A stretch of 64,000 nucleotides of DNA from an uncultured Prevotellaceae bacterium (GTDB lineage: Bacteria > Bacteroidota > Bacteroidia > Bacteroidales > Muribaculaceae): the NCBI GenBank assembly GCA_900317325.1, contig ONGE01000020.1, forward strand, positions 62,001 to 126,000, given 5' to 3'. The translations under genes and the position numbers were made by a program. Under the pieces are notes generated by a model that ran no database searches, had not been told where the DNA came from, and was given only the letters and a program-made list of their open reading frames with translations. The stretch's first letter is position 1. Each line of letters opens with the position of its first letter. Positions 1-64,000 of this stretch are shown here, one piece after another.

Positions 1-1470
1 GACGTTTACAACAAGGGTCTTGAGATCAGCCTGAGCGGTACCCCCGTTCAGCGCGAGAACTTCATTTGGGAAACCGGTATCAATGTCTATGGCAACCGTG
101 GCACCGTGGGTGACCTGGTTAACGGTATCGACGTTATGTACCTGACCGACGTACAGTATGGTGGCGCCAAGGCTGCCAGCTACAACCATGGCAACTTCAT
201 GGGTATCGACGGTACCAAGTGGAACCGCACCAGCGATGGCAAGCTCATCCTCGACAAGAACGGCTTCCCCACCACCGACAGCAAGGCCTATGAGGTCGGC
301 GACCGTGAGGCCAAGTTCCAGGGTGGTTGGAACAACACCTTCACCTTCTTCAAAAACTGGACCTTCAACATGTTGTGGGAGTTCCGTTATGGCGGCGACG
401 TCTTCAACGGCACCAAGTATGCCATGTCGATGAGCGGCGTGAGCAAGCTCAGCGGCGACTGGCGCAACGAGTCCCTCACCATCGATGGTGTGATCGACAC
501 CGGTAACAAGGATGCTAACGGCAATCCTATCTATCAGGACGTGAGCAACACCTGGACTGCTGACAAGAACTATACCTTCAACGGCAACGAGACCAGTGGC
601 TACAACATCATCAAGAGCTACTACACCGGTGCTTACAACTACGAGGTTCGCAACTGGATCACCTACGTGAAGAGCCTGCGCCTGCGCACCATCTCGCTGA
701 CCTACGATGTTCCCCGCACCCTGCTGGCCCGCACCAAGTACATCAAGCGTGCTGCCATCACGGCTTCGGCCAACAACCTGTTGCTGTTCACCAACTACGA
801 CGGTGATCCCGAGGTAGCTGCTTCGGGTGCCGGTATCGGTGGTTCGTCTTCGGTAGGCTTCGACTACTGCGGTGTTCCCGCTACCCGTTCCTATGCTATC
901 GGCGTTAACCTCGTCTTCGGTACCGACCTCACTGCTCCCGCTCGCGTGAACACTGCCGAGCTCGAGCTCCTCAACGGCCAGATCAACGACCTGCGCAACC
1001 AGATGGCTAACGCTCAGAACGCCAGCAACGCCCGCATCGCACAGCTCGAGAGCGACCTCGCTGCTGCCAACCGTGCACTGGCCAACTGCAAGAACGACCT
1101 GAATGCTGCCAAGAACAAGCCCGCAACTGTAGTTGACAACAGCAAGCAGTACATGAACGTGCTCGTTCACTTCCCCGTGAACAAGACCGCCATCGGTGCC
1201 GATCAGCGTCCCAACGTTGAGCGCATCGCTGCTTACATGAAGAGCCATCCCGAGGCTACCTGCGAAATCAAGGGTTACGCTTCGCCCGAGGGCAATCAGG
1301 ACAACAATATCAAGCTCGCTAACGGCCGTGCCGCCAGCGTGAAGGATATGCTCGTCAAGAAGTATGGTATCGCTGCCAACCGCATCAAAGCCGATGGCCA
1401 GGGTATCAGCAAGATGTTTGACGAATTGAGCTGGAACCGTGTTTCCATCTGCGAAATCATCGTTAAGTAA
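1..1470 (+). CDS. SusC/RagA-type TonB-dependent receptor with C-terminal coiled coil and OmpA-like domain (5' partial)
   Basis: This is the C-terminal part of an outer-membrane receptor that imports ligands with its SusD partner, using TonB energy. The frame is open from base 1, so the gene begins before the window; the GTG at 106 is only an internal codon. The final barrel strands (ending near SYAIGVNLVFG, about base 925) resemble SusC proteins, which normally stop there. Here about 180 residues follow: a heptad-like coiled coil (about bases 955-1110, rich in Leu, Ala, Asn) and an OmpA-like domain (about 1135-1467) with GYASPEGN, LANGRAASV and NRVSICEIIVK. A barrel C-terminus faces the periplasm, so the tail should lie there and may touch peptidoglycan (inference). 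The SusD gene starts 32 bp downstream. The tail is nearly the same as that of the receptor ending at 7617. Confidence 0.9.
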   Translation, partial: DVYNKGLEISLSGTPVQRENFIWETGINVYGNRGTVGDLVNGIDVMYLTDVQYGGAKAASYNHGNFMGIDGTKWNRTSDGKLILDKNGFPTTDSKAYEVGDREAKFQGGWNNTFTFFKNWTFNMLWEFRYGGDVFNGTKYAMSMSGVSKLSGDWRNESLTIDGVIDTGNKDANGNPIYQDVSNTWTADKNYTFNGNETSGYNIIKSYYTGAYNYEVRNWITYVKSLRLRTISLTYDVPRTLLARTKYIKRAAITASANNLLLFTNYDGDPEVAASGAGIGGSSSVGFDYCGVPATRSYAIGVNLVFGTDLTAPARVNTAELELLNGQINDLRNQMANAQNASNARIAQLESDLAAANRALANCKNDLNAAKNKPATVVDNSKQYMNVLVHFPVNKTAIGADQRPNVERIAAYMKSHPEATCEIKGYASPEGNQDNNIKLANGRAASVKDMLVKKYGIAANRIKADGQGISKMFDELSWNRVSICEIIVK

Positions 1471-1502
1471 TGATCAACTGACTTTAAAAAACAGATATAA
1501 TT

Positions 1503-3386
1503 ATGAAACTTTTCAAATCAATTATACTGTGCGGCTTGGGCGCTGCGATGTTATCGCTGACCTCTTGCAACGACTGGCTTGACGTGAACGTTGACCCCGA
1601 TAGCCCTTCGGCCGAGTCCACAACCTACGACCAGCGTCTGGCGCACATTCAGTTTTATACCAACAGCGGTCTGCAGTTTGGTGCATGGCGCACCACGATG
1701 GCTATGGGTGACTGGACCCGCAGCAGCAGCAATGGTGGTACTTATATGCAGGCCTCTTATTGGCATCCCGTTGATGGTCAGGTAACTACCGTCTATCAGT
1801 GGTGGTTTGTTGGCGCTTATGCCAACGTGCCCGACATGATCGCTAAGGCCGAGGCCGCCGAGAACTGGCAGTTTGCCGGTGCCGGTTATCTGATCAAGGC
1901 TTATGGCTTCATGGCCATGGCCGACCTCTACGGTGAGATGCCTTACACCCAGGCAGGTGCTGAGCCCGCTACCCCCGAGTATGACACGGGCAAGACCATC
2001 TATCTGGGCTGCTTTGAGTGCATCGACAAGGCTATTGAGTACCTCGAGAAGGGCCAGGGCCAGGATCCCAAACTGCCCACGCTGGCAGCTGGTGACTGGT
2101 GGAACCACGGTGACCTGAACAAGTGGATCAAGCTCGCCTATATGTTGAAGGCCCGCTGGATCAACAAGCTGAACAAGAAGGGTGCCGGTAGCTACAAGGA
2201 CGGTAAGTATGATGCCGACGAGATTCTGCGCTGCCTCGACAAGGCCATGCAGAGCAATGCCGACAACACCATCGTCAACCACACCGATGACAACGGTCCC
2301 ACCCACGACAACTTGGGTTGGGATGAGCCCGTTGACTACTCGCCCCTGTTCTCGGTTAGCGGTATGAACGCTGGCTACATGGCAACCAAGATGCTCTATG
2401 ACAACCTGACCAACTTCGCTGGTAAGGGTGTTGAGGATCCCCGTGCCGACCACATCCTGCCCTGGGCTTACAGTCCCAAAAGGTCAGAGAATGGCATCGA
2501 TGCTGCTGGTGTGAAGTGGAATGGACATTGGCGCCGCACACTGGGCGTTGACATGGCCAGCGAAATCTTCAGCCAGGGCGGTCCCTTGCGCGCTATGTTC
2601 AACACCACCTCCAACAGCTGGTACGTCAGCACCGATAACGAGGCTCGTCTGGGTGATACCGTCTATATCGAGGGTACCAGCGACTGCAAGGGTTACTTCG
2701 CTAACCCCAGCATCCTGTACTGCCGCGCCGGTGGTGGCAAGTTTGAGTCGGCTGAGTCGGGTACGTTCTACACCCGCGTAAGCTCGCCCACCTACATCGG
2801 TACCTATGCCGAGTGCTGCTTCATCAAGGCCGAGACCCTCTTCAAGAAGGGTGACAAGGCTGGCGCTTACGATGCCTACAAGAAGGGTGTCAAGGCCAGC
2901 TGCGAGCTGATGAACGACAAACTGAAAGCATGGATCGCCGAGGATGCTACCCTCGCCACCTGCCCGTCGTTCACCCCGATGACCGAAGATGCCATCAACA
3001 ACTTCGTGGACAACGGCATCGGCACTCAGGCTGAACTCTCACTGGGTCACATCCTCATGCAGAAGCGTATCGCCCTCATGTTCTCCTACGAGATCTGGAA
3101 CGATATGCGTCGCTATGACTTCGACAAGAACATCTTCTTCGGTTGGTCGATTCCTGCTCAGCACTTCAAGGTAGCTGCCGCTATGCTGGCTATCCCCGAC
3201 GGCAAGCAGTATCGCCGCTGGCGTCAGTGCTCGCACGAGTACAACTACAACAGCAAGAACCTGCAGGCCATCGGCAGCCAGGTTCCCGGCGCCCGCATGA
3301 CCGACGGTGAAGGCAAGGAAGTGATGTGGAACCGTCAGGATGACGCTTGGACCATCCCCGTATGGTGGGACAGCAACCAGGAGTAA
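1503..3386 (+). CDS. SusD/RagB-type nutrient-binding outer-membrane lipoprotein
   Basis: This is the surface lipoprotein that caps the adjacent SusC barrel and binds its ligand. The 627-residue protein starts with a lipoprotein signal peptide (MKLFKSIILCGLG...LSLTSC), with Cys near residue 22 as the lipidated residue, followed by the NDWLDVN motif typical of SusD N-termini. The C-terminal part (ELSLGHILMQKRIALMFSYEIWNDMRRYDF, split here by residue numbers about 505-535) matches the SusD-like 'QK...E.W.D.RRYDF' pattern. It lies 32 bp after the receptor stop and is surely in the same operon; a strong terminator follows at 3413. No adjacent enzyme indicates the substrate. Its signal peptide is nearly the same as that of the SusD at 7719, which supports tandem duplication of the pair. 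Confidence 0.93.
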   Translation: MKLFKSIILCGLGAAMLSLTSCNDWLDVNVDPDSPSAESTTYDQRLAHIQFYTNSGLQFGAWRTTMAMGDWTRSSSNGGTYMQASYWHPVDGQVTTVYQWWFVGAYANVPDMIAKAEAAENWQFAGAGYLIKAYGFMAMADLYGEMPYTQAGAEPATPEYDTGKTIYLGCFECIDKAIEYLEKGQGQDPKLPTLAAGDWWNHGDLNKWIKLAYMLKARWINKLNKKGAGSYKDGKYDADEILRCLDKAMQSNADNTIVNHTDDNGPTHDNLGWDEPVDYSPLFSVSGMNAGYMATKMLYDNLTNFAGKGVEDPRADHILPWAYSPKRSENGIDAAGVKWNGHWRRTLGVDMASEIFSQGGPLRAMFNTTSNSWYVSTDNEARLGDTVYIEGTSDCKGYFANPSILYCRAGGGKFESAESGTFYTRVSSPTYIGTYAECCFIKAETLFKKGDKAGAYDAYKKGVKASCELMNDKLKAWIAEDATLATCPSFTPMTEDAINNFVDNGIGTQAELSLGHILMQKRIALMFSYEIWNDMRRYDFDKNIFFGWSIPAQHFKVAAAMLAIPDGKQYRRWRQCSHEYNYNSKNLQAIGSQVPGARMTDGEGKEVMWNRQDDAWTIPVWWDSNQE

Positions 3387-3412
3387 TCCCCCACTCCATC
3401 TGATAATTACGT

Positions 3413-3447
3413 CCGCCGAGGCATCACGCCCCGGCGGCGTTTTTTTT
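3413..3447 (+). terminator. Rho-independent terminator after first SusC/SusD pair
   Basis: A GC-rich hairpin (CCGCCGAGG pairing with CCCCGGCGG across a short loop) is followed by eight T residues. It starts 27 bp after the SusD stop. The same hairpin core recurs at 10517 after the second unit. Confidence 0.85.
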
Positions 3448-3449
3448 CA

Positions 3450-3509
3450 GTTAGGAGTGAGAAGTTAGGAATTAGGAATTAGGTGTGAGGTGTGAGGTGT
3501 GAGGTGTGG
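3450..3509. repeat. Degenerate short tandem repeats (TTAGGA- and GTGTGAG-type)
   Basis: The tract begins with GTTAGGAGTGAGAAGTTAGG and two AATTAGG units, then continues with about four copies of the heptamer TGTGAGG. Similar degenerate tracts with other units lie at 7628, 59071 and 60683, always between genes. Confidence 0.6.
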
Positions 3510-3537
3510 TAGACGCCCGAAGGGCGGCCATCTGAGT

Positions 3538-3594
3538 AGCCCGTGGTAATGCTGGCGAACGAGCATAGCGAGAGAGTCAGCATCACCACGGGTA
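3538..3594. repeat. Long stem-loop in intergenic region
   Basis: CCCGTGGTAATGCTG (3540-3554) pairs with CAGCATCACCACGGG (3578-3592), 14 of 15 positions, around a 23-nt loop. Two short hairpins flank it: CGCCCGAAGGGCG near 3514-3527 and GTCGCCGAAGGCGAC at 3612-3626. No T-tract follows, so it is not a classic terminator. Function unknown. Confidence 0.6.
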
Positions 3595-3794
3595 CTGTTG
3601 TACATACGAATGTCGCCGAAGGCGACCCCCTTGCTGTGGGTTGTTTGATTTGATGAGGTATGGGATATTGTTAATTTTGTAAAAAATATGAGGTTAATCC
3701 ATAATTCAAAAACCCAAAAAATCTATTTTTTCTCTTAAATAATGTGATTTTAGAGTAAAATCACGCCAAAATCGTCATTTTTTCATCAAAATGC

Positions 3795-3825
3795 TTGTTT
3801 GGTTTAAACTTTTTTTGCACTTTTG
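3795..3825 (+). promoter_or_regulatory. Candidate Bacteroidetes promoter for second SusC
   Basis: TTG at 3795-3797 is followed after 20 nt by CACTTTTG (3818-3825), one base away from the TAnnTTTG consensus. The leader to ATG 3916 would be about 85 nt. Confidence 0.4.
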
Positions 3826-3915
3826 CCTTCCGAAATTCATTTTCTCCCTAAAAAACGTAACTGATAAAGAGATATTAACCAATTCATTAACTAATCAATT
3901 AAAAGCAAAGTGCGT

Positions 3916-6900
3916 ATGAAAAAACAATTAGCACTGCTCTGCACACTGGCGATAGCCATGGGAATTCCCGCTGGACTGGCCCCGAACCACTCCAGCACGG
4001 GTTTCACGGCTGTGGCCCAGAGCAACCGAGTTTCGGGCGTCGTGAAGGACGCCAACGGAGAGCCGATGATTGGCGTTAATGTAAGGGTAAAAGGCACAAA
4101 TACGGGTACGACCACCGATCTGGATGGCCGATATTCGATTAAGGCCGACCCCAACCAGACGCTTGTCTTCTCCTTTGTGGGCTATGATGCAATCGAAGTT
4201 CCTGCGTCACAAGCCGCCAACGTTCAGTTGTCCGAAGGTGCCAACACCCTGCAAGACGTAGTGGTAACGGCCGAGTTCGGTATGAAACGTGTCGCCCGCA
4301 CCGTGGGTTCCTCGGTGCAAAACGTGAAGGCCCAAGACATTATTGAGTCGGGCCGCACCGACTTCATCTCGGCCCTGCAAGGTCGTGTGTCGGGTATGAG
4401 CGTCGTTAGTTCGGGTGGTGCCCCTGGTGCCTCGACGACTGTAGTACTGCGCAGTGCCACGTCACTGAGCGGTAACAACCAGCCGCTGTATGTCATCGAC
4501 GGTATTCCCATGAACAACACCTCGTTCAACCCCACCAGCGGTCTGGCTGTCGAGGATGGTGGTAGCGCCGGTCTGACTCCCCGCTCGACCGACTACTCGT
4601 CGCGTGGTAACGACTTCAACCCCGAGGACATCGAGTCGATGACCGTGCTGAAGGGTGCTGCCGCAGCCGCTCTGTACGGTAGTGACGCATCGAACGGTGC
4701 CATCATCATCACCACCAAGAAAGGCCGTTCGGGCCGCGCTCGCGTGACCTACAGCAACCAGATTACCTGGTCCAAGGCCTATGGTTGGCCCAAGATTCAG
4801 GACAAGTACATCAATGGTGCTTATGGTGCTGCCAACTTCTACTACACCAGCCGCTACGGTTCGTTGTATGACGGCACGATGCCGTTCTTTGACAACACGG
4901 CTGCCGTGCTGCAGACCGGTTTCATGCACCGCCACAACCTGTCGATGGAGGCTGGTAACGACAAGATGTCGGTTCGCGCCAGCGCTTCGTTCTTCGACCA
5001 GGATGGTGTCATCAAGACCACGAGCCTGACCCGTACCAACCTGTCGCTGTCGGGCCGCGCCGAGCTGACCAAGTGGTTGTCGATGGAGGGAAGCATGCAG
5101 TATGTCAACGCCAAGAACGACAAGGCCCTGCGTGGTCTGTACGGTCCCGTTCGCTACAGCTACCGCTGGCCGAGCGTCGATGACATGAGCATCTATCTGG
5201 CTGATGACGGTGCCCACATGAAGTATCCCGCATACTATACCGACACCGACCTGCTGAACCCGCTGTTCGGCTTGAAGAAGAACCTGATGCACGACCAGAC
5301 CGACCGTATCATCAGTGCCTTCTCGCTGAACTTCACGCCGATTGCCCACACCTACCTGCGCCTGCAGATGGGTTGGGACGTGAGCACCTCGACCTATGAG
5401 ACGGGTACCCACCCCTACTATACCTCTTCTGCTAACCAGAGTGTCGATGACAGCAACAACAGCGGTACCTATAACATCACCAAGTACAACACCAACGACC
5501 CGACGCTCAACGTGCTGGCCGGTTACAACAACAGCTGGTGGGACAACAAGTTCTCGCTGGGTGTTCAGGCTGGTTACCACCAGCTGGAGAACGGAGTGAC
5601 CAGCTTGTCATCCTATGGTACTAACTTCAAGGTGATTGACTTCTACAGCATCAACAACTGTACCGAGAGCACCGTGACCAGCAAGAAGCGCTCGACCAAG
5701 CGCCGCGTGCAGGCTATCTCGGGTCAGTTGGAGCTGGGCTTCAACAACATGATCTTCTTGACCGGCCGCTTCCGTAACGACTGGTCGTCGACTCTGCCCA
5801 AGGACAATAACAGCTACTTCTATCCCGCCGGCGAGCTTTCAATCGTGCTGAGCGAGATGAAGTTCATGAAGAATATCAACTTCATCAACTACCTGAAACT
5901 GCGTGGCGCTATCGCCCAGGTAGGTAAGGATGCTCCTGTGCTCTCGATCGATCCCGAACTCGAGCCCACAGGCCTGACTGGTGGCGGCTACAAGTATGGC
6001 TACACCGGTCCCAACCGCAGCCTCAAGCCCGAGATGACCACCTCCTACGAGGCTGGTGTTGAGGCACGCTTCTGGAACGACCGTATCAATGCCGACTTCA
6101 CCTGGTTCCGCACCCACTGCGCCGACCAGATTGTGACCGGCTTCCGCATGAGTTACGCTACCGGTTTCGTCCTCAACAACATGAACGTGGGTACGTTTAA
6201 CACATGGGGCTGGGAAGGCCACGCCGATGTTGACGTAGTCCGCACCCCCGACGTTCGCTGGAATGTGGGCTTTAACGTATCCCACACCAATAGTGAGGTC
6301 GTTTACCTGCCCGAGAACTTGACTGAGTTCTACAACGCCTATACCTGGAACTCAGGTAACATCCGCAACGGTGTGATGAAGGGACATCCCATCAGCACCG
6401 TTACCGGTCGCGCCTACGAGCGCAACTCCAAGGGTCAGATCCTGATCGACCCGACCACCGGTCTGCCCCGCACCAGTGCCGACTGGAGCATCCTGGGCAA
6501 CCGCGAACCCAAACTGCGCTTCGGTATCACCACCGCCTTGAGCGTGAAGAACTGGCGCCTGAGTGCCATGTTCCAGGGCCGCTACCATGCCGACGTTGTC
6601 AACGCTACCATGCGCGACATGTTGGGCACCGGTCTGAACTGGCTGTCGGTTGACATGCGTGAGAAGGGATTCGTGGTATTTGACGGCGTGCTCTACGACG
6701 GCAAGCAGGAGAGTGCCAATCCCACCAAGAACACCATCGCCGTGAACCTGGGCGAGTATGGCTCTTACACCTACACCGGTGGCGATGAGGACTGGATCCA
6801 GCACAAGATCAACTACATCCGCTGCCAGGAGCTGCGTTTGGCTTACGTCTTCTCGCACAACTGGCTCAACCGCGTGACCAAGGGTACCGTTCAGAATGCC

Positions 6901-7617
6901 AGCATCTATGCATCGGCCAACGACTTGTTCACCATCACCAACTACACGGGTACCGACGTTGCCGGTAACACCCTGTCGGCTGCTGCTGGTGGTACTGGTG
7001 GTGAGGGTTATGACTGCTGGTCGCTGCCCACCCCGCGCAGCTACTCGGTAGGTCTGAGTGTGACCTTCGGCAGCAACGACGAGGCTGTCAAGCCCGCCTA
7101 CACCAACACCAACGTGCTCAACGAGCAGATCAATGACCTGCGCGCTCAGCTCGCCAACGCCGAGAACAACTTCAACGGCCGTCTGGCCCAGCTACAGAGT
7201 GACCTCGATGCCGCCAACCGTGCACTGGCCAACTGCAAGAACGACCTGAATGCTGCCAAGAACGTGAAACCCGCCGTAATTGACAACAGCAAGCAGTACA
7301 TGAACATCCTGGTTCACTACCCCGTTAACAAGACCGCCGTCGGCGTTGATCAGCGTCCCAATGTGGAGCGCATCGCTGCTTACATGAAGAGCCATCCCGA
7401 GGCCACCTGCGTCATCAAGGGTTATGCTTCGCCCGAGGGCAATCAGGACAACAACATCAAGCTCGCTAACGGCCGCGCCGCCAGCGTGAAGGATATGCTC
7501 GTCAACAAGTATGGTATCGCCGCCAACCGCATCAAAGCCGATGGCCAGGGTATCAGCAACATGTTTGACGAATTGAGCTGGAACCGTGTTTCGATCTGCG
7601 AAATCATCGTGAAGTAA
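3916..7617 (+). CDS. SusC/RagA-type TonB-dependent receptor with C-terminal coiled coil and OmpA-like domain
   Basis: This is a full-length (1233 aa) outer-membrane TonB-dependent importer. Domains in order: signal peptide (cleavage probably after AVAQ, about residue 36); carboxypeptidase-D regulatory-like domain (about 38-115, ending VFSFVGYD); plug with LYVIDGIPMNN and DIESMTVLKGAAAAALYG (about 115-270); barrel to about 1055. An extra tail of about 175 residues follows: coiled coil (about 1065-1120, including ANRALANCKNDLNAAKN) and OmpA-like domain (about 1124-1233, GYASPEGN, LANGRAASV). ATG 3916 is preferred over GTG 3910 because it opens directly with MKKQLALLC. The partner SusD at 7719 is frameshifted. 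The last ~400 bp are almost the same as the end of the gene stopping at 1470. Calling the tail a peptidoglycan anchor is inference. Confidence 0.95.
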   Translation: MKKQLALLCTLAIAMGIPAGLAPNHSSTGFTAVAQSNRVSGVVKDANGEPMIGVNVRVKGTNTGTTTDLDGRYSIKADPNQTLVFSFVGYDAIEVPASQAANVQLSEGANTLQDVVVTAEFGMKRVARTVGSSVQNVKAQDIIESGRTDFISALQGRVSGMSVVSSGGAPGASTTVVLRSATSLSGNNQPLYVIDGIPMNNTSFNPTSGLAVEDGGSAGLTPRSTDYSSRGNDFNPEDIESMTVLKGAAAAALYGSDASNGAIIITTKKGRSGRARVTYSNQITWSKAYGWPKIQDKYINGAYGAANFYYTSRYGSLYDGTMPFFDNTAAVLQTGFMHRHNLSMEAGNDKMSVRASASFFDQDGVIKTTSLTRTNLSLSGRAELTKWLSMEGSMQYVNAKNDKALRGLYGPVRYSYRWPSVDDMSIYLADDGAHMKYPAYYTDTDLLNPLFGLKKNLMHDQTDRIISAFSLNFTPIAHTYLRLQMGWDVSTSTYETGTHPYYTSSANQSVDDSNNSGTYNITKYNTNDPTLNVLAGYNNSWWDNKFSLGVQAGYHQLENGVTSLSSYGTNFKVIDFYSINNCTESTVTSKKRSTKRRVQAISGQLELGFNNMIFLTGRFRNDWSSTLPKDNNSYFYPAGELSIVLSEMKFMKNINFINYLKLRGAIAQVGKDAPVLSIDPELEPTGLTGGGYKYGYTGPNRSLKPEMTTSYEAGVEARFWNDRINADFTWFRTHCADQIVTGFRMSYATGFVLNNMNVGTFNTWGWEGHADVDVVRTPDVRWNVGFNVSHTNSEVVYLPENLTEFYNAYTWNSGNIRNGVMKGHPISTVTGRAYERNSKGQILIDPTTGLPRTSADWSILGNREPKLRFGITTALSVKNWRLSAMFQGRYHADVVNATMRDMLGTGLNWLSVDMREKGFVVFDGVLYDGKQESANPTKNTIAVNLGEYGSYTYTGGDEDWIQHKINYIRCQELRLAYVFSHNWLNRVTKGTVQNASIYASANDLFTITNYTGTDVAGNTLSAAAGGTGGEGYDCWSLPTPRSYSVGLSVTFGSNDEAVKPAYTNTNVLNEQINDLRAQLANAENNFNGRLAQLQSDLDAANRALANCKNDLNAAKNVKPAVIDNSKQYMNILVHYPVNKTAVGVDQRPNVERIAAYMKSHPEATCVIKGYASPEGNQDNNIKLANGRAASVKDMLVNKYGIAANRIKADGQGISNMFDELSWNRVSICEIIVK

Positions 7618-7627
7618 GTATAAATCA

Positions 7628-7707
7628 AGTTTAGAGTTTAGGGTTTAGAGTTTAGAGTGACTTAAGTTACTAAAAACTAAGGACTAAGGACTAAAAACTA
7701 AAAACTA
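7628..7707. repeat. Degenerate tandem repeats (GTTTAGAG / ACTAAGG types)
   Basis: Between SusC and SusD of pair two lies GTTTAGAG/GTTTAGG repeated about four times, then GGACTAA/AAACTAA units repeated about five times. The 21 bases 7628-7648 recur exactly, inverted, at 60718-60738. The repeats separate two genes that should be co-transcribed. Confidence 0.6.
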
Positions 7708-7718
7708 AGATATATATT

Positions 7719-9568
7719 ATGAAATCATTCAAATCAATTATACTGTGTGCGCTGGCTTGCTTGGCTATGGGACTGACATCCTGCGACGACTACCTGGATG
7801 TGAACAAGAACACCGACGCCCCTGACTATGTGGAGGGTTACCTCTATCTGGCAGGTATTCAGCAAGCCTACCAGGGCATCTACTGGGATATCCGTGCCAT
7901 TGGACCGCTCACCCAGATGATGGGTACCTCGAGCTACACCAACTTTGCCAACCACTACTACACCGCGGCCAGCGATAGGGTATGAACCTGGAGAACATGA
8001 TCAACCAGAGCGTTGAGGCCGAGAACTGGACATTGGCCGGTATCGGACTGGCCATGAAGGCTTTCTCTTGGGACCTGCTGACCAAGATCAACGGTGAGGC
8101 TCCCATGAAGCAGGCCTATGAGGCAGGTCGTCTCTCGCATGAGTACGACTACCAGTACGACATCTATCCCCAGGTGCGCGAGTGGGCCTATAAGGCTATC
8201 GAGTACTTGCAGAAGGAGGACAATTCGGCCTACGGTAATCGTATCAAGAACAACGACTTCATCTATGGCGGCGATAAGGACAAGTGGATTAAGTTCTGCT
8301 ATGCTGTAATCGCCCGTAACCTGGTCTCCTTGACCAACAAGAAGGACTTCAGGGAGAAATACTACAATGAGTTCCTCGAGGCTGTCGGCAAGGCTTTTGC
8401 CAGCAACGATGACAACGCTACCCTGAAGATTGCAGGTGGCGGTGCCGATGCTGCCGAGAGTGGCTACAACAACTTCTGGGGCCCCTATCGTGGCAACCTG
8501 ACCTACAGCTACTTCCAGCACGACTATGCCGTGCAGTTGTTCACGGGTACCATCCGCAAGTATGACGAGCAGGGCAACTACATCCAGACCGAGGATACCC
8601 TGCCCCTGAACAAGCAGCACTATCCCTACCAGCTGCTCGACAAGCAGATCACCAGCGACACCCTGCCCGATGCCGGTCACTTCGACCCGCGCCGCCTCGT
8701 GAAGTTGGCGACTACCGACAGCAGCAACTATGCCACCATCGCCGACCGTGAGGTGCTCCGCAGCCTCTACTATGTGGGCTCGGGCTTTACCGGTGCTACC
8801 GGTCCCATCGGCACAGCGCCCTCGTTCTGGGGCCGCAATGCCGTGTCCAACTCCGTCTATGATGGTTCAGGCCACTGGATCTATCGCGACGACTGCCCCT
8901 ATATCATGGCCACCTATGCCGAGCTGCTGTTTGATCTGGCCGAGGTTCAGTTCAAGTTTGGCAGCAAGAGCGACGCATTCGAGACCTGGAAGAAGGCTCT
9001 TCAAGCCGATATGGACTTCACCTCCAGTTACATTGTAGCCGGTACGGTTAACGGCAACTACCGTCAGGGCGACCGCGTGACCAAGGCCACCTTCAACACC
9101 CTAGCCCAGGAATACCTGAATGGCCCCTACGTGGCTGGCTTGCCCATGAGCGACTTCTCGCTCTCGCACATCATGATGCAGAAGTATCTGGCCCTCTATC
9201 CTTGGGGCGCTCCCGAGGCATGGGTTGACCTGCGTAAGTACTTCTATGACATCCAGTACACGGGCGATTATCCCAAGTACCTCAATGGCTGGGACAAGAC
9301 GACACTTGACCAGAAACGCGATGAGGATCCTACCAAGGTTTACAAGGGATTCTGGCTACAACCCGCTCAGGTACAGGGTCGCAAGAGCGCCTTTAACAAG
9401 GACAACAACGGTTCGCCTTGCTTCCGCCTGCGTCCGCGTTACAACTCTGAGTACATGTGGAACAAGACCAACCTGGATGCCCTCTTGCCCATTGGCGGTC
9501 AAGAACTGGATTACCAGTGCTCAATCATGTGGTTCTGCTATCCTGGCGATATGCCCACTACAAGATGA
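7719..9568 (+). pseudogene. SusD/RagB-type lipoprotein, broken by a short deletion and frameshift
   Basis: Partner of the receptor at 3916. An N-terminal piece (7719-7985) has lipoprotein signal MKSFKSIILCALACLAMGLTSC and CDDYLDVN, then shifts frame at about 7975 and stops. The rest continues in another frame (7982-9568, MNLENMINQSVEAENW...). Against the SusD at 1503, about 13 residues (in the region QVTTVYQWWFVGAY) are missing at the junction. The frame change requires a lost length of 1 modulo 3, so roughly 37 or 40 bp. The remainder looks intact through HIMMQKYLALYPWGAPEAWVDLRKYFYD. It may be a true lesion or an assembly error; both halves keep good coding character. ATG 7982 could only give a product without a signal peptide. 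Confidence 0.8.
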
Positions 9569-9601
9569 TGTTTTATTAATTGATCTAAAAATTCAATGAC
9601 T

Positions 9602-10471
9602 ATGAAATATTTCAAATATATAGCATTATTGCTGCTGGTGGCAGTGACGATGGGCTCCTGTGACAAGAAGGACGTCTCCTATATGGCAGAGCCCGTTGAT
9701 GAGTCGGCAAAAGCATACATCCAAGTCGGCTATTACGAGCCAGTCACCGCTGGTGCAGCCAATTACATGTACTACATCGACATCAATGGTGTCGAGTATG
9801 GCAACGACGGAGCCACCTTCCTGGCTACCTTCAATACGGTTCCTTCGGGCGGCACCAACCGCTACTATGCTGTGGATGCCGGTAACGTGAACATCAAGCT
9901 GCATCGTCGAGTGAAGGTGGGTGAAACACCCGAGGGAGAACCCATTTATGAGTATCCTGTTGTTTATGACCAGAACGTGACCTATTGCCTGTATGTGCAT
10001 GACCTGAACAAGGCGCCCATCCCCATCGAGATGACGCCCGCTCCTGAGTTCGGCAAGGCTCTTGACACCGACTCGCTGTGCCGCGTACACTTCGTCAACC
10101 TGCTCTACGAGGCCGACGGAACGCCCTACACAGGCAAGGTACAGTATGGTGTTCAGAACCTGGACACCAAGGAGTATGAGCCTGTGGGCAAGCCCATTGG
10201 CTTCGGTGAGAGTACCGATTGGTTCACTGTAAAGATCCGCAAGACCGTTTACAACAGCTCTGGTTCGCAGCGCCGCGAGGTTTGCCTCTTCGCCGTGGAC
10301 AACAGTGGCAAGGTTACCGGTAAGCTCCCCTACACCTTGGCCAACGGCAATCAGGGTGAGTTCACCGACTACTGGACCTGGTACATCGGCCGTGCTTATC
10401 GTCAGATTGCCGCCGGTAACTGCGGCAGCAAGAGCATCCGCTGCACGCTCTATCAGTTCGTGATCGAGTAA
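9602..10471 (+). CDS. Putative surface lipoprotein of the SusC/SusD operon, unknown function
   Basis: This is a 289-residue protein with a lipoprotein signal (MKYFKYIALLLLVAVTMGSC, lipidated Cys near residue 20). ATG 9602 is chosen over ATG 9596 because it starts directly with the signal peptide, as in neighbouring genes. It follows the broken SusD by 33 bp and precedes a terminator, so it is the last gene of the second SusC/SusD unit. Such third genes usually encode auxiliary surface ligand-binding lipoproteins. The early region (YMYYIDINGVEYGNDGATFL) resembles the DUF4397-type beta domains found in such proteins, a weak family call. No catalytic motif is visible. The first pair in this window has no matching third gene. 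Confidence 0.8.
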   Translation: MKYFKYIALLLLVAVTMGSCDKKDVSYMAEPVDESAKAYIQVGYYEPVTAGAANYMYYIDINGVEYGNDGATFLATFNTVPSGGTNRYYAVDAGNVNIKLHRRVKVGETPEGEPIYEYPVVYDQNVTYCLYVHDLNKAPIPIEMTPAPEFGKALDTDSLCRVHFVNLLYEADGTPYTGKVQYGVQNLDTKEYEPVGKPIGFGESTDWFTVKIRKTVYNSSGSQRREVCLFAVDNSGKVTGKLPYTLANGNQGEFTDYWTWYIGRAYRQIAAGNCGSKSIRCTLYQFVIE

Positions 10472-10516
10472 ACACCGAGTAGGGCACAGTCCCCTACCCT
10501 ATCCCATTAAAAACGA

Positions 10517-10549
10517 CCGCCGAGGCTTCACTGCCCCGGCGGCGTTTTT
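10517..10549. terminator. Bidirectional terminator between convergent SusC/SusD operons
   Basis: CCGCCGAGG pairs with CCCCGGCGG; an A-run precedes and five T residues follow, so it can end both the + operon (stop 10471) and the - operon (stop 10593). Its core matches the terminator at 3413. Confidence 0.8.
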
Positions 10550-10592
10550 AATATTGAATCAGGATATTGTTACTATCTTATGGTACTGAGGC

Positions 10593-12065
10593 TTATTTAT
10601 AGGCCTCATTTTGCTGCCCTGCAAGTGCAGGGTTGGCATTGATCTCATCCTGATCGATGGGCAGAACGATTTTGCCGAACGTGCGGTCGATGGTTTTGGG
10701 CCGTCCGTTGACTGCAATGCCGCCAAAGTCATCGTTGAAGGTGATGGAACGGTTCATTCTCATCATGTCAAAGAAACGGTGTCCCTCGCAAAACAGTTCC
10801 TTGCTACGCTCATCAAGAATCATGTCATCGTTGATCGTCGATGCAGTGGCTGGTTCCAGTGATGTGGCGCGGCAGCGAATGGCGTTGAGGTATTGGGCGG
10901 CTTGCTCGGCATTGGGCGTCGAGGCATGCAAGGCGGCTTCGGCTGCAATGAGGTAAATCTCACTCAACCTAATGACTTTAATGTTGACCGATGTAGGAGA
11001 CTCCTTGCCGTCGCCATCCATGCCAGGTCCACCCATGTACTTGTTGCAACTGCCCAAATGGGTGTTTTCGCTCTCGTCCTGATACATCACACTCCAACGC
11101 ACGTCGGTGGGGTCTTGTGCTAGACGCTCAAGGAAGTAATCGCTTGCCATGAACCATCCTGCAGCACCGCTCTTCAAGCCGTAGCGCATGAGGTAAAAGC
11201 CCAGCGAACTGGTGCCCAAATCAGCCTCTGCTGGATAAATGCCCAGCTCAAAGATGCTCTCAGAGCCAAACTGCTTTTTCCATGAGTCGGCCCACTGTGA
11301 GGGCTCATAAAGCGTGAACTTGCCACTGCCGATGATTTCTTGAGCGGCAGCCAGTGCTCCGTCATAATCTTCCATATAAAGCTTTACACGGGCTTGTTCG
11401 GCCAGGTTGGCATAGTAGCCCATGTAACCGTCTTTCTGAACTTTGCCGTTCTCGAGAAGGGACTTACCTGCGTTCAGATCGCTAATGATTTGCTTGTAAA
11501 CCTCCTCGACAGTGGCTCGGGTGGGTTGAGCACTAGCGGGCAGGGTCTGGGTTACCAAGGGAACACCCAAGCTACCCTTATCATAGTTGTAAGGCTTGCC
11601 ATAGAGGCGCACAAGGTCAAAGTAGATGAGCGCGCGCAACGTGAGAGCCTCGCCCTTACACTGATTATAGCTGGCGGCATCCTCGCTGGTGCCGTTTTCA
11701 GTAATGCGGTCAATGTTCTCAAGCAGGTTATTCACTTGAAGGATGCAATAATAGCCAGTGGACCAGAAACCACTGTAAGAACCCGATGTGGCAGAGTGAT
11801 TGAAACTGTACAATCCGTCTAGGCCACGTCCTTGAGAGGCGATAGTGAGATCGCCGCCCTTGGCATCTCCGTACATAAAGAAATTGCGGCCGTAGTAGGA
11901 CGATGATGCCATGGTACGCATAATGCCGTTGATGATAACGCGGGCATCTTTCGGCGTGGCAATCGCTTCGGCACTGTTAGCACTGTTAGTAGGCTCCATG
12001 TCAAGGAAATCGTTACATGACACGAGCATCAGCATGGACAGCAACAGGAATGATATCTTTTTCAT
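10593..12065 (-). CDS. SusD/RagB-type nutrient-binding outer-membrane lipoprotein
   Basis: This 490-residue SusD-family lipoprotein is the second gene of the third SusC/SusD pair. The start at 12065 (MKKISFLLLSMLMLVSCNDFLDMEPT) is chosen over an upstream ATG at 12095 because it opens at once with a lipoprotein signal; Cys is near residue 17. The CNDFLDMEPTN and C-terminal RSKELFCEGHRFFDMMRMNRSITF motifs are typical of the RagB/SusD group. The protein is shorter than the SusD proteins at 1503 and 7719, and belongs to a different subfamily. It starts 36 bp after the SusC stop. No enzyme gene is linked, so the ligand is unknown. Confidence 0.93.
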   Translation of the reverse strand: MKKISFLLLSMLMLVSCNDFLDMEPTNSANSAEAIATPKDARVIINGIMRTMASSSYYGRNFFMYGDAKGGDLTIASQGRGLDGLYSFNHSATSGSYSGFWSTGYYCILQVNNLLENIDRITENGTSEDAASYNQCKGEALTLRALIYFDLVRLYGKPYNYDKGSLGVPLVTQTLPASAQPTRATVEEVYKQIISDLNAGKSLLENGKVQKDGYMGYYANLAEQARVKLYMEDYDGALAAAQEIIGSGKFTLYEPSQWADSWKKQFGSESIFELGIYPAEADLGTSSLGFYLMRYGLKSGAAGWFMASDYFLERLAQDPTDVRWSVMYQDESENTHLGSCNKYMGGPGMDGDGKESPTSVNIKVIRLSEIYLIAAEAALHASTPNAEQAAQYLNAIRCRATSLEPATASTINDDMILDERSKELFCEGHRFFDMMRMNRSITFNDDFGGIAVNGRPKTIDRTFGKIVLPIDQDEINANPALAGQQNEAYK

Positions 12066-12101
12066 TGATATGTCGTGATTGAAAAGTTTGACCATGTTTA
12101 A

Positions 12102-15100
12102 TTAAAATTTCAAGTTAACGCCAAGGGTGAAAGTCTTGCCCAGCGGGGTTTCCCAACCGCGGGTTCCATACTGGTTCACCTCGGGATCGGCATCCTTGTA
12201 CTTGCTAAAAGTGAGCAAGTTAGTGGCGTTAAAGTAAATGCGGGCTCCCTGCATGTAAATTTTCGAGACAAGGGCCTTGGGCAGGTTGTAGCCAATGCTG
12301 ACATTCTTGAGGCGCAGGAAACTGGCATTGCAGATGTGGCGTGAAGAATACTGCATGGCATCCTCCAGGTCAATACCACGAATCATGGGCTCGCTACCGT
12401 TGTGATTCTCGGCAGTCCACATGTTGTCATAGTAGTTCTTGGAGCGGATGCGTTCCCAGTAGTAACCATCATCGGCCACATCCTTGTAAGCACCATCATA
12501 GAGGCTTCCACCAATCTTATAGATGAAGTTGGCAGCCAGTTCAATGCCCTTATAACTCAAAGTGGTGTTGAGACCTCCTGTAGCAACGGGAATGGCATTA
12601 CCAATAATCGTACTGTTGGCTTTTTTATAGTCATAGGTCGCTCCACGGCCGTTGTAAATAAAGTCACCTGTCTGGTCATCTTCAGGGGCATTGACATAAT
12701 AAACGCTGGCACCATTTGACGGATCCACCCCAGCCCATTCATAGCCATAAAATGCCAATGTTGATTCACCCTCACGATAGATGTACTGTGCGCGATCATC
12801 GTCACCGGTGGGGTCATACCAGATAATGTCTGCTCCATTATACAGTTTTTTGACCTTGCTGGTAAGGAAAGTGGCGTTGAGCGATGCTGTCCACAACCAA
12901 CCGTGGTTGTTAATGATGTCATAGCTCACTTCGGTTTCCAAACCGTGGTTGTTGATACGTCCTATATTGCGCAGGGTTGATGAGAATCCCGTGACACGTG
13001 TGATGGGCATATCCTGAAGCAGGTTCTTGGATGTGCGGTTGAAGTACTCAATGCTACCACGCAGACGATTGCTCCAGAATCCGAAGTCGATGCCCACATT
13101 ATAGGTGTAGTTGGTCTCCCATGACAAGTCATTGTCGGCAAGGGTGGAAAGAGTGCCGCCCGGGTCACCCATGTACTTAGTGTTGTAAGTGATGAGGTTC
13201 ATGTAGCCGTAATTGTTGGTAGGCAAGGTACCATTCACACCATATGACATGCGCAGCCTGAGGGTGCTCACATTTTCCAGCGACTCCATGAAACTCTCGT
13301 GCTTGATATTCCATGAACCAGCAAACGACCAGAAGTTACCCCAGCGTGAATTGCGGCTCAACTTAGATGAACCATCACGGCGGAAACTTGCTGAAGCAAA
13401 ATATTTGCCTGCATACTGGTAGTCGGCCTTGCTAAGGAACGAAACGAGTGAATTACCCCATTGGTAGCCCGATGCTTCGGTGCTGCCAGCAGTGCTCACG
13501 GTGTGGAGCGTACTGGTGGGCAGATTGGTACCTGTTGAGCGTGTGAAATCGGTCTTGTTCTTCTCGGCTTCAAAGCCAGCCATCAATTGTACGTTGTGGT
13601 CGCCAAAACTCTGGTTGTAATTGGCTGTAGTGCTTGATACAATCTTCTCATAGATCGTGCGCATCTCATGCACTCTGCCATTATCGGACGAGGCTGAGAA
13701 GTGGTCGGCGCTGAAGTAGATGTGATCCTTAACAGCAGTGTTGTCATAGGAGAAAATCGACTTAACGTCAAGTACAGGCAACAGATGCAAGGTGAGAGCT
13801 TCGGTGGCATTGAACTTGTTGTTCTGTGCCTTGTTTTCCCACTGCTTGTTGTAGTAGAGCGCATTGTAGGCATAACTGCCATAACGGCTGGTCCAATCTT
13901 CGCCTGTCGCAAAGTCGGTAGGCCAGTAAAGCCCCCAAAGCAGGTTGCGGGTCTGCATGAACAAATTATTGCCAGTGTTGCGAGTGTCGTTGTAGCCCTC
14001 AGTGGTCGTGCGACTGGCGCTGACGTTGGAAGACAACTCGAGGAATTTGCCAGCCTTGGCAGTCAGGTTGATGCGTCCGCTGAAGCGGTCAAAATTGTTG
14101 ATGCGGATACGGCCCTCATCGCGGGTGTATGCAAACGAGGTGTAGTAGTTAACACTAGGAGTTGCACCGCTCACAGCGAAGTCATAGTTCTGGAAGGTGG
14201 CAGTGCGGAAATAGGCTTTGTCCCAGTCGAAGTATTTCCCGGCTCTACCCGAGTTGTTGTAGTCGCTGATGATAATCGGCGCATTCAGGCCAACACCCTC
14301 GGTGGAGAAGGCATAGCCATGCTTGTTGAACCTGCGGTTGAGCTGCCCCAAGGAATAAGAATTAGCAGCTTCATCGCTGCTGCCCCCGGAGGTTTTATAA
14401 TCATGGAATACTTTGTACAGCATTTCCACCTGCTGCTCAGTCTTGGCGGGCTCATAGTTTTTAGTTGCCCACGATGGCGTGAAACCCACCGATATATTCA
14501 AGTCAACATGGGTCTTGCCTTGGGAGCCTTTCTTTGTTGTGATGAGAATAACACCATTAGCAGCGCGTGAACCGTACAGTGACGATGCGGCAGCGTCCTT
14601 AAGCACAGAGATAGACTCGATGTCGTTAGGGCTAAGCGAATTCATCACGTTGTTGGTTGAGTAGATATAGTCACTCATTTGTCCAACGTCACCGCTGGTA
14701 ACGGGCACACCATCGATGACATAAAGGGGCTCATTGCTCGCGTTCATTGACCCGATACCGCGGATGCGGATGCTCGGGGCCGAACCAGCCTGACCGCTAC
14801 TGTTGGAGACCTGGAGGCCCGCAACGCGTCCATTGAGCGCATTCTCAAAAGTGGTGATGGGGATGTCCTTGAGCGCATTTTGGCCTACCATACTGGCCGA
14901 TCCGCTGTAACTGCTTTTCTTGGCAGTGCCATAAGCGACAACGATTACCTCGTTCAGATCATGAGGAGATTCACTCATGCGAACCTCGATAGAAGTTTTA
15001 CCCTCCACGTCATGCTCCTGTGAAAGAAAACCAATGTAGTCAAATGTCAGCGTTGCTCCTGGAGAACACTTGATGGAAAAGCGACCATCGGCATCAGTCA

Positions 15101-15257
15101 TTGTAGCCGTAGAAGTTCCCTTAACATGGACGCTAACTCCCATCAGGGGTTCGTCATGGTCGTCGAGCACTATCCCAGAAAATGTCTGGCCGCTCTGTGC
15201 CATTGCATTGATGAAACTGATCATCAACACAAATACTAGAATTAAGATTCTTTTCAT
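12102..15257 (-). CDS. SusC/RagA-type TonB-dependent receptor
   Basis: A 1051-residue TonB-dependent outer-membrane receptor of standard SusC length. Order: signal peptide (MKRILILVFVLMISFINAMAQ), carboxypeptidase-D regulatory-like domain (FSGIVLDDHDEPLMGVSV, about 25-105), plug with PLYVIDGVPVTSG and DIESISVLKDAAASSLYGSR (about 110-250), then the barrel, ending with GKTFTLGVNLKF. It has no coiled-coil or OmpA tail, unlike the receptors ending at 1470 and 7617. It is the first gene of a two-gene operon with the SusD at 10593. The leader is AT-rich with a candidate promoter at 15325-15355. No sigma/anti-sigma or hybrid sensor gene is nearby. Confidence 0.95.
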   Translation of the reverse strand: MKRILILVFVLMISFINAMAQSGQTFSGIVLDDHDEPLMGVSVHVKGTSTATMTDADGRFSIKCSPGATLTFDYIGFLSQEHDVEGKTSIEVRMSESPHDLNEVIVVAYGTAKKSSYSGSASMVGQNALKDIPITTFENALNGRVAGLQVSNSSGQAGSAPSIRIRGIGSMNASNEPLYVIDGVPVTSGDVGQMSDYIYSTNNVMNSLSPNDIESISVLKDAAASSLYGSRAANGVILITTKKGSQGKTHVDLNISVGFTPSWATKNYEPAKTEQQVEMLYKVFHDYKTSGGSSDEAANSYSLGQLNRRFNKHGYAFSTEGVGLNAPIIISDYNNSGRAGKYFDWDKAYFRTATFQNYDFAVSGATPSVNYYTSFAYTRDEGRIRINNFDRFSGRINLTAKAGKFLELSSNVSASRTTTEGYNDTRNTGNNLFMQTRNLLWGLYWPTDFATGEDWTSRYGSYAYNALYYNKQWENKAQNNKFNATEALTLHLLPVLDVKSIFSYDNTAVKDHIYFSADHFSASSDNGRVHEMRTIYEKIVSSTTANYNQSFGDHNVQLMAGFEAEKNKTDFTRSTGTNLPTSTLHTVSTAGSTEASGYQWGNSLVSFLSKADYQYAGKYFASASFRRDGSSKLSRNSRWGNFWSFAGSWNIKHESFMESLENVSTLRLRMSYGVNGTLPTNNYGYMNLITYNTKYMGDPGGTLSTLADNDLSWETNYTYNVGIDFGFWSNRLRGSIEYFNRTSKNLLQDMPITRVTGFSSTLRNIGRINNHGLETEVSYDIINNHGWLWTASLNATFLTSKVKKLYNGADIIWYDPTGDDDRAQYIYREGESTLAFYGYEWAGVDPSNGASVYYVNAPEDDQTGDFIYNGRGATYDYKKANSTIIGNAIPVATGGLNTTLSYKGIELAANFIYKIGGSLYDGAYKDVADDGYYWERIRSKNYYDNMWTAENHNGSEPMIRGIDLEDAMQYSSRHICNASFLRLKNVSIGYNLPKALVSKIYMQGARIYFNATNLLTFSKYKDADPEVNQYGTRGWETPLGKTFTLGVNLKF

Positions 15258-15324
15258 GTGTAAATTCTATAGATATTGATAACGTTTATAAACATTTGAA
15301 TGAATATTATAACAAAAAAGTTTA

Positions 15325-15355
15325 CAAAATTCATGTTAATTTCTTTGTTGACAAA
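15325..15355 (-). promoter_or_regulatory. Candidate promoter for third SusC/SusD operon
   Basis: Read on the minus strand: TTTG (15355-15352), 19 nt, then GAATTTTG (15332-15325), one base from TAnnTTTG. A perfect TAATTTTG also lies at 15359-15352. The leader to ATG 15257 would be about 60 nt. Confidence 0.4.
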
Positions 15356-15444
15356 ATTATTGAGCGCTTTTGTGTTTCATTAATAGTTCTATACAAATTT
15401 TGTTGTCTATTTAATTAAATAATTAATAACAAATATTAATAATG

Positions 15445-15485
15445 TAAGAGGGTGAGCCAAAATTCAGTTATGGCTCACCCTCTTA
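15445..15485. terminator. Strong hairpin downstream of the GT4 glycosyltransferase
   Basis: TAAGAGGGTGAGCCA (15445-15459) pairs perfectly with 15471-15485 around an 11-nt loop. It lies just after the end of the minus-strand glycosyltransferase gene. The T-tract is weak on both sides. Confidence 0.6.
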
Positions 15486-15512
15486 ATTTTTGGTTGCTGG
15501 TGTGTCTCGTCT

Positions 15513-16661
15513 CTATTCTTCCGTCTCTCCCTGCTCTGGAATCGCGATGTTGATGACCGGGGCCTTCTCGAGCAGGCTGTGGTAGAGTTCGGTCATCTTC
15601 TTGTAAAAGACGGGATAGTCAAGGCTGTCCTCAAAGTCCTTCTGAGCCTGAGTGCCCATGCGGGAACGGCTGGCAGTATCGGTGATGAGACGGTTGATGG
15701 CATCGGTGAGTGCCTGTACGTCGCCAGGAGGCACGAGCAAGCCGTTCACGCCGTTGTGCACATACTCGGGCTGGGCACCATTATCGCTACAGATATGTGC
15801 CTTGCCGGCCATCATGTACTCCAAGTTGCTGATTCCCAGCGCTTCGGGCTGGATTGACGGCAGGATGCCGAAGTCGGCCTGACGCAGGTACTCCAGAATG
15901 TTATCGCGGAAGCCCAGCAACGACACGTTCTGGACAAGTCCGTTGGCAACGATGAAACCCTTGATTTTAGCCTTATATTTGGGCTGTCCTTCGCCGATGA
16001 TGACCAAATGGTACTTGGCCTTATCCACATGGGTTAACGCGCTCAGAAGGGCATCCAGGCCCTTTTCCGGGGCCAGCTTGCCGTGGTACATGATCAGAGC
16101 CTGATGGCTGTCGAGTCCCAGTTCGCGACGCAGGTCAGGCACCTGGGTGCCGATTTGGCTGTCGCAAACGCTGTCACGCAGCACGACTGTGCGGTCGGCA
16201 TAGGTCTTTTTGGCCTTGCCCAGAAACGCCTCACGGGCCATCTCGGACGAGAAGACGAAGCAGTCGATGGACTTGTACAACTTGGTGTACATGTAATTCT
16301 TCTTGGGCTTATAGACGCCATGCACGCTCACCACAACACGTGTGTCGCGGTTCTCGCTGATGCGTCGCGCCATCACCGCCATGAATGCATCCCTGAAACT
16401 GTGCACATGGATGATGTTCTTGCCCTTGCGCAACAGGCGAGCGAAACGCACGGGCGAGTCGATATCGGTCACACCCTTGAGCGGAAGGATGGAGATGGGA
16501 ATCTCCAGGCGACGGTATTGCTTGAGCACATTTTGGTGCTTGCGGCACACGACCTCGACATAGAAGTCATCATCGTTGCGCAATCGCTCCACCAGGTCAT
16601 AGGTGTATTGCTCAGCACCGGTCCAGTGCTTATTGGATACGATATGGAAAACGTTAATCAT
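15513..16661 (-). CDS. Glycosyltransferase family 4 protein
   Basis: A 382-residue GT4-type retaining glycosyltransferase (GT-B fold), probably acting on a cell-surface glycan or glycolipid from the cytoplasm. The N-terminus MINVFHIVSNKHWTGAEQYTYDL has the glycine/acceptor loop of GT4 enzymes. The C-terminal nucleotide-sugar domain shows HGKLAPEKGLDALLSAL, LVIIGEGQP and the ExxxxxxxE pattern in PEALGISNLEYMMAGKAHI. No signal peptide or membrane segment is seen. It stands alone, between the SPFH gene terminator (16778) and its own hairpin at 15445, so no sugar pathway can be read from the neighbours. The donor sugar cannot be told from sequence. Confidence 0.9.
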   Translation of the reverse strand: MINVFHIVSNKHWTGAEQYTYDLVERLRNDDDFYVEVVCRKHQNVLKQYRRLEIPISILPLKGVTDIDSPVRFARLLRKGKNIIHVHSFRDAFMAVMARRISENRDTRVVVSVHGVYKPKKNYMYTKLYKSIDCFVFSSEMAREAFLGKAKKTYADRTVVLRDSVCDSQIGTQVPDLRRELGLDSHQALIMYHGKLAPEKGLDALLSALTHVDKAKYHLVIIGEGQPKYKAKIKGFIVANGLVQNVSLLGFRDNILEYLRQADFGILPSIQPEALGISNLEYMMAGKAHICSDNGAQPEYVHNGVNGLLVPPGDVQALTDAINRLITDTASRSRMGTQAQKDFEDSLDYPVFYKKMTELYHSLLEKAPVINIAIPEQGETEE

Positions 16662-16719
16662 CTGTTAATTAGATTTTTATAGTCAATTCTCGACATGAAT
16701 CGCTGTAATCTCCTCGCCA

Positions 16720-16727
16720 CAAAGATA
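16720..16727 (-). promoter_or_regulatory. Candidate -7 box for glycosyltransferase
   Basis: TATCTTTG on the minus strand matches TAnnTTTG exactly; the leader to ATG 16661 would be about 55 nt. No clear -33 box was found. Confidence 0.45.
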
Positions 16728-16777
16728 CAAAATAATTTGCATTCCTCCCCTACCCTGCAAGTTTTTATGGAGCGTTC

Positions 16778-16808
16778 ACAAAAAAACACCGGGGCAATAC
16801 CCCGGTGT
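16778..16808 (-). terminator. Terminator of the NfeD-SPFH operon
   Basis: ACACCGGGG and CCCCGGTGT form a perfect 9-bp stem with a 5-nt loop. On the minus strand it is followed by a T-run (the A-run just left of 16786). Confidence 0.85.
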
Positions 16809-16845
16809 CTTGGTTAGTTCGGAAAGCAGGCTTTCCCCTACCCGA

Positions 16846-17811
16846 CTACTCTTTCTTGTCGGCTCCGAAGAGTTCCTTGATGCCGCCGATGGATCCCAGC
16901 AGATTGGTGGCCTCATACGGCAGATAAACCGTCTTGGTCTTGTCGCCACTGGCAACGGTATCGAGCATCTGGATGTACTTCTGGGCCAGCAGGTAGTTGG
17001 CAGGATTGGTGCTCTGCCCTACTGCCTGGGTGATTCTGTCGATGGCGATAGCCTCGGCCTCGGCCTTGCGGATACGGGCCTGGGCCTCACCTTCGGCACG
17101 CAGGATTTCGGTCTGCTTGTCGGCCTCGGCCTGATTGATACGAGCAGTCTTCTGACCCTCGGACTGGAGGATGGCAGCCTGTTTCTGACCTTCGCTGGTC
17201 AAGATGGTGGCGCGCTTGTTACGTTCGGCCTGCATCTGCTTCTCCATAGCCTGAAGCACGGTTTGAGGCGGCTGAATGTCCTGTAACTCAACACGATTCA
17301 CCTTGATACCCCACTTGTTGGTGGCGTCATCGAGGACGGCACGCAGCTTCGAGTTGATGGTGTCGCGCGATGTCAGCGTCTGGTCCAACTCGAGTTCACC
17401 GATGATGTTACGCAAGGTGGTCTGCGTCAGTTTCTCGATAGCGTTGGGCAGGTTGTTGATCTCATACACAGCCTTGAACGGGTCCATAATCTGGAAATAC
17501 AGCAAGGCGTTGATTTGCGTCATGACGTTATCCTTGGTGATCACGTTCTGCTTGTCGAAGTCGTACACTTGTTCGCGCAGGTCGATCACGTTGGTGGTGC
17601 GGTAACGTCCGTGTTCATAGGCCACAATGCTCTTGGCGCGGTCAATGAAAGGGATAATCACGTTGATGCCGGGCTTGAGCGTGGCATAGTATTTACCCAG
17701 GCGTTCGATGATTTTGGTCTCACTTTGCGGAATAATCACCAAACTGTTCTTCACGAGAATCAGCGCCAGCAGGATAATGACGATAAGGAAAATTGTTAAC
17801 GTGGATGGCAT
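16846..17811 (-). CDS. SPFH/Band 7 (stomatin/QmcA-type) membrane protein
   Basis: A 321-residue SPFH-family protein, thought to form membrane scaffolds linked to membrane quality control. One N-terminal membrane segment (about residues 5-28) is followed by the Band 7 domain (about 30-190; ETKIIERLGKYYATLKPGINVIIPFID) and a long Ala/Glu-rich coiled coil (about 190-255; AEADKQTEILRAEGEAQARIRKAEAEA, quoted in part as EILRAEGEAQARI). The length and architecture match bacterial QmcA/stomatin proteins. It lies 41 bp downstream of the NfeD gene, and SPFH-NfeD pairing is a well-known conserved association. A terminator follows at 16808-16778. Confidence 0.93.
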   Translation of the reverse strand: MPSTLTIFLIVIILLALILVKNSLVIIPQSETKIIERLGKYYATLKPGINVIIPFIDRAKSIVAYEHGRYRTTNVIDLREQVYDFDKQNVITKDNVMTQINALLYFQIMDPFKAVYEINNLPNAIEKLTQTTLRNIIGELELDQTLTSRDTINSKLRAVLDDATNKWGIKVNRVELQDIQPPQTVLQAMEKQMQAERNKRATILTSEGQKQAAILQSEGQKTARINQAEADKQTEILRAEGEAQARIRKAEAEAIAIDRITQAVGQSTNPANYLLAQKYIQMLDTVASGDKTKTVYLPYEATNLLGSIGGIKELFGADKKE

Positions 17812-17852
17812 AATATTATAGTTTTAATCGTTAATAATGTCTATTTAAGTTT

Positions 17853-18311
17853 TTATTCGGCCGTTATTGGCTCAACAGTGAGAATGATGCTGTTCATCTT
17901 CACGACACGCACGCGCACGTCCTTGCCGATGGCAGCGCCGTCAACACCCTGAGCTTTCCAGTCGTCACCGTCGATGGCTACACGGCCATAGCCGCCAGCC
18001 TCGATAGGTTCACTCACGCGACCCTCCTGCCCTATCATGGCCTCGGCATTGCTCAGGCGCACGCGTTCGGGCTTGTGCAATTTCTTGAGAAGGGTCGGAC
18101 GCACAAGCAACAGGCTCAAAGCCGACACCACGGCAAACAAGATAATCTGCCAAGTGAGCGACATTCCGCAACCGGCAACAATGGCGCTTACGGCAGCACC
18201 GATGGCGAAACACAAAATGAAGAAATCACCTGATGATAATTCCAGGATGAGGCATAAGATGGAAATGGTTACCCAAATCAGCCACAGGTTGGATGTGAAA
18301 AAGTCAATCAT
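17853..18311 (-). CDS. NfeD-like membrane protein
   Basis: A 152-residue short NfeD-family protein (NfeD1b type, without the protease domain). Three hydrophobic segments fill about residues 5-75. A C-terminal OB-fold domain (about 85-150) shows the family pattern GQEGRVSEPIEAGGYGRVAIDGDDWKA. NfeD OB domains are thought to work with SPFH partners in membrane organisation. It is the first gene of the two-gene operon with the SPFH protein at 16846. Start 18311 (MIDFFTSNLWLIW) gives a family-typical N-terminus. A candidate promoter lies about 180 bp upstream at 18491-18523. Confidence 0.9.
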   Translation of the reverse strand: MIDFFTSNLWLIWVTISILCLILELSSGDFFILCFAIGAAVSAIVAGCGMSLTWQIILFAVVSALSLLLVRPTLLKKLHKPERVRLSNAEAMIGQEGRVSEPIEAGGYGRVAIDGDDWKAQGVDGAAIGKDVRVRVVKMNSIILTVEPITAE

Positions 18312-18490
18312 AGCTGTATCTTTTTTAGTGATTATTATTTTTAATTCTCTCTTTCACCTTTTAGACGTTTCAACCAAACAAAAAACTACACTTGTTGATG
18401 CTTTTTTTTATTAATTCGTCACCTGACGAGAAATTTCATCATCGGCATCTCTAAAAAAACTATATCAAGGAGAGGATCGGCAGCCATCTC

Positions 18491-18523
18491 CAAAGGTAGG
18501 GCTTTTTCTCTTTGATATGCAAA
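18491..18523 (-). promoter_or_regulatory. Candidate promoter for NfeD-SPFH operon
   Basis: On the minus strand: TTTG (18523-18520), 21 nt, TACCTTTG (18498-18491), an exact TAnnTTTG match with proper spacing. The leader would be about 175 nt; it could instead drive a small RNA. Confidence 0.45.
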
Positions 18524-18684
18524 TTTTATGCCAAATTACATCAAAAATCATCGCACAGTTCATCGGATGTTCCCGAATTTTGCATTCTCACGGGGTTAAA
18601 ATGACGTTTTTGGCTGTAATTCAGTCATTTTAGCGATTTCTGGGTTTTGGTCAGAAAAATCGGGAAGGGGAGAGCTGCAACCCT

Positions 18685-18748
18685 AAAACGCCAAGATCAG
18701 CATGAAATGGCCCAAGTTAGGGCACCAGACGTCAAATCTTGGCATTTT
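18685..18748. repeat. Inverted repeat just upstream of the ybeY promoter
   Basis: AAAACGCCAAGAT (18685-18697) is the reverse complement of ATCTTGGCATTTT (18736-18748) at 12 of 13 positions, with 38 nt between. It ends 4 bp before the -33 box, a position suited to a regulator site. Confidence 0.55.
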
Positions 18749-18752
18749 ATGC

Positions 18753-18781
18753 TTGTTTATGAAAAATATGTGTTATCTTTG
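18753..18781 (+). promoter_or_regulatory. ybeY: Promoter of ybeY-mnmG operon
   Basis: TTG (18753-18755), 18 nt, TATCTTTG (18774-18781): an exact -7 box. Transcription would start near 18786, leaving about 22 nt before ATG 18808, which supports that start over GTG 18781. Confidence 0.6.
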
Positions 18782-18807
18782 TGTCTCGTTTTTCAAGAAC
18801 AGAAGTA

Positions 18808-19248
18808 ATGACCGAAATCAACTACATGACCCAAGGCAATGCCACCTTGCCCAACCTCAACGAGCAAGCCGTGCAGGAGTGGATTGTTGCCGTCGCCGCC
18901 TCCTTGAATCAGAAGGTGGGCTGCTTGACCTATGTCTTCTGTGATGATGATTTCATCCTGGAGACGAACCGTCAGTTCCTGGGACATGACTATTACACCG
19001 ACATCATCACCTTTGACTACACCAACTCGCGACACATCGCCGGCGACATGGTCATCTCGCTGGACACCGTGCGAACCAATGCCGAGGGATTAGGCACCCC
19101 GTATGAGACCGAACTCATGCGCGTCATCATCCATGGAGTGCTCCACCTGTGCGGCATCAATGACAAGGGCCCCGGCGAACGCGAGATTATGGAACAGCAC
19201 GAGAACAACGCTCTGGCTATTCTTCCCGACAACGTATTCAAGAAATGA
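18808..19248 (+). CDS. ybeY: Endoribonuclease YbeY
   Basis: YbeY is a metal-dependent endoribonuclease for rRNA maturation and ribosome quality control. The product is 146 residues. The metal-site region reads HGVLHLCGINDKGPGERE near residues 110-125; the first two His are present but the third ligand of the HGxLHLxGYDH motif is not His, as I recall for other Bacteroidetes YbeY proteins. The central FLGHDYYTDIITFDY region is also typical. ATG 18808 is chosen because the promoter -7 box covers the alternative GTG at 18781. The stop overlaps the mnmG start by 4 bp (ATGA), so the two are translationally coupled. Confidence 0.92.
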   Translation: MTEINYMTQGNATLPNLNEQAVQEWIVAVAASLNQKVGCLTYVFCDDDFILETNRQFLGHDYYTDIITFDYTNSRHIAGDMVISLDTVRTNAEGLGTPYETELMRVIIHGVLHLCGINDKGPGEREIMEQHENNALAILPDNVFKK

Positions 19249-21122
19249 ACAACGACTATGATGTGATAGTGGTGGGTGCCGGCCATGCCGGCTGCGAGGC
19301 TGCTTGTGCAGCAGCCCGTTTGGGTTCCCGTACACTGCTCATCACCATCGACATGAACAAGATTGCTCAGATGAGCTGTAATCCGGCCGTTGGCGGCATC
19401 GCCAAAGGGCAGATTGTACGCGAAATCGATGCGATGGGCGGCCAGATGGGTATCGTTACCGACCGCAGCAGCATCCAGTTCCGCATGCTCAACCGCAGCA
19501 AGGGACCGGCCATGTGGAGTCCGCGTTCACAGAGTGATCGTCAGCAGTTCATCCTGGAGTGGCGCAAGGTGCTTGAAAACACGCCCAACCTCTACATGTG
19601 GCAAGATTCAGTCAACGAATTTGTCATCGAGGGTGGGGTAGTGAAGGGTGTAAAAACCGCCCTGGGCATCACTTTCAACGCCAAGGCAGTCGTCCTCACC
19701 GCAGGCACATTCCTAAACGGATTGATGCACGTGGGACCCGTCAAGACTCCCGGCGGACGCGTTTCGGAGCCTCCTGCAACAGGCATCACCGAGCAACTGG
19801 CGTCGTTGGGATTCACCGTCGGCCGCATGAAAACGGGCACACCGCCTCGACTCGACGAGCGCTCGATCGACTTCACGCAGTGCATCCGTCAAGACGGCGA
19901 ACAGGATTTCCACCATTTTTCCTATCTGCCGGGCATCACTTCCACGCTGCCGCAACGTCCCTGCTGGATCGTGCACACCAACGAACAGGTACACGAGGTG
20001 CTGCAACAAGGCTTACCCTTGTCGCCGCTCTACAACGGCCAGATCACGAGCATCGGCCCCCGTTATTGTCCCAGCATCGAGACCAAGATCGTGACCTTTG
20101 CCGACAAGACATCGCACCAACTCTTCATCGAGCCCGAGGGAGCCGAAACCCACGAGATGTACCTCAACGGCTTCTCATCATCGCTGCCCTGGGAGGTGCA
20201 AATCGAAGCGCTGCGCCATATCCCGGCACTGAAAAACGTGCATGCTTTCCGTCCTGGTTATGCCATCGAATATGACTTCTTTGACCCCACGCAGTTGTCC
20301 CACACATTGGAGTCAAAGATCGTCAAGAACCTGTTCCTTGCAGGACAGGTGAACGGCACCACCGGCTACGAGGAAGCGGCAGGGCAGGGACTCATCGCCG
20401 GTATCAACGCCCACCAGAACATCACGGGCGGCGAACCGTTCACCCTGTCGCGCAACGAGGCCTACATCGGTGTCCTCATCGACGATCTGGTGACCTGCGG
20501 CGTCGATGAGCCCTATCGAATGTTCACCTCACGCGCCGAGCACCGCATCCTGCTGCGCCAGGACGACGCCGACATGCGCTTGACCGAGAAAAGCTACCGT
20601 TTGGGACTCGCCACACAAGAGCGCTATGAATACATGTGCTCCAAGCGAGAGCAGATTGATCGCCTCACGACATTCTGCCGCGAGTACACGGTAAAGACCG
20701 CCTTGATCAATCCGCTCCTCGAACAGCAGGGCATGCAGCCATTGACCCAAGGTCAACGATTGCACGACTTGCTGCTGCGTCCCCAGCTGAACATGACGCT
20801 GCTTGCCGAGGCCTTGCCCGACCTGAAGTCACAGATCGACGCCCTCGAGGATGCACGCCGCGAGGAAATCGTCGAAGCGACCGAAATCGCCATCAAGTAC
20901 CGCGGCTATATCGAACGCGAGACCCAAATCGCCGACCGTGTGGCACGCCTCGACAACGTCACCCTCAAAGGCAAATTCGACTACTCGCAAATACATCAGA
21001 TTTCGACCGAAGCGCGACAGAAGCTTCAAGCCATCGACCCCGAGACCGTAGGGCAGGCATCTCGCATCCCCGGTGTCTCGCCCAGCGACATCAACATTCT
21101 GCTCGTCCTGTTGGGCAGATAA
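19245..21122 (+). CDS. mnmG: tRNA uridine-5-carboxymethylaminomethyl modification enzyme MnmG (GidA)
   Basis: With MnmE, this FAD enzyme installs the carboxymethylaminomethyl group at wobble uridine 34 of several tRNAs. Length (625 aa) is family-typical. The FAD-binding N-terminus is clear (YDVIVVGAGHAGCEAACAAA, residues 4-23), followed by the MnmG signatures MSCNPAVGGIAKGQIVREID and GGRVSEPPATGIT. The C-terminal helical domain carries YRGYIERE. The start overlaps the ybeY stop. A ParB-type parS site begins 2 bp after the stop codon, and apt follows 45 bp downstream. Confidence 0.97.
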   Translation: MNNDYDVIVVGAGHAGCEAACAAARLGSRTLLITIDMNKIAQMSCNPAVGGIAKGQIVREIDAMGGQMGIVTDRSSIQFRMLNRSKGPAMWSPRSQSDRQQFILEWRKVLENTPNLYMWQDSVNEFVIEGGVVKGVKTALGITFNAKAVVLTAGTFLNGLMHVGPVKTPGGRVSEPPATGITEQLASLGFTVGRMKTGTPPRLDERSIDFTQCIRQDGEQDFHHFSYLPGITSTLPQRPCWIVHTNEQVHEVLQQGLPLSPLYNGQITSIGPRYCPSIETKIVTFADKTSHQLFIEPEGAETHEMYLNGFSSSLPWEVQIEALRHIPALKNVHAFRPGYAIEYDFFDPTQLSHTLESKIVKNLFLAGQVNGTTGYEEAAGQGLIAGINAHQNITGGEPFTLSRNEAYIGVLIDDLVTCGVDEPYRMFTSRAEHRILLRQDDADMRLTEKSYRLGLATQERYEYMCSKREQIDRLTTFCREYTVKTALINPLLEQQGMQPLTQGQRLHDLLLRPQLNMTLLAEALPDLKSQIDALEDARREEIVEATEIAIKYRGYIERETQIADRVARLDNVTLKGKFDYSQIHQISTEARQKLQAIDPETVGQASRIPGVSPSDINILLVLLGR

Positions 21123-21124
21123 AT

Positions 21125-21140
21125 TGTTCCACGTGAAACA
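21125..21140. promoter_or_regulatory. parS-like ParB binding site (one mismatch)
   Basis: TGTTCCACGTGAAACA differs at one base from the canonical palindrome TGTTTCACGTGAAACA. It lies in the 45-bp gap between mnmG and apt. A perfect copy is 1.1 kb downstream, in uvrC. Confidence 0.8.
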
Positions 21141-21167
21141 AAACTAACATAACAAACTGATACTCAA

Positions 21168-21701
21168 ATGAATAACGAAGAATTACAGAAAGTGAAAAGC
21201 GTGGTACGCAACATACCCGACTTTCCCGTTCCAGGCATCCAGTTCAAGGACCTGACTACCGCTTTTAAGGATCCTGAGGCCCTGCAAATCATGGTCAACG
21301 CCTTGACCGACCTGTATCGCGACAAGGGTGTCACCAAGGTCGTGGGCATTGAGGCACGCGGCTTCATCGGCGGCGCCATCCTCGCCACACAGCTCAATGC
21401 CGGTTTCGTCCCCCTGCGCAAACCCGGTAAACTGCCCGCCGAGGTCATCCAGAAGTCCTATACCAAGGAATACGGCACCGACACCATCGAGATCCACAAA
21501 GATGCCATCACACCCGACGACGTGGTTGTCATCCACGACGACCTGCTGGCAACCGGCGGCACGATGCTGGCCGCCTATGAACTGGTGAAGTCGATGAACC
21601 CCAAGAAGGTTTACATCAACTTCATCTGCGACCTGGCCGACCTGCACGGACGCGAAGTGTTCCCGCCCGAAGTGGAAATCACCTCATTGTTCACCTTCTA
21701 A
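21168..21701 (+). CDS. apt: Adenine phosphoribosyltransferase
   Basis: Salvages adenine: adenine plus PRPP gives AMP. The 177-residue protein is of usual length. The N-terminus VVRNIPDFPVPGIQFKDLT is diagnostic of Apt, EARGFIGG binds the base region, and VVIHDDLLATGGTM (about residues 121-134) is the PRPP loop. It follows mnmG in the same direction with a parS-like site in between. A 10-bp hairpin (21709-21744) separates it from uvrC. In Bacteroides-type genomes mnmG-apt-uvrC is, to my knowledge, a conserved cluster. Confidence 0.96.
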   Translation: MNNEELQKVKSVVRNIPDFPVPGIQFKDLTTAFKDPEALQIMVNALTDLYRDKGVTKVVGIEARGFIGGAILATQLNAGFVPLRKPGKLPAEVIQKSYTKEYGTDTIEIHKDAITPDDVVVIHDDLLATGGTMLAAYELVKSMNPKKVYINFICDLADLHGREVFPPEVEITSLFTF

Positions 21702-21708
21702 AAAACTA

Positions 21709-21744
21709 TTAGGCCAATTGGTCATATCGGACTGATTGGCCTAA
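21709..21744 (+). terminator. Hairpin between apt and uvrC
   Basis: TTAGGCCAAT (21709-21718) pairs perfectly with ATTGGCCTAA (21735-21744). An A-rich, not T-rich, stretch follows, so it may act as an mRNA processing or attenuating structure rather than a full terminator. Confidence 0.5.
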
Positions 21745-21762
21745 TTCAAAAAAAAGTTGGCC

Positions 21763-23577
21763 ATGACCGACGACTTCAAACTCAAATTGTCGCTGCTGCC
21801 CGACGAACCCGGAGTGTACCGCTACCGCAATCGGGAAGGCACCATCATCTATGTGGGCAAAGCCAAGAACCTGAAGCGTCGTGTCAACTCCTATTTCAAC
21901 CGTGAACACTCATCGGTGCGCACCACCATGCTCGTGCGCAACATCGCCGACCTGGAATACACCGTCGTCAACACCGAGGAGGAAGCCCTCGACCTCGAGA
22001 ACTCACTCATCAAGGAGTACCAGCCGCGCTACAACGTGCTGCTCAAGGACGACAAGAGCTACCCCTGGATTTGCATCTCGGGTGGCTTGTATCCGCGCGT
22101 TTTCATCACCCGCGACGCGCGCGCCAAGGGAGACCGTTTCTACGGCCCGTATCCGCGCGCCGAGGTGGCCAAAGTGCTCATCGACACCATCAGGCAAATC
22201 TATCCGCTGCGCACCTGCCGCCTGAATGTTTCACGTGAAACAATTGAGGCCGACAAGCACCGCCTGTGCCTGCAATACCACATCCATCGCTGCGAGGGCT
22301 GCTGCAAGGGCCTCATCAGCGCCGAGCAGTATGGGCAGTACATCAGCGAAATCAGACAGATCTTGAACGGAGACACCCATGTGCTCATGGATGTGCTCAT
22401 GGAGCAGATGCAGCAATTGGCCAGCGAACTGCGCTTTGAGGAAGCCGAGGTGGTCAAGCGCCGTTACAAGCTGCTGGAGCACGTGCGGCGCCGGTCGGTC
22501 ATCGTCAGTCCCAGCATCCACAACATCGATGTGTTCGGGCTGCTGCGCGACGAGGATGCCGCGTGGGTAAACTTTATGCACGTGCGGGGTGGGGCAGTGG
22601 TGCAATCATTGACCCTCGAATACCGCCTCTCGACCCACGACGAGACCGATGCCGAGATCATGTCGATGGCCATTGCCGAGGTGCATCAGCGCTTTGCCGA
22701 AACCTATCTCCGCGACCATGTGACCGAGGTCATGGTCAACGTCGAGCCGGATGTGGAATTTGCCGGCCTCACGTTCACCATCCCGCAACGCGGCGACAAG
22801 AAGAAACTGCTCGACATCGCCATCAAGAACGCCACTCAGCGACGCACCGACCGCCTGCGCATGATGGAGAAACTCAACCCCGAGCAACGCACCACACGCA
22901 CGCTCACCACCATGCAGCGCGACCTGCGCTTGACGGTAATGCCGCGCCATGTCGAGTGCTTTGACAACAGCAACATCAGCGGTTCATCACCGGTAGCTTC
23001 ATGCGTGGTTTTCCGCAATGCCAAACCATCCAAGAAGGAGTACCGCCACTTCAACATCAAGACGGTGGAGGGGGCCGACGATTTCGCCTCGATGCGCGAG
23101 GTCATCGTCCGCCGCTACAGTCGCCTGGTGCAGGAAGGGCAGGAACTGCCGCAACTGCTCATCGTCGATGGCGGCAAGGGACAGGTAACGGCGGCACTCG
23201 AGGCGCTTGACAGCATCGGGCTCCAGGGGCAGCTGGCCGTTGTGGGCATCGCAAAGCGCCTGAACGAGGTCTATTTCCCTGGCGACAGCGTCCCCCTGTA
23301 CATCGACAAGAACAGCGAGACGCTGCACGTCATCCAGCGCTTGCGCGACGAGGCTCATCGTTTTGCCATCACCTTCCACCGCAAGCAGCGCAGTAAGGGC
23401 CAGGTGCACAGTGCCCTTGATGACATCCCCGGCATCGGCCCCAAGACACGCACACAATTGCTCAAGCAATTCAAGTCCCTGAAGCGCATTCGCGAGGCCA
23501 GCATCGACGATCTCACAGCACTCATCGGTAAAGCCAAGGCCGAAGCGCTCAAGGCGGCCTTGAGCAACGAGAACTGA
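21763..23577 (+). CDS. uvrC: Excinuclease ABC subunit C
   Basis: UvrC makes both incisions in nucleotide excision repair with UvrA and UvrB. The 604-residue protein has the GIY-YIG nuclease at the N-terminus (EPGVYRYRNREGTIIYVGKAKNLKRRVNSYF, quoted in part as GTIIYVGKAKNLKRRV), a Cys-rich segment (CLQYHIHRCEGCC), the UVR motif (about 205-240), the RNase H-like C-terminal nuclease (FDNSNISGSSPVASCVVF; LLIVDGGKGQV) and terminal helix-hairpin-helix motifs (LDDIPGIGPKTRTQLL). ATG 21763 is preferred over TTG 21757. The gene contains a perfect parS at 22227-22242, encoding VSRET within RLNVSRETIEADKH. Confidence 0.96.
   Translation: MTDDFKLKLSLLPDEPGVYRYRNREGTIIYVGKAKNLKRRVNSYFNREHSSVRTTMLVRNIADLEYTVVNTEEEALDLENSLIKEYQPRYNVLLKDDKSYPWICISGGLYPRVFITRDARAKGDRFYGPYPRAEVAKVLIDTIRQIYPLRTCRLNVSRETIEADKHRLCLQYHIHRCEGCCKGLISAEQYGQYISEIRQILNGDTHVLMDVLMEQMQQLASELRFEEAEVVKRRYKLLEHVRRRSVIVSPSIHNIDVFGLLRDEDAAWVNFMHVRGGAVVQSLTLEYRLSTHDETDAEIMSMAIAEVHQRFAETYLRDHVTEVMVNVEPDVEFAGLTFTIPQRGDKKKLLDIAIKNATQRRTDRLRMMEKLNPEQRTTRTLTTMQRDLRLTVMPRHVECFDNSNISGSSPVASCVVFRNAKPSKKEYRHFNIKTVEGADDFASMREVIVRRYSRLVQEGQELPQLLIVDGGKGQVTAALEALDSIGLQGQLAVVGIAKRLNEVYFPGDSVPLYIDKNSETLHVIQRLRDEAHRFAITFHRKQRSKGQVHSALDDIPGIGPKTRTQLLKQFKSLKRIREASIDDLTALIGKAKAEALKAALSNEN
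22227..22242. promoter_or_regulatory. Perfect parS (ParB binding) site inside uvrC
   Basis: TGTTTCACGTGAAACA is the canonical 16-bp chromosomal parS palindrome. Such sites cluster near the replication origin. It is read through as part of uvrC. Confidence 0.9.
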
Positions 23578-24093
23578 ATCCACGTCCCGGGTGGGGTAGG
23601 GCCCGACAGGCCAAATCAGGCCCCATTGTCGTTCACAAGTCATAAATATGTTAATTATCGGGGTTGACTGGTTAAAAATGGTCAATTTCCGATTCATTTA
23701 TTCAACATTACCGCTTTTTTGACGTTAGGATAAGAAAAAGTGAAAATAACCCTTTCTCTCCGGAACGATGAAACAGAACAAGACCTTCGACCAGCGATGG
23801 CATGACGTGCAACGAGGCACTTGCCATGAGACTCGTCATTGCCCATGTGGACAGGTTCACCCCCTGCCGATTGAGCGTCCTATTCATCGTTAATTGAGTC
23901 AAAACACTATTTTTTGTCAAATATCACCTTATAGAAAGGGCTGTTTTCAAAGATTATAACTAATTTTGCCGTTTGAAAAATTTTGCCGCGGCCATTGCTG
24001 ATGGAGCAGACTTTTGCAATTGGCCAGTACAGAATTCAGTAACGATAATTCAACAAAACAGAATAAACCAAACTTTTTGACAAAACAGAAACG
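23578..24093. other. Intergenic region between uvrC and the DUF2723 gene
   Basis: This 516-bp gap holds a GGGCC/GGCCC hairpin near 23596-23621 after uvrC, an imperfect palindrome near 23657-23690, and a candidate -7 box at 23961. One 41-codon open frame (23768-23893) is present but I do not support it as a gene. Confidence 0.5.
23961..23968 (+). promoter_or_regulatory. Candidate -7 box for DUF2723 gene
   Basis: TAATTTTG matches TAnnTTTG exactly; the -33 region is poor. The leader to ATG 24094 would be about 120 nt. Confidence 0.4.
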
Positions 24094-27000
24094 ATGAAGA
24101 AGTACAAACTCATCAACAACACGCTGGGATGGCTCATCTTTGTGGTGGCCGCTGCCACCTACCTGCTCACCATCGAGCCCACCGCCAGCTTCTGGGACTG
24201 CCCAGAGTTCATTGCACAAGGTTTTAAGACTGAAATCGGACACCCGCCCGGCAACCCCATCTTCATTCTTGCCGCCAATTTCGCCAGCAAGTTTGCCGGC
24301 GGTGACGTCATGGCTGTGGCCAAGTGTGTCAACGCCATGTCGGCCATCTTCAGTGCACTCACCATACTCCTGCTCTTCTGGTCCATCACTCACCTGGTCA
24401 AGAGACTCGTCGTCAAGGACGGACAGGAGGACAACATGACGCTCGCCCAGTACCTCGTGGTCATGGGCAGCGGTATCTGCGGTGCGCTGGCCTACACCTG
24501 GAGCGACACCTTCTGGTACAGCGCCGTCGAGGCCGAGGTTTATGCATTCTCCTCGTTCTGCACGGCACTCGTGTTCTGGCTCATCCTCAAGTGGGAAAAC
24601 AGGGCCGACGAACCCGCCAGCGACCGGTGGATCATCCTCATCGCCTATGTGCTCGGCGTTTCGCTGGGTGTGCACCTGCTCAACCTGCTGTGCATCCCCG
24701 CCATCGCGCTCATTTTCTACTACAGGCAGTGCCAGTCCAGGGGTAAGGACTCCACCCTCAAGGGGTCGCTCATCACCCTGCTGCTCTCCTTCGTCATCGT
24801 GGGCGCCATCCTGTACGGACTCGAGCCCGGATTCGTAGAGATGGGACAGAAGTTCGATCTGTTCTTCGTCAACACGCTCGGCATGTCGTTCAACTCGGGT
24901 GTGCTCTTCTATGCCATTCTGCTCATCGCAGTCATCGCATGGGCGCTTTGGGAGCTCTACACTCGCAAGAACAACACCAGAATCAAGGTGTCGTTCGCAC
25001 TGGCCATTCTGCTGTCAGGCATGCTGCTCTTCGGTGAAAGCATGCTCATTCCTCTCGTGCTTTTCATTGCCCTGTGTGTTTACCTGTTCAAGTTCTGCAA
25101 GAACATCCCCGTTCGCGTGTTCACCAACATCGTGTCATGCATTCTGGTGATCTTCATCGGCTTCAGCTGCTATGCGCTGATTCTTATCCGCAGCTCGCAG
25201 AATACGCCGCTCGACGAGAACTCGCCCAACAACACCTTTGCACTGGCCAAGTACCTCAGCCGTGAGCAGTACGGTGAGACGCCGCTGCTCTACGGACGCA
25301 CCCTGTACAGCGACATCATGTATCAGGAGACCAATTCAGGAACGATGCAGCCCGCCGTCAAGATCGGCCCGATGCAGTATGCTCCCGAGGTGAAGGCCAA
25401 TCCTGACCAGCCCGACCACTACAAGGAACTGGGTCCCAAGAAGACCTACCGTTACAGCCCCGAGCAGAACATGCTCTTCCCGCGCATCCACGATGACAAG
25501 CATGCCCAGGAATACATCGACTGGCTGGGAATGCAAGGCACCGAGGTACAGGCAACCACCCGCTTGGACGCTAACGGCAAGCCTGACGGCTTTGAGAGCA
25601 AAATCAAGCCCACCATGATGGAGAACCTGCGCTTCTTCGTGGACTATCAGCTCAACTATATGTACTGGCGCTACTTCATGTGGAACTTCGCCGGTCGCCA
25701 GAACGACCTCCAGGGCATGGGCGAAATCACCCACGGCAACTGGATCACGGGTTATTCGTTCATCGACAATCCCAGACTCGGTGACCAGAGCCTCCTGCCC
25801 GACGACATGGGTAAGGGCAACAAGGGACACAATGTCTTCTATCTGTTCCCCCTGCTCATGGGTATCATCGGACTGCTGTGGCAAGCCTACAGGGGGCGCC
25901 GCGGCATCGAGCAGTTCTGGGTCATCTTCTTCCTCTTCTTCATGACGGGTATCGCCATCGTGCTCTACCTGAACCAGACGCCCAGCCAGCCCCGTGAGCG
26001 TGACTACGCCTACGCCGGCTCGTTCTATGCCTACAGCATCTGGATCGGTATGGGAGTCGCCGGACTCTGGAGCCTCGTGATGTGGGCCATCCGCAAGGCT
26101 GGCAAGAAGCAAGCCAAGGGCGAAGCTGCCGCCGTTGCCGACAACGGTAATCGCGGCGGTGTTGCCACCGCAGTGGCCGCTGTTGCCGCCATCATCGGCA
26201 TCCTCGTGCCCCTGCAGATGGTCAGCCAGACGTGGGACGACCACGACCGCAGCGGACGAACAGCAGCCCGCGACTTCGGCCGCAACTACCTCTCGAGCGT
26301 AGCGCCCAACGGTGTGATCTTCTGCAACGGTGATAACGACACCTTCCCCCTGTGGTACCTGCAGGAGGTAGAGGGTTATCGTACCGACGTGCGCGCCGTC
26401 AACCTGAGCTATCTCGCCACCGACTGGTACATCAGCCAGATGCAGCGTGCCGCTTACGAGTCGGCTCCACTGCCCATGCAGGCCGACAAGGACACCTACG
26501 CCTACGACCAGCGCCAGTTCTGCTACTTCATTCAGCCCGATATGACTCCTGTCGAGGCCCTCAAGTCTCTGGAGCACATCTACAGCTCTGAAAGCAAGAA
26601 CACCATGTACGACATCAACGAGATCCGTTATCCCAAGGTTTACATTCCTGTTGATCCCGACCAGGCCATCAAGGCCGGCGTCGTGCGCGAGGATTCTCGA
26701 GACAAGATCCAGACCTCGATCAACCTCGACCTGCAGCGCCAGGGTGCAGGCATGACCGCCAGCCAGCTGATGTCGTTCGACATCATCGCCAGCAGCATCG
26801 CTCAAGGTTGGAACCGTCCTTGCTACTTCGCCATGACCGTGCCCAGCAGCTATTACCTGGGTCTTGATCCTTATCTGCGTCTCACCGGTCTTGCCTATCA
26901 GGTGACTCCCATTGTCACAGATCCTCAGGGCGGCAACCTCGGCGTATCGACCGACATCATGTATGACAACGTGGTGAACAAGTTCCTGTGGGGCGGTCTG

Positions 27001-27663
27001 GACACTGCCGAGCCCGGCTCGCTCTATCTCGACGAGACCATCTGCCGCATGGTGACCACGATGCGCAGCGCCCTGCTTGACCTGGTTAACGGCCTGACTC
27101 AGGAAGGCGTCCTCGCCCAGGATGGCCAGAAGACCATTCCCGCCGGCATGACCCAGGAGGCCTATGTGGCCGACCGCTTCAAGAAAGCCCGCCACATCCT
27201 TGACCTGATGATGGAGAAGCTGCCCCTCAAGGCCTGCCCGTTCACGGTGCAGATGGGTCAGCAGGTAGCGCGCGCTTACTGCAACTTGGGCAAGGTCAGC
27301 GGTGACGAGACCAGCACCCAGAAGGGTGTCCAGATCCTGGAGGACGAAATCATGCGTTATGCCGCTTACCTGAGGTTCTATCAGTCACTCAACCCGTCAC
27401 AGTACGAGCGTCTGACGAGAATCGACAAGATCATCGACCAGCAGTACATGCTTGACTTGCTTGGTGACTACGGCCAGCAATGCGGTGACGAGAAATATGA
27501 GGCGATTGCCAAGAAGCTTGTCGCTGCCGGCGTGAACATGGACCGTCTGCAGTCCTATCAGAAGGCCTACGAACAGGCCATGATGAGGCAGATGCAAGCC
27601 CAACAAGCTGCCGCTGACGAGGGTGAACCCTCGGTCGACCTGGAGGGTGTGCTGGGTAATTGA
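24094..27663 (+). CDS. DUF2723 (GT117/TMEM260-like) multi-pass membrane glycosyltransferase
   Basis: A 1189-residue membrane protein with about a dozen hydrophobic segments in the first 700 residues and a soluble C-terminal half. The N-terminus (NTLGWLIFVVAAATYLLTIEPTASFWDCPEFIAQ) has the conserved WDCPEF acidic motif; GHPPGNPIF and NQTPSQPRERDYAYAGSFYA are also typical of DUF2723 (PF11028). The family is assigned to CAZy GT117 and its human homologue TMEM260 is a protein O-mannosyltransferase. A role in protein or envelope glycosylation here is inference. The polysaccharide deacetylase starts 26 bp downstream, implying an operon. The C-terminal tail is Ala/Gln-rich. Confidence 0.9.
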   Translation: MKKYKLINNTLGWLIFVVAAATYLLTIEPTASFWDCPEFIAQGFKTEIGHPPGNPIFILAANFASKFAGGDVMAVAKCVNAMSAIFSALTILLLFWSITHLVKRLVVKDGQEDNMTLAQYLVVMGSGICGALAYTWSDTFWYSAVEAEVYAFSSFCTALVFWLILKWENRADEPASDRWIILIAYVLGVSLGVHLLNLLCIPAIALIFYYRQCQSRGKDSTLKGSLITLLLSFVIVGAILYGLEPGFVEMGQKFDLFFVNTLGMSFNSGVLFYAILLIAVIAWALWELYTRKNNTRIKVSFALAILLSGMLLFGESMLIPLVLFIALCVYLFKFCKNIPVRVFTNIVSCILVIFIGFSCYALILIRSSQNTPLDENSPNNTFALAKYLSREQYGETPLLYGRTLYSDIMYQETNSGTMQPAVKIGPMQYAPEVKANPDQPDHYKELGPKKTYRYSPEQNMLFPRIHDDKHAQEYIDWLGMQGTEVQATTRLDANGKPDGFESKIKPTMMENLRFFVDYQLNYMYWRYFMWNFAGRQNDLQGMGEITHGNWITGYSFIDNPRLGDQSLLPDDMGKGNKGHNVFYLFPLLMGIIGLLWQAYRGRRGIEQFWVIFFLFFMTGIAIVLYLNQTPSQPRERDYAYAGSFYAYSIWIGMGVAGLWSLVMWAIRKAGKKQAKGEAAAVADNGNRGGVATAVAAVAAIIGILVPLQMVSQTWDDHDRSGRTAARDFGRNYLSSVAPNGVIFCNGDNDTFPLWYLQEVEGYRTDVRAVNLSYLATDWYISQMQRAAYESAPLPMQADKDTYAYDQRQFCYFIQPDMTPVEALKSLEHIYSSESKNTMYDINEIRYPKVYIPVDPDQAIKAGVVREDSRDKIQTSINLDLQRQGAGMTASQLMSFDIIASSIAQGWNRPCYFAMTVPSSYYLGLDPYLRLTGLAYQVTPIVTDPQGGNLGVSTDIMYDNVVNKFLWGGLDTAEPGSLYLDETICRMVTTMRSALLDLVNGLTQEGVLAQDGQKTIPAGMTQEAYVADRFKKARHILDLMMEKLPLKACPFTVQMGQQVARAYCNLGKVSGDETSTQKGVQILEDEIMRYAAYLRFYQSLNPSQYERLTRIDKIIDQQYMLDLLGDYGQQCGDEKYEAIAKKLVAAGVNMDRLQSYQKAYEQAMMRQMQAQQAAADEGEPSVDLEGVLGN

Positions 27664-27689
27664 GGTTCAACCAAACAGGATAGACTATC

Positions 27690-28307
27690 GTGTTAGTTGA
27701 ACGTCCGCCCCTCATCTATCGAATGATATTCCCTGAGACCGTGTGGCGCATACACAAGCGCGACCACACGGTCTATTTGACCTTTGACGACGGGCCCATA
27801 CCCGAGGTCACCCCGTGGGTGCTCGACACGCTGGACCGCTATGGCATCAAGGCCACCTTCTTCATGGTCGGCGAGAACGTCGAACGCCATCCCGAACTGC
27901 TCGAGGAAGTGCGCCGCCGCGGCCACTCGGTGGGCAACCACACGATGAGCCATCTGCAAGGGGCCCACGTGGGCACCAAGCACTACCTGCACAACGTTTT
28001 CCGAGCCAACGAGCTGATAGGCAGCACACTGTTCCGCCCACCCCATGGTCTCTTGCGTTGGGGACAGTCCAAGGTCCTGAGGTCACGGTTTGCTATCATC
28101 ATGTATGACCTGGTGACGCGTGACTACAGCCGCAAACTCACCGGTGAACAGGTGCTCAACAACGTCAAGCGGTATGCCCGCAACGGATCCATCATTGTTT
28201 TCCACGACTCGCTCAAGGCCGAGAAAAACATGAAATATGCCTTGCCTCGCGCCATCGAGTGGCTGCAAAGCCAAGGTTATCGATTCGATGCCATTCCCGA
28301 AAGTTGA
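27690..28307 (+). CDS. Polysaccharide deacetylase (NodB/CE4 family)
   Basis: A 205-residue CE4-family metal-dependent deacetylase acting on N- or O-acetylated polysaccharides. The NodB motifs are visible in order: TFDDGP (about 30-35, catalytic Asp and metal Asp), HSVGNHTMSH (two metal His), RPPHG, and IIVFHDS near the end. There is no signal peptide or membrane anchor, so its location is uncertain. GTG 27690 gives MLVERPPLIYRMIFP, which I judge a plausible natural N-terminus; no in-frame ATG precedes the catalytic motif closely enough. The gene lies 26 bp after the DUF2723 gene and overlaps queG by 20 bp. Confidence 0.88.
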   Translation: MLVERPPLIYRMIFPETVWRIHKRDHTVYLTFDDGPIPEVTPWVLDTLDRYGIKATFFMVGENVERHPELLEEVRRRGHSVGNHTMSHLQGAHVGTKHYLHNVFRANELIGSTLFRPPHGLLRWGQSKVLRSRFAIIMYDLVTRDYSRKLTGEQVLNNVKRYARNGSIIVFHDSLKAEKNMKYALPRAIEWLQSQGYRFDAIPES

Positions 28308-29232
28308 CATATCATCATCCATCAAATCCCAGGCCCGGTGCCTGGGATTTGACGCATGTGGCTTTGCGGCGGCAACTCCTGTCGAGGATGAGGCCGTGAA
28401 GCGCTATGACCGCTGGCTCGAACAGGGCCACAACGGTTGCATGCAGTGGGCCGAGAACCACCGCGACCTGCGACGTGACCCGTCGTTGCTGCTCGAGGGA
28501 GCACAGACGGTCATCTCGCTGGCGATGAACTATTACCCACAACGATTCCAGCCGCCACAAGCGTTACGCGTCGCCTACTACGCCTATGGCCGCGACTACC
28601 ACGAGGTCCTGCGTGAAAAGATGACAGAATTGGCCCGTTTCATCGAACAAATCACCGGTTGTGTCACCCGTCCGTGCGTCGATTCGGCCCCTGTCCGCGA
28701 ACGCTATTGGGCACAGCAGGCCGGCATCGGTTTCATCGGGCGCAACAACTGCCTCATCATTCCCGGCAAGGGCTCTTTCTACTTTCTTGGTGAAATTCTC
28801 ACTACCGCACGTCTCACGCCCGATGAGCCGTGCACGATGACCTGCGGCGACTGCAACAAGTGTGTAGAGGCCTGTCCATCAGGCGCATTGGCCGTCGATG
28901 GAGCCGCCAACTGCACCCGCTGCCTCTCGTGCCTGCTCATCGAGAACCACGACCTGGAACTGCCCGAGTGGGTGGGCCATGTGATGGGCAATAGGGTTGT
29001 GGGCTGCGACGAGTGCCAGCTGTGCTGCCCTCACAATGCCCGTGCGACGGCAACAGCTGTCGAAGATTTTTCACCCACCGATGCCGTGTTGACACTCACC
29101 CGCGAGCGCATCAATGCCATGACTGCAGGCGATTTCAAGCGCACATTCGCACACAGCGCCATTGCCCGTGTCAGAAGCAAGGGCTTGCGCCGCAATGCCA
29201 ACCTCACACAGCCTGAAAAAACAGAAGAATAA
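28288..29232 (+). CDS. queG: Epoxyqueuosine reductase QueG
   Basis: QueG catalyses the last step of queuosine synthesis, reducing epoxyqueuosine in tRNA using cobalamin and two 4Fe-4S clusters. The 314-residue protein has the cluster-binding Cys runs CTMTCGDCNKCVEACPSGAL (about 188-207) and CTRCLSCL...CDECQLCCPHN. The catalytic region VDSAPVRERYWAQQAGIGFIG is typical. ATG 28288 (MPFPKVDISSSIKSQARCLG) is preferred over an upstream ATG at 28237 because the latter lies deep inside the deacetylase gene. The chosen start overlaps the deacetylase by 20 bp, suggesting coupling. Confidence 0.94.
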   Translation: MPFPKVDISSSIKSQARCLGFDACGFAAATPVEDEAVKRYDRWLEQGHNGCMQWAENHRDLRRDPSLLLEGAQTVISLAMNYYPQRFQPPQALRVAYYAYGRDYHEVLREKMTELARFIEQITGCVTRPCVDSAPVRERYWAQQAGIGFIGRNNCLIIPGKGSFYFLGEILTTARLTPDEPCTMTCGDCNKCVEACPSGALAVDGAANCTRCLSCLLIENHDLELPEWVGHVMGNRVVGCDECQLCCPHNARATATAVEDFSPTDAVLTLTRERINAMTAGDFKRTFAHSAIARVRSKGLRRNANLTQPEKTEE

Positions 29233-29279
29233 AAAATTGTCCTAAGTTTCTAGCCTGATGATGGACGTCCTGCCGCGGT

Positions 29280-30038
29280 TTACTGGTAATCGCGGATGCG
29301 CACATCGATGCCGCTGCCCTCAAGCAACTTCACCACCTGCTGGATGTCGGTCTCGCCGTAGTGGTAGGGGAACAGCACGGTGGGATTGAACATCTTGGCG
29401 GCACGGGCACACTGCTCGGGCGTCATCGTGTAGGGCAGGTTGCAGGGCAGCAGGGCCACGTCAATGTCCTTCAAAGCGGCCATCTCGGGAATGTCCTCGG
29501 TGTCGCCGGCGATATAGATGCGCATACCCTCGATGGTCAGCACAAAGCCGTTGTCACGTCCCTTGGGATGAAATTTCAGCTTCTCGGGCGAATTGTTGTA
29601 GGCGGGAACAGCGTCAACGGTCCAGCCTTCGCTCAGGGTGCGGCTGTCGCCGTTGGCCATCACCTCGCCTTTGCCACCCAGTATCTCGTGGCAGCGGGCA
29701 TTGGTGATGAGCACGGTGCCCTGCTTGGTCAACTGGTTGATAGCCACCGAATCCAGGTGGTCAAAATGCTCGTGAGTCACCAGGATGTAGTCGGCCTGGG
29801 GTAGGGTGGAGTAGTCGGTCACCGGCTTTACCGCTGTGGTCACGGGATCGACATAAATCCACTTCTCGCCCACCTGCATCCTGAGGCTGCCGTGCTTGAT
29901 GCAGTACATCTTCACTGTCGTGCCGCCCTCGGTCTTGAACACGTCACAACCCTGCTCAACGTTCTCTCCGTTTTGCGCCGTGCAGCTGCACATGGCGCCA
30001 ACAATCATCATAGCCATAATCAATAATTTCGTTTTCAT
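29280..30038 (-). CDS. Metallo-beta-lactamase-fold hydrolase lipoprotein
   Basis: A 252-residue MBL-fold metal-dependent hydrolase resembling the UlaG/YtkL-type group. The start at 30038 (MKTKLLIMAMMIVGAMCSCTAQ) gives a lipoprotein signal with Cys near residue 19, so the enzyme is probably envelope-anchored; the longer frame to 30116 adds no plausible N-terminus and covers the promoter. The metal motif THEHFDHLD (HxHxDH) is clear, with further ligands in IAGDTED and FPYHYGE. The substrate is unknown. It is convergent with queG, 47 bp apart, and has its own -7 box at 30063. Confidence 0.88.
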   Translation of the reverse strand: MKTKLLIMAMMIVGAMCSCTAQNGENVEQGCDVFKTEGGTTVKMYCIKHGSLRMQVGEKWIYVDPVTTAVKPVTDYSTLPQADYILVTHEHFDHLDSVAINQLTKQGTVLITNARCHEILGGKGEVMANGDSRTLSEGWTVDAVPAYNNSPEKLKFHPKGRDNGFVLTIEGMRIYIAGDTEDIPEMAALKDIDVALLPCNLPYTMTPEQCARAAKMFNPTVLFPYHYGETDIQQVVKLLEGSGIDVRIRDYQ

Positions 30039-30062
30039 CGTCACATGAGTGTTTAGTTTGCC

Positions 30063-30070
30063 CAAAGATA
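30063..30070 (-). promoter_or_regulatory. Candidate -7 box for the MBL-fold gene
   Basis: TATCTTTG on the minus strand, an exact TAnnTTTG match; the leader to ATG 30038 would be about 20 nt. A TTTG lies 24 nt further upstream. Confidence 0.5.
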
Positions 30071-30175
30071 TACAAATCCATCCATACGAGTGCTCAAAAA
30101 CACGATATTTCATCATTTTTATGCCTCAATCCTAAGTTATCTACTAAAACTAATGGTTTTTTCAGGAATTATTAC

Positions 30176-30183
30176 TACTTTTG
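30176..30183 (+). promoter_or_regulatory. Candidate -7 box for nucleoside kinase gene
   Basis: TACTTTTG matches TAnnTTTG exactly, 30 bp before ATG 30214. No clear -33 box. Confidence 0.5.
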
Positions 30184-30213
30184 CAACTCATAAACCCATA
30201 AGCGCTGTCTTTT

Positions 30214-31899
30214 ATGAGAAAGTATGACGAACTCAAGGTGTTCTGCAAGAATACCAACGAGTATCTGAGCATAGATGGCGGTGAAACTCTCATCGACCTG
30301 TATGACACTGTTAAGGACCGTCTGGGCCTGCAGGGTGATGCCGTGTGTGTGTTAGTAAACAACAAGGTCGAAGACTTGCATTACCCCGTTTTTTCTCCCA
30401 AACACATCGAGTTTATTGACATCACCAACAATGCCGGGTATCGCGTGATGACGCGCTCGCTGTGCATGGTCCTTTACAAGGCGCTCAACGACCTCTATCC
30501 CGGTAAGCGCCTGTGCATCCAGCACAGCATCAGCAACGGCCATTATTGTCAAATCAAGCACGAGGAGGATTTCCTCTCGGCCGAAGTCATCACCCAGCTC
30601 AAGCAGCGCATGACCGAGATTATCGAGGCCGACCTGCCCTTCAAGCGTCGTGAACGATTGACGACCGACGTCATCGAGATGTTCCGCAAGCAGGGCCTCA
30701 AGGACAAAGTGCGCCTGCTCGAAGGCTTCAACCAGCTCTATACCGTCTATTATAAGCTTGATGACATCTGCGACAGCTTCTTCGGGCCGCTGGTGCCTTC
30801 AACGGGTATGCTCAAGGTGTTTGACCTCGTCCCCTACGAGCGCGGTATGCTCTTGCTGGGTCCTGACCGCAAGCAACTTGACCAGGTCATCAGCTGGGAA
30901 CCGCAACCCAAGCTGTTCCAAGCTTTTACCGACTACATCAACTTCAACAAGATCATCCGATTAGGCGACGTGGGCGAGCTCAACCGGGCCATCAGAGCCG
31001 GTTATGCACCCCTGCTCATCAACGTCGTGGAGGCGCTTCACAACAAGCACTTCATCCAAATAGCCGACGAAATCACTCGGCGCTACCACGCTGGTGGCGC
31101 CCGCGTGGTACTCATCGCCGGACCGTCGTCGAGCGGCAAGACCACATCGTCCAAGCGTTTGGCCATCCAGCTGATCACCAACTGCATCGTGCCTAAGGTC
31201 ATCGAGCTCGACAACTACTTCATCAACCGCGAGCGCACCCCGCGCGACGAGAGCGGCGACTATGACTACGAGTCGCTCTATGCCCTTGACCTTGAGCAGT
31301 TCAACAAGGACGTGACCGACCTGCTCGCCGGCAAAGAGGTCGCCATACCAACCTATAACTTCAAGAAGGGCGAGCGCGAGTACTTGGGCAACAAGCTCAA
31401 GCTCGAGGATGGTGACATCCTGCTCATGGAAGGCATCCATGGCCTGAATCCCGAGCTCACGCGCCTCATCCCCGAGGAGCAGAAGTTCCGCCTCTTCGTG
31501 TCGGCCCTCACTACATTGAGCATCGACGACCACAACTGGATAGGCACCTACGACAACCGCTTGCTGCGCCGCATCATCCGCGACCACAAGTACCGCGGTG
31601 CCAGTGCCTTGGACACCATCAAGCGATGGCCCAGCGTGCGTCGCGGCGAGGACAAGTGGATCATGCCGTTCCACGAGAATGCCGACGCCATGTTCAACTC
31701 GTCACTGCTGTTCGAGCTGTCGGTGATGCGGAACTACGCGTTGCCCATCCTGCAGCAGGTGCCCATCAATACGCCTGAGTATGCCGAGGCGGACCGACTG
31801 ATAAAATTCCTGAATTATTTTGAGCCGCTGGACGAGAAAGACATTCCCAGCACGAGTTTGCTGCGCGAATTTCTGGGAGGCAGCAGCTTCCACTACTAG
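30214..31899 (+). CDS. Nucleoside (uridine) kinase with N-terminal TGS-like and ThrRS-like domains
   Basis: A 561-residue protein combining a TGS-like domain (about 5-60), a threonyl-tRNA synthetase second-additional-domain-like region (about 65-230; IQHSISNGHYCQI) and a uridine-kinase-type P-loop kinase (about 285-500). The Walker A motif is IAGPSSSGKTTSSK near residue 303, followed by VIELDNYFINRERTPRD and LLMEGIHGLNPEL. The architecture resembles the Thermotoga TM0751-type kinases. It probably phosphorylates a nucleoside; the purpose of the tRNA-synthetase-like parts is unknown. A shorter paralogue follows at 31994, with a strong hairpin between them at 31916-31954. Confidence 0.9.
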   Translation: MRKYDELKVFCKNTNEYLSIDGGETLIDLYDTVKDRLGLQGDAVCVLVNNKVEDLHYPVFSPKHIEFIDITNNAGYRVMTRSLCMVLYKALNDLYPGKRLCIQHSISNGHYCQIKHEEDFLSAEVITQLKQRMTEIIEADLPFKRRERLTTDVIEMFRKQGLKDKVRLLEGFNQLYTVYYKLDDICDSFFGPLVPSTGMLKVFDLVPYERGMLLLGPDRKQLDQVISWEPQPKLFQAFTDYINFNKIIRLGDVGELNRAIRAGYAPLLINVVEALHNKHFIQIADEITRRYHAGGARVVLIAGPSSSGKTTSSKRLAIQLITNCIVPKVIELDNYFINRERTPRDESGDYDYESLYALDLEQFNKDVTDLLAGKEVAIPTYNFKKGEREYLGNKLKLEDGDILLMEGIHGLNPELTRLIPEEQKFRLFVSALTTLSIDDHNWIGTYDNRLLRRIIRDHKYRGASALDTIKRWPSVRRGEDKWIMPFHENADAMFNSSLLFELSVMRNYALPILQQVPINTPEYAEADRLIKFLNYFEPLDEKDIPSTSLLREFLGGSSFHY

Positions 31900-31915
31900 C
31901 GAGACTTTGTGGGCC

Positions 31916-31954
31916 TTATTGCGAACTGCAATAGGGCCCACAAACTTTAATATT
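31916..31954 (+). terminator. Terminator-like hairpin between the two kinase genes
   Basis: Seventeen-base arms (TTTGTGGGCCTTATTGC pairing with 31938-31954, one G-U pair) around a 5-nt loop, 17 bp after the first kinase stop. The T-tract is short and broken, so read-through into the second kinase is possible. Confidence 0.7.
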
Positions 31955-31993
31955 TGACTTCAAAATCAATAACATACAAACTGTTTATACCTA

Positions 31994-33037
31994 ATGATTG
32001 ACATTACAGCAAGTGCCAACGGGCAGCAGCAAGAAAGTGAAAGCCGCTTATCTCTAGAGGAATTTTGCGGTAACATCAGGCGTCTGGAGTCGCAGGGGCG
32101 TGATGGCATCGCACTGTTCAACGAAGCGATTTCGCATGGTATGGCACCCGACCTCATTGCCGAGGACGAGGTGCAGCACAGCCGTCGGTTGGAACGCATT
32201 ACCACCGAAATCACGCGACGCTTTCGCACCGAAGGGCTGCGCATCGTGCTTGTCGCCGGGCCGTCGTGCTCGGGCAAGACCACGACTTCGCGCTTCCTCA
32301 ACCACATGCTGCGCGACAATGGCATCCAACCCTGTGTGGTCTCACTTGATAACTATTTTCTCAACCTGGATCAACGACCCCTCGACCCCAACGGCAATAT
32401 CGATTACGAGTCTTTCTACGGACTGGACCTCAAGCAGTTGAGCCGTGACGTCTCCAGTCTGCTGGCAGGCGACCAGGTGTCAATGCCCACCTATGACTAC
32501 GTGCTCGGGCAACGCACCTACCGTGGAAACACGCTCAAACTCGAGAACAACAGCCTCCTCTTCCTCGAGGGTCTGCACGCCCTCAACCCGTTGCTCATAC
32601 CCAACATCGAGGATGACTTGAAATTCCGCCTCTTTATCACGGCACAAGCCACCATCTACTACGGCGAGAAAATGGGCCTCGACGAACACGACAACCGCTT
32701 GCTGCGTCGCATCTATCGCGACTATAACAGCCGCGGAGCCAGCGCGTTGCAGACACTGCAGTGGTGGCCCGGCGTGCTGCGTGGCGAGAACCTGTGGATT
32801 CTCCCGTTTGCCAGTCATGCCGATGCCTGGTTCAACACATCGATGGTATTTGAATTCTCGGCAATCAAGTCCCGCGTTGCCCAATTATTGAAAGAGGTTC
32901 CCGAGAGTGAACCCGTCGAGTACCGCATCGCACAGCGCCTGTCGGCCATCCTCGACCGCATCGCTCCGCTCTCCAAGGAAGACTTCGCCGCCATCGCTCC
33001 CAAGCGCCAATTCCTCCTCAGCAACGAGGGAAAATAA
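31994..33037 (+). CDS. Uridine-kinase-like P-loop kinase, short paralogue
   Basis: A 347-residue protein that matches the kinase part of the upstream 561-residue protein but lacks the TGS and ThrRS-like domains. Walker A is VAGPSCSGKTTTSR near residue 87; VSLDNYFLNLDQRPLDPNG, LLFLEGLHALNPLL and DNRLLRRIYRDYNSRGASALQTL align closely with the paralogue. A short N-terminal region (1-70) is not recognised. It is probably a nucleoside kinase with different specificity. It lies 94 bp after its paralogue. It is convergent with obgE, the two sharing a bidirectional terminator at 33114. Confidence 0.88.
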   Translation: MIDITASANGQQQESESRLSLEEFCGNIRRLESQGRDGIALFNEAISHGMAPDLIAEDEVQHSRRLERITTEITRRFRTEGLRIVLVAGPSCSGKTTTSRFLNHMLRDNGIQPCVVSLDNYFLNLDQRPLDPNGNIDYESFYGLDLKQLSRDVSSLLAGDQVSMPTYDYVLGQRTYRGNTLKLENNSLLFLEGLHALNPLLIPNIEDDLKFRLFITAQATIYYGEKMGLDEHDNRLLRRIYRDYNSRGASALQTLQWWPGVLRGENLWILPFASHADAWFNTSMVFEFSAIKSRVAQLLKEVPESEPVEYRIAQRLSAILDRIAPLSKEDFAAIAPKRQFLLSNEGK

Positions 33038-33113
33038 AGCCGGCGTCTCGCGCCTCATCTATCTGGTATTTCCAGAGCATCTAGATTATCTAGAGATTCT
33101 AGAAAATAATAAC

Positions 33114-33141
33114 AAAAAAAGCGGCATTTTGCCGCTTTTTC
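33114..33141. terminator. Bidirectional terminator between kinase and obgE
   Basis: A7 precedes and T5 follows a perfect GCGGCA/TGCCGC stem with a 3-nt loop, serving both convergent genes. Several TCTAGA-type short palindromes precede it (33080-33105). Confidence 0.85.
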
Positions 33142-34364
33142 TATTCGTCGTCGGGATCGCTGACGACTTGGAAATCCTTGTTCTCGTCCTCGTAGTCGCT
33201 CTCCCAGTATTCCTCGCTCCATTGTTTGGCGCCGGAATCCACCATCTTGCCGCCGGCATCGGGGGCATCTTCCTCAAAGTCTTGGGCACCGAAGATGAAG
33301 TCGTCCTCGGCCTGTTCGCGGTGGCGCGCATCCAGGTCGTGATGGGTAGGCGTCTCGGGAATGCGGTTCCGCTCGTCGTTGATCGTGCGCCACAGCAGGT
33401 CCTTGAGTTCGGTCAAGCCCATCTGGGCCACACTGGAGATGAACACACTGGGGATGTCGTCGGGCACTTCGGGACGCATCTGCTCGATGAGTTCCTCATC
33501 CAGCATGTCACACTTGGTGATGGCGAGCACACGGGGTTTCTCCACCAGGTCGGGGTTAAACGTCTCGAGCTCACGGCACAGGATGCCGTATTCCTTGCGG
33601 ATGTCGTCGCTGTCGGCAGGTACCATGAACAGCAACACGGCATTGCGCTCGATGTGCCGCAGGAAACGCAGTCCCAGACCGCGACCCTCGCTGGCTCCCT
33701 CGATGATACCGGGAATATCAGCCATGACAAACGACTGTGAACCGCGATAGGACACGATACCCAGGTTGGGCTCCAGCGTGGTGAAGGGATAGTTGGCAAT
33801 CTTGGGCTTGGCAGCACTGATGACACTCAGTAAGGTCGATTTTCCCGCATTGGGGAAACCCACGAGACCCACATCGGCCAGCAACTTAAGTTCCAAGATG
33901 ACAGCCTTTTCTACACCTTTCTCTCCCGGCTGGGCAAAACGAGGCGTCTGGCGCGTAGCCGTCTTGAAGTGCTGGTTGCCCAAGCCGCCGCGGCCGCCGC
34001 GCAGCAGGCGAACGACCTGGCCATCCCTGGTCACATCACACAGGAACTGTCCTGTCTCGGCATCATAGACTGCCGTGCCACAGGGTACCTCGATGGTGCG
34101 GTCCTCGCCGTCCTTACCCGTCATCTGGTTCTCGCCGCCAGACTGGCCGTCGGTAGCGAACACGTGACGCTGGTATTTCAAGTGAATCAGGGTCCACAGG
34201 TTGCGGTTGCCTTTCAGGAAGATGTGGCCGCCACGGCCGCCGTCGCCGCCGTCAGGACCTCCTTTAGGGACATACTTGGCGCGGTGCAGGTGGGCCGAAC
34301 CGGCTCCGCCCTTGCCACTGCGACACAGAATCTTCACATAGTCGATAAAATTGCTCTCTGCCAT
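33141..34364 (-). CDS. obgE: GTPase ObgE/CgtA
   Basis: Essential ribosome-associated GTPase. The 407-residue protein has the glycine-rich Obg fold (residues 1-160; [31 protein letters not shown]) and a G domain with GFPNAGKST (G1), the switch region [19 protein letters not shown] (G3) and TKCD (G4). The C-terminal tail (about 330-407) is strongly acidic, as in many Bacteroidetes homologues. Start 34364 ([12 protein letters not shown]) is family-typical and lies about 20 nt from a -7 box at 34386. It is divergent from lgt. Confidence 0.96.
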
Positions 34365-34385
34365 AACGATCTCTTATTTTGTCCA

Positions 34386-34393
34386 CAAAGGTA
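34386..34393 (-). promoter_or_regulatory. obgE: Candidate -7 box for obgE
   Basis: TACCTTTG on the minus strand, exact TAnnTTTG match, about 22 bp before ATG 34364. Confidence 0.5.
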
Positions 34394-34452
34394 GTGCATT
34401 TTTTCTAATAACCCATCCTTCTCATCCTCTAAACAAGGTCTTGTCAACGTAC

Positions 34453-34500
34453 TCCGAGCCTCTGGCTCGGAAAAACAAACAACCAAAACAAACAACCAAA
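34453..34500. repeat. Small hairpin and ACAAACAACC direct repeats
   Basis: TCCGAGCC and GGCTCGGA (34453-34471) form a hairpin, followed by two tandem copies of a 14-bp unit (AAACAAACAACCAA type). It sits between divergent obgE and lgt, just upstream of the lgt -7 box. No function is evident. Confidence 0.5.
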
Positions 34501-34512
34501 AACTATTTTCAC

Positions 34513-34520
34513 TACCTTTG
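34513..34520 (+). promoter_or_regulatory. lgt: Candidate -7 box for lgt
   Basis: TACCTTTG, exact match; it overlaps the alternative TTG start at 34518, which therefore is unlikely to be translated. The leader to ATG 34554 would be about 28 nt. Confidence 0.5.
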
Positions 34521-34553
34521 TCACCGCTAAACAAGAGAAATAAAACATCAACT

Positions 34554-35438
34554 ATGATACTGGATTCTATCACTTGGACCGCGAGTCCCAATTTGTTCAG
34601 CGCAGGCCCCATTACCGTGCGGTGGTACGGCCTGATGTTCGCCATCGGTTTTCTGGTGGGCTATGAGATCGTTTACCGCATCTTCCGTCACGAGGGCGCT
34701 CGCGAGAGCTGGGTGGGCAGCTTGTTCATCTATGTGGTGGTCGCTACCATCGTGGGAGCAAGGCTGGGACACGTCTTCTTCTATGATTGGTCCTATTATT
34801 CTCAGCATCTGGGCGAGATTCCCAAGATCTGGGAGGGTGGACTGGCCAGCCACGGCGGCACACTGGGCATCATACTCGCCATCTGGCTCTACAGCCGCTA
34901 TGTGACGCACAAGAACATGCTGTGGACCCTCGACCGCCTGGTGGTGCCCGTGGGATTTGTCGCTGCACTCATCCGCATCGGCAACCTGATGAACCACGAG
35001 ATCTACGGCGGCGAGACCTCACTGCCATGGGGATTCCGTTTCGTGGAGAACCTGGGCGAGTGGATGCGTGGTGCCGAACCCGTTTTCACGGCTCCAAGTC
35101 ACCCGACGCAGATCTATGAGGCGCTGTTCTACCTGCTGACCTTTGCCGTGTGCATGCTCATGTACTGGCGCTGGCGCTGCCAGGAGAGGGAAGGACTCAT
35201 CTTCGGCGTATTCATGCTGGGCATCTTCGTGCCGCGTTTCTTCATCGAGTATATCAAGAACGTGCAGGAACCGTGGGAAATCGCCATGCGCGCCAACTGG
35301 GGCATCGACCAGGGACAGCTGCTGAGCATCCCGTTCATCGTGCTGGGCATCTGGCTCATCATCAGGGCGATGCGTCGCCCGCGCGTGCAGCTGCAATACC
35401 CTGACCGCTTTGCCGACGAGAAGAAGAAATCTAAATAA
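34554..35438 (+). CDS. lgt: Prolipoprotein diacylglyceryl transferase
   Basis: Lgt is the inner-membrane enzyme that transfers diacylglyceryl from phosphatidylglycerol to the lipobox Cys of prolipoproteins; the many lipoproteins in this window depend on it. The 294-residue protein has about seven hydrophobic segments. Lgt signatures seen: VRWYGLMFAIGFLVGYE near the start, GGLASHGGTLG, RIGNLMNHEIYG and HPTQIYEA. ATG 34554 is chosen because the promoter box overlaps the upstream TTG 34518. A lipoprotein gene follows 35 bp downstream. Confidence 0.96.
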   Translation: MILDSITWTASPNLFSAGPITVRWYGLMFAIGFLVGYEIVYRIFRHEGARESWVGSLFIYVVVATIVGARLGHVFFYDWSYYSQHLGEIPKIWEGGLASHGGTLGIILAIWLYSRYVTHKNMLWTLDRLVVPVGFVAALIRIGNLMNHEIYGGETSLPWGFRFVENLGEWMRGAEPVFTAPSHPTQIYEALFYLLTFAVCMLMYWRWRCQEREGLIFGVFMLGIFVPRFFIEYIKNVQEPWEIAMRANWGIDQGQLLSIPFIVLGIWLIIRAMRRPRVQLQYPDRFADEKKKSK

Positions 35439-35473
35439 TAGCACAATCTGCCGATAATTAATATTTTACAACA

Positions 35474-36235
35474 ATGAAGACAGCTCTCCATCTCATCATT
35501 CCCGTGCTTGTAGCGGTGCTGATGTGCTGCTGCAACGGCAAAACCGATAAACAGAATATGAACAGCAACGATACCACATCCTTGCAGGATTCACTCGTTG
35601 CCATCGACGATACCACTGTCGATGGCTTGATCGTGTATTACCCGCAATTCACCCGCATCGACCTGGTGTGCGAGACAATGCCGTCACAACAGGACACGAG
35701 CGTCATCTTCTGCGCCGAGGCCGCCTTCACCCACGAATTGCTTGACGAGTTCAGCCACAGCAACATCGACGGCGACCACGTGAGCGGCGGCAAGCGCTAC
35801 ACGGGGGCCAAGTGCAAGGACAACAGCGGCGCCTTCGCCTGGTTCGACGACACGACGTGGGAATTTGTCAACGGTGAATACAACACCCTGCTCGACAGCG
35901 TAGCTGCCGCCGGAGGCATGGGCTTCGGACAGGCCATCATCATCCACGAGGGCGAGAGCCTTCGCCCCTTGTGGCGCGAAGGCGTGAACCGCTACCGCGC
36001 TTTGTGCGAGAAAGACGGCCGCCTGTGCATCGCCGACAGCCGCGACGAGGTGAGCTACGAACAGTTCGTCGCCCTGCTCGAGGCTTTTGAACCGCGCCAT
36101 GCCCTGTACATGGATATGGGCAAGGGCTGGAACCACTCGTGGTGGCGCGACAGCGAGGGTAAGGTGCACGAGATCCACCCCGTGGCCGAGAAATCGCGTT
36201 ATTGCACCAACTGGATCACCTTCTACAAGCAGTAA
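35474..36235 (+). CDS. Putative lipoprotein, phosphodiester-glycosidase-like
   Basis: A 253-residue protein with a hydrophobic start and a Cys triplet (LVAVLMCCCNG, about residues 12-22), fitting a lipoprotein signal. The mature part contains GAKCKDNSGAFAWFDDTTW, AAAGGMGFGQAIIIHEGE and ALYMDMGKGWNHSWWRD, which remind me of the phosphodiester glycosidase (NAGPA, PF09992) family. That assignment is by pattern memory and is tentative. The gene is 35 bp after lgt and probably co-transcribed. The stop codon touches the left end of a small repeat element at 36234. Confidence 0.7.
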   Translation: MKTALHLIIPVLVAVLMCCCNGKTDKQNMNSNDTTSLQDSLVAIDDTTVDGLIVYYPQFTRIDLVCETMPSQQDTSVIFCAEAAFTHELLDEFSHSNIDGDHVSGGKRYTGAKCKDNSGAFAWFDDTTWEFVNGEYNTLLDSVAAAGGMGFGQAIIIHEGESLRPLWREGVNRYRALCEKDGRLCIADSRDEVSYEQFVALLEAFEPRHALYMDMGKGWNHSWWRDSEGKVHEIHPVAEKSRYCTNWITFYKQ

Positions 36236-36360
36236 GTCCGACGAAATTCTGTTCTAGACCTCATACAATTAGCGACCGATCGGTAGAGACGCAAAATCTT
36301 GCGTCTCCATATAGCGAATAAATTGAGCATCAACGATTTATTATCGTCAAACTCACGTTA
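36234..36360. mobile_element. MITE-like element, copy 1 (about 127 bp)
   Basis: The right end TCGTCAAACTCACGTTA (36344-36360) matches the right end of the element at 50509-50688 at 16 of 17 bases. The left end (AAGTCCGACGAAA) is a poor inverted match. Inside is the palindrome GAGACGCAA/TTGCGTCTC (36286-36307), also found in copy 2. No coding capacity. Mobility is inferred. Confidence 0.5.
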
Positions 36361-36363
36361 GGT

Positions 36364-36407
36364 ACAAAAAAAACAATGCCATCCACCGGATAGCATTGTA
36401 TTTTTTG
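36364..36407 (-). terminator. Terminator of the MscS-type channel gene
   Basis: ACAATGC and GCATTGT with inner ATCC/GGAT form a hairpin flanked by an A-run on the left and T-run on the right; on the minus strand it ends the channel gene (stop 36430). Confidence 0.8.
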
Positions 36408-36429
36408 TCTTACCGTTGTGTGAGTTGCA

Positions 36430-38892
36430 TCAGGCCTTGACAGGAAGGGCGGTGCGGATGTGGAGGTCGGCCTGCGGGAAGGGTATCTCGATACCGTTCT
36501 CGTTCAGCACACTGTAGATATTCTCCTTGACCAGGGCCACATCGGCTGCCTGAGACTTGACACGCACCCAGATGATGACCAGCAGGTCAACACTGCTCTC
36601 GCCGAAGTTCTGGAACAGCACCTGAATGCCCTTCTTGGTATCGTAGCAATTGAGCTGCTCCAGGCGATGGATAATCATCTCACGCACAGCGTCAATCTTG
36701 CTACCGTAGGCCACACCGACGGTGATCTTAGCCATCTCGTAGCCATGGTTGCGGGTCATGTTCTTGAAATTCTTGGTGAACAACTGGCTGTTGAGGAAGG
36801 CGATGACCGAGCCATCGACGGTCTCGACCAGCGTGCTCTGGTAGTTGATGTTGCTTACCTTGCCTCGCACGCCGTCACACTCGATGACGTCACCGATCTT
36901 GACACGCCCGTTCATCAGCGACAGGCCGTAGAACAGATTCTCCAGGGTGTCCTTCATGGCAAAACCGATACCTGTCGAGAGGCCGGTGAGGATGAAGGTG
37001 ATACCCGTGCGGTTGACGTGGAGCGTCACCAGCACGATGTAGATGTAGATACCCCAGCCGATGTACTTGATGATGTTCATCGACAAGGTGACGGCCTTGG
37101 AAGCGGCCTTGACCTGAGCCTTGGCATCGGGATTGTCCTGAATGACGGTTTCGATGTCAACTTCCTCATTGTCATCGATGTCGTTATCTCGCTCATACAC
37201 CGAGATGGCCTTGGCCTCGGCACGATTCTGCTTCCACAGTTGGTATCCCTGAATGAACAGGTAGATGATATACTGGAACACAAAGGCAAACGCCACACAT
37301 GCCAGAATCCTGTCCAGTGACAGCACGATAAGACCTGGCTGGTCCACAAACTTGTAGCGGAAGATGTGCTCACACCACTGCGTGAGATCGAACACCCTCG
37401 CCGCCCAATAAATCGACAGAGCAACGCTCAAGGTGGCGGCAATCGGGATAATCATCTTGTAAACAGCATCATAGAACCAGGTGCGCCTCACATCGGCACT
37501 CTTGGGTATGTACTTGTTCTCGTAGGAATGCATCAGGTCATAGATGACGGTGATGGTCTGGATGAGCGTCAGCTGCATGATCCACCAGATGAGTACCTGC
37601 ACGCTCATCAACGTGTAGCCCATCCATGACATGACTGTGGACACGGCCATGACGATGAGTGAAATCCACGAGTAGAACACGTCGCTGCGCGGCACTTTAC
37701 TGTTGTGACGGCGATTGACAACCAGCTGCCAGATGGTGAAAACCAGCAGCAGGGGAGGGAAGAGCATGTTGACGACCGTGCTGGGCAAGAACACGATGCG
37801 GAAGAAGAACACCGCAAAACCCACCAGCAGCACCGGCACATAGAGCTTGATACCGCTCTTGACGGTATCGCCCTCCATGCGGATGATGATGGAGAGCGTG
37901 ATGGCGGCGATGAGCCAAGCATACTCGCTCAACAGCCGCGTCGCCATCGTCATGAAATTCTGATCGGTGACATTGCTGATGATGAACGTGGCGATGGCAA
38001 ACACCGCCGCTGCACCGCAGATGATGATGCAAGAACGCTTGGGCAGGAATTTCTTGTAGGTGCTGTTTGACAAGAACCGCCGCGGTATTAACTTGATGAT
38101 GAGCCAACTGATAATCAACGCACCGACAATATATATCGCCATGAAGATGAATAGGAAACCGATGAGCGGACCGCGCCACTCGCTGCGTGTCTTGCGAGAG
38201 CGGGAATACTTCTCCGACAAATCATCCTTGCTGCTCTTCAAATTGTAGCTCAGGCGGTTAAGTATCTGGAAATAGTTCTGCCCGCCGTTGACAAACACGC
38301 TCTGGCGGATGCGCTCATACATCGACAAGGCGTAATCGTTGAGTTTCTTGGCCTTGACGGCGACCCATTGCCGCTTCTCGTGATTGTCTTTCATCGTCTC
38401 GCGCGTGTGGCGTATGTCGCTCTCGATGATCTTTGCCAGATAGATGCAGCTGTCGCGGGTGGCACGCATCGCCGGCGTCTTGAGCTGATTCTCAGGAATG
38501 TTATTGAGGGCCTTGACCAGGTTCTCGTATTGGGCAATCATCTCGTCTTGCTGCTGCTCAAATTGCTTGAATGAGCGCGTGCGCGACACGCGTTTGTAGA
38601 GCGAGGTCGCCTGGCCGCAAGCATAAGCCAGGTCAAAGATATTCTGCTCTTTTTGACTATAGAGCATCAACTCGATGTTGTTGCACAGTTCCAGGTCTCG
38701 ACCGATGCTGCGCTGGAACTGCTTGTTGCGTTTCTCAAAGCGCTCGGCACGTTCCTTGTGCTCCTGATGGGTCTCGCTGAGTTCCTCACACAACACACCC
38801 AACGTCTGCTCCATATTGCTCTCCTTGAGCACGGCTCCTGCCGGCAACACAACTGCCAGCATCGCCAGCACGATCAATATACTCTTCTTCAT
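36430..38892 (-). CDS. MscS-type mechanosensitive ion channel, large form
   Basis: An 820-residue MscS-superfamily channel that probably relieves turgor on osmotic downshock. A signal peptide (MKKSILIVLAMLAVVLPAGA) is followed by a helical, coiled-coil-rich periplasmic region (about 20-240), around ten membrane segments (about 245-640) and the MscS core: pore helix GFAMKDTLENLFYGLSLM, then the beta domain (VKIGDVIECDGVRGKVSNI) and C-terminal alpha/beta domain. The build resembles MscK/YbdG-like long MscS proteins. Start 38892 is chosen for the signal peptide over ATG 38922. A -7 box lies at 38920 and a terminator at 36407-36364, so the gene stands alone. Confidence 0.92.
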   Translation of the reverse strand: MKKSILIVLAMLAVVLPAGAVLKESNMEQTLGVLCEELSETHQEHKERAERFEKRNKQFQRSIGRDLELCNNIELMLYSQKEQNIFDLAYACGQATSLYKRVSRTRSFKQFEQQQDEMIAQYENLVKALNNIPENQLKTPAMRATRDSCIYLAKIIESDIRHTRETMKDNHEKRQWVAVKAKKLNDYALSMYERIRQSVFVNGGQNYFQILNRLSYNLKSSKDDLSEKYSRSRKTRSEWRGPLIGFLFIFMAIYIVGALIISWLIIKLIPRRFLSNSTYKKFLPKRSCIIICGAAAVFAIATFIISNVTDQNFMTMATRLLSEYAWLIAAITLSIIIRMEGDTVKSGIKLYVPVLLVGFAVFFFRIVFLPSTVVNMLFPPLLLVFTIWQLVVNRRHNSKVPRSDVFYSWISLIVMAVSTVMSWMGYTLMSVQVLIWWIMQLTLIQTITVIYDLMHSYENKYIPKSADVRRTWFYDAVYKMIIPIAATLSVALSIYWAARVFDLTQWCEHIFRYKFVDQPGLIVLSLDRILACVAFAFVFQYIIYLFIQGYQLWKQNRAEAKAISVYERDNDIDDNEEVDIETVIQDNPDAKAQVKAASKAVTLSMNIIKYIGWGIYIYIVLVTLHVNRTGITFILTGLSTGIGFAMKDTLENLFYGLSLMNGRVKIGDVIECDGVRGKVSNINYQSTLVETVDGSVIAFLNSQLFTKNFKNMTRNHGYEMAKITVGVAYGSKIDAVREMIIHRLEQLNCYDTKKGIQVLFQNFGESSVDLLVIIWVRVKSQAADVALVKENIYSVLNENGIEIPFPQADLHIRTALPVKA

Positions 38893-38919
38893 CGATATCA
38901 TGATTTCAAAATGTGGCCG

Positions 38920-38927
38920 CAAAGATA
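38920..38927 (-). promoter_or_regulatory. Candidate -7 box for the MscS-type gene
   Basis: TATCTTTG on the minus strand, exact match, about 28 bp before ATG 38892; it overlaps the alternative ATG 38922, arguing against that start. Confidence 0.45.
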
Positions 38928-39006
38928 CTCATTTTTTAAGCAAATTGTCCATAATCGCTACCACAACAATTGTTATTCAAGCATCATCACCCCATTTCAG
39001 GCCTGT

Positions 39007-40656
39007 TTACAACAACTGGGGATGCACCCTCTTGTAGGCACCGTTATAGTCGGTTTCCTTCAAGGGAACCTCCCATACCCAGTTGTTCACCTCATTGGGC
39101 ATAATCGTGATAGCAACAGCAGCGTGTGCATTGCCACCCTGAGCAAAGCTGTGACGAATAACGGGCAGTTTCCAACGCTTAAGGTCACTCCACTGGAAGC
39201 CTTCGCCCCAGAGCTCAAGTGCACGGTAGTCGGCAATCTCGTTGAACAGGTCTTGACCGGTCTTGTCGCAGGTGTAACCGGGGTTGCGGCCCGAACCGGC
39301 GTTCAAGCGAACGAGGGCTTCCTGAGCATTGGCAGGTTGGTTCAAGAAGTAGTAGCACTCAGCCTCGATAAGAAGCATCTCACTGGTGCGGATGTAGGGC
39401 AGATAGCCAACACCCGGGGTGTCGAAGACGTAGAACTTCAAGTGTGCACCCAGGTGATATACACCAGAAGAGTAGGGCTCACTCAGGCCGGGAGCTGCAT
39501 GCTCCTGAACGTAGTTGTAAGCCTTCATGTAAGCTTCCACATCGGAGTATGACAAGCCGGCGGTCAAACCAATGTAACCGTAGGTCTGGTCAACCTGAGC
39601 GGGATCACTGCCATCGATGCCCAGACCGCTCTCGGTGAGGAACAACGACTTGCGGAAGTCCTCGTCGGGAATGCGGTTGATGAGCTCACGGCCGATGGTA
39701 CCAGCACCGTTCTGGCTGTTGGAAGCATAGTAGCCGTTGCAGCTGTACTGGGTACCGTAGCTCCAGTACCAGTTGTTCTCATCGGCACTGCCATAGCTAC
39801 CGAGAATCCACTCACTGGTGGGACGGCAGAAACCAGCAGCATAAGCATCATTGCTCATCAAGGGATAACCATCCTCGGCCAGCTTAGCATGGTTGAGGGC
39901 AGTCTGATAGTCCTCCTTGTAGAGGGCAGCACGGGCATAAACAGCGTGTGCACAATTCAGGTTAGGAGTCCAGCAGTCACTGGCAGCACGGTCAACTTCG
40001 CTCTCGTCGAACAGCTTGATAGCCTCGTCCAGATCCTTATAAATCTGAGCATAAACCTCGGCCATGGTCGAGGGAGCGAGATCACCGGTAGACTCGTCAA
40101 GACGCAGGGGCACACCCTGTGAACTACCATTATTGGAGTCTTTCCAGCGCTGGCAGTAGTAGTGGAGCAACTTCTCATAGCCATAGGCACGGAAGGTCAG
40201 GGCCGAACCCTTGATGAACTTCTTGTCAGCCTCACTGCCCTCGGCATTGTCAATGCGATTGATGATCACATTAGCCTGGGTAATGATCTGATAGTAGTAG
40301 TACCAAGCATAGTGGTTGTAAATGCTGCTCTTATTGGTGTGGAAGGTCTGATTGTGGATAGGAGCCCAACCAGATGCATACTGATTGTAATTGTAGTCCT
40401 GGCTAGGATAGTTCTCATACAGACGCATGATGGCATTCTCACCACAGAAACCCTGTGAATAGTTACCATGCTGGATGGTCATCGTCTTAGCTACACCGTT
40501 CAATGCCTTGTAGGCATTATCGACAGTTGCAATGGCCGAAACATCACTGATCGATTCGGTGGGTTTTGTCTCGAGATAGTCTTCACCACATGAGGTCATG
40601 AGCATTGCAGATCCTAACAGAAGACCACTCAATAAAACTTTACTTATATTTTTCAT
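39007..40656 (-). CDS. SusD/RagB-type nutrient-binding outer-membrane lipoprotein
   Basis: A 549-residue SusD-family lipoprotein, partner of the SusC at 40703. The start at 40656 (MKNISKVLLSGLLLGSAMLMTSC) gives a lipoprotein signal with Cys near residue 23, then GEDYLETKPTES; the upstream ATG 40668 adds only four residues. The C-terminal part shows RTSEMLLIEAECYYFLNQP and ALELWGEGFQWSDLKRWKLP, typical of RagB/SusD. It lies 46 bp after the SusC stop. It appears intact although its SusC partner is frameshifted. No linked enzyme gives the substrate. Confidence 0.93.
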   Translation of the reverse strand: MKNISKVLLSGLLLGSAMLMTSCGEDYLETKPTESISDVSAIATVDNAYKALNGVAKTMTIQHGNYSQGFCGENAIMRLYENYPSQDYNYNQYASGWAPIHNQTFHTNKSSIYNHYAWYYYYQIITQANVIINRIDNAEGSEADKKFIKGSALTFRAYGYEKLLHYYCQRWKDSNNGSSQGVPLRLDESTGDLAPSTMAEVYAQIYKDLDEAIKLFDESEVDRAASDCWTPNLNCAHAVYARAALYKEDYQTALNHAKLAEDGYPLMSNDAYAAGFCRPTSEWILGSYGSADENNWYWSYGTQYSCNGYYASNSQNGAGTIGRELINRIPDEDFRKSLFLTESGLGIDGSDPAQVDQTYGYIGLTAGLSYSDVEAYMKAYNYVQEHAAPGLSEPYSSGVYHLGAHLKFYVFDTPGVGYLPYIRTSEMLLIEAECYYFLNQPANAQEALVRLNAGSGRNPGYTCDKTGQDLFNEIADYRALELWGEGFQWSDLKRWKLPVIRHSFAQGGNAHAAVAITIMPNEVNNWVWEVPLKETDYNGAYKRVHPQLL

Positions 40657-40702
40657 AATGAGTTTCATTTAGAAATTAATGGTTAATTGATCATCTGATT
40701 TA

Positions 40703-43700
40703 TCAGAACTGGAACTGAAGACCGAAGTTGAACACGCGAGCGGTAACATAGGTGTTATCAGAACCACCGCTGAAATTGTACTGGGGGTTCACACCCTTGC
40801 GGGAAGTGAACGTAGCCAAGTTCTCAACACCAGCAGTGAGGGTGAGACCCTGCATACCAATCTTGTTCATCAACAGCTTGGGCACTGAGTAGCTCAAGGA
40901 GATGTTCTTCACTACAAAGTAGGAAGCGCTGGTCAGCCAGCGGTCACTGGTAGCATTGTTATAGGTGCTGTACTCAAAGTCGAGCTGAGGCAGACCCTTA
41001 GGATCAATGCGGTTGGGTGAATTCTCAGTCATACCGGCGGGAACACCGTTCCAAGACTTGGCCAAGTCAACGTGGTTAGCACTTGCCGAAGAAGCCGAGT
41101 TGGTCGACATCAGAGTCTGGTAAGCCGAGTCGTAAAGCTTGCCACCCAGGCTATAGGTGAACAGAGCGTTCAGAGCAAAGCCCTTGAATTGCAGAACAGA
41201 GTTGAATGAACCGAAGAACCAGGGGTGAGCAGTACCTGCCCAGTCACGCTTGCCATAGGAGCCAGGCATGGTGGTGTAGGTCTCGTCACCGATGGTAACG
41301 GTCTCACCAGCAGCCTCAGCGCGCTCGGCCATTTCGGGATCCAGGGTGTACAGCGAGCGACCGGTCATCTGGTCAACGCCGACAAAGTGATAGGTGTAGA
41401 ACTCATAGGGGTCATGACCCTCGGAGTAGTTCTGCTGGCCATGGAGAATGTCCTTGCCGTCAGGAAGCTTCTTGATTTTGCTCTTCATGAAGGTACCCTC
41501 GGTCGACAGCGTCCAGTTGAGGTCGCGGTTGCGGATGACATCAGCGCTCAGCGAGATCTCGATACCGCGGTTAGAAATGGTACCGATGTTCTTGTAGATG
41601 CTCATGTTGTAGTCATCACCCCAAACGAACGAACCAGCCGACAGGGGCAGGGGAACTGCGAACAACAGGTCCTTGTTGCGCTTGTCAAACAGAACGAAGT
41701 TGAAGTTCAGGCGATTAAACAGGCGACCCTCAATACCGAAGTCGATATTCTGGCAGGTCTCCCACTTGATATCCTCGGCCGAGAGGCTCTGCTTCATGAA
41801 AGCAGCGCTACCGGCGTTCTTCTCAATGTAATAAAGTGCCTGGTAAGCATAGAGAAGAAGTTACCCCAGCGGTTCTTCTTGGCAAAGCGTGAAGAACCAT
41901 CACGACGGAACGAGAAATCAGCGAAGTATTTCTCGTGGTAGTTGTAACGAGCACGACCCAGATAGGACTCGGTCTTGTCCTCGTCATCCGAACCCAGGAA
42001 GTAGGAGTTGGTCTGGAAGTTACCGGGGGTGTAGATACCATCGGCAGCCGAACCGGTGTTCATGCCATAGGCCGAACGCATGTTGTACTCATAGTTCTCA
42101 TGAGCAGCCATGATGTCGATGTGATGAACATCGAACTCACGCGACCAGTTCAAGATTTCCTGAGCGGTGCGGGTATTGTACTCATAAGCATAGCTGGTCA
42201 GACGACCATTGTTGGTAGAACCATCACCAATGAACGGGTTGTTGTAGTTACGGCGATTGGTGTTGGAGTGCATGAAGTCGGCCTTCAACGTGATCGAGAA
42301 GCCTGCAGGCAGAGTAAAGGTACCATAGGCCATGCCCTCGACAACGGCGCGACGACGACGGTCGAAGTCCTTGCGCAGCTCAAAGGCGATGTTGCGGTTG
42401 TCCAGATAAGACGACTCGGTATCGTACTGCTTCTCACCATTCTCGTCAAGCAGGAAGCTGCCATCGGGGTTGTGCAGGAACAGAGGATAAACAGGAGCCA
42501 TGTAACGGGCTACATAGAAGGGGTTAGCATAGTAGTTACCGGTTGCATTGTCGTTGAAGTTACGGGTTGCATAGGTACCACTCAGGTTAATACCGGTCTT
42601 GAACCAGTCACTAGGAGTGAAGTTGGTGTTGATACGACCAGTGAAACGCTCATAGGCGCTGGCATAGATATAACCCTTCTCGTTGGTGTAACCAGCCGAA
42701 GCATATACATTGTACTTCTCGCCACCAGCGGTGCCCGAGAGGCTGTAGTCCTGACGATAACCAGTGCGCTCAACGTCCTTTTCCCAATCCAGATCGGTAT
42801 AGCCGGGCAATACCTGGGCAATCAGATTACCGTTGGCATCGAACAGCTTATCGTCGGGGGAATTGTAGATGTTCTTGCGAGCATAGTCACCAATCAAGTG
42901 CTCGGTAGCATACTGGTTAGCAGCAGCCTGCTCCATACCCATGCTTCCGTTCACGGCAAAGTTCCTCATGGCAAGCCATGAAGCCTCCATCCACTGGTCA
43001 GCACCCATGCGCTCATACTCAGCGATACCACGCTTGTACATACCCTGGTTGATGCGCAGGGTTACACTGGGCTTGTTGCTGTAGGAACCCTTCTTGGTGG
43101 TAATCAGAACGACACCGTTAGCAGCACGGTTACCATACAGGGCTGCCGAGGCAGCGTCCTTCAGCACGCTCATGCTCTCGATATCAACGGGGTTGATCTC
43201 GGCGATGTTACCGTCGAAGGCCACACCATCAACAACATACAGAGGTGAGCTCGAACCGGTGATACTACCGATACCACGGATGCGGATGTTGGGAGCGGCA
43301 CCAGGCTCACCATAGGTGTTGTTCACCTGGATACCAGGGGTGCTACCCTCAAGCGCTGCAGTAACCGAAGAACCGATGCGGTCCTTGATCTTCTTCTCGT
43401 CAACTACCGAGATAGAACCGGTAATCGACTGGCGCTTTGCGCTACCGTAAGCGACTACAACAACCTCATCAAGGCTCTGACCAGAGTCGGTCAACTTAAT
43501 AAGCATTTGAGAGGAAACCTCAACCTGACGTGTTGCATAGCCAACGTAGGATACATTGACATACTTTACATGATCAGGTAAAATCAGTGTAAAATGACCA
43601 TCAACATCGGTTGCAGTACCCTGGTTAACACCCTCGCCTTGGATTGTAGCTCCAATCAGGGGTTCACCATTGGCTGCATCCACTACTTGTCCACTGATTG

Positions 43701-43767
43701 TGCGGTCGGCATAGGCCGACAGTGCCATGAAGCACATCGCAAACAATAATAGAAATAGCTTCTTCAT
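40703..43767 (-). pseudogene. SusC/RagA-type TonB-dependent receptor, broken by internal deletion and frameshift
   Basis: The N-terminal part (43767 down to about 41838) has signal peptide MKKLFLLLFAMCFMALSAYA, carboxypeptidase-D-like domain, plug (PLYVVDGVAFDGN, DIESMSVLKDAASAALYGNR) and half the barrel, ending in frame at RWGNFFS; it then runs 18 wrong-frame residues to a stop at 41794. The C-terminal part resumes in another frame at YAYQALYYIEKNAGS and continues to 40703. Against the SusC at 12102, about 37-40 codons between the RWGNFFS-like and YAYQ-like positions are missing; the frame change requires a loss of 1 modulo 3. A truncated barrel would not function. A real mutation or an assembly error are both possible; the paired SusD is intact. 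Confidence 0.82.
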
Positions 43768-44225
43768 AAAAAATAGTGATGTTTATAAATTAATATAATT
43801 AGTTAAAAATGTGTTTGTTTCTCTAATCAACTAAGTATTTCTGTAAGGTCTCGATGGTACTCAATGGTAGTCTCTATCGATTAATTACAAGTTTGCAAAA
43901 TAAGTCAAAAAATGTAAAAGAGGCAAAATAAAAGGATTACTTTAACTAAATGCCCGTCTTTTCTATCTTTTTGCCTGTTTTAGAAAAAAATGTAAGAAAA
44001 AAAAGATTTTCTTACCTAGAAAAATATAACATTCTGATTTATAGGTGAATTATATACGCGATGATGCCGATTCCTTGATTTGACAACTAAAAAAACTGAA
44101 TGTTAAAATCAACATCGTTTAACACTCAATTTTTAACTAAATTTCAAGGTCTATTTTGCGTCTATCTCAATAAATAAAGACGATTATCAGCCATACAACC
44201 TTATTTATATAGTGCAATGAAGCAA
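43768..44225. other. AT-rich intergenic region upstream of the fourth SusC
   Basis: This 458-bp gap holds the promoter candidate at 43896-43927 and a GTAAGAAAA/TTTTCTTAC stem-loop (43992-44015). Otherwise it is AT-rich with no open frame, and I see nothing further in it. Confidence 0.55.
43896..43927 (-). promoter_or_regulatory. Candidate promoter for fourth SusC/SusD operon
   Basis: On the minus strand: TTTG (43927-43924), 20 nt, TTATTTTG (43903-43896), one base from TAnnTTTG. The leader to ATG 43767 would be about 125 nt. Confidence 0.42.
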
Positions 44226-44768
44226 TTACCGTGTAATTCCATTGCTGTTGGAAAACACGTGCCACATCACGATAGCGGCACAGCAAGAGATATTCAATGA
44301 ATGCTTCGTGCCCTCTTGAGGTATTTCGACACAACAGTCGCTGGCATCGACCACTTCCTGGGAAACGCCTTTCACTTCATTACCCAGCACGATGGCCAAC
44401 TTGGAATACGCGTTGACGTCGAAGTCTTTCAAACTCACACTGTCGTGGACTTGCTCAATCGAGCAGATGACATATCCCGCTTTCTTGAGTTCTTCAACAG
44501 CCGATAGGGTAGTGGAGTAATATTGCCAACTGACCGAATCCTCGGCACCAAGCGCCGTCTTGTGAATCTCGGGCTTGGGAGGTTGCGGCGTGATGCCGCA
44601 CAGACAGATGCGCTCGATCAAAAAAGCGTCGGCAGTGCGGAACACCGACCCCACGTTCATCTCGCTGCGCACATTGTCGAGCACAACCGTCACCGGCAAC
44701 TTCGCTGCCTGCTTGTATTCTTCCACACCCACGCGGTGCAACTCAATCATGGATTTCTTTCTTGACAT
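44226..44768 (-). CDS. TrmH/SpoU-family RNA 2'-O-methyltransferase
   Basis: A 180-residue SPOUT-class methyltransferase that probably 2'-O-methylates a tRNA or rRNA nucleotide using S-adenosylmethionine. The three SpoU motifs are visible: NVGSVFRTAD (about 35-45), LAIVLGNEVKGVS (about 123-135) and IPQEGTKHSLNISCCAAI (about 149-166), the last two forming the trefoil-knot cofactor site. It lacks the extra N-terminal substrate domain of RlmB. The exact RNA target cannot be told. Its -7 box lies 25 bp upstream at 44793. Confidence 0.92.
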   Translation of the reverse strand: MSRKKSMIELHRVGVEEYKQAAKLPVTVVLDNVRSEMNVGSVFRTADAFLIERICLCGITPQPPKPEIHKTALGAEDSVSWQYYSTTLSAVEELKKAGYVICSIEQVHDSVSLKDFDVNAYSKLAIVLGNEVKGVSQEVVDASDCCVEIPQEGTKHSLNISCCAAIVMWHVFSNSNGITR

Positions 44769-44792
44769 CTGATTTGCTGGTTTTTATCACCA

Positions 44793-44800
44793 CAAAGGTA
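44793..44800 (-). promoter_or_regulatory. Candidate -7 box for the TrmH-family gene
   Basis: TACCTTTG on the minus strand, exact TAnnTTTG, about 25 bp before ATG 44768. Confidence 0.5.
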
Positions 44801-44836
44801 TAAAACATTTCCCACACACCATCACAATCCCTCGCC

Positions 44837-44863
44837 ATTATTTGCTCCATAGGAGCAAATAAT
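44837..44863. promoter_or_regulatory. Perfect 12-bp inverted repeat, possible operator
   Basis: ATTATTTGCTCC, 3-nt spacer, GGAGCAAATAAT. No T-tract follows. It lies 36 bp upstream of the TrmH-family -7 box in the divergent gap, a position fit for a dimeric regulator. Confidence 0.5.
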
Positions 44864-45124
44864 ACAATAATCAATACACTGGTTGTCAATTAATTAAATG
44901 ATTATCAAAAAACGATTGACAATCATTATCATCATCTTGTCAATAACCCTGTAAAATAGTGTTCAAAACTATTTCAAAAAAAACAGCAAAAAACTCTTGA
45001 CAAATTCAAATCAGGTCGGCTTATCATTCTTTTTTGAACCGCCAAAAAAACAATTACTTTTTTTTATTTGGACTATAAACATGGTTTTCGCCACTTTTTA
45101 TCAACTTATACCATAAGATTTTAT

Positions 45125-45132
45125 TAACTTTG
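45125..45132 (+). promoter_or_regulatory. nadA: Candidate -7 box for nadA
   Basis: TAACTTTG, exact TAnnTTTG match; no clear -33 box. The leader to ATG 45340 would be about 200 nt, unusually long here. Confidence 0.4.
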
Positions 45133-45339
45133 CAGTTTGTTAACACCCTGTTAATAATGTACCGAAGTTGCTATGACTCAGCAATTAGGCTTGTTGATAA
45201 ACTATCAATAACTCTGAATAGAGGTTGATAATTGATAATCAGCCTCAAGGGACCGAAAAGTTTTCAACACAATTAACAGGCATAGTTATTGTAGTTAGAT
45301 TTTAGTTTTTAAAAAATTAAAACACAAAAAATATATAAT

Positions 45340-46326
45340 ATGAATGTTGAAAATGGCTATGTCGATGAACCCATCGAGGCTGGCATCGACCTGAAAGAAG
45401 AAATCCTGCGCTTGAAGAAGGAGCGCAATGCCGTCATCATGGCACATTATTACCAGCGCGAGGAAATCCAGCAGCTGGCCGACCATATTGGTGACAGCCT
45501 AGCTCTGGCACAGCTGGCGGCGAAGACCGATGCACCCGTCATCATCCTGTGTGGCGTGCACTTCATGGGCGAGACGGCCAAGATCCTGTGCCCTGACAAG
45601 ACAGTCATCGTCCCCGACCTGAGTGCCGGTTGCTCGCTGGCCGACAGTTGCCCTGCCGATGAGTTTGAGCGCTTCGTCAATGAGCATCCCGATCACACGG
45701 TCATCAGCTATGTCAACACCAGTGCTGCCGTCAAGGCGGTGACCGACGTGGTGGTGACTTCGTCCAATGCCAAGGAGATTGTGGGCAGCCTGCCCGAGGA
45801 TGAGAAAATCATTTTCGGCCCCGACCGCAACCTGGGTAATTACATCAACAGCATCACGGGACGTGAGATGCTGCTCTGGGACGGCGCTTGCCATGTGCAC
45901 GAAAAATTCAGTGCAGCCAAGTTGGCCGACCTCAAGCGTGAGCATCCCGGTGCCAAGGTGCTGGTGCATCCCGAATGCCCCAAGCCCGTGCGCATCATGG
46001 CCGACAAGGTGGGTTCGACCCAGGCCTTACTCAACTTTGCCGTTGACGACGAGAGTCAGGAGTTCATCGTGTGCACCGAGAGCGGCATCCTGTTCGAGAT
46101 GCAGCGCCGCTGTCCCGAGAAGACTTTCATTCCCGCTCCGCCCGAGGATGGTACCTGTGCTTGCAACGAGTGTGAATACATGAAACTGATCACTCTGGAG
46201 AAGTTATATAATTCGCTCAAGTTCATGGCACCCGAAATCAAGGTTGACGAGCGCATTGCCGAACGTGCCGTCAAGCCCATCCAGCGCATGCTTGATATCT
46301 CACGTGATTTGGGTATCATCAAATAA
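45340..46326 (+). CDS. nadA: Quinolinate synthase NadA
   Basis: NadA condenses iminoaspartate with dihydroxyacetone phosphate to quinolinate in de novo NAD synthesis, using an oxygen-sensitive 4Fe-4S cluster. The 328-residue protein shows NAVIMAHYYQREEIQQLADH near residue 32, CGVHFMGETAKILCPDK, VPDLSAGCSLADSCPAD, HPECPKPV and a CACNECEYM segment, which contain the conserved cluster Cys residues. nadB and nadC are not in this window. It heads a run of + genes (peroxidase, leuS, rdgB) with short gaps. Confidence 0.96.
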   Translation: MNVENGYVDEPIEAGIDLKEEILRLKKERNAVIMAHYYQREEIQQLADHIGDSLALAQLAAKTDAPVIILCGVHFMGETAKILCPDKTVIVPDLSAGCSLADSCPADEFERFVNEHPDHTVISYVNTSAAVKAVTDVVVTSSNAKEIVGSLPEDEKIIFGPDRNLGNYINSITGREMLLWDGACHVHEKFSAAKLADLKREHPGAKVLVHPECPKPVRIMADKVGSTQALLNFAVDDESQEFIVCTESGILFEMQRRCPEKTFIPAPPEDGTCACNECEYMKLITLEKLYNSLKFMAPEIKVDERIAERAVKPIQRMLDISRDLGIIK

Positions 46327-46370
46327 ATCATATTGAAATTATATTAGCAGCATTATAGATATTTAATGTA

Positions 46371-46931
46371 ATGAATGTTATGGCACAGAATGTTTATGAC
46401 TTTACAGTGAAAGATCGTCGTGGTAACGACGTGTCGTTAAGCGATTATAAGGGTAAGGTGTTGCTCATTGTCAACACGGCAACCCGCTGCGGTTTCACTC
46501 CGCAATACGAGGAACTGGAGTCGCTATACAAGGAGTACAAGGACCAAGGTCTTGAGATTCTTGATTTCCCCTGCAATCAGTTCGGTGAGCAGGCACCCGG
46601 CACCGAGGACGAAATCCATCAGTTCTGCACATTGAACTATGGCACCGAGTTTCCTCAGTTCAAGAAAATCGAGGTGAATGGCAAGAACGAGATTCCCCTG
46701 TACACTTTCCTGAAGTCAAAATGCGGTTTCAAGGGCTTCAATCTTGATCACAAGATCGGACAACTCCTTGATCAGATGCTCTCCAAGGCCGACCCCGACT
46801 ATGCCAGCAATCCTGACATCAAGTGGAATTTCACCAAGTTCTTGATTGACCGCAAGGGTAACGTGGTGGAGCGCTATGAACCCACGACCGAGTGCTACGT
46901 CATCGAGGAAGCCATCAAAAAAATACTTTAA
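46371..46931 (+). CDS. Glutathione peroxidase family protein (thiol peroxidase)
   Basis: A 186-residue GPx-family peroxide reductase, probably using thioredoxin rather than glutathione. The active site is Cys, not selenocysteine, in [15 protein letters not shown] (about residues 37-51); the other tetrad positions are seen in FPCNQFGEQ and [10 protein letters not shown] second ATG at 46380 ([12 protein letters not shown]) would give a protein three residues shorter and is closer to the usual N-terminus. No signal peptide, so cytoplasmic. It lies 44 bp after nadA, whose iron-sulfur cluster it could help protect (inference only). Confidence 0.93.
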
Positions 46932-46985
46932 TTTAAAAAATACTGGCTAATAGCTGAATGCTGATTAGTTTATAGCAACAATACA

Positions 46986-49757
46986 ATGGATTATAACTAT
47001 AAGGAAATAGAGAAAAAGTGGCAACAATACTGGCGTGAACATCACACCTACAAGTGTGATATTGACAACAGCCGTCCTAAATTTTATGTACTCGACATGT
47101 TCCCTTATCCGTCAGGAGCGGGTCTGCATGTGGGGCATCCGCTGGGCTACATCGCCAGCGACATCTATGCGCGTTACAAGCGCTTGAAGGGCTTCAATGT
47201 GCTGCATCCCATGGGTTATGATGCCTATGGCCTGCCTGCCGAGCAGTATGCCATCCAGACGGGTCAGCATCCCGAAATAACCACTATCCAAAATATCGCC
47301 CGCTATCGTGAGCAGCTCGACAAAATCGGTTTCTGCTATGATTGGGACCGTGAGGTGCGCACCTGTGATCCGACCTATTACAAGTGGACACAGTGGGCTT
47401 TCTTGAAGATGTTCAAGAGCTATTACAACACCGAGCTCGATAAGGCTCGTCCCATCGAGGAACTGGTGGCTCACTTCGAGAAGCACGGAACCGACGGTTG
47501 CAATGCTCACACCAGCTGTACCGACAAATTCACGGCCGATGAGTGGAACGCAATGACTCAGATGCAGCGCAACGACGTGTTGATGAACTACCGCATCGCC
47601 TACCTGGGCAACACGATGGTGAACTGGTGTCCCAAATTGGGTACCGTTCTTGCCAACGATGAGGTGAGCGAGGGCTTGTCGGTGCGCGGCGGTTATCCTG
47701 TCGAGCAGAAGATGATGAGCCAGTGGTGCTTGCGCGTGTCGGCCTATGCCGGCCGTCTGCTCCGCGATTTGGACACCATCGAGTGGACCGAGTCCATCAA
47801 GGAGACGCAGCGCAACTGGATCGGCTACAGCGAGGGTGCCGAGATGACTTTCCCTGTGGCCGACAGCGACAAGAGCCTGCTGATTTTCACCACCAGGGCC
47901 GATACCATCTTCGGTGTCACCTTCATGGTGCTGGCGCCCGAGAGCATCTATGTCGATGAGGTGGTGACGCCCGATCAGCGCGCTGCCGTCGATGCTTATC
48001 TCGATGAGGTGAAGCACAAGACCGAGCGTGAACGCATGATCGAGAAGAAGGTGAGCGGTGTGTTCACCGGCAGCTATGCTGTCAATCCCATTACGGGTAA
48101 GAACATTCCTATCTATATCAGTGATTATGTGTTGGCTGGTTACGGCACTGGCGCCATCATGGCGGTGCCGGCTCACGACAGCCGCGACTACGCCTTCGCC
48201 AAGCACTTCGATTTGCCCATCATTCCGCTGATTGAGGGTGCCGACGTGAGCGAGGAGAGTTTCGACGCCAAGGAAGGCATCATGGTCAATTCCTCCAACG
48301 AGCGCTTGCAACTTAACGGCTTGCAGGTCAAGGAGGCAATAGCCAAAACCAAGAAATACATCGAGGAGGCCGGAATAGGTCATGTGAAGGTGAATTACCG
48401 CCTGCGTGACGCGATTTTCAGCCGTCAGCGTTACTGGGGTGAACCGTTCCCCATCTATTATGATGAGAATAATCAGCCCCAGGCTCTTGACGAGGGTTTC
48501 TTGCCGTTGCAATTGCCCGAAGTCGATAAATTCTTGCCCACCGAGACTGGCGAACCGCCCCTGGGCCGTGCCAAGAATTGGGTAACCGCCGACGGATATC
48601 CCTTGGAATTGAACACCATGCCCGGTTTTGCCGGTTCATCGGCCTACTATCTGCGTTATATGGATCCTCACAACGACAAGGAACTTGTCTCGCATGAGGC
48701 CAATGAGTATTGGCGCCAGGTGGACCTCTATGTGGGTGGTACCGAGCATGCCACGGGTCACTTGATTTACAGCCGTTTCTGGAACAAGTTCCTCTATGAC
48801 TATGGTTTTGTTTGCGAGACTGAACCGTTCCGCAAACTGGTCAACCAGGGTATGATTCAAGGTCGCAGTAACTTTGTTTACCGCATCAAGGACACCAACA
48901 AGTTTGTATCGTTCAATCTCAAGGACCAGTATGATGTGACCCCCATCCATGTGGATGTGAATATCGTTCATACCGATGCGCTGGACATCGAGAAGTTCCG
49001 CGAGTGGAGACCCGATTTCAAGGATGCTGAGTTCATTCTTGAGAACGGCAAGTACATTTGTGGATGGGCTATCGAGAAGATGTCCAAGTCAATGTTCAAT
49101 GTGGTGAACCCCGACGATATCGTGGATAAATATGGTGCCGACACCTTGCGTCTGTACGAAATGTTCCTGGGTCCTGTCGAGGCCAGCAAGCCTTGGGATA
49201 CCAACGGCATTGATGGTGTGAATCGTTTCCTCAAGCGCTTGTGGGCTTTGTTCTACAAGGGTGACACCATGCAGCTGACCGACGAGAAGCCCAGTGCCGA
49301 GGCCTTGAAGTCTCTGCACAAGCTCATCAAGAAGGTGAGTGGCGATATCGAGTCATTCAGCTACAACACGTCGGTGGCAGCGTTCATGATCTGTGTCAAC
49401 GAGTTGACAACCTTGAAGTGCCGTTCGCGCGAGATCTATGAGCCGCTCGTGGTATTGTTGGCACCCTTCGCTCCCCACATCGCCGAGGAATTGTGGCACG
49501 TGCTGGGTAACGACACCACCGTGTGCGATGCCCAGTGGCCCACGTGGAACGAGGAATACTTGAAGGAATCGACGGTGAAATACGGTGTGTCGTTCAACGG
49601 CAAGTCCCGTTACACCATCGAGGTGCCCGCCGATGCCGACGAGGAAGAGGTGAAGCGCCTTGCCCTTGCCGATACCGGTGCCGAGCGTTGGCTCGACGGC
49701 AAGGAACCCAGGAAGATCATCTTCGTCAAGGGTAAACTTGTCAACATCGTCGTGTAA
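46986..49757 (+). CDS. leuS: Leucyl-tRNA synthetase
   Basis: Class I synthetase that charges tRNA-Leu. The 923-residue protein has the HIGH-type motif in [19 protein letters not shown] (about 39-57), the CP1 editing domain (about 240-430; [38 protein letters not shown]) and the KMSKS motif in [17 protein letters not shown] (about 697). The anticodon-binding domain and a C-terminal domain follow. It lies 54 bp after the peroxidase gene. A 27-bp-arm palindrome follows at 49765. Confidence 0.97.
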
Positions 49758-49764
49758 TCAATTT

Positions 49765-49830
49765 AAACTACGAGTTACGCGAGTTTTACTAGTGGATCAA
49801 CCATAGTTTAATTCGTGTAATTCGTTGTTT
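49765..49830. repeat. Imperfect long inverted repeat between leuS and rdgB
   Basis: Arms 49765-49791 and 49804-49830 (27 nt each) are complementary at about 21 positions, more with G-U pairs, around a 12-nt loop. The left arm has a 9-nt periodicity (TACGAGT, TACGCGAGT). It may act as a terminator or belong to a dispersed palindrome family. Confidence 0.55.
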
Positions 49831-49851
49831 ATATAATGTGATTGTGGAAGA

Positions 49852-50436
49852 ATGAAAAAGATTGTTTTTGCTACCAACAATGCTCACAAGTTGCAGGAAC
49901 TCAGGCAGATGTTGGGCGACCGTTATGAAATTTTGGGTCTTGCTGACATCGGTTGCAATGAGGATATTCCCGAGACTGCCGATAACATCGAGGGAAATGC
50001 ACGGATGAAGGCCGAGTATGTCAAGGAGCATTACGGATATGACTGTTTCAGCGATGACACGGGATTGGAAATCGATGCGCTGAACGGTGAACCGGGCGTG
50101 CATTCGGCACGCTATGCCGGTCCGGGTCATGACAGTGAGGCCAATATAGATAAGGTGTTGGGCAAACTGGAAGGTGTGACCGAGCGAACCGCTCGTTTCC
50201 GCACGGCTATCGCGTTGTTGCAAGGCGACCAGTTGCACATATTCGAAGGCCAGGTCGAGGGCCTTATCCTCACCGAGCGCCACGGTACCGGAGGCTTTGG
50301 ATACGACAGTATTTTCCGGCCCCTTGAGGGTGATGGCAGTACATTCGCCCAGATGTCGCCCCAAGACAAGAACCGCATCAGTCACCGCGGTCGTGCTGTA
50401 GCCCGCCTGGTGGAATTCCTCAACAACCAGCACTAA
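49852..50436 (+). CDS. rdgB: Non-canonical purine NTP pyrophosphatase (RdgB/HAM1)
   Basis: Hydrolyses dITP, dXTP and ITP to monophosphates, keeping deaminated purines out of nucleic acids. The 194-residue protein is of usual length. Substrate motifs: FATNNAHKLQELRQML (residues 5-20), FSDDTGLEIDALNGEPGVHSARYAG (quoted in part as FSDDTGLEIDAL), GTGGFGYDSIFRP and FAQMSPQDKNRISHRGRA. It follows leuS by 94 bp, with a palindrome between. A strong terminator at 50460 ends the run. Confidence 0.96.
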   Translation: MKKIVFATNNAHKLQELRQMLGDRYEILGLADIGCNEDIPETADNIEGNARMKAEYVKEHYGYDCFSDDTGLEIDALNGEPGVHSARYAGPGHDSEANIDKVLGKLEGVTERTARFRTAIALLQGDQLHIFEGQVEGLILTERHGTGGFGYDSIFRPLEGDGSTFAQMSPQDKNRISHRGRAVARLVEFLNNQH

Positions 50437-50459
50437 CCTGAATCTATATTGATGATATT

Positions 50460-50498
50460 GACAAGTGGGGCAAATTGTTTGCTCCACTTGTCTTTTCT
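50460..50498 (+). terminator. Terminator after rdgB
   Basis: Fifteen-base arms (GACAAGTGGGGCAAA with 50478-50492, one G-U pair), 3-nt loop, then TTTTCT. Confidence 0.85.
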
Positions 50499-50508
50499 CA
50501 CCAACAAC

Positions 50509-50688
50509 TAATGTGAGTTCGATGAAAATAAATCTTTGACACTCAATTCATTCACTATGTAGAGACGCAAAATTTTGCGTCTCTAGGTCACCATTAGGCA
50601 ATGCTTAACGATTGGAGACGCAAGATTTTGCGTCTCTACAGGACTAATACACTGAAATCTAGAATAGTATATCGTCTAACTCACGTTA
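50509..50688. mobile_element. MITE-like element, copy 2 (180 bp)
   Basis: Ends are 17-bp inverted repeats, 14 of 17 matching: left TAATGTGAGTTCGATGA (50509-50525), right TCGTCTAACTCACGTTA (50672-50688). The right end matches the element at 36234-36360 at 16 of 17. Inside are two copies of the GAGACGCAA palindrome: a perfect 26-bp one at 50560-50585 and a near-perfect one at 50615-50636. No coding capacity and no transposase in the window. Confidence 0.6.
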
Positions 50689-50770
50689 ACTAGAAACTAA
50701 TCCCTCCTTTTGGCATGAAAATTGCAGATATTACAGAAAAACAATTGATTGAATGAATTAATAAAAGTAG

Positions 50771-50780
50771 AAAGGAGTGG
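50771..50780 (+). promoter_or_regulatory. Ribosome binding site of the YqaE-family gene
   Basis: AAAGGAGTGG is a near-consensus Shine-Dalgarno 4-10 bp before ATG 50785, whereas most starts in this window lack one. It decides this start over upstream ATG 50749. Confidence 0.6.
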
Positions 50781-50784
50781 AACT

Positions 50785-51009
50785 ATGTCACTGTTCAGAG
50801 TTTTATTATCGATTATCTTCCCGCCGCTGGCTGTATTGGACAAGGGTTGTGGCTCGGTACTGATTGTACTCCTGCTCACCATCGCCGGCTGGATTCCGGG
50901 TGTGATAGGCGCTCTGGTAATCCTCAACAAGGAACAGAAGCCGATAGTCAATCAGCCGACCTATCCGACTTATCCCACTACCAACAATCGTACGCACTGC
51001 GATTACTAG
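50785..51009 (+). CDS. YqaE/Pmp3-family small membrane protein
   Basis: A 74-residue peptide with two membrane segments (MSLFRVLLSIIFPPLAVLD and SVLIVLLLTIAGWIPGVIGALVI), matching the Pmp3/YqaE family (PF01679). Family members are linked to membrane potential and salt or stress tolerance. A hydrophilic Pro/Thr/Tyr-rich tail follows. ATG 50785 is chosen because an AAAGGAGTGG Shine-Dalgarno lies 8 bp upstream, unusual in this genome, and because it begins with the family's usual N-terminus. A terminator follows at 51061. Confidence 0.88.
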   Translation: MSLFRVLLSIIFPPLAVLDKGCGSVLIVLLLTIAGWIPGVIGALVILNKEQKPIVNQPTYPTYPTTNNRTHCDY

Positions 51010-51060
51010 TGAGGTTGCCAAAGGGAAAAAATAAGCACCATAAAAGCTTGACACACCACA

Positions 51061-51107
51061 TGAGGGATGCTAATGGCCTTCGGGCCTTTAGGTCCCTCAT
51101 TTTTTTG
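51061..51107 (+). terminator. Terminator after the YqaE-family gene
   Basis: TGAGGGA pairs with TCCCTCA; an inner GGCCTTCGGGCC hairpin extends the stem; eight residues TTTTTTTG follow. Confidence 0.85.
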
Positions 51108-51181
51108 TTGCACGGTGGTTTAGGGGACACTGCAATCGAATTGTTAAAAATAATCAATGGGGCAAAAAAAACGGCTGGAAT

Positions 51182-51212
51182 TTTGCCAGTTCGGCAAGTT
51201 GCCGTAACTTTG
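51182..51212 (+). promoter_or_regulatory. tnaA: Consensus Bacteroidetes promoter of tnaA
   Basis: TTTG (51182-51185), 19 nt, TAACTTTG (51205-51212): matches the TTTG-N19-TAnnTTTG consensus fully. Start of transcription near 51217, leader about 84 nt. The spacer holds a GCCAGTTCGGCAAGTTGCC partial inverted repeat. Confidence 0.65.
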
Positions 51213-51300
51213 CATAAAATTTGAATATAATTACCTTTTTAAGGGGTTCAGATTTTGATTGATTAAGCTAAAAAAGTTTAACATAAATATTTGATTATCA

Positions 51301-52677
51301 ATGGAATTACCATTTGCTGAATCTTGGAAAATCAAGATGATTGAGCCGCTGCGCAAGAGCACTCGTGCCGAGCGCGAGCAGTGGCTGAAAGAGGCTCACA
51401 ACAACGTGTTCATGCTCAAGGCTGAGCAGGTTTACATCGACTGTCTGACCGACTCGGGTACGGGCGCTATGAGCGACCGCCAGTGGGCCGAGATGATGCT
51501 GGGCGACGAGAGCTACGCCGGCGCCACCTCGTTCTACAAGTTCGAGAGCGTTGTACAACGCATCTTTGGTTTCAAGTATGTCATCCCCACCCACCAGGGC
51601 CGTGCTGCCGAGAACGTGCTGTTCTCTTATCTGGTGAAGGAAGGCAATGTCATCCCTGGCAACGCCCACTTCGACACCACCAAGGGTCACATCGAGGCTC
51701 GTAAGGCCAAGGCCATCGACGTCACCATCGACGAGGCCAAGGACACCCAGCTCGAGATTCCCTTCAAGGGTAACGTTTCGCTCGAGAAGCTGGAGAAGGT
51801 GCTGACCGAGAACAAGGGTAACGTGCCCTTTATGGTACTCACCGTGACCAACAACACCGTTGGTGGTCAGCCCGTTTCGATGAAGAACATCAAGGAGACT
51901 TGCGAACTTTGCCACAAGTATGGCGTGCCCGTCGTGATGGACAGCGCCCGCTTTGCCGAGAACTCCTACTTCATCAAGACCCGTGAGGAAGGCTACGCCG
52001 ACAAGACCATCAAGGAGATTGCCCGCGAGATGTACTCCTACGTTGACGCTATGACCATGTCGGCCAAGAAGGACGGCGTTGTGAACATGGGTGGTTTCAT
52101 CGCTACCAACAACCAGGATTGGTACGAGGGTGCCAAGCTGTTCTGCATCCCCTTCGAGGGCTTTATCACCTACGGTGGTATGAACGGCCGCGACCTCAAC
52201 GCCCTGGCAGTAGGTCTTGACGAGAATACCGAGTTTGATATGCTCCAGACCCGCATCCACCAGGTTCAGTATCTGGCCAAGAAGCTTGACGAGTATGGCA
52301 TTCCTTATCAGCGTCCCGTGGGCGGTCACGCTCTGTTCATCGACGCCGACAAGGTGCTGTGCAACGTTCCCAAGGAGGAGTTCCCCGCTCAGACCTTGAC
52401 CTGCGAACTCTATCTGGAGGCTGGTATCCGTGGTTGCGAGATTGGCTACATCCTGGCCGACCGTGACCCCGTTACCCGCGAGAACCGCTTCGGCGGCCTC
52501 GACCTGCTGCGTCTGTGCATCGCCCGTCGCGTGTACACCGACAACCACATGAATGTCATCGCAGCTGCTCTGAAGAACGTCTATGACCGTCGCAACGAGA
52601 TCACCCGCGGTGTCGCCATCGAGTGGGAAGCTCCCCTGATGCGCCACTTTACCGTGAAGCTCAAACGACTGGGTTAA
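51301..52677 (+). CDS. tnaA: Tryptophanase
   Basis: PLP-dependent lyase converting L-tryptophan to indole, pyruvate and ammonia. The 458-residue protein has the Bacteroidetes-type N-terminus MELPFAESWKIKMIEPLRKS, then LTDSGTGAMSDRQWAEMMLG and IPTHQGRAAENVLF. The PLP lysine is in DAMTMSAKKDGVVNMGGF (about residue 256-259). Tyrosine phenol-lyase is closely related, but the N-terminus and overall length fit tryptophanases I know from Bacteroides. No tnaC-like leader peptide or tnaB transporter is visible in the leader or downstream, so regulation differs from E. coli. It is a single-gene unit with its own promoter and terminator. Confidence 0.93.
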   Translation: MELPFAESWKIKMIEPLRKSTRAEREQWLKEAHNNVFMLKAEQVYIDCLTDSGTGAMSDRQWAEMMLGDESYAGATSFYKFESVVQRIFGFKYVIPTHQGRAAENVLFSYLVKEGNVIPGNAHFDTTKGHIEARKAKAIDVTIDEAKDTQLEIPFKGNVSLEKLEKVLTENKGNVPFMVLTVTNNTVGGQPVSMKNIKETCELCHKYGVPVVMDSARFAENSYFIKTREEGYADKTIKEIAREMYSYVDAMTMSAKKDGVVNMGGFIATNNQDWYEGAKLFCIPFEGFITYGGMNGRDLNALAVGLDENTEFDMLQTRIHQVQYLAKKLDEYGIPYQRPVGGHALFIDADKVLCNVPKEEFPAQTLTCELYLEAGIRGCEIGYILADRDPVTRENRFGGLDLLRLCIARRVYTDNHMNVIAAALKNVYDRRNEITRGVAIEWEAPLMRHFTVKLKRLG

Positions 52678-52713
52678 ATAATCTCGATAATACCATTAAC
52701 TTGACCATTATTC

Positions 52714-52746
52714 AACAACGGCAGGGCCATCCCTGCCGTTGTTTTG
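52714..52746 (+). terminator. Terminator after tnaA
   Basis: AACAACGGCAGGG pairs perfectly with CCCTGCCGTTGTT around a CCAT loop, followed by TTTGTT. Confidence 0.88.
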
Positions 52747-52762
52747 TTATGATGTGCTGTTA

Positions 52763-52792
52763 TTGCAGGTTGAGGTTTTTTTATTATTTTTG
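52763..52792 (+). promoter_or_regulatory. Promoter of the TPR/AraC-type regulator
   Basis: TTG (52763-52765), 19 nt, TATTTTTG (52785-52792), an exact -7 box. Leader to ATG 52813 is about 15 nt. Confidence 0.55.
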
Positions 52793-52812
52793 TAGCTCCA
52801 TTAACCGATGTA

Positions 52813-54498
52813 ATGCGTCATGCCGTTAGAGTCATATTGTGTGTTATCGCCCTGCTGCTGAGTGGGACGGCTACACTCTTGTCTCAATCGTGGGAGCACA
52901 GCAAGTGGCTTAACCTGCCTCTTGAGCGCCTCATGGACATGGCCGACAAGGATTTTACCGACGGTAACAAGAAGGACACAGCGCTGATGTGCTACACGAT
53001 TGCCGCCAATCGCTATGAAGCCTCCTTGTCCCGGGAACAGAAAGTCATGTGCAAGGATGCAAGCATGCGGTTGTGGTCGATCTATTTCTATGACTTCTAT
53101 GACTATCCCAAGTGCTTCGACTGCCTGACGCGTGCCCTGGAGATTGCCGATGCCGCCGGCGTCGAGGATGCCAACATCTATCTGGGATTCGGTTGCATGT
53201 ACCAGACCATCTCTGAGGAATGCAATGACTATAAATTAGGCACCACGGCACTCCGTTACTACCAGCGGGCCCTCTCGGTGGGATTGAAGACCCACGACGA
53301 CAAGCACACCGACATGGCCTGTACCGACGTGCTGTCGATGGCTCACGTTCAGGGAGGACTGGCACCGGTTGCCGAAATCTGGCAGAACTATCTGCAGTTG
53401 CCCGAAGATAACGAGACCTGGATATTGCGCCGCTACAACAAGATGCTTTATCAGGCATTCAACAGTGTTGAGAATAAGCGGTTTGACGATGCCATCAAGG
53501 TGTATGACAGCCAGTTGCAGCTGATTGACACTACCCAGTACTCGCGTCTGATCTATTTCACCCATGTCGAGAAGGCCAAGGTGCATGCCATGAAAAATGA
53601 CTACCGTCGGGGCATCGAAGCGCTGAAGCAGTCCGAGCGCATCGCCGTTGACCTGGAGATGAAGGATTGCAAGCTTGAGGTGTACAAGATGCTGGCGCAA
53701 TACTATCAGGAATTGGGCGATCATGGCTCGCGCGAACATTATTATAACCAGTATTCCCAACTCAAGGACACCTTGACCAACTACCAGCAGCTTGCCAGCG
53801 TGAGCGAGATGGAATTCCGCAATGAGTTGAAAGGCATGGAACAGGAAATGAGCGAGATGAGGCAGCACCGCGAGGTGATGAGCATCGTCGCAATGACGTC
53901 GCTGGGCTTCCTGCTGATATTGGCCGTGCTCCTCTATCTCGTGTACCGCAAGAATGGCGAACTGACGCGTTCCAACCAGTCCCTGTACCTCAAGAATGTG
54001 GAGATGCTGCGTGCCGAGGAGGAAGAGCGCCAGTTGCGACGCCAGCTGCAGGACAAGGAAGCGCCAGCCATCGCCGATGCCGCCGATTCCTCTGGTGCCG
54101 CCGATGTCAAGTACAAGAGTAGCCACCTGAGTGATGAGGACAAGCAGCAACTGTTGTCCAGCATTCAGCAGGTGATGGACAACAGCGATGAAATTTTCTC
54201 GCCTGAGTTCTCGCTCGAGCGGCTCGCCATGCTCTCCGAGTCCAAGTCCAAATATGTCTCCCAGGTCATCAACGAGTACTACGAGCAGAATTTCAACAAT
54301 TTCCTCAATTCCTACCGCATCAAGGAGGCATGCAAGCGCATGGGTGACATTGCCAACTACGGCAACTACACCATCGAAGCCATCAGCGAGAGTGTCGGCT
54401 TCAAGTCGCGCTCCACATTTGTATCGTCGTTCAAGCGCATCACGGGCCTGACTCCGTCACAATACCAGCGCATAGCTCGCAAAGAGGCCCAGTTGTGA
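52813..54498 (+). CDS. Membrane-anchored TPR protein with C-terminal AraC-type DNA-binding domain
   Basis: A 561-residue regulator. A signal peptide (about 1-25) leads to a helical TPR-like periplasmic region (about 40-340; CFDCLTRALEIADAAG, TTALRYYQRALSVG), one membrane segment (about 357-377; LGFLLILAVLLYLVY), a coiled coil (about 380-415) and a cytoplasmic AraC-type double helix-turn-helix (about 455-561; SLERLAMLSESKSKYVSQVI and ISESVGFKSRSTFVSSFKRI, GLTPSQYQ). It has no kinase or receiver domain. Such proteins occur in Bacteroidetes and probably sense a periplasmic signal to control genes directly. The target is unknown; the T9SS cargo gene downstream is a candidate by position. Confidence 0.88.
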   Translation: MRHAVRVILCVIALLLSGTATLLSQSWEHSKWLNLPLERLMDMADKDFTDGNKKDTALMCYTIAANRYEASLSREQKVMCKDASMRLWSIYFYDFYDYPKCFDCLTRALEIADAAGVEDANIYLGFGCMYQTISEECNDYKLGTTALRYYQRALSVGLKTHDDKHTDMACTDVLSMAHVQGGLAPVAEIWQNYLQLPEDNETWILRRYNKMLYQAFNSVENKRFDDAIKVYDSQLQLIDTTQYSRLIYFTHVEKAKVHAMKNDYRRGIEALKQSERIAVDLEMKDCKLEVYKMLAQYYQELGDHGSREHYYNQYSQLKDTLTNYQQLASVSEMEFRNELKGMEQEMSEMRQHREVMSIVAMTSLGFLLILAVLLYLVYRKNGELTRSNQSLYLKNVEMLRAEEEERQLRRQLQDKEAPAIADAADSSGAADVKYKSSHLSDEDKQQLLSSIQQVMDNSDEIFSPEFSLERLAMLSESKSKYVSQVINEYYEQNFNNFLNSYRIKEACKRMGDIANYGNYTIEAISESVGFKSRSTFVSSFKRITGLTPSQYQRIARKEAQL

Positions 54499-54611
54499 TT
54501 CGCCCTTTGTCGGGGCGATAAAATCGCCGAAAATAGGCGCTTTTTGTGCGAATTGCCGAAATTTGTACATTTTGGAATCTCGTTCCAGTCTCCATTCAGT
54601 CCCAAAAATAG

Positions 54612-54619
54612 TAAATTTG
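54612..54619 (+). promoter_or_regulatory. Candidate -7 box for the T9SS cargo gene
   Basis: TAAATTTG, exact TAnnTTTG, 83 bp before ATG 54702; the -33 region is poor. Confidence 0.42.
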
Positions 54620-54701
54620 CGATGTGTAACTGAAAATCGCCACCCATGGTCTCATCATGTGTGGCAAAAGAATTATTCATCCTTTAAACTCTTTTTGGAT
54701 A

Positions 54702-57700
54702 ATGAGAAAACCAAGATTATTACTCGCATTGATGGCGCTGGTGGCTTTGATGGCATCGGCTGCCGGACAATCCACGACCTTCACGTCGGCGCCTAACCCG
54801 GTGCTCAAGCAGGTTGTGAAGACCGAGTCGAGGGCCAAAATGTTGGTTCCTGGCAAGGTGGTTTCCAGGAAAAAGGCCCCGAGTGCCGACCAGTTCCAGG
54901 GATTGGACATGTATGTCAACCTGACCAATTCCGACACTTGGGCAGGTGTGAGCATCGGTTCGGTACCCTACGGTATCTACAGCCACACCATCGGTAACGG
55001 TGGCGAATTCCAGGCTTTGGCCACCGACCTCCGTTACGACTTCATGGCCAGTGCCATGGGACGTGATCAGCTCGTGGGCGCTCGCCCCATGCAGATGATG
55101 GGTGTCCTGAATGGCGTCGAATACCTCGGGTTGAGCCGTTCAGGCTTCGGTGAACTGTGGTCCATGGTTTACGACTATGCCGATTACAGCTTCATCCCCT
55201 CGGTGATGGCCTATGACGTGACCACCGACATCATCTACTCCATCCAGTACAATTCCGACTTGACGGGTCTTAACCTGGCACGATGGAACCCCATCAGCCG
55301 CATGTTCGAGACCATCTGCGCTTGGCCTAACCGCTTCCAGCCGATGACTTTGGGTTTCACGCCCAACGGCGATATGTATTGCGTGGGTGCCGACGGCGGT
55401 TTCTACCAGTTGGACAAGGAGACGGGTGACGCACGCATGCTGGGTACCCTGGAAGTAGCGCCCACTATGTATGTGCAGAGCATGGGTTATGAGCCCAGCA
55501 GCGCATGCTTCCTGTGGATGGCCGTTACCCAAGAGGGTTCTGCTCTGTATGCCATCGACCCCTATGACGCTTCAATGACGCTGGTCGAGAAACTGAACAA
55601 TAATGAGCAGGCTCCTGCAGTGTTCTTCCCGGGTAATGCAGCTCCTGCCATGGCTCCTGCCGCTACGACCAATCTGGCCTTCACCTTCGACGGCGGCAGC
55701 ACCAACGGCACCATCAGCTTTACCGTGCCCACCACCACCTACGGCGGCAGCCCGTTGACCGGTAACGTGACGATGAACGTATGGCTCGACGGCGAAGCCA
55801 TAGCCAACTACGTCAGTGTTGCTCCCGGTAGCAACCAGACTTTCAACTGCGAGGTGAGCAACGATAACCACTATGTGTATGTGCTCTTCAGCAACGACGG
55901 CGGCTACTCGCCCGTCAACAACCTGTATGTGTATGCTGGCTATGACACGCCGCTGCCTGTCACCAATGCTGTGCTGACTGTCGAGAATGGTGTGAGCCAC
56001 TTGACGTGGAACGCTCCCGCAGGCGGTGTGAACAATGGCTACCTGGCCGATGTGACCTACAACGTTGTCCGCATGCCTGGCAGCGTGACGGTTGCCGAGG
56101 ACTTGACCGAGTGTGAGTTCAGCGAGACCTTGCCCAGCAAGATGGAGCGCTACTATTACATCATCACCCCGTTCAATGGCGACGGCAAGCGTGGCGACGA
56201 CGCACGCTCCAACGACGTGCTGACCGGTACAGCGTTCGAGGCTCCCTATTTCGATGACTTCAACGACATGGGCACGCGTGAACTGTGGACCATCGTTAAT
56301 GCCAATAACGACGGCACTCAGTGGGGTACCGAATACACCTGGTCGTTCAACGACTACAACCAGTGCTGGGGTATCTACACCGGTCCCTACAACATGGGTG
56401 ATGACCAGGATGCCGCCGATGATTACCTGATTTCTCCGGGTATCAACATCGAGGAGGGTATCTCCTATGCCCTCATCTTTAACATGCGCAACACCTTTGC
56501 CAACTACAAGGAGCGCGTGAGCCTGATGGTAGGCACCGACCCGACCGACGTTTCGACCTTCCAGGTGCTGGACAGCAACGAGGCTTATGACGTGAACGGA
56601 ACCCTGGCCGATTGGGAGGTTGACTTCCAGATGCCTGAGGCCGGCACTTACTACTTTGCCGTGCACGTTTATACTCATCGCGAGGACAATGCTTCGGGTA
56701 TCTTTGTTTACTCGATGGCATTGAACAAGCTCGGTATGAACGGTGCTCCCGCCGAGGTGACCAACCTCACCATCACTCCCGAGGAGAGCGGTGAGATGAT
56801 TGCCGATGTGACCTTCACCGTTCCCACAACCACGCTCAATGGCGCAGAACTGACCGCTCCGCTGACGGCCAACATCTACCGTGACGGCAGCGAGGAAGCT
56901 GTAGCCCAGTTCCCCGTTGAGGTAGGCGCAAATGCCCAGTGGACCGACAACACGGTCGAGGGCGTGGGTGTACACACCTACACCGTGGGCATCAGCAACG
57001 AGGCTGGCGAGGGCAAGCGCGTGAGCGCCGAGGCGTTTATCGGCGTTTACACGGCTCCTTACACCAACACGTTTGACACCGAGGAGGATGCACGCTTCTT
57101 CACCACCGTCAACGACTCGTCGATCTATACCACCAACGAGTATCGCTGGATTTGGTACAGCTACAACCAGAACCTGGCATTGGGTGGCTATGGCTACTTC
57201 GTGCAGCATCCCGTAGAGAACATCTGGCTCTACATGCCCGCTATTAAGCTCGAGAAGGACATGGTTTACACCTATGCCTTCAACTGGACCTACAGCAGCT
57301 ACAACCAGACTTGCCCGGGCTATGCCGGTGTAGGTATGGCCATGGATCCTGATGCACAGACGGTTTATCCCGATCAGCTGCCGTTCACCAACTACGGCGA
57401 GAAGGTGTTGATCGAGAACGAGGTCATTGCCACCGAGACGGGCAAGTACTATCCTTCCATCCTGATCACCGCCGACCAGGCCAGCAGCTACATTTCGCCC
57501 AGCATCGACGACATCAGCATCACGCTCGTGGGCTCGGCATTTGCCCCCTACAGTGTTGAGAACCTGGTTGTCGAGCACGACATGACGGGCCTGCTGAAGG
57601 TGAACTTCGCCTTCAATGCTCCTTCGGTTGACTATGCTCAGCGTCCCCTCGAGGACCCGCTCACGGTTTACATCTACCGTGAAGGCTCAGCCATCCCCTT

Positions 57701-58892
57701 GATGACGTTTGAGAACGTGGAACCCGGTCAGGCTCTGGAGTGGATTGACGAGCAGCCCCTGCGCGGCAACAATTCCTACATCATCGTTGCCGAGAACAGC
57801 TACGGTCGCGGCAAGGCCAGCACGGCTGTCGTGTTTGCCGGCGTGGATGTGCCCCTGGCAGTCGAGAATTTCTGGATTCGTGGTAACGAGGATAACCAGA
57901 AGGCTGTCCTCACTTGGGATGCCCCCGCAGGCTCGGTCAACGGCGGTGTAATCGACGGCTCGCTGACCTACACGGTTGTTGAGTTCTTCCCCGACGGCGC
58001 TACCCCCGAGGAGCAGATGGTCATCCTGGGCACCACCACCCAGACCACCTTCACCGTTGACCGTGAACCCACCGATGAGATGGAGATGCACTACTATGCT
58101 GTCATCCCGTCAACGTCGGCAGGCATCGGCCAGGCAGTGATCGATGACATCATCCTGGGTAAGTTGAAGGAGGTTCCCTTCGTCGAGTCGTTCGAGAATG
58201 CCATCCTGTCCACCACGGGCTGGATGACCGAGGGCGATGTCGCCAACTATGGCACCGTCTGGTACATCCTGGGCGATGATGACGAGCAGACCGCTCAAGA
58301 CGGTGACAACGGCTTCGCCATGTGCTACAACGGCAATTACTACAGCCAGTATCACTGGTCAGACCTCGTTTCACCCAAGATGAAACTTGACCCGGACAAG
58401 CAGTACACACTCTCGTTCTACGTTTACATGGGTTATCCCTCAAGCGCGGCCGTCCTGCCCACGCTGGTTGTGTCGCAGAGTCTGAACGACGATCCCTACG
58501 AGGAGCTGATGACCATCGATGTTACCGAGGGCGAAGCTGGCTGGCAGCTGTTCGAGATCCCGTTGACGGGTACCGAGATTGCCAACTTCATCAAGTTCAG
58601 CTTCCGTGGTTACATGAGCACGATGAGCGAGCGCATCTGGATTGACAATATCAGCGTCACTGCCGAGGATAAGCCCAGCGGAATCGATGAGCTGGCCGAC
58701 GTGCAGCGCATCGCTACCCTTAACGGCGCCATCAGCGTCGAGGGCTTTGAGGGTCAGCAAGTGCGTGTTTACACCGTCGATGGCCGCCAGGTTGGCGCCT
58801 TCGTTGCCGGTGGTAGCCGCACCCTGTCGGTAGATCCCGGCATCTATGTCGTGACTGTCGGCAAGCAGGCCGTCAAGGTGATTGTCAAGTAA
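54702..58892 (+). CDS. Large secreted multidomain protein with FN3-like repeats, choice-of-anchor J domains and T9SS sorting domain
   Basis: A 1396-residue secreted protein. ATG 54702 (MRKPRLLLALMALVALMASAAGQ) gives a clear signal peptide; an upstream ATG at 54657 does not. Residues about 60-300 look beta-propeller-like (PNGDMYCVGADGGFYQLDKE). FN3-like modules occupy about 316-510, 680-780 and 948-1150. Three related choice-of-anchor J modules lie at about 514-678, 781-946 and 1154-1321 (each with a FDDF/TFDTE/SFENA start and SP.I or SPKMKL core). The last 70 residues (VYTVDGRQVG, DPGIYVVTVGKQAVKVIVK) form a T9SS type A sorting domain, so it should cross the outer membrane and be surface-attached. 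No catalytic site is visible. The substrate or partner is unknown. Confidence 0.88.
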   Translation: MRKPRLLLALMALVALMASAAGQSTTFTSAPNPVLKQVVKTESRAKMLVPGKVVSRKKAPSADQFQGLDMYVNLTNSDTWAGVSIGSVPYGIYSHTIGNGGEFQALATDLRYDFMASAMGRDQLVGARPMQMMGVLNGVEYLGLSRSGFGELWSMVYDYADYSFIPSVMAYDVTTDIIYSIQYNSDLTGLNLARWNPISRMFETICAWPNRFQPMTLGFTPNGDMYCVGADGGFYQLDKETGDARMLGTLEVAPTMYVQSMGYEPSSACFLWMAVTQEGSALYAIDPYDASMTLVEKLNNNEQAPAVFFPGNAAPAMAPAATTNLAFTFDGGSTNGTISFTVPTTTYGGSPLTGNVTMNVWLDGEAIANYVSVAPGSNQTFNCEVSNDNHYVYVLFSNDGGYSPVNNLYVYAGYDTPLPVTNAVLTVENGVSHLTWNAPAGGVNNGYLADVTYNVVRMPGSVTVAEDLTECEFSETLPSKMERYYYIITPFNGDGKRGDDARSNDVLTGTAFEAPYFDDFNDMGTRELWTIVNANNDGTQWGTEYTWSFNDYNQCWGIYTGPYNMGDDQDAADDYLISPGINIEEGISYALIFNMRNTFANYKERVSLMVGTDPTDVSTFQVLDSNEAYDVNGTLADWEVDFQMPEAGTYYFAVHVYTHREDNASGIFVYSMALNKLGMNGAPAEVTNLTITPEESGEMIADVTFTVPTTTLNGAELTAPLTANIYRDGSEEAVAQFPVEVGANAQWTDNTVEGVGVHTYTVGISNEAGEGKRVSAEAFIGVYTAPYTNTFDTEEDARFFTTVNDSSIYTTNEYRWIWYSYNQNLALGGYGYFVQHPVENIWLYMPAIKLEKDMVYTYAFNWTYSSYNQTCPGYAGVGMAMDPDAQTVYPDQLPFTNYGEKVLIENEVIATETGKYYPSILITADQASSYISPSIDDISITLVGSAFAPYSVENLVVEHDMTGLLKVNFAFNAPSVDYAQRPLEDPLTVYIYREGSAIPLMTFENVEPGQALEWIDEQPLRGNNSYIIVAENSYGRGKASTAVVFAGVDVPLAVENFWIRGNEDNQKAVLTWDAPAGSVNGGVIDGSLTYTVVEFFPDGATPEEQMVILGTTTQTTFTVDREPTDEMEMHYYAVIPSTSAGIGQAVIDDIILGKLKEVPFVESFENAILSTTGWMTEGDVANYGTVWYILGDDDEQTAQDGDNGFAMCYNGNYYSQYHWSDLVSPKMKLDPDKQYTLSFYVYMGYPSSAAVLPTLVVSQSLNDDPYEELMTIDVTEGEAGWQLFEIPLTGTEIANFIKFSFRGYMSTMSERIWIDNISVTAEDKPSGIDELADVQRIATLNGAISVEGFEGQQVRVYTVDGRQVGAFVAGGSRTLSVDPGIYVVTVGKQAVKVIVK

Positions 58893-58918
58893 ACCGATAC
58901 AGTTTCCCTGATTAATAG

Positions 58919-58954
58919 AGTAGGCGCGTCAACGATTGACGCGCCTACTTATTC
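58919..58954 (+). terminator. Terminator after the T9SS cargo gene
   Basis: AGTAGGCGCGTCAA (58919-58932) pairs perfectly with TTGACGCGCCTACT (58936-58949), 3-nt loop, then TATTCTTT. Confidence 0.82.
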
Positions 58955-59052
58955 TTTGATAAACTGAAAAACAACTGCCATGATGGGCTCACCTGTAGCA
59001 TGCCGTAGGTCCACACCAAGGCAACTCCCCACATCCGTCTCCCTAACAAATC

Positions 59053-59129
59053 AGCTCGCGCCAGCGAGCTTCACCTTTAATCTTTAACCTTTAACCCTTA
59101 ACCATTAACCAGCTCGCGCCAGCGAGCTT
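59053..59129. repeat. Direct repeat AGCTCGCGCCAGCGAGCTT flanking TTTAACC-type repeats
   Basis: Two exact 19-bp copies at 59053-59071 and 59111-59129. Each is itself a small palindrome (AGCTCGC/GCGAGCT). Between them lies a degenerate run of TTTAATC, TTTAACC and TTAACCC units (59074-59110). A further CGCGAGCTCCGCTCGC palindrome follows, up to the stop of the gene at 59149. Confidence 0.65.
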
Positions 59130-59148
59130 AACGCGAGCTCCGCTCGCT

Positions 59149-59805
59149 TTACAACGCTCCTTGCTCGATGCGCACGCAGATGCGCTCGATCATGGCGTCC
59201 TTCTTGTCCTTGTTGGGATGGTACCCGGCCTTGAGGCTGGCGCCGAAAAATTTGCTGAAGGTCTGCCAGAAACCCGCGCGGAATTTTCCCAGAAACGCTT
59301 TCAGGATGCTGTAACTGCTCTGGTTGGTCTCGCGGTTGATGAGCTTGATGAGCATCTTGCCCTGGTTCTTGGTCAGCTTATTCATCTGGGGCTTATATTG
59401 CTTGAACAGCTCTTTCTCGAACCGCTTCAGATAGGCCTGTTTCTGTTTCTCGGTCTGATAGGTGTCGATGTACTCATAGGTCTCGAGCAGCGTCGAGCTG
59501 ATGAGTTTGGCATACGGTAGCGTCTTCTTGATGTCGCGCACCGTCTTCCAGTAGTATTTTTCCTCAGCCTTGTTGCGGAAACGCTCGCGAGGATAGATGA
59601 TGATGGGATTGAAGACGATCATCGCCAGCGTGTCGCCTGTCGACGGCTCGATGAAGTGGTAGTAGCCGGCAAAGGTCTTCTGCAGCACCGATGGCAGCTC
59701 GATATGGTCGAGCGGATCATCCACAGCAGGTGCGGCGTGCACACGAGTGCCCGTTAATGCCATCATGGTCAAGCCAATAGCTAATATGAGGAATATGCGT
59801 TTCAT
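59149..59805 (-). CDS. DUF4294 domain protein
   Basis: A 218-residue exported protein of the Bacteroidetes-restricted DUF4294 family, function unknown. The start at 59805 (MKRIFLILAIGLTMMALTGTRVHAAP) gives a signal peptide; the upstream ATG 59847 lies beyond the promoter. The mature part is helical and basic: NPIIIYPRERFRNKAEEKYYW (about 75-95), LTKNQGKMLIKLINRETNQSS (about 155-175) and AFLGKFRAGFWQTFSKFFGA. The -7 box ends only about 11 bp before the ATG, so the mRNA leader must be very short. An outer-membrane barrel gene lies upstream on the same strand but has 63 bp between. Confidence 0.85.
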   Translation of the reverse strand: MKRIFLILAIGLTMMALTGTRVHAAPAVDDPLDHIELPSVLQKTFAGYYHFIEPSTGDTLAMIVFNPIIIYPRERFRNKAEEKYYWKTVRDIKKTLPYAKLISSTLLETYEYIDTYQTEKQKQAYLKRFEKELFKQYKPQMNKLTKNQGKMLIKLINRETNQSSYSILKAFLGKFRAGFWQTFSKFFGASLKAGYHPNKDKKDAMIERICVRIEQGAL

Positions 59806-59815
59806 TTCTCGGCGG

Positions 59816-59847
59816 CAAAAGTAGGACAAAGAAATGAATCCCAGCAA
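59816..59847 (-). promoter_or_regulatory. Promoter of the DUF4294 gene
   Basis: On the minus strand: TTG (59847-59845), 21 nt, TACTTTTG (59823-59816), an exact -7 box about 11 bp from ATG 59805. Confidence 0.5.
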
Positions 59848-59868
59848 GAAATGGGTGTTAAATAGTCT

Positions 59869-60594
59869 TTAATTCGTGACAGCGCGCAAGAGACCGGCGT
59901 AGGAGACGGTGAGGCCCACACAGCAGCCCTTGACCGATGGGTTGAAACTGTTGAACTTGGCATGAGTGACAAATGGCGAGATGCGCAGCGACGAGACGTA
60001 ATGCCCCTGTCGGTCATCGCTGGACGGATAGTCCACCACTTTGCCATGCAACTTGATATCGATATCGACGCTGGCCATCCAACTGAAATTATTCACATGA
60101 TCGCCGGTCACGTTGTCGATCATCGGGCGCTCGGTGCCCTCGGTGTCCTTCTCATACTTGATGTGGTTGATGTCCCAAGACAGGCGGTTCCAGTTCACAC
60201 CCACATTGGGCGTTACCGATACCTTGCCCTGGCGCCAGATGGTATAACCCAGTTGAAGCCCCACTCCCAGCAGTGTGGGATTGGCTGTCGCGTTGAGTTG
60301 CAGGTTACGGCCCTGGTCATCAAGAACAGCATAGGGGTTCTCGTTCTTGAAAGAGGGCTGGCCATAGGCAACATCGGCCTTGAATCTCAACAGGTTGTAC
60401 TCGGCATTCAGTCCTCCGGTGAACAAGGCACATCCCTTGAAGTCGTCACTCAGCGAGCCCGTGGGCAGCATGCCGCCCACGCCCACCTGGAAACCGAATC
60501 CCCAGCCATGAGACAACGATTCATTCTCCTGGGCGCGCAGGGCGACAGGAGTCATTGTCAGTATAGCCAAAAGAATCAAAATCGTCCGTTTCAT
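59869..60594 (-). CDS. Outer-membrane beta-barrel protein
   Basis: A 241-residue exported protein with signal peptide MKRTILILLAILTMTPVALRAQ. The rest alternates short amphipathic strands with aromatic ends (WGFGFQVGVGGMLPTGSL, LGVGLQLGYTIWRQGKVSVTPNVGVNWNRL quoted in part as LGVGLQLGYTIW, LRISPFVTHAKF), the pattern of an 8- to 10-strand porin-like barrel of the OmpA-barrel or PorT-like group. The C-terminus (VGLTVSYAGLLRAVTN) is close to a barrel end. No ligand or transport function can be assigned. It is followed by DUF4294 on the same strand, which has its own promoter. Confidence 0.8.
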   Translation of the reverse strand: MKRTILILLAILTMTPVALRAQENESLSHGWGFGFQVGVGGMLPTGSLSDDFKGCALFTGGLNAEYNLLRFKADVAYGQPSFKNENPYAVLDDQGRNLQLNATANPTLLGVGLQLGYTIWRQGKVSVTPNVGVNWNRLSWDINHIKYEKDTEGTERPMIDNVTGDHVNNFSWMASVDIDIKLHGKVVDYPSSDDRQGHYVSSLRISPFVTHAKFNSFNPSVKGCCVGLTVSYAGLLRAVTN

Positions 60595-60682
60595 CGTCTA
60601 TTTCGCTTTTTTCTATTATAACGGACAGATTTACATGAAATTGTTTTCGCCTTCAAATATCCTGATCCAATTAAGACACTAA

Positions 60683-60748
60683 TCTCTCTAAACTACGAAG
60701 TCTAAAGTCTATCCACACTAAACCCTAAACTCTAAACTACGAAGTACA
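60683..60748. repeat. Degenerate CTAAACT-type tandem repeats
   Basis: Units CTCTAAACTACGAAGT occur twice, with TCTAAAG and CTAAACC variants between. The 21 bases 60718-60738 are the exact reverse complement of 7628-7648. The tract ends at the stop of the gene at 60749. Confidence 0.6.
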
Positions 60749-61120
60749 CTACCACCACAGGCTGCGGTAGTACTTGTGATAGAGCGAGAGGCCCTCGCTG
60801 ATGGGCTTGAGCGAGGCCTTGGCGGCTCGTTTCAGGTCGGCTAGGTCTTCCTCGTTGTTCCAGATGGCCTTGATATAGGCCTTGTACTCGGGGGTATCTT
60901 CCTCGGTTTGGCAGGCGATGCGCTCAAAGGCGTAGATCATCTTGTCCAGAATATCCTTCCACTCCTCAAGGGACATGTTCAGGTTAGGGGTGCGCTCACA
61001 GTGCTCCTTGAACACCATCAGGCGCGGCAGGATAAAACGGGCGATAGACACGTCAAGGTCGTAAAGTTCCTCGATTTTAATGGTCTTGGCAATGGTTTCG
61101 GGCTTGTACTTTTTGTTCAT
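60749..61120 (-). CDS. Conserved-looking hypothetical protein, Trp/Tyr-rich end
   Basis: A 123-residue soluble, mostly helical protein that I do not recognise. The start at 61120 (MNKKYKPETIAKTIKIEELYDL) is chosen over ATG 61192 since the upstream extension is Arg/Ile-rich and not protein-like. Notable stretches are SIARFILPRLMVFKEHCE, SLEEWKDILDKMIYAFERI and the end SLYHKYYRSLWW. It has no signal peptide or membrane segment. Phage-like structural annotations exist for similarly patterned small proteins, but nothing phage-like is nearby. It is divergent from the MazG-like gene. Confidence 0.65.
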   Translation of the reverse strand: MNKKYKPETIAKTIKIEELYDLDVSIARFILPRLMVFKEHCERTPNLNMSLEEWKDILDKMIYAFERIACQTEEDTPEYKAYIKAIWNNEEDLADLKRAAKASLKPISEGLSLYHKYYRSLWW

Positions 61121-61392
61121 AATCGTGTTAAGATGTCTTGAGGTTAATTGTTTTCGGCGAGCAATTATACACATAATTCTTGACATGACCAAAAATTATT
61201 ATAAAAAACTGCAAAAAAATCACATATTTAGCATTTTTCTGGCCCATAATCAACAAATCTGTAGATGTAGCTCATTGGCTCGGCAACCTGCTTCATGGAC
61301 AAAAAACTAAGAATCAGGTTCTTTTATCATTGTTACAGAGAAGAAAAACAGATTTCTTTATCCTGCGGGCTTACTTTTCCGAGAATTCTGTG

Positions 61393-61400
61393 TAAATTTG
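61393..61400 (+). promoter_or_regulatory. Candidate -7 box for the MazG-like gene
   Basis: TAAATTTG, exact TAnnTTTG, ending 6 bp before ATG 61407; the transcript would be leaderless or nearly so. Confidence 0.5.
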
Positions 61401-61406
61401 CACACG

Positions 61407-61733
61407 ATGACGATACAAGAGGCTCAAGAGCGTGTTGACGCGTGGATCAAGCAGTATGGGGTGCGCTATTTCAGCGAACTCACCAATATGGCGGTGCTCA
61501 CCGAGGAGGTGGGCGAGGTGGCGCGTGTCATCTCACGTCGCTATGGCGACCAGTCGTGCAAGCCGGGCGATGACCTGGACCTGGCCGACGAGTTGGCCGA
61601 CGTGATGTGGGTGGTGATGTGCCTGGCCAACCAGACGGGCATTGACCTGGACGCTGCACTCGAGCGCAACTTCGCCAAGAAAACGAGCCGCGACAGCCAT
61701 CGTCACCTCGACAATGATAAACTGAAACATTAA
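61407..61733 (+). CDS. MazG-like nucleotide pyrophosphohydrolase
   Basis: A 108-residue all-alpha NTP pyrophosphohydrolase of the MazG/dCTPase type, which removes pyrophosphate from unwanted nucleoside triphosphates. The metal-binding pattern ExxE...ExxD is seen in LTEEVGEVARVISR (about 31-44) and DLADELADVMWVVMC (about 60-75). ATG 61407 is used; the alternative TTG 61398 lies within the -7 box. deoC begins 20 bp after its stop, so the two form an operon. In Bacteroides-type genomes I recall a uvrC-dtd-mazG-like-deoC order; here the pair is 38 kb from uvrC and dtd is absent. Confidence 0.88.
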   Translation: MTIQEAQERVDAWIKQYGVRYFSELTNMAVLTEEVGEVARVISRRYGDQSCKPGDDLDLADELADVMWVVMCLANQTGIDLDAALERNFAKKTSRDSHRHLDNDKLKH

Positions 61734-61753
61734 CCTATAAAACAAAACGTATT

Positions 61754-62701
61754 ATGAGCAATCACGAACACGAACACTGCGGATGCGGATGTGAGCATCA
61801 CGAGCATGACCACAAGCCCATGGACAAGTACATGACCGCTATCAACCAGAGCACTGTCAACATCGACGATGCCGCCGTGACTGCCGCTGTGCAGGAAATC
61901 ATCGACAAGCATGCTGCCGAGAACAACACCCCCGAGGTGCAGCAGTTCTTGCTGAATTGTGTGGATCTGACCACGCTGGCCACCGAGGACAGTGAGAGCA
62001 GCGTAGCCCGATTTGTACAGAAAGTCAACGACTTCGACAACAACTATCCCCAGTACAAGAACGTGGCTGCCATCTGCGTTTACAGCAACTTTGCTGCCGT
62101 TGTCCGCGGCACGCTCGAGGTGAGTGGTGTTGACGTGGCCGTGTGCAGCGCATGTTTCCCCTCAAGCCAGGCCCATATCGAGACCAAGATTGCCGAGACC
62201 GCCCTGGCCGTTGCCGACGGCGCCGACGAGGTGGACATCGTGCTCAACGTGGGCTACTTCAAGGACGAGGCCTACGAGGAATTGTGTGACGAAATCGCCG
62301 AGATCAAGCACGTTGTTGGTGACCGTCCCTTGAAGGTCATCCTCGAGACGGGTCTGCTCAAGAGTGCCGAGGCCATCCGCCGCGCCAGCATCCTGTCGAT
62401 GTACTCGGGCTGCGACTTCATCAAGACCTCGACCGGCAAGATTTATCCCGGCGCTTCGCTCGAGGCTGCCTACGTGATGTGCCAGTGCATCAAGGAATAC
62501 TTCATCCAGCACGGACGCATGGTGGGCTTCAAGGCTTCGGGTGGCATCCGCACCACCGAGGACGCTGTCAAGTACTACACCATCGTCAAGGAAGTCCTGG
62601 GCGAGAAGTGGTTGAACAACAAGTACTTCCGCATCGGCGCCTCCAGCCTGGCCAACTCCCTGTTCCAGTCCTTCACCGGCACCGACGCCAAACCCTTCTA
62701 A
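61754..62701 (+). CDS. deoC: Deoxyribose-phosphate aldolase with His/Cys-rich N-terminal extension
   Basis: DeoC splits 2-deoxyribose 5-phosphate to acetaldehyde and glyceraldehyde 3-phosphate in deoxynucleoside catabolism. The Schiff-base Lys is in FIKTSTGKIYPGAS (about residue 223), the second Lys in VGFKASGGIRTTEDA, and VCSACFPSSQAH and VDIVLNVGYFKDEAYEE are typical. The 315-residue length exceeds the roughly 250-300 usual because of an N-terminal segment, HEHEHCGCGCEHHEHDH (residues 4-20), that looks metal-binding. An internal ATG at 61820 (MDKYMTAINQ) could give a protein without it. It follows the MazG-like gene by 20 bp and ends before a long palindrome at 62742. Confidence 0.94.
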   Translation: MSNHEHEHCGCGCEHHEHDHKPMDKYMTAINQSTVNIDDAAVTAAVQEIIDKHAAENNTPEVQQFLLNCVDLTTLATEDSESSVARFVQKVNDFDNNYPQYKNVAAICVYSNFAAVVRGTLEVSGVDVAVCSACFPSSQAHIETKIAETALAVADGADEVDIVLNVGYFKDEAYEELCDEIAEIKHVVGDRPLKVILETGLLKSAEAIRRASILSMYSGCDFIKTSTGKIYPGASLEAAYVMCQCIKEYFIQHGRMVGFKASGGIRTTEDAVKYYTIVKEVLGEKWLNNKYFRIGASSLANSLFQSFTGTDAKPF

Positions 62702-62741
62702 CCCAAGGAATTCAATCCAACTCAAACAACTGAGACAATAA

Positions 62742-62814
62742 GGAAAACAATAAATACAATAAGTACAATATATTGATTTCCAATAATTTGTATTTATTGT
62801 AATTATTGTTTTCC
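62742..62814 (+). terminator. Long AT-rich stem-loop between deoC and the MATE gene
   Basis: Arms 62742-62768 and 62788-62814 (27 nt each) match at about 25 positions around a 19-nt loop. The right arm is T-rich and ends in TTTTCC, so it could terminate the deoC transcript. It is much longer than other terminators here. Confidence 0.55.
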
Positions 62815-62829
62815 CTTAATGATACAGCC

Positions 62830-64000
62830 ATGAAAGAGGGTATGAATCGGGAGATATTGAAAATTGCGTTGCCGGCGATTGTCGCCAACATCACGGTGCC
62901 GCTGCTGGGACTGGTGGATACCGCTATCGCGGGGCACTTGGGTGACAAGGTGTTCATCGGGGCTGTGGCAGTGGGTGCCATGATGTTCAACCTGGTGTAC
63001 TGGAACTTCGGCTTCCTGCGCATGAGCACGTCGGGCATGACAGCTCAGACCTATGGCAGCGGCGATTTCAACGAGAGTGCTAAACTGCTGGGCGAATCCA
63101 CCGCGCTGGCGGCAGTCATCTCGGGGCTCATCATCCTCTTGCAGTGGCCCATCCGCTTGCTGCTGTTGTGGATCATCGGTCCCTCGCCCGAGGTCACCTC
63201 GCTGGCCATCACCTATTTCACCATCTGCATCTGGGGTGTGCCGCCCGTGCTGGTGATGATGGCCTTCAAGGGCTGGCTTTTAGGCATGCAGGACTCCAAG
63301 AGCGCCATGTGGATTTCCATCATGACCAACGTCTTCAACATCGGCGCGAGCCTCATCTGCGTCTATCTGTTCAAGATGGGCTTTGTGGGTATCGCCGTTG
63401 GCACCCTGGCGGGTGAATGGCTGGGGCTGTTGTATGCCGCGCTGACGGTGCAACGCAAGTTCCCACGCCTGAGCGGCTTGCTCGATTGGCGCCGCGTGTG
63501 GCGCTTCAAGGGCGCCGGGCGCTACTTCAAGGTGAGCCGCGACATCTTTGTGCGCAGTTTCCTGCTGATGACCGTGAGCCTGGCTTTCGTCTCGATCGGA
63601 GCCCGCAGCTGCGACCTCATCCTTGCCGTCAACGCCCTGATATTGCAATTGTTCACCCTCTACAGCCACTTCATGGACGGCATCGCCTTTGCCGGCGAGG
63701 CCGTTGTGGGCAAGTATTACGGCATGGGCGACATGAGTCGCATGCGGCGTTGTGTGCGGTTGTTGTTCGGCTGGGGGCTGGCCGTCGCCGCCGTGTTTAC
63801 CTTGATTTATTCTTTCCCGCGCATCGCCTTCTGGTTACTCACCGACCAGCAGAGCGTCATCGAGGCCGCCATGGACTACCGCGTGTGGTGCGCCTTGATT
63901 CCCGCTGCCGGCATGGCGGCATTTGTGTGGGACGGCGTGTTCATCAGCCTGACTCGCTCGATGGGCATGCTCATCAGCGCCGGCATCGCGTGGTCGCTGT
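62830..64000 (+). CDS. MATE-family efflux transporter, DinF-like (3' partial)
   Basis: Na+ or H+ driven multidrug/toxin exporter family. ATG 62830 gives MKEGMNREILKIALPAIVAN, the usual MATE start, and the frame stays open to the window end (390 codons so far; the family is about 430-460). At least nine hydrophobic segments are present, with LVDTAIAGHLGD in the first, the MATE signature region. The second half repeats the pattern (GEAVVGKYYGMGD), as expected for the two-bundle fold. DinF-like members have been linked to oxidative or bile stress; the substrate here is unknown. Confidence 0.92.
   Translation, partial: MKEGMNREILKIALPAIVANITVPLLGLVDTAIAGHLGDKVFIGAVAVGAMMFNLVYWNFGFLRMSTSGMTAQTYGSGDFNESAKLLGESTALAAVISGLIILLQWPIRLLLLWIIGPSPEVTSLAITYFTICIWGVPPVLVMMAFKGWLLGMQDSKSAMWISIMTNVFNIGASLICVYLFKMGFVGIAVGTLAGEWLGLLYAALTVQRKFPRLSGLLDWRRVWRFKGAGRYFKVSRDIFVRSFLLMTVSLAFVSIGARSCDLILAVNALILQLFTLYSHFMDGIAFAGEAVVGKYYGMGDMSRMRRCVRLLFGWGLAVAAVFTLIYSFPRIAFWLLTDQQSVIEAAMDYRVWCALIPAAGMAAFVWDGVFISLTRSMGMLISAGIAWSL

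Follow-up and report, generated by a model that had tools for sequence, protein, structure and literature searches.

Results

Tailed SusC genes at the left edge of the window

The window analysed here is a stretch of 64,000 nucleotides (G000:C26:62001-126000) from the 3.47-Mb genome, assembled in 44 contigs, of an uncultured Prevotellaceae bacterium. Frame 1 of its + strand is open from base 1 to a stop codon at 1468-1470 and encodes the last 489 residues (P0001) of a SusC-type protein, copy 1, whose start lies outside the window; the complete gene is found at L006:14703-18470 and encodes 1255 aa counted from the MKK start. The SusC/RagA profile TIGR04056 matches residues 2-306 of P0001, corresponding to the C-terminal part of the barrel (1..918, + strand), and stops there. 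Beyond the last barrel strand the protein continues for 183 residues, of which about 55 form a coil and about 105 an OmpA domain. A short linker leads into the coiled-coil spacer (tail residues 8-62; 952..1116, + strand), and this spacer and the OmpA domain (tail residues 75-179; 1153..1467, + strand) are followed on the same strand by the gene for the lipoprotein partner SusD at 1503..3386 (PF12771, E 8e-29; PF12741, E 1.2e-23).

A second gene of the same build, copy 2, lies at 3916-7617 on the + strand. Its signal peptide, CarboxypepD-like domain, plug and barrel span 3916..7068 (TIGR04056, 625 bits against a curated cut-off of 368.25; PF13715, PF07715 and PF00593), and TIGR04056 stops at residue 1051 of the 1233 residues of P0002. 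The remaining tail of 182 residues comprises a coiled-coil spacer at 7108..7257 and an OmpA domain at 7300..7614 (both + strand). A SusD-like match adjoins this copy as well (7719..9568, + strand), in two overlapping frames of 88 and 528 aa with PF12771 on the second; at the same position, the SusD2 frames of 4/4 relatives opened were intact (628-639 aa). The small lipoprotein gene 3' of the copy-2 pair (9596..10471, + strand), for which no Pfam match was obtained at E 1, is likewise present in 4/4 relatives opened.

Copy 3 (L006:10404-14270), again with the same build, lies just left of the window on the opposite strand, so that three tailed genes occur within about 14 kb. All three copies score above the TIGR04056 cut-off and contain the PF07715 plug and the PF13715 carboxypeptidase-like domain. 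Two more SusC genes inside the window have no tail. One of them, at 12102..15257 on the - strand, consists of plug and barrel without an OmpA domain and ends in ...FTLGVNLKF, providing an in-window control. The other (40703-43767) is split into frames of 657 and 364 aa and has a SusD gene after it (39007-40668). Across the genome, TIGR04056 gave 43 matches, 16 of them above the cut-off, and a search with the tail gave five: the three fused frames, a 420-aa frame (60% identical) and a distant frame of 421 aa.

The tail matches OmpA in profile and predicted fold

The preliminary description had proposed that a SusC-type receptor is fused here to a coil and an OmpA-like domain, and had suggested profile searches and structure prediction as checks; both bear the proposal out. 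PF00691 scored above its gathering threshold of 27.2 bits with the tails of copy 1 (49.1 bits) and copy 2 (44.3 bits) and with the whole protein of copy 3 (48.7 bits). Since TIGR04056 ends at the last strand and PF00691 covers the remainder, the tail is not ordinary barrel or plug sequence. The small barrel of an OmpA porin was not found ahead of the tail, which follows instead on some 1000 residues of SusC plug and barrel. One correction concerns the coil, described earlier as running for about 180 residues before the OmpA domain: that length belongs to the whole tail, the coil itself being about 55 residues long.

An AlphaFold2 model of the copy-1 tail, computed from 53 aligned sequences (the structure alignments contained 58 (A3) and 53 (A4) of 67 tails), had a mean pLDDT of 85.5 and a pTM of 0.56. 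It predicts one long helix (residues 8-62, pLDDT mostly 88-96) followed by a strand (75-81), a helix (93-105), a strand (111-117), a helix (123-144), a strand (152-159), a short helix and a strand (172-178), the alternation of strands and helices typical of OmpA. The top Foldseek rows for this model were Pseudomonas aeruginosa OprF (5u1h) and Acinetobacter baumannii OmpA (3td3, 3td5), with a probability of 1.00 and a TM-score of about 0.7 by target length. The best-scoring PDB sequence for the copy-1 tail was the OmpA-c-like domain of a 'Major outer membrane protein' (9uu2; TM-score 0.80 by target length), which has no transporter fusion in its PDB listing and whose loop, unlike that of the tail, has Asp and is one residue longer. 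A full-length model of mature copy 2 was weak (pLDDT 60); it placed strands up to residue 1017, a helix at 1030-1079 and then the OmpA elements in the same order. Along the coil, large hydrophobic residues recur every 3.5-3.67 residues, a heptad-like periodicity that 0/2000 shuffles matched in strength for each of the three copies from this genome.

Fused frames recur in public genomes of one genus

A scan of public genomes found 142 tail relatives, of which 79 loci were kept. Intact fused frames longer than 1100 aa were present at 65 of these, 11 were cut by a contig end and three were closed but short; the same architecture is thus found in complete SusC proteins elsewhere, as the preliminary description had suggested looking for. 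Judged by their titles, the named genomes with fusions are all metagenome assemblies or uncultured isolates. Sources named in the record titles are gut compartments of goat, sheep, water buffalo and roe deer, the other records carrying isolate codes only.

The unusual build that had been claimed for the receptor is matched by its narrow distribution. By hand count, at least 37 of the 101 genomes of the genus match the tail in a frame that reaches 1000 aa; in one further genome (G027) the strong tail match lies, among the matches listed, in a 417-aa frame only. Among the matches listed for 297 genomes of the family, frames longer than 1000 aa all belong to this genus. Searches with the copy-1 tail revealed no frame longer than 960 aa outside its own genome in 198 genomes of the order (E 1e-15, 14 rows) or in 99 genomes of the phylum (E 1e-6), searches in which frames of 824-960 aa were opened in part and which a very unlike OmpA domain would escape. 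An independent fusion in the order was also sought with PF00691 in 23 genomes and rejected: two frames longer than 1000 aa occurred among the matches listed, both in one genome (G367), and neither is SusC-like by eye. We found no report of a SusC-OmpA fusion in the open-licence literature; both the transporter family and the anchor domain are known, and it is their combination that lacks a report there.

One module on four SusC families

The barrels of 64 of the 65 full-length loci, together with the three from our genome, fall into four families, SusC1, SusC2, SusC3 and SusC4, with mean identities of 80-93% within and 23-33% between families. The tails are far more alike: mean identity is 87-91% within families, 82-83% among those of SusC1, SusC2 and SusC4, and 69-70% between these and SusC3. 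Likewise, at fourfold sites compared between families, barrels agree at 51-57% and tails at 60-75%. The common ancestor of the tails must therefore be far younger than that of the barrels.

Orthologs were counted in barrel-only searches of the 101 genus genomes and tallied by hand. SusC1 was matched in 58 genomes, 26 with the tail (three in broken frames), 29 without and three incomplete; SusC2 in 39, 18 with the tail (one in a broken frame), 18 without, two incomplete or unclear (G061 being placed as unclear) and one only 36% identical. For SusC3, 76 genomes were matched and both tailed and tail-less forms were present, including a tailed subgroup at 53% identity. For SusC4, matched in 49 genomes, tailed proteins were at least 80% identical, tail-less ones 63-66%, and more distant ones near 40%. 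The best match to the SusC4 barrel in our own genome reached 33%, which rules out a fourth tailed family there. All 11 tail-less frames that were opened finish at the last strand (...FGVNLTF, ...VGLSVTF, ...FGLQIDF, ...FGIQIDI), from which it follows that the module was added exactly after that strand. Among the families compared by hand, no genome mixed tailed and tail-less states except G018, in which a SusC1-like gene (54% identical) lacks the tail and genes of other families carry it. Since each of the four families has both tailed and tail-less orthologs, the same module was fitted to four importers in one lineage, and we take the addition of one OmpA module to four divergent SusC families in a single lineage as shown at the level of sequence comparison.

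The tail derives from an OmpA of the same lineage

The free OmpA of this genome (L007:3656-4912, 418-420 aa; PF00691, 58.0 bits) is 58-60% identical to the copy-1 tail and has the same coil and domain, preceded by a small N-terminal part that we take to be a signal peptide and a small barrel, where the tailed copies have SusC. In alignment A1, the SusC tails have 11 extra coil residues (tail residues 25-36) compared with this porin, a difference in length that leaves the coil in phase.

We built a tree of 88 rows, 67 SusC tails and 21 OmpAs, with IQ-TREE. The tails came from 64 of the 65 full-length loci, L123 being left out for want of a coil-motif match, and from the three own copies. In this tree, in which the bootstrap had not settled and whose midpoint root placed OmpAs of other genera at the base, all 67 SusC tails fall into a single clade (99/96). 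The sister group consists of nine OmpAs (98/98): G073 contributes one, and the other eight are from genomes that have a fused SusC. Both groups together (100/99) are nested among other OmpAs of the genus. A single clade that is sister to the lineage's OmpAs implies a single copying event, with the lineage's own OmpA as a donor that was kept, and we regard this origin, as read from the tree, as shown. G073 (L140, L156) has an OmpA of the fused-lineage type, yet no fused SusC is among its matches listed; the fused SusC was possibly lost, or there is a gap in the assembly.

Two further OmpA arrangements were observed. A second OmpA-like protein in our own genome (L008:2884-4128, G000:C19) has the loop GWADNYTG, which keeps the Asp, and scored 25.8 bits, just below the Pfam OmpA cut-off of 27.2. 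A genome of another genus in the same family has two free OmpA genes in tandem (G200:C12:36595-38432); Pgm6 and Pgm7 of Porphyromonas gingivalis are also encoded by tandem OmpA genes.

Exchange between neighbouring copies and selection on the tail

SusC1 and SusC2 are tandem neighbours in our genome. At fourfold sites, SusC1 and SusC2 tails agree more closely when they come from the same genome (0.754) than when they come from different genomes (0.675; nine genomes), an excess reached in at most 1 of 20000 permutations. The other five family pairs showed no significant same-genome excess (p 0.12 to 0.65). Individual loci with discordant parts were also found: L080 has a SusC3 barrel and a tail that groups with those of SusC1, SusC2 and SusC4 (100/97), and L131, the SusC1 gene of G066, has a SusC3-like end by eye. 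That the tails of neighbouring copies still exchange is, on these sequence patterns, established. The ratio dN/dS was 0.17-0.21 for the tail and 0.11-0.28 for the barrels (40 pairs per family), showing that the tail is under purifying selection.

Residues at the peptidoglycan-contact sites

The diaminopimelate-binding residues of A. baumannii OmpA are Asp271 and Arg286 (PMC5974059). Aligned to 3td3, the Asp site of copy 1 is occupied by Ser118 (1282-1284, + strand) and the Arg site by Arg133 (1327-1329, + strand). The loop of the SusC tails reads GYAS-P-E-G or GYAS-K-D/E-G, with Ser at the Asp271 site and, two positions further, an acidic residue. Asp was not found at the Asp271 position in any of the 66 tails scored, all of which have Ser; L070 did not fit the loop motif, and L159 had no match in the coil-periodicity and loop comparison. 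Arg occupies the Arg286 position in 67/67 tails. The A. baumannii OmpA and P. aeruginosa OprF domains, the best profile and fold matches, thus share the contacting Arg with the tails but have Asp at the diaminopimelate site where the tails have Ser.

The preliminary description had noted that the Asp of classic OmpA is replaced (YAS), and this holds throughout the tails scored; the replacement is, however, not specific to the fusion. An S-x-[E/D]-G loop, with other middle residues, is present in 21/21 OmpAs from this genus and five other genera of the family, proteins that had been picked as best tail matches. Among other OmpAs, 2/2 from the family and 3/5 from the order have GYAD and a longer loop, and the other 2/5 from the order have GYASPEG; relatives from the class and phylum have GHTD in 3/4 cases and GFASQEG in 1/4, the latter at class level. 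Because donor-type OmpAs share the loop of the tails, the Ser represents an older OmpA variant and not a change made for the fusion.

Discussion

The fusion of a SusC barrel to a coil and an OmpA domain is genuine; it is conserved and under selection. The tailed copies share with SusC/RagA transporters (TIGR04056) the carboxypeptidase-like domain, plug, barrel and a SusD gene directly 3', and have tail-less orthologs among them; they differ in having about 183 extra residues.

The C-terminus of an outer-membrane barrel is periplasmic, as the preliminary description had pointed out. The tail would hang into the periplasm, where its 55-residue helix, about 80 angstrom long if straight, could extend in the direction of the cell wall; the OmpA domain would hold peptidoglycan, fixing the SusC/SusD pair in place and perhaps keeping it near the TonB/ExbD machinery. 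The domain may bind as the donor OmpA does; our guess is that Arg133 and the acidic residue two after Ser118 replace the Asp/Arg pair. Tethering of SusC/SusD complexes to peptidoglycan is the best-supported function of the tail, and we consider it a probable one. It is favoured by the OmpA profile, by a predicted fold whose nearest solved relatives are peptidoglycan-binding domains, by the heptad helix and by the origin from the lineage's own OmpA, as well as by the occurrence of four families with and without the tail, the tail's low dN/dS and the Arg in every tail. Counted against it are the Ser in place of the diaminopimelate-binding Asp in all 66 tails scored, the low confidence of the full-length model, the restriction of the named fused genomes to metagenome assemblies and uncultured isolates, and the case of G073, with its OmpA of this type and no fused SusC listed.

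The main rival to the tether makes the coil the working part: a coiled-coil oligomer would link SusC with free OmpA, or several SusC copies among themselves, so that different SusC/SusD pairs would be clustered with OmpA, while the OmpA domain simply follows or dimerises. Several observations fit this. The coil of the donor OmpA is of the same kind, those of SusC1, SusC2 and SusC4 have stayed similar, and with the Asp lost, peptidoglycan binding becomes a less convincing purpose. Bacteroidales OmpA-like proteins Pgm6 and Pgm7 form heterotrimers (PMC6112661), and PF16331, a model of a trimerisation domain, has a weak match to the donor coil, at 20.5 bits, a score below its cut-off of 30.1. However, conservation of the OmpA domain is strong and extends to Arg133, more than a domain merely carried along would require, and the 11 extra residues of the SusC coil mean that its register with the OmpA coil is not the same. 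We regard the oligomer as a serious but unlikely explanation.

It is less likely still that the tail was added by chance, spread by recombination between neighbours and is merely tolerated. The close spacing of the tailed genes in our genome and the same-genome likeness of the tandem SusC1 and SusC2 would fit such a course, but the dN/dS of the tail is similar to that of the barrels, and in this lineage the tail is on all four families, with no mixture of states seen other than the SusC1-like gene of G018. A part in biogenesis or stability, in which the domain would help the barrel to assemble or resist turnover without positioning it, seems to us very improbable: the OmpA barrel also ends internally, followed by the same domain, so that a barrel can do with a signal that is not at its C-terminus, but intact tail-less orthologs exist in all four families and the barrels therefore need no such help. 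Finally, an assembly join of a SusC gene to an OmpA gene, a possibility that the preliminary description had raised, can be dismissed with near certainty, for although the genomes were assembled from metagenomes and the window contains a SusC and a SusD with broken frames, intact fused frames are carried by many separate assemblies (65 of 79 loci, and at least 37 of 101 genus genomes).

Returning to the tether, the fuller account would be a transferable anchor: the periplasmic part of OmpA was duplicated a single time in one lineage, became attached to four divergent SusC/SusD systems and is still passed among them. Uptake sites would thereby be held at the peptidoglycan, and perhaps also, by way of the coil, be linked to OmpA or to one another, where they would otherwise drift in the outer membrane. 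We give this account, taken as a whole, an even chance of being right.

SusC/SusD systems are a main uptake route of Bacteroidota, and the tailed copies bear on the positioning of these complexes with respect to cell wall and TonB motor. At four loci, related species differ in whether the importer they share carries the presumed wall anchor, which makes them a natural set for asking if tethering affects uptake. The tail is also a clear case of a single domain spreading among paralogous membrane proteins.
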